Source: a virus
DNA: 28,062 nt
Virus record (IMG/VR): IMGVR_UViG_3300042306_000024
Location: 1-28,062 of that record
Reading direction: 5' to 3' (one strand)
In this document: positions 1-28,062 of the stretch, piece after piece
How the letters are laid out: each line of letters opens with the position of its first letter
How positions within the stretch are numbered: position 1 is the stretch's first letter
Notes under the pieces: model-generated
The model's input: only the letters and a program-made list of their open reading frames with translations
The model's database searches: none
Told to the model about the DNA's origin: nothing
Program-made: the position numbers and the translations under genes

Positions 1-55
1 TTGCCTATGGAATTACCTTAGGTAGGGGGGTTAAATGTCTTAAAACAGCCTTCAA

Positions 56-70
56 AGCCCGATTAGGGCT
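56..70 (-). terminator. weak hairpin terminator candidate after the last lysis gene
   Basis: On the minus strand a 5-bp stem, AGCCC pairing with GGGCT around a 5-base loop, begins in the stop codon of the 63-aa gene and is followed by only two or three U before the tract breaks. It sits where the tail-to-lysis gene run ends. The short stem and poor U tract make it a weak intrinsic terminator at best. Positions 1-55 hold nothing else I can name. Confidence 0.35.
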
Positions 71-260
71 ATTTCTTGAGACCGAACTCAGGTGCAGATT
101 TGTCTAGCGCCTTCATAATTGGGCCTATAAGACCTGCTATGAATGCCATAGCCAATACTTCTGGATCACGTTGTCCTGCTGTGTACAATGCGACTGCAGA
201 TGCTACAGCAGCACGTAGGTAGGACATGGCGATTGATTTTGCTTTGTCTTTATCTATCAT
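69..260 (-). CDS. small two-segment membrane protein (holin-like)
   Basis: This 63-aa protein has two hydrophobic stretches, about residues 12-28 and 35-50, joined by a short polar turn (GQRDPE). It has a charged N-terminus (DKDK) and a Lys-ending tail, a layout typical of small phage holins or anti-holins. It follows the endolysin gene by 8 bases. Its Shine-Dalgarno AAGGAG begins in the endolysin stop codon, so the two are probably translated together. It is one of four small membrane proteins around the endolysin, so which one sets lysis timing cannot be told from sequence. Function is inferred from topology and neighbourhood only. Confidence 0.6.
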   Translation of the reverse strand: MIDKDKAKSIAMSYLRAAVASAVALYTAGQRDPEVLAMAFIAGLIGPIMKALDKSAPEFGLKK

Positions 261-268
261 GATTCTCC

Positions 269-1006
269 TTAGAGGAACTTGACTAATTCAGCCCATGTTC
301 TAGGGCCAATGATTCCATTGGAATCTAGGTTGTCGTGGTTATCTTGGAACTTGATAACTGCTGCTTTGGTCTGCTTACCATAGATACCATCAGCAACTAA
401 GGCTAATGCTCTCTGAATGGTCTTTACTCCATCGCTCTTATCTCCAGGCTTAATAGGTCCTGGGAAAGCAGGGGCCTCAGATACTGGCACCTTAGCGGTT
501 ACTTCATTACCAATGTAGTTTGGGCGACCAAATCCTACGATGCTAACCATAACTTTCTTTTTATTGGCGATGTAGCCACGAGTCTTAACTGCGACCTCGC
601 CACCATTACGCTGATCTCCCTTAGGATTACCAGCAGTATTACCTTCGATACAGGTAACTGTTCCGTCTCCGTTGTTCTCAACTACGATACCAACATGAGA
701 GATACGATCAACATTATCCCCAGGGAAATCAAAGAAAGCGATATCTCCTGGTAGTGGCTTGGAGTCCTTGGCATCAGTCCAAGTACCCATCTTCTTAAAA
801 GCAGATGCTCCTGCTACAGTTGATACTGTATTAGGGACTTTTACTCCTGCTTCTTTAGCACACCACATGACGAAGGATCCACACCAAGGTAGGAAGTTTG
901 CCTTAGTAAAGGCACCATACTTGGTTTGATTATCCTTTGGACCTTCAATGGTCCCAACTTCTTTTTTAGCAATCTCAACGATTGCAGCGACTGTTCCCTT
1001 TTTCAT
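269..1006 (-). CDS. endolysin: CHAP peptidase/amidase with C-terminal peptidoglycan-binding domain
   Basis: This is the lysis enzyme (245 aa) that cuts host peptidoglycan at the end of infection. The N-terminal two thirds match a CHAP (NlpC/P60-like) fold: catalytic Cys42 in PWCGSFVMW, His104 in ISHVGIVV, and Glu121/Asn123 in IEGN as the likely third residues. GDIAFFDF before the His is also typical of CHAP. After a Pro/Ala-rich linker at about residues 165-185, residues 186-245 form a PG_binding_1 domain (GDKSDGVKTIQRAL, DGIYGKQTKAAV, NGIIGPRTW). There is no signal peptide, so export needs a holin. The start overlaps the stop of the upstream holin-like gene (TAATG). Whether it acts as an amidase or an endopeptidase cannot be decided here. 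Confidence 0.92.
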   Translation of the reverse strand: MKKGTVAAIVEIAKKEVGTIEGPKDNQTKYGAFTKANFLPWCGSFVMWCAKEAGVKVPNTVSTVAGASAFKKMGTWTDAKDSKPLPGDIAFFDFPGDNVDRISHVGIVVENNGDGTVTCIEGNTAGNPKGDQRNGGEVAVKTRGYIANKKKVMVSIVGFGRPNYIGNEVTAKVPVSEAPAFPGPIKPGDKSDGVKTIQRALALVADGIYGKQTKAAVIKFQDNHDNLDSNGIIGPRTWAELVKFL

Positions 1007-1314
1007 TAGTTGTAGTTAGGGTCAATCTTTGCTTTGTCAGCAGCCTGACGGGTCTCTACCTCTGTATCGGCAACTGTCTTAGCGCCTTTATCTACAGTTG
1101 AGAATGCAGCATTGATCTCATCAAGAGACAGTTTGCCATCATCCATAAATGCACGGGCTAACTTCTCTACTACTGCTGCTACTGCTGTAAGACCGGCCAC
1201 AGTTACTGCTGTGATTGTATCAACGCCAGCGATAGCGCCAGCACCAATTACAGACAGACCTGATGCTGCAAATACAGCAACGATACGCATTAAAACATTC
1301 TTAAGTGATGACAT
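1006..1314 (-). CDS. holin-like membrane protein with EF-hand-like tail motif
   Basis: This 102-aa protein has two hydrophobic segments (about residues 7-28 and 33-50) separated by a short GVD turn, then a polar tail. The segments are rich in Ala, Gly and Val, as in class II holins. After them comes DDGKLSLDEI, whose spacing resembles the calcium loop of half an EF-hand; similar D-G-K-L-S/T-x-E/D-E motifs follow the membrane segments in other phage holins as I recall. The rest of the tail is charged and predicted soluble. Its stop overlaps the endolysin ATG, the classical holin-endolysin order. I consider it the best holin candidate here, with the 55-aa upstream gene as the main rival. Confidence 0.7.
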   Translation of the reverse strand: MSSLKNVLMRIVAVFAASGLSVIGAGAIAGVDTITAVTVAGLTAVAAVVEKLARAFMDDGKLSLDEINAAFSTVDKGAKTVADTEVETRQAADKAKIDPNYN

Positions 1315-1315
1315 A

Positions 1316-1483
1316 TTATTCCTTTGGGTTTCGTAAGTTGTAAGTAATTCCCCATATAACTGCGGACATTACGATTGCATAACCAACTACGGTCTTGGCT
1401 GATCCTTCTAGGACTACCCAAGCGATGAACATTCCTAAGAACGTCCATAGTTGATTAAAGATATCTGAGAACCAGGCTTTCAT
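1316..1483 (-). CDS. 55-aa two-TM membrane protein (second holin or anti-holin candidate)
   Basis: This short gene reads MKAWFSDIFNQLWTFLGMFI to RNPKE-stop. It begins with ATG behind a strong Shine-Dalgarno (AGGAGG, 4 bases before the ATG) and ends one base before the next gene. Its ATG overlaps the TGA of the stalk-protein gene (ATGA). Two hydrophobic segments, about residues 8-26 and 31-50, are separated by EGSAK; the C-terminus is charged (LRNPKE). The size and hairpin topology are those of a minimal class II holin, anti-holin or pinholin. It fills what would otherwise be a 165-bp gap between neighbours. Coding status rests on the ribosome site, exact fit and topology; the holin role is inferred. 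Confidence 0.72.
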   Translation of the reverse strand: MKAWFSDIFNQLWTFLGMFIAWVVLEGSAKTVVGYAIVMSAVIWGITYNLRNPKE

Positions 1484-2583
1484 GGTTTCCTCCTAATTGC
1501 GGCTACTGCACCAGCGGATGCTGCTGCTTGAGTTGCTATGTTTCCAGCGATGACTGCAGAGATGATTACTTTTTCAGACTCTTCTCTTACTTCTTGCGAC
1601 ATATCAGCGCCTATGTTTGAGAGAGCAGTAAGAACCTCTGCTGGATTTGTAAATATTTCAGATAATAATTCTGCTGGGTTTTCTAATAATTGAAGGGCTA
1701 TTACTACGCCAGCCTCAAGTACTACACCATTTTCTAGTTGAACTGGTGTTTCAGGATCTAAGGTTTCTAAGTCAACTTGATCGATCTGTATAACTTCTGG
1801 TACAATTTCTTCCTCTTCAACTACAGGAGGTTCAGGTGTCTCAACAACAGGATCAACGTCTTCTTCAACTGGTAAAGGAAGTTCTTCCTCTACTGGAATT
1901 TCAGGCTCATCAATTGGCTCAGGAACTGGCTCAACTTCGGGTTCAGTTACAGGTTGAGGTTCTGGAGTTGGCTCTATTACAGGAGCAGGCTGAGGAATAG
2001 GTACAGGAATAGGTTCTGATGTTGCTGTGCTACCATCTACAGGTGCTACAGTTACGGTTTCAACAGTTGATGTATCGGAAGGGACAGTAGATGAATCAGT
2101 TGGCCGTGGGGTTACTGTTGGGGTTTCTTGTTGGCTGGTTGTTGTCGTGGTATCAGAACTCGAGGTCGCCGTATCAGAAGTCGACGTGCTCGTGTCAGCC
2201 GTTACAGTTTGAGTCTCACTCGTCGCAGTCGATGTATCAGACGGGGCAACAGGAGTGGGTTCCGAAACGACAGGGACTAATCCTTGGTAATAACCAAGAG
2301 TAGTATCGTTAAGAGTGTCACTAATATAAATCCTATAACTACCAGCATATCCGCCTTCACAATATAATCGAGGTATGTATCCTTTGTCAGCAAAGAATTG
2401 GTTAGAGTTATCCCAACTTACTTGGAATGATCTTTCATCAGTTCCATTACTACAGATAATTGTTGTATTTGCATAGGCTGCTTGAGCAGTAGGCATGGCA
2501 AATAATGATGTTCCAAAGATTAAAAAGAATACTGCTAGTAAACTATTTCTTCTCGCAAAGAAGTACGTAAATTTGGTCGACAC
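1480..2583 (-). CDS. secreted Ser/Thr- and Pro/Glu-rich stalk protein with C-terminal hydrophobic anchor
   Basis: I do not recognise a characterised family for this 367-aa protein. Visible layout: a Sec signal peptide (basic FARR, hydrophobic core LLAVFFLIFGTSLFA, likely cleavage after PTAQA at about residue 35); a small globular domain at about 37-105 with two cysteines (44 and 75) that could form a disulfide; a Ser/Thr/Asp stretch at about 106-190; a Pro/Glu stalk at about 190-265; a helical region; and a C-terminal hydrophobic segment (about 337-362) ending in RRKP. This looks like a cell-surface protein held at the membrane and spanning the wall. The start is GTG with a weak ribosome site (GGAAA), 41 bp inside the preceding gene. 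Possible roles are a lysis accessory or superinfection exclusion; both are speculation. Confidence 0.8.
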   Translation of the reverse strand: MSTKFTYFFARRNSLLAVFFLIFGTSLFAMPTAQAAYANTTIICSNGTDERSFQVSWDNSNQFFADKGYIPRLYCEGGYAGSYRIYISDTLNDTTLGYYQGLVPVVSEPTPVAPSDTSTATSETQTVTADTSTSTSDTATSSSDTTTTTSQQETPTVTPRPTDSSTVPSDTSTVETVTVAPVDGSTATSEPIPVPIPQPAPVIEPTPEPQPVTEPEVEPVPEPIDEPEIPVEEELPLPVEEDVDPVVETPEPPVVEEEEIVPEVIQIDQVDLETLDPETPVQLENGVVLEAGVVIALQLLENPAELLSEIFTNPAEVLTALSNIGADMSQEVREESEKVIISAVIAGNIATQAAASAGAVAAIRRKP

Positions 2584-2740
2584 GGGTTTCCAATCGATTA
2601 ACTTGATCTTTCACGGACCCGCCCCCGTTAGGTTTTAATTCTTCTAAATAATGCTTTACTAACCAACGTATTGAACCTACGTATCCAGTTATTAAAGTTG
2701 CAATAGCGACAGCAAGACCTGCCCAGTCTAATGAACTCAT
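2543..2740 (-). CDS. small membrane protein with C-terminal coiled coil (lysis-associated)
   Basis: This 65-aa protein has one clear transmembrane stretch at about residues 6-28 (WAGLAVAIATLITGYVGSI), then a basic/amphipathic segment (RWLVKHYLEEL), a Gly-rich hinge (NGGGS) and a heptad-like C-terminus (QVNRLETRVDQIYVLL) that could form a short coiled coil. Its ATG overlaps the stop of the 658-aa tail gene (TAATG), and its 3' end overlaps the stalk-protein gene by 41 bp. The architecture recurs in small phage membrane proteins next to lysis genes, but the function is not established. It is the first gene of the lysis block in transcription order. Confidence 0.68.
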   Translation of the reverse strand: MSSLDWAGLAVAIATLITGYVGSIRWLVKHYLEELKPNGGGSVKDQVNRLETRVDQIYVLLCEKK

Positions 2741-4716
2741 TATAAGACCGTTCTAACTGTCATAGTTAATAGACCACCGAACCCGTCGTAACGAGTACTA
2801 GGAGGAGTCTTGCGTGCAAAAGATACACGTTCAATAATAGCCTGTACTCTTTCTCCAGTCGTAAAATCTTGTACGTTTACAATATCTCCATTGGCTTCTA
2901 ATTCTTCTAGAAGTTGGATACGCTCCCATGCACGGCCTTCATAGCCAGCCAGCACATTGTATCTATCGGTTTCCACGTCAAAGCACCAAACAGGGAACTG
3001 AATCAACCGTTGGCGTTTAGTTGCTGGAAGAGATTTTGCTTGAAAGCCCTTGAATATCGGACCTTGACTGCTATTGCTTGCGCTACGTGAGAGCGTAAAT
3101 CTATATGATATATATTCCTGTGGTCCTTCAGGACTTAGTGTGGCAGCCTCAGGTGAACCAACAGATGAGTTGTAAGTAATTATAGAGAAAGTATTATTAT
3201 TAGAATCTACAGTTGCTATATCCATAGCACCAAAAGAGAAGTCACCACGAGCACGAATAAACTTATAGTTCTTAGGCTCTAATGTTCCATAGCGAATAGC
3301 ACCAGTAGTTAGATAACCACTAGATACCAAAGCAGTAGCAGATTCTAGGTATATTGCTCCGTCAGTAACTTCACGAGCAGTACAAAATGCTAGACGATTA
3401 GTTGTTCCAAGAAAGGCTACGCCAGTTGTATAATGTTCTGTTGTTTGAGGGAATTGTAAATCATTGGCGTAAGCAAATCTAAGTGATTCACCTTCGATTG
3501 TAGTGCTTAGGTCAATACGAGTAAGACCTGCATCTAACGGTCCAACACCTGTAGTACACCATACGAAACGGTCACGAGCAGTAAAGTCATATACTGGTTG
3601 AGATGATTCTACAATTAACGGACCATATCCTATAGATCCATCTTGTGGGTCAATAATAGAAGCACGGACACCTTTGTTGGTACCAATCATCATGTATCCA
3701 AGGTAGTAGAATAGTTTTTCAACTATCTCTCCTGGAGGAAATTCTGCAGCAACAGATGCTTGAGTCAAAGTAGGCATAGCACCTGATGTATTTAAAGTGT
3801 ACTTTTGAATAGTAGAGTAGATGCCAGAATGTCCAGCGGTATAGATAGCAGGACCAGAGGCAGCAACAGCAGTATAGTGATAGTTGGTATTAGGATTAGT
3901 GTATACTGGAGTTGGTAATGCTGTAGCATTAGTTGCAAACTCATATACTGCGTTATTTACACAAGCAATAATACGGTCTTTGACAAATTCCATGGCTGCA
4001 TATTGCACTGTGATACCATTAGCAGTAAACATTACAGTTGCTGATGTAGATGAATTGCCAGTTAGTGGCTTCTTGTTTACTTCTAGTTTTCCAGAAGGTC
4101 CAGTATCATTAGTGATCCAATAAGCATTAACTCCATCATCACAGATGGCATAAACTTTATCGTCTGTGCCAGTATTATAGTCTACAAAGTGAGTAACTGT
4201 TCCATCTGCAGCGATCTTGTCTACATCAAATTCATCATGTAATAATACACCTTCTGTACTACTCCATTGAATAGAACGTAAGTGTTGATTAGGATGTTGA
4301 TGATCTGTGCCAGTTATGACACCAGTTGTTTCATGGGCAGAGGATACACTCTTAAGTAAAGAGGCTTGTCCTTTAGTCCATACATCTATACCTTGAGAAT
4401 CGGCAAAGCGATACCCAGTAGATTCACCTGAGGTAGGATCATAGAACTTAATACCAGAACCACCATGAAATGATGATTGAGAACGAATCCACCAACCAGT
4501 AAGTGATTGCTCACCTGGTTCTTTAGAGTTATCAAACTGATCTTTACGATAAGGAGCAGTCTCTCTTTGGTACGGATTTATATCTGTTGGTGCTAAGATG
4601 AATGGAATTCCACCTACGGCAATATCATAGTCTTCTGCGTTATTAGTCCAGAATCCAGATGTACCAGGGTTACCTATATTGAGGGGTAATCCTTCGGTAA
4701 TATCACGACCAGCCAC
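2740..4716 (-). CDS. tail hub/nozzle-like protein, beta-propeller candidate
   Basis: This 658-aa protein is rich in beta-strand patterns. From about residue 130 to 560 there are repeated motifs of the kind seen in propellers (DDKVYAICDDGVNAYWIT, VKDRIIACVNNAVYEF, GYMMIGTNKGV, RDRFVWCTTGVG). The last 90 residues (ETDRYNVLAGYEGRAWERI through GERVQAIIERVSF to GFGGLLTMTVRTVL) look like a compact terminal beta domain of the type found in tail-tip or distal-tail proteins. Short-tailed phages carry propeller-containing nozzle proteins, and no tape measure or tail tube is present here, so nozzle/hub is my preferred call. The start is GTG with AAGGAG a few bases upstream. A receptor-binding tail protein is the alternative. 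Confidence 0.6.
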   Translation of the reverse strand: MAGRDITEGLPLNIGNPGTSGFWTNNAEDYDIAVGGIPFILAPTDINPYQRETAPYRKDQFDNSKEPGEQSLTGWWIRSQSSFHGGSGIKFYDPTSGESTGYRFADSQGIDVWTKGQASLLKSVSSAHETTGVITGTDHQHPNQHLRSIQWSSTEGVLLHDEFDVDKIAADGTVTHFVDYNTGTDDKVYAICDDGVNAYWITNDTGPSGKLEVNKKPLTGNSSTSATVMFTANGITVQYAAMEFVKDRIIACVNNAVYEFATNATALPTPVYTNPNTNYHYTAVAASGPAIYTAGHSGIYSTIQKYTLNTSGAMPTLTQASVAAEFPPGEIVEKLFYYLGYMMIGTNKGVRASIIDPQDGSIGYGPLIVESSQPVYDFTARDRFVWCTTGVGPLDAGLTRIDLSTTIEGESLRFAYANDLQFPQTTEHYTTGVAFLGTTNRLAFCTAREVTDGAIYLESATALVSSGYLTTGAIRYGTLEPKNYKFIRARGDFSFGAMDIATVDSNNNTFSIITYNSSVGSPEAATLSPEGPQEYISYRFTLSRSASNSSQGPIFKGFQAKSLPATKRQRLIQFPVWCFDVETDRYNVLAGYEGRAWERIQLLEELEANGDIVNVQDFTTGERVQAIIERVSFARKTPPSTRYDGFGGLLTMTVRTVL

Positions 4717-4742
4717 GATGCTCCTTAATTAAGAAAGTAAAA

Positions 4743-5546
4743 TTAACCAACAACTACTATGACAACTCCGTTGCCACCTGAACCATTAGTAACACCATTA
4801 CCAACACCTGCTCCGCCACCTAAGCCATTAGTTCCAGCAGTACCTGAGCCAGAACCAGCAGGACCACCGCCACCTGAACCACCAGTACCATTAGAATTAT
4901 TGCCAGCAGAGCCACCGCCACCTGCGTATGTAACAGATGTGCCAGTTATACTTGATGCAAGTCCATTACCACCATTACCTGCGCTATTGCCACCAGTATA
5001 GTTATTACCAGAGTTGCCAGCACCACCACCACCACCACCAGTTGTACCACCATCTTTTCCAAGCCCAGGAATTCCTTTACCTGCTACTGCAAGAGGTGCA
5101 TCTCCTCCACCACCACCTGAACCGCCTGAACCACCTCTACCTCCATAGCCGTTACTTCCACCACCACCGCCGCCAGGTGCGTATATATTACCAAGTACGC
5201 TAGCGCCTCCAGGAGCGCCAACTGCTACAGTGTTATTACCAGCACCTACTCCACCTGCACCAACTGTTACTGTTAACTCTGCAGCAGGAACTAATTGTTC
5301 ACTTAAATATAAAAATCCACCTCCACCGCCACCGCCAACTACAGCACCGCAAGCACCTCCGCCACCGCCACCAACAAGTAAAGCCTCAATGTTTCCAGCA
5401 GTACCGAAGGTAATAGAACCAGAAGCATTAAATGTATAGATTGCTTTACCAGCACGAGCATTATTGTTTACTGTAGGTGAACCAGTAGTAGAAGTAACTG
5501 TAGCCTTACCAATTCCTCCACCACCAATAGGTGTAAATAATGGCAT
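4743..5546 (-). CDS. glycine-rich tail adhesin-like protein (poly-glycine sandwich type)
   Basis: This 267-aa protein is extremely glycine-rich. A short N-terminal beta region carries AIYTFNASGSITF and then EALLVGGGGGGACGAVV. From there to the end are long Gly runs broken by Ser, Asn, Ala and Pro, closing with GSGGNGVVIVVVG. This order (Y-x-F-x-x-S-G-x-I-x-F, then LLVGGGGGG, Gly-rich body, hydrophobic last strand) matches the Gly-rich adhesin domain of phage fibre tips such as gp38-type adhesins, where poly-glycine II helices pack in layers and exposed loops bind receptor. AAGGAG lies 7 bases before the ATG. A second protein of this type lies at 7003-7983. Host-receptor binding is inferred. 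Confidence 0.75.
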   Translation of the reverse strand: MPLFTPIGGGGIGKATVTSTTGSPTVNNNARAGKAIYTFNASGSITFGTAGNIEALLVGGGGGGACGAVVGGGGGGGFLYLSEQLVPAAELTVTVGAGGVGAGNNTVAVGAPGGASVLGNIYAPGGGGGGSNGYGGRGGSGGSGGGGGDAPLAVAGKGIPGLGKDGGTTGGGGGGAGNSGNNYTGGNSAGNGGNGLASSITGTSVTYAGGGGSAGNNSNGTGGSGGGGPAGSGSGTAGTNGLGGGAGVGNGVTNGSGGNGVVIVVVG

Positions 5547-5555
5547 TATGTCTCC

Positions 5556-6101
5556 TTAAGCGTACTTGATAGGACCAGCACCAAGAACTGTGTAAGTTGC
5601 TGAGGCTGTTTTGATAATTGTAAATGAGTAAGCATCAATTGCTGAGGCGTTACCAGCAGCAGGGGCTGTGCCACCAGAGAATTTAACTGTCTGTGCAGAG
5701 CCATCAATAGTTAGAGCAGAATGTTTGTATGCTGTAGCACCATTGGTTACTAAGAATGCAACCGTAATTGCATCACCAGTAGCAAGAACGCTGTTTAATG
5801 TAGCACCTGAAGTGCCACGAACATTAAGTGTCCAGTCAGCAGAAGCATTAGATGTATAGTAAAGAACACCCTGAGTTGAAGCATCGAAGTTAATTGTTCC
5901 AGTTGCTGCAGTAGCAGATACTGTCATACGTTCTTCTGGTGCAATCAGTACTGGAGTAGTAAGGGTTGCTGCAGTTGAGGGTGCCTTAGTATCTACCTGT
6001 GTCTGTATAGCAGAGGTAACTCCATCTAAGTAGCCTAACTCTGTTGCAGATACAGTAGAAGGCGCAGGGGCTGCACTTGCTATATCTCTTGCTTTAGTCA
6101 T
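5556..6101 (-). CDS. small tail fibre / baseplate-type protein
   Basis: This 181-aa protein begins with a collar motif common in phage fibres (SATELGYLDGVTSAIQTQVD, residues about 19-38), which usually trimerises as a short coiled coil. A beta-rich domain at about 60-181 follows, ending in the pattern TIDGSAQTVKFSGGTAP then YSFTIIKTASATYTVLGAG, which recurs at the ends of tail-fibre proteins from aquatic phages. Its ATG overlaps the TGA of the upstream gene (ATGA). The poly-glycine gene follows 9 bases later, so this could be the shaft or connector for that adhesin. The partnership is inferred from gene order. Confidence 0.7.
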   Translation of the reverse strand: MTKARDIASAAPAPSTVSATELGYLDGVTSAIQTQVDTKAPSTAATLTTPVLIAPEERMTVSATAATGTINFDASTQGVLYYTSNASADWTLNVRGTSGATLNSVLATGDAITVAFLVTNGATAYKHSALTIDGSAQTVKFSGGTAPAAGNASAIDAYSFTIIKTASATYTVLGAGPIKYA

Positions 6102-6778
6102 TTGTATTCCTTTCGGGACCAGAACATTGACTTATATCGGTCAAAGAATTTAGTTTGTAATTTCTGTGTAATGCTATGTTGTTCTATTAGTTCTTTTTGA
6201 GAACCGATTTCCATTTTCCAATCCTCACGCTTAAAAGGAATTACCTGTGCTATAGGAGTTCCCTTTGGGATTAGACCTTCAAAGTTAGGGTCATTGATAA
6301 CCATAGGAAAATTAACTGGAGCACTATAGGTATCTGTATCTACAATTCCTGGAAGGATAGTAAAGACTGATTCCCTATGCATAGGCTGAGTAAACAATAC
6401 TGAATATCCTTTAGGTGTTTTAATAGCCCAAGGGTTCATCCATTTAGGATAAGCGTGTTGATTACGGGCTGGGTGTTCAGGAGCCTGTTCAACAGGATGA
6501 AATTGTACTAACCCTAAACTAGACCATTCAAAGAATTGTTTTTCTTCTTTAATGCTTACATATACATCAGCAGGTAAAGTAATAATATATCCAGAAACTA
6601 TAGCATCAAACACTGGCATACAACGTTTTATTGTTGCATCGGTATTTCCACCACCAGTAGGTTTTTTATTACCACCTATATAAGATTGCATATTCTTATA
6701 CCAATCTGGTATAAACTTAGAAGCAGGTTGTGGCTGTTCTATATCTATACCAGATGTATTACTGAATGTAATTTTCAT
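6098..6778 (-). CDS. conserved phage protein of unknown function (226 aa)
   Basis: I recognise the general look of this protein from genomes of aquatic phages but can assign no function. The N-terminal third carries ASKFIPDWYKNM, a Gly/Lys loop, then TIKRCMPVFDAIVSGYIITL; the middle has HPARNQHAYPKWMNPWAI and GYSVLFTQPMHR; the end of the fold is NFEGLIPKGTPIAQVIPFKR followed by a helical, basic tail. The GTPIAQVIPF strand recalls the jelly-roll of dUTPase/dCTP-deaminase proteins, but the catalytic motifs of those enzymes are absent, so this may only be a similar beta fold. It sits among fibre genes and overlaps the next by ATGA. It may modify or assemble the fibres, or simply be carried there. 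Confidence 0.68.
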   Translation of the reverse strand: MKITFSNTSGIDIEQPQPASKFIPDWYKNMQSYIGGNKKPTGGGNTDATIKRCMPVFDAIVSGYIITLPADVYVSIKEEKQFFEWSSLGLVQFHPVEQAPEHPARNQHAYPKWMNPWAIKTPKGYSVLFTQPMHRESVFTILPGIVDTDTYSAPVNFPMVINDPNFEGLIPKGTPIAQVIPFKREDWKMEIGSQKELIEQHSITQKLQTKFFDRYKSMFWSRKEYK

Positions 6779-6795
6779 ATTGTCCCCTTATATGA

Positions 6796-6987
6796 TTATT
6801 CTTCTGTTGGTATTTCAGGAAATGGTGCTTTTGCAAATACACCGTTTATATATGTTCCGCCAGTTTCTGCAGGTTCAGTTGTATATTCAATACAGGTAAA
6901 GCCTGTAATCTGTTCTGCGGTTTCTTTAGACTCAGCAAGAATTGTATTAATTACATTCTCGCCATTTATTACAGCAAAGTTTGCCAT
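6796..6987 (-). CDS. short tail-fibre-associated protein
   Basis: This 63-aa protein opens with MANFAVINGENVINTILAES and continues with ITGFTCIEYTTEP and a Pro/Glu-rich end. Small proteins of this shape (MA-F-A-V-I-x-x-x-x-V-x-N-x-I, then a C-I/V-E-Y strand) are common among tail-fibre genes of marine and freshwater phages, as accessory or chaperone-like fibre partners of unknown function. A ribosome site (AAGGA) precedes the ATG by about 7 bases. It lies directly after the larger poly-glycine adhesin gene, which would fit a role in folding or capping that adhesin; this is inferred. Confidence 0.72.
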   Translation of the reverse strand: MANFAVINGENVINTILAESKETAEQITGFTCIEYTTEPAETGGTYINGVFAKAPFPEIPTEE

Positions 6988-7002
6988 TATTGCATTCCTT
7001 TC

Positions 7003-7983
7003 TTAGAAGTCACGAAGTACATATATAACTCCTGGTGCGCCAGCGCCACCAGTGCTAGCGTTTTTACCAGCGCCACCGCCACCAGAGCCATAGCCACTTG
7101 CAGCCCCACCATTAGCATTATTCGAAGCACCATTACCACCAGTTCCTATACCACCAGCAATACCATTTCCAGCACCTCGGCTATATCCATCTCCTGGACC
7201 ACCACTAGCAGTTGTACCGCTTTTTACGGATTGAGCAATAGAAGTACTTCTTCCGCTTATAGGGTTACCAGCCGAATATATGCTATAACCATCAACTGGG
7301 AAACCGCCAGGCGTTCCACCTTGACCAGTATAACCTTGGTTAGAGCCTACGTAATAACCACCCCCACCGCCATTTGCAATAACGTTTGAAAATGTAGTTG
7401 TACCACCGCCATTACCACCACCAGTTCCACCACCGCCATCACGAGCCGTTCCGCCATTACCACCAGTTCCTATTGTATAAGAGGTAGCACTGTTAGTTCT
7501 TATTAACATAGCAGCAACACCACCACTAGCGCCTCCACCACCGCCAACTTCACCAGAGGTTGTACCTGACATACCACCAGCACCACCGCCAACAGAAACT
7601 ACATAAAGGAATCCCGTAGTATTATATGTACCAGATGTTGTAAGGGTATCTAATGTTCCACTTAATGTAGTCCCAGATAAAGAGTCTGCTGTTTTTGTAA
7701 TTGTAACTACAATATTTGTACCAGTATTAGTTTCTATATATACTGTACTTATAGCACTTGCTATATTTACAGCAACCGTTCCACTAGTTGTTGTAACTCT
7801 AGTTGTTGCATTAGAAGAAATAAGGTCAACTTTTACTTCAGATGAAGTTGGATTGGTCGTAATTGTATAAATACCAGGAGTTAATGTAGTTGCACATTTG
7901 TATGTAGTTCCTGCTAGTGGAACAGAAAATGCTACGGCAGCAGAACCACCTGTAGATGGTAAAGGAAATATTGAAATTGCCAT
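7003..7983 (-). CDS. larger glycine-rich tail adhesin-like protein
   Basis: This 326-aa protein has an N-terminal beta domain at about 1-105 with alternating Thr/Val strands (GIYTITTNPTSSEVKVDLI, TVYIETNTGTNIVVTITK). It then switches to the poly-glycine adhesin type: FLYVVSVGGGAGGMSG, SYTIGTGGNGGT, and Gly/Asn/Ser runs to GGAGAPGVIYVLRDF. The order of hydrophobic strand, Gly-rich body and final hydrophobic strand is the same as in the 267-aa protein at 4743-5546, so the two are probably paralogues for receptor contact. Its start overlaps the stop of the 100-aa gene (TAATG). Glycine codons are mostly GGT/GGC/GGA, so the plus strand shows long CCA/CCG repeats and false Pro-rich frames. Confidence 0.75.
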   Translation of the reverse strand: MAISIFPLPSTGGSAAVAFSVPLAGTTYKCATTLTPGIYTITTNPTSSEVKVDLISSNATTRVTTTSGTVAVNIASAISTVYIETNTGTNIVVTITKTADSLSGTTLSGTLDTLTTSGTYNTTGFLYVVSVGGGAGGMSGTTSGEVGGGGGASGGVAAMLIRTNSATSYTIGTGGNGGTARDGGGGTGGGNGGGTTTFSNVIANGGGGGYYVGSNQGYTGQGGTPGGFPVDGYSIYSAGNPISGRSTSIAQSVKSGTTASGGPGDGYSRGAGNGIAGGIGTGGNGASNNANGGAASGYGSGGGGAGKNASTGGAGAPGVIYVLRDF

Positions 7984-8285
7984 TACGCTATCTCCACTCC
8001 GCTAATGTGAAAAGTTACTGTTGTTGCTGATGCTAAGCCTTCAATTAAGTCCGTAGCCACAAGAACTTGTTTAAGGTCAAAGGATGCTGTTGAGTTTGCA
8101 GCAATTGCAGCGTCATTAAATATTTGAACTCCATCTAAAGACAGGTCAAAGGTTGCTGCAGCGGCAGCAGTATTAGCCACCAAGATATTGGTAACTATAG
8201 TTGTAGTTGCCGAAGGGGTTGTATAGAGAGTAGCACTAGATGTGGATGCGGACCCACGAAATAGTACCTTAGAAGTTGTAGCCAT
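7983..8285 (-). CDS. small beta-sandwich-like virion protein (100 aa)
   Basis: The 100-aa sequence is almost all beta strands: KVLFRGSASTSSATLYTTPS, TTTIVTNILVANTAAAAATF, DLSLDGVQIFNDAAIAANST, FDLKQVLVATDLIEGLAS and VTFHISGVEIA. Small proteins with this L-Y-T-x-P-x-x-x-T-x-I-V, then I-x-V-A-N-x-x pattern are frequent beside tail-fibre genes and probably form a jelly-roll-like decoration or fibre-tip domain. It has no cysteine and no signal peptide. It overlaps the following adhesin gene by one base, so the two products may be made in similar amounts. Exact role unknown. Confidence 0.68.
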   Translation of the reverse strand: MATTSKVLFRGSASTSSATLYTTPSATTTIVTNILVANTAAAAATFDLSLDGVQIFNDAAIAANSTASFDLKQVLVATDLIEGLASATTVTFHISGVEIA

Positions 8286-8300
8286 TAGTTACTACCTTTC

Positions 8301-10397
8301 TTAGTATGCACCCATTATGTTCATAATGGTGTTGTCGTTCTCGGTTGTTACTGTTGCGTATGCTGATAAATCTACCTGTGACCATTCAAGACCAGTAGCG
8401 GTAGATGAATTAGCCTTTAAGAAATATCCATTAGTTCCTAGTGTTAGTTTGCCAGGTGTATCAGCAGCAGTTGCTACTAGGATATCTCCCTTAGCATCAA
8501 AGAGTGTCTTATCAATAGCAGTTGCTAAATCAAAGGCTGTAAAGGTAATAATTTCTAGGATGTCTCCAGCGGTAAGGGCTGCAAGAGATGTAATACTTGT
8601 GCCGTCAGATGCTGTGTAATCAGATGTACGAGCAAGAAGAACACCATTAAGATAAACTTGTTCTTTTCCTGGAAGGTAAGAAAGCGTTACACCATTATCA
8701 TCTACGCCAGACTCTGATGTTTCTCCACCTGCTGCTGTAAAGCGATAGCGGAAGATTGCTGCAGTAGAGGAAATAGAACCCCAAGCAGAACCTGTCCAAG
8801 CAAACATAGTATTAGATACTGAGTTCCAATACAGAGCACCAGTTACCAATGCGTTGCCATCATTATCTACAGATGGGGCAGTTGACTTAGGTCCTAAATA
8901 TCTATCATCAAAAGAGTCGTATGAAGCAGCAGCAGCGGTTGCAGAGGCTGCAGCAGCAGTAGCAGAGCCAGCAACTGTATCTACGTACTGCTTAGTAGCA
9001 GCACCTAGGTTAACTGATGGGTCTGCACTAAGTACCAATGCACCTGTCATAGTAGAACCAGCCTTGAGCACCATAGCGTCAAAGACTGTACCACCTGCAG
9101 AAATTGCTGTTGCAATTTCACCAAGAGTATCAAGTGTTCCTGGGGCTGAGTTAACTAAATTTGCAACTGCTGTATCTACATAAGCCTTAGTTGAAGCATC
9201 GGTGTTTTGTGTAGGTGTAGCAAGGTTAGTAATCTTTTGGCTATTAGCAGATACTGAACCCGTAGGTGCAGCCATCTGGTCTAAGCGAGATGTTCTTACC
9301 TGTGTATCAAAGTCTGAGACTGTGGCTGCTAATTGAGTGCCAGTATGGTTAGCACGAGCATATGGGTCAGTAACCATCTTGGCTGCAGTAATAGTTCCAT
9401 TGGCAATATCTGTTGCTACAATAGTTCCATCTACTAAGTCAGCAGATGTAATAGTTCCACCAAGACTTAACTTGCTATAAGCAATACCAGCAGATGCGTT
9501 AATATCAGCATTGACGATTGTGCCATCTAAGATTTTAGCAGAAGTAACTGCTCCGTCTGCTAGGTCACCAGCAACGATAGTTGCATCTAGAATCTTAGCG
9601 GATGTAATAGCGCCATCAGCAATATCACCAGCGACAATAGTACCATCAGCAATCTTGGCTGAGGTGATTGCTCCATCAGCAATATCTCCTGCAACAATTG
9701 TTCCATCTGCTATCTTTGCGCTAGTAATTGCGGAATCTGCAATCTTGGTAGTTGTTACTGCATTAGATACAATCTTTGCTTCTGTGATAGATAGGTCATC
9801 AATTTTGGCTGTGCCTACGGCACCAGTTGCAATCTTTCCACTAGTAATAGCAGAGTCTGCAATATCTCCAGTTGCAATACCAAGGTCAGCAATCTTTGCA
9901 GATGTGATAGCACTATCAGCAATCTTTGCTGTGGTTACATTTAAGTCTGTGATTTTTGCGGTGGTTACAGAGTTTGCTTGAAGCATCGCTGTAGTAATCA
10001 TATTTGTATCTGTTGTCTCAAGGACATTAGCAATAGTTAAACCATGTGCTGTTGTGGTATTTTCAATATGTTCATTGGCTTCACGGAAGTCACGACCAAT
10101 GCCCATATGACGTACCTTGGCACCTGCTGAGTGAGCAATAGCCTGAGATGAATCAATACCACGAACAATTGTTAAAGTATTGCTAGCAGCAGCACTAGGG
10201 TAGACAACCTCTACAATTTCTTCAAGAGCCGTATCTGGATCGATAACAACTGTAAATGTCTGAGTGCCTGTAGGGGCAATAGAGGACATTAAGTTAGACG
10301 CAGAGTTGACTACCATTGTAGTAGCAGATGTGCTACCAGCCAATGATGATGTAAGTGTAGTCTCCTGCGAGATGGATGAGTACAGGCGAGTTGTCAT
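8301..10397 (-). CDS. tail fibre protein with decapeptide-repeat shaft
   Basis: This 698-aa protein has several parts. Residues 14-97 form an N-terminal beta domain, also recognisable in the upstream adaptor protein, ending RGIDSSQAIAHSAGAKVRH, and probably attach the fibre to the particle. A short helix follows (REANEHIENTTTAHGL). Residues 141-300 are sixteen uninterrupted ten-residue repeats; looser ones continue to about 345. Next come fibre collars TQNTDASTKAYVD and LGAATKQYVD, typical of trimeric phage fibres, and an Ala-rich helix. Near the end are QVYLNGVLLARTSDYTASDG and FDAKGDILVATAADTPGKL, both frequent in tail fibres. It starts right after the stop of the adaptor gene. It is the best candidate for the main host-range fibre. 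Confidence 0.85.
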   Translation of the reverse strand: MTTRLYSSISQETTLTSSLAGSTSATTMVVNSASNLMSSIAPTGTQTFTVVIDPDTALEEIVEVVYPSAAASNTLTIVRGIDSSQAIAHSAGAKVRHMGIGRDFREANEHIENTTTAHGLTIANVLETTDTNMITTAMLQANSVTTAKITDLNVTTAKIADSAITSAKIADLGIATGDIADSAITSGKIATGAVGTAKIDDLSITEAKIVSNAVTTTKIADSAITSAKIADGTIVAGDIADGAITSAKIADGTIVAGDIADGAITSAKILDATIVAGDLADGAVTSAKILDGTIVNADINASAGIAYSKLSLGGTITSADLVDGTIVATDIANGTITAAKMVTDPYARANHTGTQLAATVSDFDTQVRTSRLDQMAAPTGSVSANSQKITNLATPTQNTDASTKAYVDTAVANLVNSAPGTLDTLGEIATAISAGGTVFDAMVLKAGSTMTGALVLSADPSVNLGAATKQYVDTVAGSATAAAASATAAAASYDSFDDRYLGPKSTAPSVDNDGNALVTGALYWNSVSNTMFAWTGSAWGSISSTAAIFRYRFTAAGGETSESGVDDNGVTLSYLPGKEQVYLNGVLLARTSDYTASDGTSITSLAALTAGDILEIITFTAFDLATAIDKTLFDAKGDILVATAADTPGKLTLGTNGYFLKANSSTATGLEWSQVDLSAYATVTTENDNTIMNIMGAY
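9498..9977 (-). repeat. sixteen in-register 30-bp (ten-residue) repeats in the tail-fibre gene
   Basis: Residues 141-300 of the 698-aa fibre divide exactly into sixteen decamers with no insertion or deletion. The consensus is D-G/S-A/T-I-T/V-S/A-A/G-K/D-I-A, for example DSAITSAKIA, DGTIVAGDIA and DGAITSAKIA. In the centre the pair DGTIVAGDIA/DGAITSAKIA occurs twice in succession with identical protein sequence, though the DNA copies differ at wobble positions. Such periodicity points to a regular beta shaft and to growth by unequal recombination. Confidence 0.9.
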
Positions 10398-11297
10398 TTA
10401 GTACCTCGTATAGTGGATTTTGGATGGATAGACATCACGGAGTTTTTCAGATTCCTCTGTTAGTCTTTGGGTAAATAGAGCAAGCAAGAAACGAGCAGTA
10501 GATGCACCAGAACCATATTGGATCTTAGTGTCTGTATTATCTGCCTCAGCAGATGTATATGTAAGTCTACCTGGATCAATGAAGGATGCTAAGCGGTAAG
10601 CAGCACCGTACATGATTACATCCTTACAGGATGAAGGTAGTCCAGTTACTGTTTCAAAAACATCACTAGATGATGACAGTGTAGAAGGCTTCTTTAAATA
10701 GTAAACTTGTACAGTTCTTCCTGGGCTTATTCTGTCATATACAGAGACGCTGTTTCTAGTAGTAAAACTAGTAGCATTAGCCAATGGATCGTGGCGCCAA
10801 GATTTAACTGGAAGCCATTCATTAGATGGACCAACTACACTCCATGAGACATAGAGCACAGTTTGTACATCTGCAGGAATTTCGTAGGTAGTCTTAGTTG
10901 CTTGTAAAGTAAATGTGTGTGTTCCTACAGCAAATAGTTTAGGAAATACTGCATCAATTGTATTATTGATAGTTTTCTTTACCACAGTTTTAGGAAAAGA
11001 TGGTGCAACTGTAACCTTCGTATTGGCAGTATGGCTAGTAGCAACCGTACCATTGTAGCCACGACCATACGGGGGAACAACCGCAGTATTAGAAATACGG
11101 TCATATGAATCGATCCAAATTAGTTCATCGTCAATCTCAACGAGACCCTTGCCAATATTGCTAACACTTGCGAGGTTAAGTGTTGTGCTAGATGAGGTAA
11201 TGTTACCAGTTAAATGTGTAGTTCTATCTTGACGAAGTGTATAACCTGATAGGTTAAGCAGCACATCGTCTACAAGATTGGCATAGGTCGTTGTCAT
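10398..11297 (-). CDS. head-tail adaptor/connector candidate with fibre-like insertion domain
   Basis: This is a 299-aa protein. The helical N-terminus (TTTYANLVDDVLLNLSGY) and C-terminus (STARFLLALFTQRLTEESEK, ending PSKIHYTRY) resemble head-tail adaptors that sit under the portal. The C-terminal run of helices, SCKDVIMYGAAYRLASFID and then R-L-x-x-E-S-E-K-L, is the strongest cue. Between them lies a beta domain at about residues 24-95 (SSTTLNLASVSNIGKGLVEI, ELIWIDSY, YGRGYNGTVATSHTANTKVT) that looks related to the N-terminal domain of the next gene's fibre, and a second beta region at about 115-200. Position after the capsid genes and before the fibre agrees with a connector. It joins its neighbours by TAATG upstream and a direct TAA-ATG downstream. 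Confidence 0.62.
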   Translation of the reverse strand: MTTTYANLVDDVLLNLSGYTLRQDRTTHLTGNITSSSTTLNLASVSNIGKGLVEIDDELIWIDSYDRISNTAVVPPYGRGYNGTVATSHTANTKVTVAPSFPKTVVKKTINNTIDAVFPKLFAVGTHTFTLQATKTTYEIPADVQTVLYVSWSVVGPSNEWLPVKSWRHDPLANATSFTTRNSVSVYDRISPGRTVQVYYLKKPSTLSSSSDVFETVTGLPSSCKDVIMYGAAYRLASFIDPGRLTYTSAEADNTDTKIQYGSGASTARFLLALFTQRLTEESEKLRDVYPSKIHYTRY

Positions 11298-11569
11298 TAA
11301 GAGGATATCCTTCTAAGGGCTTCAGGTGCTTCTAAGTCACTTGTTGTACCAAGTAAGTTACAAATACCATTGAGGTCTAAAAATGTTGTTGGGTCTGTTT
11401 TGCCAGCCTTACGATTGAGAGCACCCTGTAAACTTTCACCAGTTGTGCCTGCCCATACGTTGGCTGCTTCTTGATCGCCCTTATAGGCTAAGATGGCAGG
11501 GTAAGTGCCACCATTAGCAAGACGATTTAATTCAGCACTAAATGTAGAACCGAGAGTTCCGACGGCCAT
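11297..11569 (-). CDS. conserved small virion-module protein, unknown function
   Basis: The 90-aa sequence includes TFSAELNRLANGGTYPAI, GESLQGALNRKAGKT and DLNGICNLLGTTSDLEAPEA, ending in LRRISS. The LNRxAG... and N-G-I-C-N-x-L-x-G-T-T patterns are of a kind I associate with small phage head-tail proteins lacking a known role. It is mostly helical and without membrane segments, and has a single cysteine. It lies between the basic repeat protein and the adaptor, and its stop shares a base with the adaptor ATG (TAATG). A head-completion or adaptor accessory role is inferred only from position. Confidence 0.65.
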   Translation of the reverse strand: MAVGTLGSTFSAELNRLANGGTYPAILAYKGDQEAANVWAGTTGESLQGALNRKAGKTDPTTFLDLNGICNLLGTTSDLEAPEALRRISS

Positions 11570-11578
11570 TTGAGTTCC

Positions 11579-12025
11579 TTACTTACCACGTGAACGTAGT
11601 GCTGGGAGAAGTCCTTTTTTATTAAAAGTATCACGGAATTTTTTAGCCTCAGGAGAAGTTAACGCAGGCCAAATACCAGCAGTTTTCCAAGATGTATCTT
11701 TCTTTGGAGCCTTTGTATTAGCACGTTCAGTAGCACGAGGACTAGACTTAGCAAGTTTATCTACACGTTCTGTGGCACGAGGGCTAGATTTAGTAATTCT
11801 ATCTACACGCTCTGTAGCACGAGGACTAGCCATAGTAGGCATTGTTACACCATTAGGCTTAAATGCTTTTCCTTGGTTATTACGGCTTGCATAGTTAGTA
11901 CGTGACTTAGTTGCTTTCGCTAACTTTGTTAACTTAGCAGTTGTTGCTCTTAGATCGCTTTGAGCAATTGCAAGATTAACTCTTTGAATTGCTAGATCTA
12001 CTTCACTGTTGTCATAGATTGACAT
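11579..12025 (-). CDS. basic protein with three 14-residue SPRATERV repeats
   Basis: This 148-aa, strongly basic protein has three regions. Residues 1-40 are helical with alternating Lys (VNLAIAQSDLRATTAKLTKL), perhaps a coiled coil. Residues 67-108 hold three 14-residue repeats beginning SPRATER. Residues 109-148 are again basic (SWKTAGIWPALTSPEAKKF, FNKKGLLPALRSRGK). I do not recognise a family. The Ser-Pro-Arg start and high Arg/Lys content recall disordered DNA-binding tails, but the Glu in each unit is atypical. It sits in a run of small basic proteins between the capsid and adaptor genes, so an internal-head or DNA-contact role is possible; this is inference. Confidence 0.7.
   Translation of the reverse strand: MSIYDNSEVDLAIQRVNLAIAQSDLRATTAKLTKLAKATKSRTNYASRNNQGKAFKPNGVTMPTMASPRATERVDRITKSSPRATERVDKLAKSSPRATERANTKAPKKDTSWKTAGIWPALTSPEAKKFRDTFNKKGLLPALRSRGK
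11702..11827 (-). repeat. three 42-bp in-frame repeats (SPRATERV units)
   Basis: Three consecutive 42-bp units encode SPRATERVDRITKS, SPRATERVDKLAKS and SPRATERANTKAPK. The first eight codons of each unit are nearly identical in DNA; the last six diverge most in the third unit. The arrangement is a small tandem duplication that kept the reading frame. Confidence 0.88.
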
Positions 12026-12037
12026 TATGTTTCCTCG

Positions 12038-12199
12038 CTATTTCTTGGTTGATTTTCTGGCTACTGCAGCGTTATCTACTAGATTTGGGTAAGGCCTACC
12101 TGCTGCCTTTGCCCTTGCTTTAGCGGCACTCTTTTGACTTGATGTTAACTTCTTAGAAGTTTTCTTAGGGTTCTTCTTATCCCAAAATTGTTTTTTCAT
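12038..12199 (-). CDS. 53-aa Lys/Arg-rich protein
   Basis: This short gene begins MKKQFWDKKNPKKTSKKL and ends RKSTKK before TAG. It has 14 Lys and 3 Arg against 2 Asp. The ATG overlaps the TGA of the upstream basic gene (ATGA), so it is probably translated by reinitiation. It fills the space between its neighbours with only 12 bases left before the next start. There is an aromatic cluster near the N-terminus (QFWDKKNP) and an Ala/Lys helix in the middle (SAAKARAKAAGRP). Function unknown; nucleic-acid or capsid-interior binding is a reasonable guess from charge. Coding status is supported by overlap, fit and similar style to adjacent mini-proteins. Confidence 0.72.
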   Translation of the reverse strand: MKKQFWDKKNPKKTSKKLTSSQKSAAKARAKAAGRPYPNLVDNAAVARKSTKK

Positions 12200-12471
12200 C
12201 CGCAGTTACAGTCCCATGCTCGAAGTGATTTATTGATTCTAGAGTTAGGATCTCTAGCAGTCTTAGCAGAAGTAAGTTTAGACTTCATTCCGCACATACG
12301 GCTACAGAAAGACTTACGTCTTGCAGCAGACTTAGGTGACTTCTTAGCCTCAGCCTTTTTTACAGGTGGCTTAAGATTCATACCTGCCGCTTTTGCAGAG
12401 GCTCTTCCCTTGGCGTTTAATCCGCCTTTAGGATTCTTGCCCTCTTTGCGAGTCCACGCTGGTGTCGCCAT
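12196..12471 (-). CDS. basic small phage protein with conserved WTRKEGKNP and RRKSFCxRM motifs
   Basis: I place the start at the ATG of MATPAWTRKEGKNPKGGLNA (91 aa) because GGAGGAAAG lies just upstream; a longer frame back to 12513 would bury that site. The protein has an N-terminal WTRKEGKNPKGGLNAKGRAS block, a Lys/Ala linker, then a block running RRKSFCSRMCGMKSKL, TARDPNSRINKSLRAWDCNC. Both blocks recur in small proteins of many environmental phages (I believe the DUF6321-type family). Four cysteines (C-x3-C and C-x-C) could bind a metal. The gene's first 44 bp overlap the 3' end of the glycosyltransferase gene, and its TGA overlaps the next ATG. Role unknown; the charge suggests nucleic-acid contact. 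Confidence 0.78.
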   Translation of the reverse strand: MATPAWTRKEGKNPKGGLNAKGRASAKAAGMNLKPPVKKAEAKKSPKSAARRKSFCSRMCGMKSKLTSAKTARDPNSRINKSLRAWDCNCG

Positions 12472-13156
12472 TTTTCTTTCCTCCAAATATTGCATTGTAG
12501 TAGTGAACATCAAATGAGAATCTCTTCATGTGTGGAGCCAAGGCTCCTGTATGACACCATAATGGAATCTTTACTTGATGACATATAGCAAAGAAGTAGA
12601 TATCTTCTCCTACGAAACTATCAGCCTTGCCCTGTTCGGCAAATAAGCGAATATCTCCCTTATCATCTCTAATCTTCTTGACTACGCTTCTGTGCATCAA
12701 GAGGAGTCCCATACCTGCTGCATCAACCTGGATTAGTTGATCTACTGGCATAGGGTGGATTCTCTTAGAGAATACTCTGCCACCTTCATCAGCAAACTTG
12801 AAGATAGTAGGCATTGGAATCATTAGAGGTTCCTCAGGATTATCTGAAGTAAAATAAACTCCAGTAATCATAGGCTTTGAGTACTTGTCTTTAACATTCC
12901 AAAGTTTCATAAATATCTCTGGATTGATTACTACATCTGAGTCTACCCATAGTAGCCACTCTGATTTATTAGAATCATACCAATGGTTGATTAACCGATC
13001 ACGCTGTCTAGCGATCTGATTACCACCACTACGGATAGTTGACTCAAACTTAATACCTGATTGAAGTAACACATCGGTTACCCCAAGCATAAACATGCCG
13101 TCTACGTTGCCGTTATCACACCATGCTAGCGATACTGTTTCTTGCTTTTGTCTCAT
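12428..13156 (-). CDS. GT-A-fold glycosyltransferase-like protein in the virion module
   Basis: This 242-aa protein resembles family-2-like GT-A glycosyltransferases. Visible are an N-terminal nucleotide-binding strand region, a positively charged helix (GGNQIARQRDRLINHW), the metal-binding DxD in EWLLWVDSDVVINPEIF (Asp72/Asp74), MITGVYF, an acceptor-loop region (QVDAAGMGLLLMHRSVV), GEDIYFFAI at about 183-191 (candidate base or second metal site), and a C-terminal His (HTGALAPHMKRF). No membrane segment or signal peptide is present. It lies among head-completion genes with a GGGG ribosome site. It could glycosylate a virion protein, or a host surface component or DNA base after infection. The donor and acceptor cannot be read from sequence. 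Confidence 0.8.
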   Translation of the reverse strand: MRQKQETVSLAWCDNGNVDGMFMLGVTDVLLQSGIKFESTIRSGGNQIARQRDRLINHWYDSNKSEWLLWVDSDVVINPEIFMKLWNVKDKYSKPMITGVYFTSDNPEEPLMIPMPTIFKFADEGGRVFSKRIHPMPVDQLIQVDAAGMGLLLMHRSVVKKIRDDKGDIRLFAEQGKADSFVGEDIYFFAICHQVKIPLWCHTGALAPHMKRFSFDVHYYNAIFGGKKNGDTSVDSQRGQES

Positions 13157-13181
13157 AAACTATTCCCCTGTCTTTGTGGAA

Positions 13182-13595
13182 TTACCTAGTTACTTTTTTC
13201 TTAGGCGTTTTGTTTATATACTTACCGCCTACAATTTGGTCAGATCGTGTACCCTTTTTGCCAGTAATAGACTTAACTGCCTCTTTAACTTGGCGACGAG
13301 TATTCCAGTCAGCACGAGTATCATTGTCTACAATCTTCTGTAGGTACTCTGATCCAGGTTTGCCACCTTGGTTTCTGTCAATTGAAGCAACCAAGCCAGT
13401 ACCAACAGCCGTAGGAATATCACGAAATTCTCTAGCAACTAGGCCAATACGTCCAGCAACAGATGATAGAAAGTTTTTATTTTGACGAGATTTGTCATCT
13501 CCAGATGAGCGAAAACTTGAAGCCATATTCTTGCTTACGGCTGGCACTGGTTTAACTTTTGGCAAATTTTTCATTTTTTCATTCTTTTTGTCCAT
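13182..13595 (-). CDS. basic protein of the head-completion cluster, unknown function
   Basis: This 137-aa protein is highly charged. It has a Lys-rich N-terminus (MDKKNEKMKNLPKVKPV), a Ser/Arg segment (SSFRSSGDDKSRQNK), a central part with some hydrophobic residues (GRIGLVAREFRDIPTAVGTG), a helical stretch (RADWNTRRQVKEAVKSITG) and a Lys/Arg tail (NKTPKKKVTR). I do not recognise a family. It begins two bases after the stop of the 42-aa Lys-rich gene and ends 25 bases before the glycosyltransferase ATG. Charge and position suggest contact with DNA or with the acidic inner capsid surface; no motif proves it. Confidence 0.65.
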   Translation of the reverse strand: MDKKNEKMKNLPKVKPVPAVSKNMASSFRSSGDDKSRQNKNFLSSVAGRIGLVAREFRDIPTAVGTGLVASIDRNQGGKPGSEYLQKIVDNDTRADWNTRRQVKEAVKSITGKKGTRSDQIVGGKYINKTPKKKVTR

Positions 13596-13596
13596 A

Positions 13597-13725
13597 TTAC
13601 TTCTTCTTTCCCATTTTCTTCATTTTCTTCATAACCATTTTCTTGCCTGTTTTCTTTGCTTCTTTTTTGGCCATAGCCATTCCTTTTGCTGAGTAAGCAA
13701 ATTCTTTTCCGTTTACTTTTGGCAT
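13597..13725 (-). CDS. 42-aa poly-lysine mini-protein
   Basis: This 42-aa protein runs MPKVNGKEFAYSAKGMAMAK and then Lys/Met-rich to MGKKK before TAA. It has 16 Lys and 2 Glu, and no cysteine. Its ATG shares a base with the stop of the upstream gene (TAATG), and its stop is one base short of the next gene, so it fits exactly. Short peptides starting MPKV-x-G/K-x-x-F-x-Y-(S/T)-A-K-G followed by a Lys-rich tail occur in many aquatic phage head modules, in my recollection. A polyamine-like internal peptide that helps compact DNA is a plausible guess; it is not shown. Confidence 0.75.
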   Translation of the reverse strand: MPKVNGKEFAYSAKGMAMAKKEAKKTGKKMVMKKMKKMGKKK

Positions 13726-14000
13726 TATATTATTCCTCTTCCTGGTTCGTCGGCTTTAAACGCTTTGCCGAAGTGGTTTGATGCAGCAACTGCTGCGTTT
13801 ATATCTTTCATCTGTGTAGAGGCAGGTTGTATACCTTGAGCACGTGCATTACGGTAGGCCTGTAACTCCCCATCCCACTTCTTAGTTGACATGCTAGTAC
13901 GAGTAGATGCCTCGCCTGGATTCAACTGTAAAGCGGAAATCTTGCAACCAAAACATCCATCAACTTCTACTGGATGTGTTCTCTCCCTGTGTAAAGACAT
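13725..14000 (-). CDS. small conserved protein with CxxC (GCFGCK) motif
   Basis: This 91-aa protein carries HPVEVDGCFGCKISALQLNP near the N-terminus, in which Cys-x-x-Cys could bind zinc or be redox-active, then a Trp/Lys region (STKKWDGELQAYRNARAQGI) and a C-terminus with HFGKAFKADEPGRG. Proteins of this pattern are common in actinobacteriophage and environmental phage head modules, generally uncharacterised. The only second metal-ligand candidates are His residues near the ends, so a full zinc ribbon is not evident. The start ATG lies very close to a GGGA; a slightly later start is possible. Its stop is coupled to the next ATG (TAATG). Confidence 0.7.
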   Translation of the reverse strand: MSLHRERTHPVEVDGCFGCKISALQLNPGEASTRTSMSTKKWDGELQAYRNARAQGIQPASTQMKDINAAVAASNHFGKAFKADEPGRGII

Positions 14001-14012
14001 TCCCTGTTATCC

Positions 14013-14285
14013 CTAGTCTGCTATCGTTATTGTTTCTATTGTATATCCCGCTGCTTCTAAAGATGTCTTCTCAGCAAGGGAAACTTCATATTTACTTCCA
14101 CCTAGGTAGTAGGCTTGGGCTGCATTTAATTCATCAATGTATGGATAACGTGCCTCACGATAAACGCCATTCTCCTTAAGTACTGATACACCACGTTTTA
14201 ACTTCATGCGATAGTGTAGCCTATTGTACCCTGCTGGACCTTCCATAACATATGGTGTTTCGAAGTAATATTTATAAGTTGGCAT
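14013..14285 (-). CDS. small protein after the major capsid gene, unknown function
   Basis: This 90-aa protein starts MPTYKYYFETPYVMEGPAGY, continues with a basic strand region (RLHYRMKLKRGVSVLKENG), and ends in a compact helix-strand unit (SLAEKTSLEAAGYTIETITI). There are no cysteines or membrane segments. AAGGAG lies 5 bases before the ATG. The gene is the first after the hairpin that follows the capsid gene, so its expression is probably lower than that of the capsid gene. A capsid decoration, stopper or head-completion protein would fit the position, but no motif settles this. Confidence 0.62.
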   Translation of the reverse strand: MPTYKYYFETPYVMEGPAGYNRLHYRMKLKRGVSVLKENGVYREARYPYIDELNAAQAYYLGGSKYEVSLAEKTSLEAAGYTIETITIAD

Positions 14286-14307
14286 TTGTTCTCCTTAGTA
14301 GTTTTAC

Positions 14308-14339
14308 AGATAGGGCTAGAGTTGCCCCTAGCCCCATCT
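14308..14339 (-). promoter_or_regulatory. strong RNA hairpin between major capsid gene and next gene
   Basis: On the minus-strand RNA, AGATGGGGCUAG pairs with CUAGCCCUAUCU to give a 12-bp stem with an 8-base loop. One of the pairs is G-U, which is a mismatch if the plus strand is read, so the structure is suited to the minus-strand transcript. It starts 15 bases after the capsid stop codon and is followed by GUAAAAC, not a U tract. It could act as an mRNA-end stabiliser, processing site or partial terminator that favours capsid protein over downstream products. Confidence 0.65.
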
Positions 14340-14354
14340 ATCTAATTACTTAGA

Positions 14355-15335
14355 TTAAGCCGCTGGACGAACTGCTGATGCAGTCTGAATACGCCATAGA
14401 GCGTCTGGACGGTATAGGTTCCAACCTAATACTCCGTACCAGCCGATAGGGCGTAGACGCATCAACTTGTCGGTCACTGGACCAATTACAGTGTGTGGCT
14501 CTTCAGCAACAGCCTCTGCTAGTGCTTGTTGACCCATGATAAATGTGTCGTACACACGAGTTTGTGTTGTGCCTGAACCTGCGCCTGCTTGTGAGTTAGG
14601 TAGACGTGGAGACTCGATGAAAGCAACGCCTTCAAAAGTTCCAATCTCGCCTGCGTAAATGCCTGCTGGGTTTACGTACTCTGCAGGTTGACGCCATGAA
14701 GCAGTTCCTGTTTCTGCACGAAGATCGTGTGAAACTTCTGGGTGGATGTATGAAGCAAATAGGCTTCCACGACGTGGAACTACGTTTGCTGCACGCATCT
14801 TCGCTACTACGTAGCGGATGTCTTTTGCCTTCAAGGTATCTGTTGCAGATACACCTGTTACGGCAGCAGTTGAGATTGCTCCAGCGATTTCGCGGATAAC
14901 TTTTGTGCCACCTGCAAGAACTCCCTTGATAACTTCATCAAGAGAATCGTTCAAGTTGTAAGCAACAATGTTAGCAAGTGCTGGCTCTACATCTGCAAGT
15001 GAGAATAAATCTAACTTACGTGTTGAGATGATTGAGTTACCGTACTCGTTTAGAGTTACAGCAACAGTTGTTGTAGCAGGTACTGCTACTGCATCTACGT
15101 CAACTGTTTCAGTTAGTGTAGATGTCTTTACTGCCAAATCGTTGTAGATCTGGAATAGCACGCTTGAACCAGCGTGTGTTTGTGATACGGGCTTCTTATC
15201 AGCAACTTGACGGAATGATGGTACGGAACGAAGAGCAAACTCTACGAGACGATCATACGCCTGTGTTACAAGGTTAGCGCCGACCACTGTGCCTGCTTGC
15301 CCTGAAGGCAATGCAGCAGCGGTAAATAATGACAT
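14355..15335 (-). CDS. major capsid protein, N4-gp56-like (HK97 fold)
   Basis: This 326-aa protein forms the phage head shell. The N-terminus (SLFTAAALPSGQAGTVVGAN) leads into a helix (QAYDRLVEFALRSVPSF), then the pattern of N4-gp56-type capsid proteins: SSVLFQIYNDLAV, TTVAVTLNEYGNSIISTRKL, AYNLNDSLDEVIKGVL, DIRYVVAKMRAANV. Later comes ASYIHPEVSHDLRAETGTA followed by SWRQPAEYVNPAGIYAGEIG and FEGVAFIESPRL, the most recognisable block of the family. The length is close to that of small members. The scaffold gene precedes it by 32 bases with AAAGG before the ATG, and the strong hairpin follows. No separate decoration domain is visible. Confidence 0.93.
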   Translation of the reverse strand: MSLFTAAALPSGQAGTVVGANLVTQAYDRLVEFALRSVPSFRQVADKKPVSQTHAGSSVLFQIYNDLAVKTSTLTETVDVDAVAVPATTTVAVTLNEYGNSIISTRKLDLFSLADVEPALANIVAYNLNDSLDEVIKGVLAGGTKVIREIAGAISTAAVTGVSATDTLKAKDIRYVVAKMRAANVVPRRGSLFASYIHPEVSHDLRAETGTASWRQPAEYVNPAGIYAGEIGTFEGVAFIESPRLPNSQAGAGSGTTQTRVYDTFIMGQQALAEAVAEEPHTVIGPVTDKLMRLRPIGWYGVLGWNLYRPDALWRIQTASAVRPAA

Positions 15336-15367
15336 TTAGTCATATCCTTTCGGTTAGTGTGAAATTA

Positions 15368-15853
15368 CTACGATTGTGAACCGTAGATTAGGTTTAGAAT
15401 ATCTTCGGCAGATTGAGCAGATTGGATTTTAATACCCATATCCTCAGCCTTGTCGGGGGATAAAGCCCCTGTTGTTACATTGTCCATTTGACGAATAGAC
15501 GCTACATCTCGAGAATCTACTTCTTTCTTAGGTTGTACTTGAACACCGAATATTTCAGCGTTCTGTTCCAACCAAGATGAAATTGCTTCTTCCGAAGCAT
15601 CTAGATCACTTGGAACGAAAGCGGCAACTTTTGGGTTTACGCCACGGGATGCAAATACATCCTTCAAAACCCGCTCTCTTTGGGATTTACTGAGTTCACC
15701 TAAAGTGGACTCCAGATCCTTGTTTCTCTTTTGCTCGACCTTTAAGGCCTTGCGTAGTTTCTTTACAAGGTCTGTATCTGAATCAAATGTTGCCATATTG
15801 ACATCATCATCTTCTTCATCTTCATCCCAGTAGTTATCGCGGTTGTTGCTCAT
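15368..15853 (-). CDS. capsid scaffolding protein
   Basis: At 161 aa from the chosen start, the protein is acidic at first (NYWDEDEEDDDVNMATFD), then forms a long charged helix likely to be coiled coil (TDLVKKLRKALKVEQKRNKD onward to about residue 70). A C-terminal acidic/helical part follows with ASEEAISSWLEQNAEIFG and SAQSAEDILNLIYG. That architecture and the position immediately before the capsid gene are those of phage scaffold proteins. I start at MSNNRDNYW because GGGAGAAG lies just upstream; in-frame ATGs at 15892 and 15907 could add 13 or 18 residues. It would be removed from the prohead, possibly by the HslV-like hydrolase at 24667-25236. Confidence 0.82.
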   Translation of the reverse strand: MSNNRDNYWDEDEEDDDVNMATFDSDTDLVKKLRKALKVEQKRNKDLESTLGELSKSQRERVLKDVFASRGVNPKVAAFVPSDLDASEEAISSWLEQNAEIFGVQVQPKKEVDSRDVASIRQMDNVTTGALSPDKAEDMGIKIQSAQSAEDILNLIYGSQS

Positions 15854-15973
15854 AGCAACTTCTCCCTTGTTAGTAGTTGGCGTACGCCTCATTAAAGATA
15901 GGGGCATCTATAATGGCTCGTACTATCGGTTTTATACACCGCATGGACCGATGGCTCCATGTCGGGAATCTAG
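15854..15973 (-). promoter_or_regulatory. structured leader upstream of the scaffold and capsid genes
   Basis: This is the longest non-coding stretch in the window. On the minus strand it holds, in order, a hairpin with 6-bp stem CATGGA/TCCATG (15942-15961), a hairpin CGGT/ACCG (15927-15941), the perfect palindrome GGCGTACGCC (15879-15888), and the scaffold ribosome site. A TATAAA lies in the second hairpin loop, but I see no convincing -35 box 17 bases upstream, so a standard promoter is not supported. A phage-specific promoter, an operator or an RNA-level control element remains possible. Confidence 0.4.
15892..15960 (-). CDS. possible 22-aa leader peptide before scaffold
   Basis: A short frame MEPSVHAVYKTDSTSHYRCP-YL lies in the leader. 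Its TAA shares a base with an in-frame upstream ATG of the scaffold (TAATG), the same junction style as in most of the operon. No ribosome site precedes it, and its first codons lie inside a hairpin stem. It may be a translated leader that modulates scaffold synthesis, or chance. Confidence 0.2.
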   Translation of the reverse strand: MEPSVHAVYKTDSTSHYRCPYL

Positions 15974-17281
15974 TTAGTATTGTCCAGAGATTGGTGTAGT
16001 CCTTAGGGACTGACCAGTTAATCCAGACTGTCTTCTAAAGGACATTTGTTCTTGTTCAGATAAACGCTTGAATCGTTCTTTTTCAATTCCACGGAATTGC
16101 TCTTCTTCAAGTTCTGCTTGAATAGTAGATGTCTTTGCTGCATTTGCACCTTCATAGATACCAGATAGTTTCGTAGCAGGTGCTAGGGATGCTGCAATAT
16201 TTTCGTATCCCTTAGATGCAAGTGCTGCAATTTCGTTCTCGCTTAAGCCCTTGGCTGTAAGTTCAGCGCCATACTTCTTAATGTTATCTGTATTAACTAC
16301 GATACCAGTAGCAGCGTTAGAACGACGGACTGCTTCAATTGCAACGGCTGCAGTATTAACTCTCTGCTTCATTTGCTCTGTACCTATGGTTTGATCTAAG
16401 TAGAAGTCTGTAAGGTTCTGTGCTCCTGAGATGTAACCAAGATCAGTCAATGCCTTAATTCTATTAGGATCTGATGTAATAGCAAGCAGTCGAGCAGTAT
16501 TAGCATTCTCATCAAATGCCTTAACGCTTACCTTGTTTGTTAAGTATGATTGAATATAATCATTACTTGTAAATTTAGTATCTAAAGCATATTTAGTGGC
16601 AGTAGCCTTATATCCTTCTACAGTCTGGAACAAGTCTTTAGCACTATAAGGATCTGTAACTTTATCATTAAAGAAACCATACTTAGCGTAGAATGGTGAG
16701 GTAATTGTTGTACCTGCTTTAGTCGTATAATCTTTGTTGTTTAGATAGATCTCGACAATACCCTCTTCGTCTAAACCCTCTTTTTGTAGAGCGGTTAAGA
16801 ATGCCATAGAATCATCTACTAGTGTGGCTGGAAGCCCACGTCCCTTTAGTGTAGATTTAATAACCTGTAGGTTGGTTGTACCAGTTACTGGCTCTTGATA
16901 GGTAGGGTCTGGATCAGAAAAGGTTCTAGTTGAGCCATCTGACATTCTATCAGTTCTTGTACGATCTTTACCAATACCTGAGTATGAACTAGAAAGTACT
17001 GTAACAGTAACTACATTTCCTGAAGAGTCAAGTGTTACGCCAGAGTTTGCTGCAAAAGCAGCAAGATTTGATTGAATCTTTGGAAGATTTGTTTGCATAG
17101 TTCCAAGAATTTCAGAAATCTTTTTATAGTCTGCAGAAATCTGTGCTTGAGTCCTAGGTGCAGGAATAGGGGCAGGCTTAGGCTTAGGAGTAACAACAGG
17201 TGTTTGAGTAGTTACAGTAGTAGGTTTAACCGCTCTTGCTGCAGCAGCATTTTCTCTTTTGGTTTCTGAACTAATAGCCAT
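15974..17281 (-). CDS. internal virion / ejection protein candidate (435 aa)
   Basis: This 435-aa, mostly helical protein has a Pro/Thr-rich N-terminal linker (VTTQTPVVTPKPKPAPIPAP), a helical segment (QISADYKKISEILGTMQTNL), then helical regions with EGLDEEGIVEIYLNNKDYTT and DFYLDQTIGTEQMKQRVN. The C-terminus is highly charged and coiled-coil-like (TIQAELEEEQFRGIEKERFK, LSEQEQMSFRRQSGLTGQSL) before a disordered end. No enzymatic motif is seen. It forms a block with the 382-aa and 1931-aa genes, each joined by one-base overlap or a one-base gap, between portal-side genes and scaffold. Three consecutive large helical virion proteins without catalytic motifs recall the ejection-protein sets of short-tailed phages; that assignment is inferred. 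Confidence 0.6.
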   Translation of the reverse strand: MAISSETKRENAAAARAVKPTTVTTQTPVVTPKPKPAPIPAPRTQAQISADYKKISEILGTMQTNLPKIQSNLAAFAANSGVTLDSSGNVVTVTVLSSSYSGIGKDRTRTDRMSDGSTRTFSDPDPTYQEPVTGTTNLQVIKSTLKGRGLPATLVDDSMAFLTALQKEGLDEEGIVEIYLNNKDYTTKAGTTITSPFYAKYGFFNDKVTDPYSAKDLFQTVEGYKATATKYALDTKFTSNDYIQSYLTNKVSVKAFDENANTARLLAITSDPNRIKALTDLGYISGAQNLTDFYLDQTIGTEQMKQRVNTAAVAIEAVRRSNAATGIVVNTDNIKKYGAELTAKGLSENEIAALASKGYENIAASLAPATKLSGIYEGANAAKTSTIQAELEEEQFRGIEKERFKRLSEQEQMSFRRQSGLTGQSLRTTPISGQY

Positions 17282-18429
17282 TACTCTCCCAATGCTGTTG
17301 CAATTTTATCAGCCAAACTGGTAGCCTTATTAATGGCTCCAGAACTTACTGCGTATCTAGGATCTGATTCTGCTGCTGCTGACAATTCAATTTCATTCAT
17401 CATACGATATACACCCTTTTCATCTTTGAAGTTAATAGCCTTCTTAATTAAAGGATCATCATAATTAACTGTTCTACCAAATAACTTAGTTAATGACTTA
17501 GCCAAAGGGGTTGTGTATGTAGAGATGTTTTCTCCAGCAGATAGTTCTTTCTCAAGACCTAACCACTGCTTTGATGCAATCTTACGACCTTGCTGTAAGA
17601 AGGTCTCTAATTGTTGAGTAGCGGTCTTATCATCAGATGATGAAAGAACATTCTTAATTACTCCAGTTACTGTTTCGAAGTCAGGTTCATCTAGGTAATT
17701 AGCAGCATAGGTGCCAACAATGGCATCATATAAACTCTTTGCTGTACCGCCAAGTTCTTCACTAGAAGTCATATCGTAATTCTTTACAAGGTATTCAGCC
17801 AAGAACTTCTGTTGTTCTTTCTCTGTAAAACCTTCATCCATAGTAGTAGTCTGTTGAGTAGTAACAGTTCCACTTGTATTGTAGGTTGTAATAGACTTAC
17901 CCTTTTGACGCTTAGCCTCAGCGTTGTAAAGGTTCATGTAATTTTTAATTTGAGCATCAGAAGGGAAGGCGCCGAATGCTTGGTAGTAAGCATCTGATAG
18001 GCTAGCCTTGGCATCTGTAGGATCAATCAACTTAATAGATGTGGCTACCTGCTTGCTAAACTTGGCAGTACCGCCGCCACCTTTATTTTTATATAATTCT
18101 TCTAGTACCTGTATAAATGGAATACCATTTTGAAGGGCAATTAAAGAAGCATCTTTTAAGGCTGCGGTATCTTTAACTCCAAATACACCTCTAGGGGTAT
18201 CATCAGAAGACAAGTTACTGCCACGAAGCAAGGCTTGAATATAATCTAGTTTATTCTGGAAACCTTCTTGAGAGGTATTGCGCCACTCTAATAGGTAGTT
18301 ACCAATAGCCTTAGAATAAGCAGCAGGATCTGCGTAGAGTCTGGACTTTAATTCAAATCCACCTTCTGCTTGTACCTGTTTTAATTGCTCTGCTTGAGAC
18401 TGATACGTTGGCCCAGTATTAAATGTCAA
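17281..18429 (-). CDS. internal virion / ejection protein candidate (382 aa)
   Basis: This 382-aa helical protein has a helical N-terminus (QAEQLKQVQAEGGFELKSRL), a central LSDAYYQAFGAFPSDAQIKN (a pattern I have seen in structural proteins of actinobacterial phages), a Thr-rich loop (TTYNTSGTVTTQQTTT), then TEKEQQKFLAEYLVKNYDM and KQWLGLEKELSAGENISTYT. The C-terminus has KLFGRTVNYDDPLIKKAIN and ESDPRYAVSSGAINKATSLA. No signal peptide or strong membrane segment is present. Its ATG is two bases after the 1931-aa gene's stop, and its TAA shares a base with the next ATG. Virion-internal location is inferred from fold type and context; a tail-associated role cannot be excluded. Confidence 0.58.
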   Translation of the reverse strand: MTFNTGPTYQSQAEQLKQVQAEGGFELKSRLYADPAAYSKAIGNYLLEWRNTSQEGFQNKLDYIQALLRGSNLSSDDTPRGVFGVKDTAALKDASLIALQNGIPFIQVLEELYKNKGGGGTAKFSKQVATSIKLIDPTDAKASLSDAYYQAFGAFPSDAQIKNYMNLYNAEAKRQKGKSITTYNTSGTVTTQQTTTMDEGFTEKEQQKFLAEYLVKNYDMTSSEELGGTAKSLYDAIVGTYAANYLDEPDFETVTGVIKNVLSSSDDKTATQQLETFLQQGRKIASKQWLGLEKELSAGENISTYTTPLAKSLTKLFGRTVNYDDPLIKKAINFKDEKGVYRMMNEIELSAAAESDPRYAVSSGAINKATSLADKIATALGE

Positions 18430-18430
18430 T

Positions 18431-21400
18431 TTATTCCTCTACCTTCAGTAATGAAGCAAACACTCCGTAGTACATACGGGAGAATGCTGGATTTTGTACC
18501 ATTAATCTTGTGGCTAAATCGTTTAGATTTTTAGCCTGCTCTTTCGCATACCAGAATCCAGCACCTATGTTAGGTGTAGCACTGGTTCTGACTTCCTGCA
18601 AATACTTCTCCGCAGATTTATAAGCATTATAAAATTCTACTGTTTCTTTATAGACAGGAGATTTTTCAAATGCTGGTTCGGCTAATGCTTTTTCAACACC
18701 AGCAATTTTATCTCTAGCAGATCCAATATCTGTTGATAGTACAGGAGCAGATCCACCGAATTGATTATTTAATTCAATTACCTTTTCTGTGTACCAAATA
18801 TCGCTATATCCAAGAGTTGCTTGTTCTTCAGAAATCTGAGACTTAGCCATTTGGTATACAACGTTTTCAGCATATTGCTCTAACTCTTCAGGGCGTAGTA
18901 TACGGCGACGGCCTGTAGCCTTCTGCCAATTATAGTAAGCAGTTGCTGCTTCTCCGCCAGGGAAGAAGTAAGGAACGATATCGCCAGTTCTAGTAGCATA
19001 CTTATCCGCCATATCTGGATTCTCATTTAAGAATGACCAAGCATCTCCAGTACCACGAACTGATCTTGTAGAACCACCTAGGATAACTAAAATGTTTTTG
19101 ATTCCAAATGTATCAGAGAACTCGCCTACAGCCTTGAAGTAATCTCCAGGGTGCTTCTTCATTATCTGATCGTATGCACTATACAATGCTGTTTGAGTGC
19201 GTAGTTTACCTTCTTTGTCCTTAGCAAATACCTCTTGAGAAGGAGTTGCTGGAGCAATAGACTGGAAGAATGCTGTCATCAAGCCAGTCCAACGAGATAT
19301 ACCACGAGCATCGTTAAACAACTGGTTTCTTTCAGTATCATTGGCTAATGGATTGTCACCATAATCACCAGTAGATGCTAAGTATGAAGCCCAGTCTTTT
19401 ACGCCACGTTCTACTTGAGTACCATTGTTAACAGCAAGTAAGAATGATTTCTTTAACCATGCTGGAAGGAAGAAATCTTCAATTCCACTTGGCTCACCAA
19501 ACGGAAATATAATTTGACGCATAGCATCCCATTCAGGACCAAATGCTTTAGACTTTCCAGTTGCTGCATAAGCAATCTGACCTACGGGACCAATACCAGG
19601 AATTGCTGGATTGACTGCACCAAATACAAGGTTCAGAGATTGAACTGGGGCAGTAATCTGAAGTGCCTGAGCAGTATCAATGTTCTTTCCAGCCATGGCT
19701 CCAATTATGCTTCCTGCTAATGGATAGCGGAAACGAGTCTCACCAAATTCATCTTTGTAAAAGAATCCTTGATTCTCTTCATATTTAGTTCCAGTTAGAT
19801 CATAGATAGCACTAGATCCTTCTTGGGTCAATGCGTTGTAGGCACGACCAATCTTGTAGAACTGTACAGGATTATCTTTAAATAATTGAGCCCACTTGTA
19901 CATGGTATTGAACTGTGCTTGTGCAAAGGGAAATAAGAAACGTATTGAGTTAGCGTATTGACGTTGCCTAGCAGCATCATAGAACAAATCTTTAGTATAG
20001 GCAGAAGCCTTCTTAGCAGCCATTGAGTTCATAGTATCTAAATCAATACCATCATCTACTGACTTACCCTTTTTACGAGCCGCTATTTCTTTATTAATAG
20101 CACGCAAAGATGGGTGACGACGCATACTTATATTACGGCCATTGATAGTTAGTGGCGCTAATGACTTCTTGGCGTTTACCAAAAGTGCATCTAGGGCATC
20201 ATCATTAACCATGCCTACATAACGACCTACATGGTCCCAGTATGACATACGAAACTCAGGTGCAAAGTTAACTACGTTTTCAATTTTAGTAGCACCATCA
20301 AAGAACCAGTTTACTGCTGTGTCTAAATACTTTGTATCTTGTGGGCCAAATCGCTTATCACGAACATGGATAACAGTAGATCCAGTCATATCTTCTTTAG
20401 GGAAGTTACGACCTATAAGGGATTTAAATGCTCCATCTTCATCAGCAAAGTCATTTATATTTCCAACAGTCTTGTATCTAGGTATCTTTATTTTGACACC
20501 ATTCTGGATAACTTCACCATCAGAAAGCAATTTACGGATAGCCACAGATCCAGGACCAGTACCTGCAACATTGTCAATATAGCGGGCTACAGAACCAGTA
20601 GATGTTTTATCAAATAAGTATGATTTAACATTCTCAGGTATCATGTTTTCTGCGCTCAAGTTGTACTTGCCGTTTACCTTTTTTGGATCTCTTAAAAATA
20701 TCTTTGCAAACTCTGCTGTCTCAACGCCATTACGGCCACCATTAACTAGGTTTTCTAAAACTCCAGCAAACTTCTCGCCTTTACCTTCAATAAGTAAACG
20801 TACTACATCATCTTGTGCTTCTTCTGCGGTGTTTGCTACAATAGGAATAAGAGCATCTGAGTGAGCACGGATCAATGTATTGGCTAAACCAACGTGGTAC
20901 TTACTGCTATCTGTTCCAATAGCCTCGTAGATTTTACCTACAAATGCAAATCTAGGATCTCCAGAGTTATGATTACGGGCTAGGAAATTAAAATTTTCTT
21001 CCACGAATGCTGATATGGATTGATTTAACTCAGCATCTTTACCTACTAGACTATTGCCTTTAACATCATTAGAATATTTAGACATTTTGGCCAGTAACTG
21101 TTTTGCTGCTCCGCCATTAGGATTTCCTGCCATCATAGCGATATAGTTAAATGGATGATTTAATAAAGATTCATGTCCTGAAAAGTACTGACGAAATTGC
21201 ATTTCGCCAACGTTTCGTGCAATATAAGCAATACGAAATGCTAGTTGAGCCGTTCTCCAACGGTCACCAATCTCAGTATTAAATACATCTAATGACTGTT
21301 TAGCACCATACTTAATCTTACTATTGTTATATTTTCTAATTAATTTAGAAATATCTCTAGTATCAGGAAGTCTTACCACATCATCTAAGAATTGGTATTC

Positions 21401-24226
21401 GAATATAGCCTGATCTGGTGAAAAGAAATGAGTTTCTCCATTAAGTAAATTTAAAGAAGGCATCTCACCTTTAGCAAGACGTTCTGGTGTATATTGCTTA
21501 ATGACAGCATTCTCACGGCCAGTAGCACGGAAGGCTTCACGAACTGCATCTTCTACTGCAGTATCTCCTGGAGCAAGGCGTTTAGCCAATGCTACTTGAG
21601 CATTCTCGATTTCCTGGAATACAATACCTGAACGTTGTTGTAAAGTAGTAGCAGATGTAATTCTATTAATTGTTGCATCAATGATTTCATCAGGAATCTT
21701 GGCAGAAGACATCCAGTCTTCCATTCCATTTACAAGTCTATCTAGGTCATCCAATGGTAAAACTACAGATTGGGTAAAGTAACGACCAAAGTTCTTTTCA
21801 ACTTTTTCCACATAGTTAATTGCCTTATAGGCAAGAGGTGGTACAGTCTTAAATAATGGATTCTTAGCGGCTAATGCTGCTTCACCTTTGAGGGCAAGAG
21901 AGCGATAGATCTTAGGATCTGATGTAGGTGCTGCTAGATGCTTTAAGAATATAGATATAACTTCATCACCAGTTGTAGCAGCAACTAATTCTTGTGTCAT
22001 TTCAACATCTAATTTACGACCAAATAGTCTATGTAGACGAGAGAATTCTTTTTCGTTTGCTACGATATCAGCAATCTGCGCAAAGCGAGGACCTAATAAG
22101 TATCCTGCAGCCTTATCAACGTCACCCTTGACTGCTCCACCAAAGCCATCAATAAGCCCTACTTCGCCTCTATAAAACTCTTTTAAGTATTGCTTATCAG
22201 CAATTTCCATTTCAAGACCCATCAGTTTAGCAATACCGATGTTCTCAGGATCATTTAATAACTGAGCAACTAATTCAGGATCTTGCGCTGCATAGTCACG
22301 CAGAATATCAATCTCTTTAATCTTTCCATCAATACCAGCACTAGCAGCCTTGGCTGAATCAAACGCTGTTTTAGAATCTAAAATTTCTTGTTGAGCAGAT
22401 TTAACTGCTCCTACCAACTTAGCACCTAGTTCTGTACCCATAGCAGCAGTACCTTGTAGGGATGTAAGAACATCGCTTATACCTACTTGACGTGCTCCTA
22501 TTTTAGAAGCGTTGGTAATTACTACTCCACCAGTACCACCGTGAATTCCACGGATGTTTACGTATCCATCAAACTTCCAAGTATCAGTAAGGGCTTGAGA
22601 TACTGCGTTAATTAAACCTTCGTCTTTAGTCTTGACTGCAAAAGATACTAATTCAGCAACGTTTTGTCCACCATTACCAAAGATTAGATCGTCTGAAGTA
22701 TACTTCCATAGGTTTGCACCAGTATCATTATTGTTAATGTAATTATATATAGCATCTTTAGTAGCCTCAGGAAGGTTAGGATCCTCAGCAAATCCGTATA
22801 ACTTGCCAAAAAACTCTTCACGACGACCTAGTTCAGCAAGTTTTTCATCTGCTGTAGCATTATCGTAGGTCTTTGTAATATCAAATAATTCTAATGGGTT
22901 ATCTTTAGATACAGTAGTAACGTATTCACGCTCACCGAATGCACCTAGTCTTAACTGTCCAGGAGTTGGAACATCATCCATGTAGATACCAGTAAACATT
23001 TCGCCAGTATTCTTATGGTCAGCAGACAACTGAGCAAGGTTATCAATTACACCTTCAGGCTTATTGTCGCCAATGTTCTTTAATAAGAAATCGCCGATCT
23101 TGCCATTCTCAATAAGGGCTGCAACATCTGCATTTCCCTCTACTTGATCTCCACGCTTAATACCATAATTAAGAGCCTTCTCTAACTTAGTTGCTACAGC
23201 AACGCTCTTAGCCTGTGTCTTCTTTGCTAAATCTTTTTCAGCCTTCATGTAGGTATTATCTACAGTACGACGAATTTTTTTCTCAGCACCAATACGTTCT
23301 TTAATAAGTGCTTTTTCTTCTTTGGTTAAATTCTTAACATCGTCTATCTTTGCAAGACGCTTTGCTTCTTCTACCGCTTGAGCAGCAGCCTTAGCACCCT
23401 GTAATTGCTTTCCACCTTGAATAATCTTTGTAATAGAACCAGGACCAAGCCATAAAGAAGGATCTGTACCAACGGCTAATACGCCATCTACGATACCTGA
23501 CATTACTCGATAAGGAGTACCGTTTGGATCTGCTCCTAATGAACTTAGGCTAGCACGACCAATAGTAAATGATTTACCATTAACACGGCCATAAGCAGAC
23601 ATAGCCTTAGCCTGTGCTGCTCCTACCTTACTTTCAGGAGATACGAAGAAACCAGAACCAGTATCAACTGGACCTTTATTAGTAACTACGCCAGCAGTAG
23701 ATCTTAATAATTGACCAAGATTAGTTGTCTCACCAAATAGATTTGCTGGAGAAGCAGCAATAATTGGAGAAAGTATATTTTTTTCACCTTGAGCAGCAGC
23801 ATACATGTTTCTGCCAACATTAGTTACATATTGGTAAGGTGCTTGAAGCGTAGCAAATGCAGCACGAGTGGTACCTTTTAATAATCCGTAGATACCTTCA
23901 CGAAAACCTTTATCTTTATCTGCTTGACTCTTAATGTTTTCAACATTAGTCAAATCCTGCATTAACTGAGCAAAGCCATCTGCACTTGATAACTTTTCAA
24001 TACCCTGGCTGTTAGCATTTAAGCCTACTTTAGCAGCACTAATTAAATAATCTTTTGATTGATTAGGAAACTTCTTTATAAGAGAATCAAGATTCATAAT
24101 TGTATCTGGGGTTAATCCAGATATTTGTTGGTCTACAAGTTGACCTATGTTTGCTTGAACCTTATCTTGATCGAAAAGACTCGTATACTTGTATTTACTC
24201 CAGTAGTTTACTAAAGGACTGGACAT
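18431..24226 (-). CDS. giant (1931-aa) internal virion/ejection protein candidate
   Basis: This is by far the largest gene here. It is predominantly helical. Near the N-terminus are Ala/Tyr-rich amphipathic segments (LLKGTTRAAFATLQAPYQYV) that may touch membranes. A Lys/Ala/Glu coiled-coil-like region covers about 275-345 (AQAVEEAKRLAKIDDVKNLT). A long mixed region follows. Near residue 1430 lies a run of aromatic residues, RFLFPFAQAQFNTMYKWAQL, the type of segment found in large phage ejection proteins. I searched for T7-type RNA polymerase motifs and transglycosylase or peptidase signatures by eye and found none. In order and size it parallels the largest ejection proteins of T7- or N4-like phages, but a MuF-type or tail-associated giant protein remains possible. 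Confidence 0.6.
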   Translation of the reverse strand: MSSPLVNYWSKYKYTSLFDQDKVQANIGQLVDQQISGLTPDTIMNLDSLIKKFPNQSKDYLISAAKVGLNANSQGIEKLSSADGFAQLMQDLTNVENIKSQADKDKGFREGIYGLLKGTTRAAFATLQAPYQYVTNVGRNMYAAAQGEKNILSPIIAASPANLFGETTNLGQLLRSTAGVVTNKGPVDTGSGFFVSPESKVGAAQAKAMSAYGRVNGKSFTIGRASLSSLGADPNGTPYRVMSGIVDGVLAVGTDPSLWLGPGSITKIIQGGKQLQGAKAAAQAVEEAKRLAKIDDVKNLTKEEKALIKERIGAEKKIRRTVDNTYMKAEKDLAKKTQAKSVAVATKLEKALNYGIKRGDQVEGNADVAALIENGKIGDFLLKNIGDNKPEGVIDNLAQLSADHKNTGEMFTGIYMDDVPTPGQLRLGAFGEREYVTTVSKDNPLELFDITKTYDNATADEKLAELGRREEFFGKLYGFAEDPNLPEATKDAIYNYINNNDTGANLWKYTSDDLIFGNGGQNVAELVSFAVKTKDEGLINAVSQALTDTWKFDGYVNIRGIHGGTGGVVITNASKIGARQVGISDVLTSLQGTAAMGTELGAKLVGAVKSAQQEILDSKTAFDSAKAASAGIDGKIKEIDILRDYAAQDPELVAQLLNDPENIGIAKLMGLEMEIADKQYLKEFYRGEVGLIDGFGGAVKGDVDKAAGYLLGPRFAQIADIVANEKEFSRLHRLFGRKLDVEMTQELVAATTGDEVISIFLKHLAAPTSDPKIYRSLALKGEAALAAKNPLFKTVPPLAYKAINYVEKVEKNFGRYFTQSVVLPLDDLDRLVNGMEDWMSSAKIPDEIIDATINRITSATTLQQRSGIVFQEIENAQVALAKRLAPGDTAVEDAVREAFRATGRENAVIKQYTPERLAKGEMPSLNLLNGETHFFSPDQAIFEYQFLDDVVRLPDTRDISKLIRKYNNSKIKYGAKQSLDVFNTEIGDRWRTAQLAFRIAYIARNVGEMQFRQYFSGHESLLNHPFNYIAMMAGNPNGGAAKQLLAKMSKYSNDVKGNSLVGKDAELNQSISAFVEENFNFLARNHNSGDPRFAFVGKIYEAIGTDSSKYHVGLANTLIRAHSDALIPIVANTAEEAQDDVVRLLIEGKGEKFAGVLENLVNGGRNGVETAEFAKIFLRDPKKVNGKYNLSAENMIPENVKSYLFDKTSTGSVARYIDNVAGTGPGSVAIRKLLSDGEVIQNGVKIKIPRYKTVGNINDFADEDGAFKSLIGRNFPKEDMTGSTVIHVRDKRFGPQDTKYLDTAVNWFFDGATKIENVVNFAPEFRMSYWDHVGRYVGMVNDDALDALLVNAKKSLAPLTINGRNISMRRHPSLRAINKEIAARKKGKSVDDGIDLDTMNSMAAKKASAYTKDLFYDAARQRQYANSIRFLFPFAQAQFNTMYKWAQLFKDNPVQFYKIGRAYNALTQEGSSAIYDLTGTKYEENQGFFYKDEFGETRFRYPLAGSIIGAMAGKNIDTAQALQITAPVQSLNLVFGAVNPAIPGIGPVGQIAYAATGKSKAFGPEWDAMRQIIFPFGEPSGIEDFFLPAWLKKSFLLAVNNGTQVERGVKDWASYLASTGDYGDNPLANDTERNQLFNDARGISRWTGLMTAFFQSIAPATPSQEVFAKDKEGKLRTQTALYSAYDQIMKKHPGDYFKAVGEFSDTFGIKNILVILGGSTRSVRGTGDAWSFLNENPDMADKYATRTGDIVPYFFPGGEAATAYYNWQKATGRRRILRPEELEQYAENVVYQMAKSQISEEQATLGYSDIWYTEKVIELNNQFGGSAPVLSTDIGSARDKIAGVEKALAEPAFEKSPVYKETVEFYNAYKSAEKYLQEVRTSATPNIGAGFWYAKEQAKNLNDLATRLMVQNPAFSRMYYGVFASLLKVEE

Positions 24227-24654
24227 TAACGACCTTCTTGAAGAAATGCTTCTAGTAACCTACGGTTCTGAGGTGTTGGGTTAACAGCAAACATAGCACG
24301 GGCTAAGAGTGCAGCATTATCAGGAGCATCAACTGGTTGTTGTAGTACTTCAGGTCCAGCACCTGGTGTATTTCCACCAGCACCGTCTGTAATAGGTCCA
24401 CCATCACCTTGTAATTCTCTAACAGGTGTAGGACGTACGCCAGTGGCTATAGTATTAACAGGAGAAGGGTTAACAATTGTGCTAGGTTGTACTGTGGATG
24501 CACCTGATGCAATATCTTGCAACTGTGTAGCCTGTCCGTAGGTGCCACCTGTAGCGTTTTGAATCTTTGCTTCTCTTTGAATTTTCTTTACACGAGATAA
24601 GTCTTCACGCTTTGCAAATTTTCCTGGACCAGACACTGGTGAGATCATTGACAT
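24226..24654 (-). CDS. disordered small protein between protease-like and giant gene
   Basis: This 142-aa protein begins MSMISPVSGPGKFAKREDLS with a short basic helix (RVKKIQREAKIQNATGG). It then has a Gln/Thr/Pro/Gly-rich region that looks disordered (TIVNPSPVNTIATGVRPTPV, GGPITDGAGGNTPGAGP) and a C-terminal helix (NAALLARAMFAVNPTPQNRR, LLEAFLQEGR). Small proteins with SGPGKF-x-K-R near the start occur beside portal genes of other phages, in my recollection, without known function. It overlaps the giant gene by one base (TAATG). The helix-disorder-helix pattern would suit an adaptor or chaperone for the portal or ejection proteins; this is a guess. Confidence 0.66.
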   Translation of the reverse strand: MSMISPVSGPGKFAKREDLSRVKKIQREAKIQNATGGTYGQATQLQDIASGASTVQPSTIVNPSPVNTIATGVRPTPVRELQGDGGPITDGAGGNTPGAGPEVLQQPVDAPDNAALLARAMFAVNPTPQNRRLLEAFLQEGR

Positions 24655-24666
24655 TGTTTAATATCC

Positions 24667-25236
24667 TTATCTTGCGAACTGTTTTTTAATAATGACTGGG
24701 CCGTTTGAATAAACATCCCACTTAATTGAAGTGTTAATAGACTTTTCTATAATTTCTGCTGCCTGTTCCGCTGTTCTGGCCTTATCTGCGCCAAGAACTT
24801 CCATAGCACCTAGTGCTGTATGTCCTCCGCTACCTGAATAGTAGACTTTAGTAGATGTTCTATCCCAAGAATAATCAGAAAAGATTGGATATATGACACC
24901 ATTGGCTACAACAATGAACTCTGAATCGTGAGATGCAGCCTGTCCATCTTCTTTCATGTCATAACCAGCATCTAAGAATAGTTTTCTCATAGAAGGTATG
25001 AACTTTGTAGTCATAAACTTATCTAAATCTTCGTTTAATTTAAATCTAGGTGGCTTCCAACCAAATTGTAGGAGGTTAGAACCACGAGAAGCACCTGCTC
25101 CTGCTATAAGATAACTACCATTTTGGATTATCTTAGGAGTAATCATAGTCATTGGCTTACCATGATCGTCAGTTGATCGTGAATCGCAACCAACAACAGC
25201 CCAACCATTACCTTGAATTGCTGCTAGTGTTGTCAT
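24667..25236 (-). CDS. HslV/proteasome-beta-like Ntn hydrolase (putative prohead protease)
   Basis: This 189-aa protein follows the HslV/proteasome-beta pattern. After Met removal it starts Thr1-Thr2, as E. coli HslV does. NG at 9-10 and Asp17 (VVGCDSR) fall at HslV positions, and Lys34 is one off the catalytic Lys33. YLIAGAGA, VVANGVIYP and YSGSGGHTALGAMEVL correspond to HslV's core strands and its SGSGG-x-x-A loop; TAEQAAEIIEKSI and DVYSNGP match the final helix and strand. It is slightly longer than HslV (about 175 aa) and has no propeptide beyond the Met. It lies between portal and head genes, the usual place of prohead proteases. No HslU or proteasome ATPase is in the window. A role in scaffold cleavage is inferred. 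Confidence 0.85.
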   Translation of the reverse strand: MTTLAAIQGNGWAVVGCDSRSTDDHGKPMTMITPKIIQNGSYLIAGAGASRGSNLLQFGWKPPRFKLNEDLDKFMTTKFIPSMRKLFLDAGYDMKEDGQAASHDSEFIVVANGVIYPIFSDYSWDRTSTKVYYSGSGGHTALGAMEVLGADKARTAEQAAEIIEKSINTSIKWDVYSNGPVIIKKQFAR

Positions 25237-25250
25237 TGTCCCCTACTTAG

Positions 25251-27014
25251 TTATTGTTGTCCTTGTAATCCTGCCAATATACTCATTAAATCTTCTCCAC
25301 CTTGTTGTGGGGTTCCACCAGAAGCGGGTCCAGGAGTGGCTGGGGACAGGGGAGCCTGCTCTGCTGGGGCTTGTGAACCTGGTGGAACCGTTCCTGCCTG
25401 CGCTTGAGCCATCGCTTCTTCCTGCGGAGTAGGTGCAGGTGGCGTGAATACGGCTAGCGCAGCATTTTCTATGCTTTCCCCATTTCGTGTGCGTGTGATA
25501 ACATCAGCGATATTCTTAATCATCGCAGATGGATCTTGACCTTGTGCTGCCATAGCAGGAATTGCTTGCGCAGTTGATGTTATAGCGGCGGTCAAGTTAG
25601 CACGCATCTTTTCAATTTCAATTCGTTGTCCTTCTAGAGTTACGTTTACGCTCCATGGAAGTTCACGACGTATGAAGTCTTTAGATACTAGATCAGCACC
25701 AAGTGCTTGTAGTGAGAAGATTAGGGCTCGTGATGGGTCAAGTCCTGCCATCAATCCGTAACGAACTTCAATAGAAGTGTCGTTCTTGATGTCTTTGCTA
25801 GGTATGTACTTTAACTCGTACGGAGTACCCTGAGCGACGCCTCTAACCGATTTCTCTACATCAAACACCACCTGGTCAACTTCAAAGCAAGCCTGAACGA
25901 CTTCTTCGAAAGTTTCTGCCAGGATGGTTTGTCCAGCCTTGATTTGTGAATCAAAGGCACCTAATAGAGCCTGTACACCTTGGCCAGTAATAACACTAGC
26001 GTTAATGTTTCCAGTTCTACCTTCAGGATAACGAGCACCTAATCGCATTTCGCTTTGAAGTGCTGCTTGCTCTTGGAAGGCTGCAGCAGGAATGTCAAGT
26101 TTGACACGACCAACTGCATTAGGTTGGTTGGTGCGAATAATCGCATCAGGACCCATAGGCAAATCTACAACATCAGTAGGAACAACCATAGGAGCCTGAA
26201 TAGACTTCTCTGCTGCTTCCATACTTAGGTTAGCAAAACGTGCTCTTGCTAACTGTACATACAATACATCGTCAAATTGTCCACGAGGTTCTTCATCGAT
26301 ACCAGGTTTACGAGCAACGTATACCAGCATTTTGCCTAGTGGATTCTTTGCTGCATTTAATACTAAGTTACCACGGCTAGGTACATAAAGAACGATATTG
26401 TTCTTGTCTGTATAGCGGATAAGTTCTACAACTGCATTAGTATTCTGGTTATATCCAAGGTTTCCAAGGATAGCACCAGCATACTCAGGATAATCTGTGG
26501 CTAGTTCGCCAATTGTCTTCATGTATCGCTTTGCGTATGATACGCAGCGACCAAATCTATCAAACTCTGGATATGCTCCAATAGGATCTTCTACACGGAT
26601 ACGTGGAAGTTGTGATTCAAAATCTAATTCAATATGGATAGGTAAGAAGCCATATGTAAAGTACCAGTCAGCACCCCAGTACATCTGTGACTGTAGGCGT
26701 GAATTGTAAATATAGTTATTGGCAATCATGCCACGCTTGTCAGCAAATGCTCTAGCACGATCTGAGGATGTGTTAGTTGTCGAACAGTTAAAGGATGGTA
26801 GTGGAGCCAGTACCTCTGCAAGGTCACGGGCTGCAACATCTACGAAGTTGGCAACCATCGCTGAGTTCATTCCTTCTGGGAACAAGTCAGGGAATACCTC
26901 AGTCATCTTACCTTTACGTACAGCAAGTATGTCTGCCATACGGGCATCACGCTCTGCGTGTCGTTGTTTTAGATTCTCGACACGTTGAGAGATTAACTGA
27001 ATATCAATTGCCAT
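25251..27014 (-). CDS. portal protein
   Basis: This 587-aa protein forms the dodecameric ring at the head vertex through which DNA passes. The N-terminal helix (RVENLKQRHAERDARMADIL) leads to MNSAMVANFVDVAARDLAEV, then YWGADWYFTYGFLPIHIEL and VEDPIGAYPEFDRFGRCVSY, typical of the clip/wing region of portals. Later come TGQGVQALLGAFDSQIKAGQ and AETFEEVVQACFEVDQVVF (stem/wing helices), and a helical crown part (GQRIEIEKMRANLTAAITST). The C-terminal 70 residues are Pro/Gln/Gly-rich and disordered. It starts 7 bases after the terminase stop and is followed by the HslV-like gene after 14 bases. Identification rests on pattern and context. Confidence 0.88.
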   Translation of the reverse strand: MAIDIQLISQRVENLKQRHAERDARMADILAVRKGKMTEVFPDLFPEGMNSAMVANFVDVAARDLAEVLAPLPSFNCSTTNTSSDRARAFADKRGMIANNYIYNSRLQSQMYWGADWYFTYGFLPIHIELDFESQLPRIRVEDPIGAYPEFDRFGRCVSYAKRYMKTIGELATDYPEYAGAILGNLGYNQNTNAVVELIRYTDKNNIVLYVPSRGNLVLNAAKNPLGKMLVYVARKPGIDEEPRGQFDDVLYVQLARARFANLSMEAAEKSIQAPMVVPTDVVDLPMGPDAIIRTNQPNAVGRVKLDIPAAAFQEQAALQSEMRLGARYPEGRTGNINASVITGQGVQALLGAFDSQIKAGQTILAETFEEVVQACFEVDQVVFDVEKSVRGVAQGTPYELKYIPSKDIKNDTSIEVRYGLMAGLDPSRALIFSLQALGADLVSKDFIRRELPWSVNVTLEGQRIEIEKMRANLTAAITSTAQAIPAMAAQGQDPSAMIKNIADVITRTRNGESIENAALAVFTPPAPTPQEEAMAQAQAGTVPPGSQAPAEQAPLSPATPGPASGGTPQQGGEDLMSILAGLQGQQ

Positions 27015-27021
27015 TAGTTTC

Positions 27022-28062
27022 CTATTCGTACATAGACATCTCGTAATCGTTTACATTTACAGTAAAGCGATTATCGATCTGCTTGCGAGTTGCCCATTTA
27101 TTAGTAATGTGGGTTTGATTGATTTTACCATTATTGATAATTTCTCTTGCTCTTAGTTCACAGAACCATAGAGCCATAACACAGTCTGTAGGTCCTTTAG
27201 TATCAGGCTTCCAAGTTATTAACTGTTGGATCAAAGCCTTGATTCCTTCAGATCCATCCTGGGATGGTATCTCTATCAAGTTATTATCTTGGTGTAGATT
27301 ATTGCGCATAGTGCCAAATAGGCCAGACATGGCTGCTACACCGAAAGAAGTGTCCCACTTGTTCTTACCAGTGAATTGGCTTGAGAACCGAATGCCTCGA
27401 GAGGCTAGGTATGAGTTTAGATCTGCGTCTAGGGCGTAAGCCTTCTGATGCGCATTGGTCTCAATTCTTAGTTCTTGAGGTTGGTACTTAGTAGACCAGT
27501 CCTCAATCAACTCCTGTATCTTTTGTGGAGTTGGATCTTTCATGTTTTCAACATCTAATATATAACGCTTACGTGTCATACGATCTACAGTCATTACAAC
27601 TGCAGCGGTTCTTCCACTCATCGCTGGGTCTAGGCCCATGATAGTGTAGTAAGCACCTGCTTCTTTAGGATGGCCGGCAGCGCCAGGTTTTAGCGGACCC
27701 CTCTTTCGCATCCTGTTGACTGAGCCTTGTACACATCCAGGGGAAAAAATAGAATCTTCTTGTACGTCCTGCTGCTGATATACCAACGCCCAGGCAGAGG
27801 CCGAGACTTCACTTCTACGACGGAATAACGCTGGCCCGTCCCATTTCGGGTATAGCCCATTTTCATCAGGTAGTACCTCTTCCTCAGAACCTTCCCATGG
27901 TATATGGGACTTAGGCCAAAGAGTAACCCATTTTTCAGGATCCTCATCAAACTCTAATACAGCAGGACAGTTCATATATGTGAATGGTGTCTTGCCACTT
28001 GACCAATGGTCAGGGTTACGGATCTCTCGATAGAGATCATTGGATGCAATTCTAGTCCCCAC
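27022..28062 (-). CDS. terL: terminase large subunit, C-terminal part (5' end outside window)
   Basis: The frame is open at the window edge, so only the last 346 residues are seen; the apparent GTG start is an internal Val codon. It begins in the ATPase coupling region (GTRIASNDLYREI, the G-T-R-x-x-x-x-D-L-Y pattern). It continues into the RNase H-like nuclease with acidic residues at D145 in MGLDPAMSG, E201 in RIETN and D293 in GPTDCVMAL (fragment numbering), the three metal-binding sites of headful or cos nucleases. The ATPase Walker motifs would be upstream. It ends 7 bases before the portal gene. The protein pumps DNA into the prohead and cuts it. Confidence 0.93.
   Translation of the reverse strand: MGTRIASNDLYREIRNPDHWSSGKTPFTYMNCPAVLEFDEDPEKWVTLWPKSHIPWEGSEEEVLPDENGLYPKWDGPALFRRRSEVSASAWALVYQQQDVQEDSIFSPGCVQGSVNRMRKRGPLKPGAAGHPKEAGAYYTIMGLDPAMSGRTAAVVMTVDRMTRKRYILDVENMKDPTPQKIQELIEDWSTKYQPQELRIETNAHQKAYALDADLNSYLASRGIRFSSQFTGKNKWDTSFGVAAMSGLFGTMRNNLHQDNNLIEIPSQDGSEGIKALIQQLITWKPDTKGPTDCVMALWFCELRAREIINNGKINQTHITNKWATRKQIDNRFTVNVNDYEMSMYE

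Follow-up and report, generated by a model that had tools for sequence, protein, structure and literature searches.

A proteasome-like threonine peptidase, probably accessory, in an exchangeable slot after the portal gene of a podovirus likely to infect Actinobacteria

Phage proteins resembling HslV are already catalogued, both in PHROGs and in phage annotations, and published (PMC8665760, PMC7823757). Among the closest described systems is BPH, which forms closed double rings with an acidic pore loop and has no known unfoldase; the purified protein was inert in the published assays (PMC5777263). Fuchs, Alva, and Lupas named in 2021 AAH and PPH, which are proteasome homologues of phages and bacteria, AAH being commonest in Actinobacteria (PMC8665760). 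A member of the 'peptidase HslV family' is annotated among the host-lysis genes of E. coli phages (PMC11841896). A Clp-type protease, not HslV, gave one peptide in a virion proteome (PMC5259590), and the word HslV does not occur in the main text of the paper on phage DSL-LC01 (PMC10611076). The literature searched yielded no functional test of any HslV-like or proteasome-like protein from a phage. What is new in the present work is the census of one such gene and the exchange of the slot in which it lies.

The window, that is, the whole stretch of DNA analysed, is a fragment record of 28,062 bp, whereas its 13 long relatives span 37–41 kb; it is from these similar lengths that we call them long or near-complete. 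The hydrolase ORF begins with an ATG codon, encodes 189 residues and is a genuine gene. It starts 14 nt past the portal stop, and 12 nt separate its end from the next gene, homologues of which occupy the equivalent place in relatives. The features needed for the discussion are the following.

24667..25236, minus strand: proteasome/HslV-like Ntn hydrolase, with predicted Thr1 once Met is removed, Asp17 and Lys34 (profile, model and alignment)
25251..27014, minus strand: portal protein, upstream edge of the exchangeable slot (phrog_104)
24226..24654, minus strand: 142-aa Pro/Gly-rich protein, downstream edge of the slot (weak phrog_8200)
18431..24226, minus strand: 1931-aa, highly variable protein, whose size and position make a virion or ejection role probable
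15368..15907, minus strand: likely scaffold (phrog_7813; weak phrog_648, head scaffolding); its homologues fit an inner start at 15853
14355..15335, minus strand: major capsid protein (Phage_capsid_3, phrog_1357)
27022..28062, minus strand: terminase large subunit, truncated by the window edge

Predicted promoters (6 vs 7.6 expected) and terminators (4 vs 2.7 expected) gave no signal around the hydrolase gene, and no tRNA was found in the window. Elsewhere in the window, positions 12428–13156, between head and tail genes, encode a 242-aa protein with no Pfam match, which, judging from a motif, has a glycosyltransferase-like look. Positions 6098–6778, among the tail genes, give a weak DUF6065 match below the cut-off, and 8301–10397 encode a likely tail fibre with numerous 'ADGTIVAGDIADGAITSAKI'-type repeats.

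The residues that the original prediction had read from the sequence (Thr1, Thr2, Asn9-Gly10, Asp17, Lys34 and the SGSGGHTA loop) are correct in numbering without Met. The lysine sits at 34, not at 33, owing to a one-residue insert, and the NG at 9–10 is no family feature, as most of 24 alignment rows have DG or EG there. The assignment to the Ntn hydrolases also holds, on the strength of a proteasome-like AlphaFold model, a PHROG 1040 profile match and an intact Thr/Asp/Lys site. Residues 1–185 match PHROG 1040, 'peptidase HslV family', with an E value of 2.1e-20, well above what chance would give, and the same family is matched by 39/39 aligned relatives at 0.001. The Pfam Proteasome family gave 22.2 bits for the window protein, slightly below the cut-off of 22.4, and was matched by 37 of the 39 relatives at E ≤ 1. 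With the window protein alone as phmmer query, no proteasome chain was among the PDB matches; a profile of the 39 relatives retrieved BPH at 3.3e-11 and HslV at 6.3e-11.

Structure prediction followed by structural search, proposed originally as a check, pointed to an Ntn hydrolase resembling the proteasome and HslV. The AlphaFold model (pLDDT 90, pTM 0.88) has BPH as its top Foldseek rank. VIA-align gave BPH a Z of 20.7 over 173 residues with an rmsd of 2.4, the further rows shown being nearly all 20S chains at 19.0–20.5; as scores lie within 1 of each other, BPH and several 20S beta chains are tied for the top. A viral structure library also holds similar models, several of them labelled HslV or proteasome. 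The model has helices at 50–58, 71–89, 138–147 and 156–173 and a last strand at 181–187. The features by which Fuchs et al. define group I of the proteasome-like Ntn hydrolases (PMC8665760) were all found: Thr1 (their definition allows Thr1 or Ser1), Asp17, Lys (33 in their definition, 34 here) and Gly47, a beta-sheet core with H1–H4, and neither a propeptide nor a C-terminal H5.

Conservation in homologues, on which the catalytic assignment had been made to depend, is complete: no substitution of Thr1, Asp17, Lys34 or the oxyanion glycine (Gly47, or Gly48 counting Met) occurs in the 177 full-length sequences among the matches listed. These are the window and 176 viral loci; four incomplete sequences and one with an early stop were left out of the 181 distinct ones. 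In the 39-row alignment, 13 of the 189 columns are invariant, these four residues included. The gene evolves under purifying selection, as judged from codon comparison among the matches listed (median dN/dS 0.15 over 2236 non-independent pairs). The loop at 90–105 has a net charge of −5 to −1, with a mean of −3.5, in the 177 sequences among the matches listed. In one of the 181 distinct loci among the matches listed (L203:1002), the hydrolase frame has an early stop (53 codons), owing either to an error or to decay. As connectase shows that a ligase can have the same fold (PMC8665760), the window protein might be a protein ligase of that sort, or some other Ntn hydrolase that is degenerate or no peptidase; nevertheless, no helical insertion separates the early strands of the model and the catalytic residues are invariant in the 177 sequences listed, and we regard this explanation as extremely unlikely. 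No cellular relatives appeared in two pattern-based scans of genome contigs and one plasmid search, in which phage queries can easily miss such relatives; the query was the Pitbull protein in the plasmid search and in the second contig scan.

The gene occupies a slot whose content changes between related phages. Hydrolases of two types, A and B, are found in it. The loci L097 and L169 have portals 94% identical in residues, and 91.5% over 1700 portal bases, vs hydrolases only 30% identical; their likeness in DNA ends near the portal end and restarts just within the homologue of the 142-aa protein. When the state of the slot (type A, type B, no hydrolase or the Streptomyces arrangement) is mapped by parsimony on a tree of 92 portals, it changes 11 times. 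The tree is a single quick one, from 213 portals thinned at 95% within each state, with 33 of its 89 inner branches weak; its well-supported branches force at least 7 changes for type A, 5 for type B and 2 for none. Slot content nevertheless clusters on the tree, with 11 changes vs a shuffled mean of 35.9, and portals at least 90% identical have hydrolases with a median identity of 93% (608 pairs among the matches listed). Therefore, we think that the exchange is occasional.

How often the slot holds a hydrolase was estimated from the best 80 matches to the L097 portal. Eleven were dropped for scant downstream DNA, six of them with a partial hydrolase, and in the remaining 69 loci the hydrolase is present in 57, two of these placed by coordinates after failing the distance cut-off, and absent from 12. 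The 12 hydrolase-free loci, which have at least two origins on the portal tree, carry a 73–79-aa gene instead and no hydrolase elsewhere in the record, 11 of the 12 records being short pieces. This small gene (L255:6786-7013 and homologues) has an acidic tail and occupies the slot in 12/12 of these loci; a model built from the same 12 found it near none of 166 hydrolase loci among the matches listed.

The matches listed comprise 221 loci, 181 of them called distinct, with near-identical strains remaining. Of 178 among them, 170 have the portal upstream of the hydrolase, upstream meaning that its last aligned residue is at most 1200 nt away; these loci were found through the hydrolase, so that its frequency in this set means nothing. 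The other 8 of the 178 have no match to a window-type portal upstream, and their neighbours look non-structural by eye. In DSL-LC01, D'Alembert and the Arthrobacter phage Pitbull, where it is gene 77, the hydrolase gene is also distant from the annotated head genes. In L213:248-1609 a type B hydrolase adjoins a probable endolysin, which by eye resembles the window's CHAP protein, in a 4.2-kb contig with no portal match. An 84-aa ORF (L145:8531-8785 and homologues) often lies 3' of the hydrolase, commonly with a 4-nt overlap. It is present at 86 of the 166 testable hydrolase loci among the matches listed (48/103 of type A and 38/63 of type B) and at 0/12 hydrolase-free loci, and one copy of it matched nothing in Pfam or PHROG beyond chance level.

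The hydrolase was originally proposed as a head-maturation protease, digesting scaffold or trimming capsid protein within the prohead. It does adjoin the portal in most relatives, and so strong a conservation of place makes some connection with late or virion genes likely. Moreover, another candidate protease is scarce in the 19 records searched: a ClpP-type match was found in none, and S78 passed the cut-off only in W03 and was weak in G013. These negatives are themselves weak, because neither family picked up the head protease annotated in D'Alembert (W04). That phage has a member of the hydrolase family plus a separate annotated head maturation protease, which speaks against the proposal, and DSL-LC01 has the family together with an S78 match. 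The same can be said of G014, a record of 37 kb without hydrolase whose head proteins are close to those of two hydrolase-bearing phages. Portal, scaffold and capsid of G014 are 85%, 82% and 87% identical to those of G008 (type A), 87%, 75% and 77% to those of G026 (type B), and 87%, 68% and 72% to those of ct2KA10 (type B), the hydrolases of G008 and G026 being 35% identical. Besides, capsid N-termini are short and similar whether or not the hydrolase is present.

A more distant comparison points the same way. Of the 31 records found with the portal as query, 29 come from Streptomyces phages, several of which are included twice, and their portals are about 41% identical. None of the 29 was among the 34 records in which tblastn found the hydrolase at E 0.01. 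A profile search gave the same absence in 7/7 tested Streptomyces records, while recovering 5/5 positive records. The role in head maturation or scaffold clearing was thus not borne out, given the slot swaps, the lack of the gene in G014 and the copies of other phages that lie away from head genes; we consider it very unlikely. Because phages with closely similar heads swap or lack the hydrolase, we think that it is an accessory and not a head-building protease, and probably not the essential head protease. For the window itself some distance has to be allowed. All three tree rows of its clade have a type A hydrolase, the portal, scaffold and capsid of the window share no more than 57%, 44% and 55% of residues with those of G014, and no close relative of the window without hydrolase was seen, the hydrolase-free loci being all distant. 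Dispensability is seen in a sister group, and for the window we infer it.

Processing of a different late-operon virion protein, for example the very large downstream one, would agree with the tight packing of the hydrolase between the portal and later virion genes, and the large protein is variable too. Yet hydrolase-free phages also carry a large protein, and similarity of the hydrolase correlates weakly with that of the large protein (Spearman 0.21), a test of low power because the large protein is so mosaic that the median pair has no match. We judge such processing to be quite improbable. As to the protein at 18431–24226 itself, the median pair among phages with similar portals gives no BLAST match.

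HslV and the proteasome beta subunits invite the question of a partner ATPase. The original claim that the phage has no unfoldase stands as far as the records reach: PF07724 (AAA_2, the ClpX/HslU type) matched 0/19 records, of which the window is a fragment and the relatives are perhaps incomplete, vs 14/14 control genomes, and the two AAA proteins tested are DnaB-like helicases. PF00004 matches 15 of the 19 records, among them 12 of the 13 long relatives (G001–G012, not G013), ct2KA10 and D'Alembert. The podovirus protein that gives this match, of about 260–270 aa, was considered as an unfoldase that the window phage might encode in the third of its genome beyond the window, and rejected, as DnaB_C/AAA_25 helicase domains are present in the two scanned; the remaining 11 resemble those two by eye. 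In DSL-LC01 an AAA_5 protein, presumably MoxR-like, lies about 10 kb from the hydrolase. Thus, the podoviruses seem to be without an unfoldase of their own, in records that are possibly incomplete.

The unfoldase, HslU included, could instead come from the host. WhiB-like genes were found in 13/13 long relatives, ct2KA10, RosePharie and DSL-LC01, are absent from the window fragment, and occur in one of 14 control genomes, from Corynebacterium; together with the kinship to Streptomyces phages, they make actinobacterial hosts likely. Such hosts often have Mpa. The hydrolase may then borrow and redirect a host AAA+ unfoldase (ClpX, ClpC or Mpa) as a true HslV-like core, which would fit the resemblance of its fold and active site to HslV and 20S beta, the lack of any phage unfoldase found and the likely hosts. 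The acidic loop, on the contrary, is as in BPH, for which no partner is known, and we see this borrowing as unlikely, if by no means far-fetched.

In our opinion, the window protein is probably an accessory BPH-like threonine peptidase of group I, on the HslV/BPH/AAH side, with its gene inside the head module of a podovirus probably infecting Actinobacteria. We favour a self-assembling accessory peptidase because it is like BPH in its predicted fold, its Thr exposed after Met, its conserved acidic loop and the apparent absence of an ATPase encoded by the phage. The hydrolase would be expressed together with the late genes, and the host methionine aminopeptidase would uncover Thr1. Subunits may then form a closed double ring that encloses the active sites, as in BPH, and the conserved acidic loop, residues ~90–105, may gate or select substrates. 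During infection the peptidase would cut particular unfolded or flexible proteins of host or phage, needing no phage ATPase and perhaps no ATPase whatever. As purified BPH was inert in assays, a cofactor need or a narrow specificity is possible for the phage hydrolase too. A bolder reading, which we offer tentatively and as a minority possibility, is that freshwater actinophages reserve the slot after the portal for two deeply diverged proteasome-like ring peptidases, often accompanied by the overlapping 84-aa gene, which trade places or yield to a small unrelated gene, as an ATPase-free phage proteasome whose turnover is driven by the host. If true, such a proteasome might, for example, counter host defence or help to take over the host. 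In any case, the census weakens the head-protease guess and directs attention to host targets, and a common group of lake phages with two forms or none beside similar heads is a natural comparison.

It remains to set the protein beside the known systems. PHROG 1040 matches the window protein and all 39 relatives, and its library gives a name and the category 'other', with nothing on slot exchange. HslV and the window protein share the Thr/Asp/Lys site, the GSGG loop and the C-terminal helix and strand; however, the NCBIfam HslV model gives the window protein 16.6 bits, far below its cut-off of 157.75, and HslVU has HslU, whereas no HslU-like gene was found in the 19 records here. HslV without HslU had already been remarked in the jumbo phage pSal-SNUABM-04, although that is a large enterobacterial phage in which the ORF is described as HslV protease alone (PMC7823757). 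With AAH and PPH the window protein shares the compact group I layout, the lack of a propeptide and the occurrence in phages, but PPH has about 140 residues and no helix H2, whereas the window protein has 189 residues and a helix at 71–89 (PMC8665760). Fuchs et al. in 2021 found no Actinobacteria-specific phage bearing AAH (PMC8665760), whereas the hydrolase group here looks actinobacterial, so that this lake-phage group supplies likely actinobacterial phages with the hydrolase family. BPH (5ovs, 5ovt and 5ovu; PMC5777263) is the best match of the window protein in fold, tied with several 20S beta chains, and of the profile of its relatives. The acidic pore loop of BPH appears to be shared by the hydrolase family, if the loop at 90–105 is equated with it from its place after H2. 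The two proteins are only about 18% identical, and the one described here is encoded by a phage.
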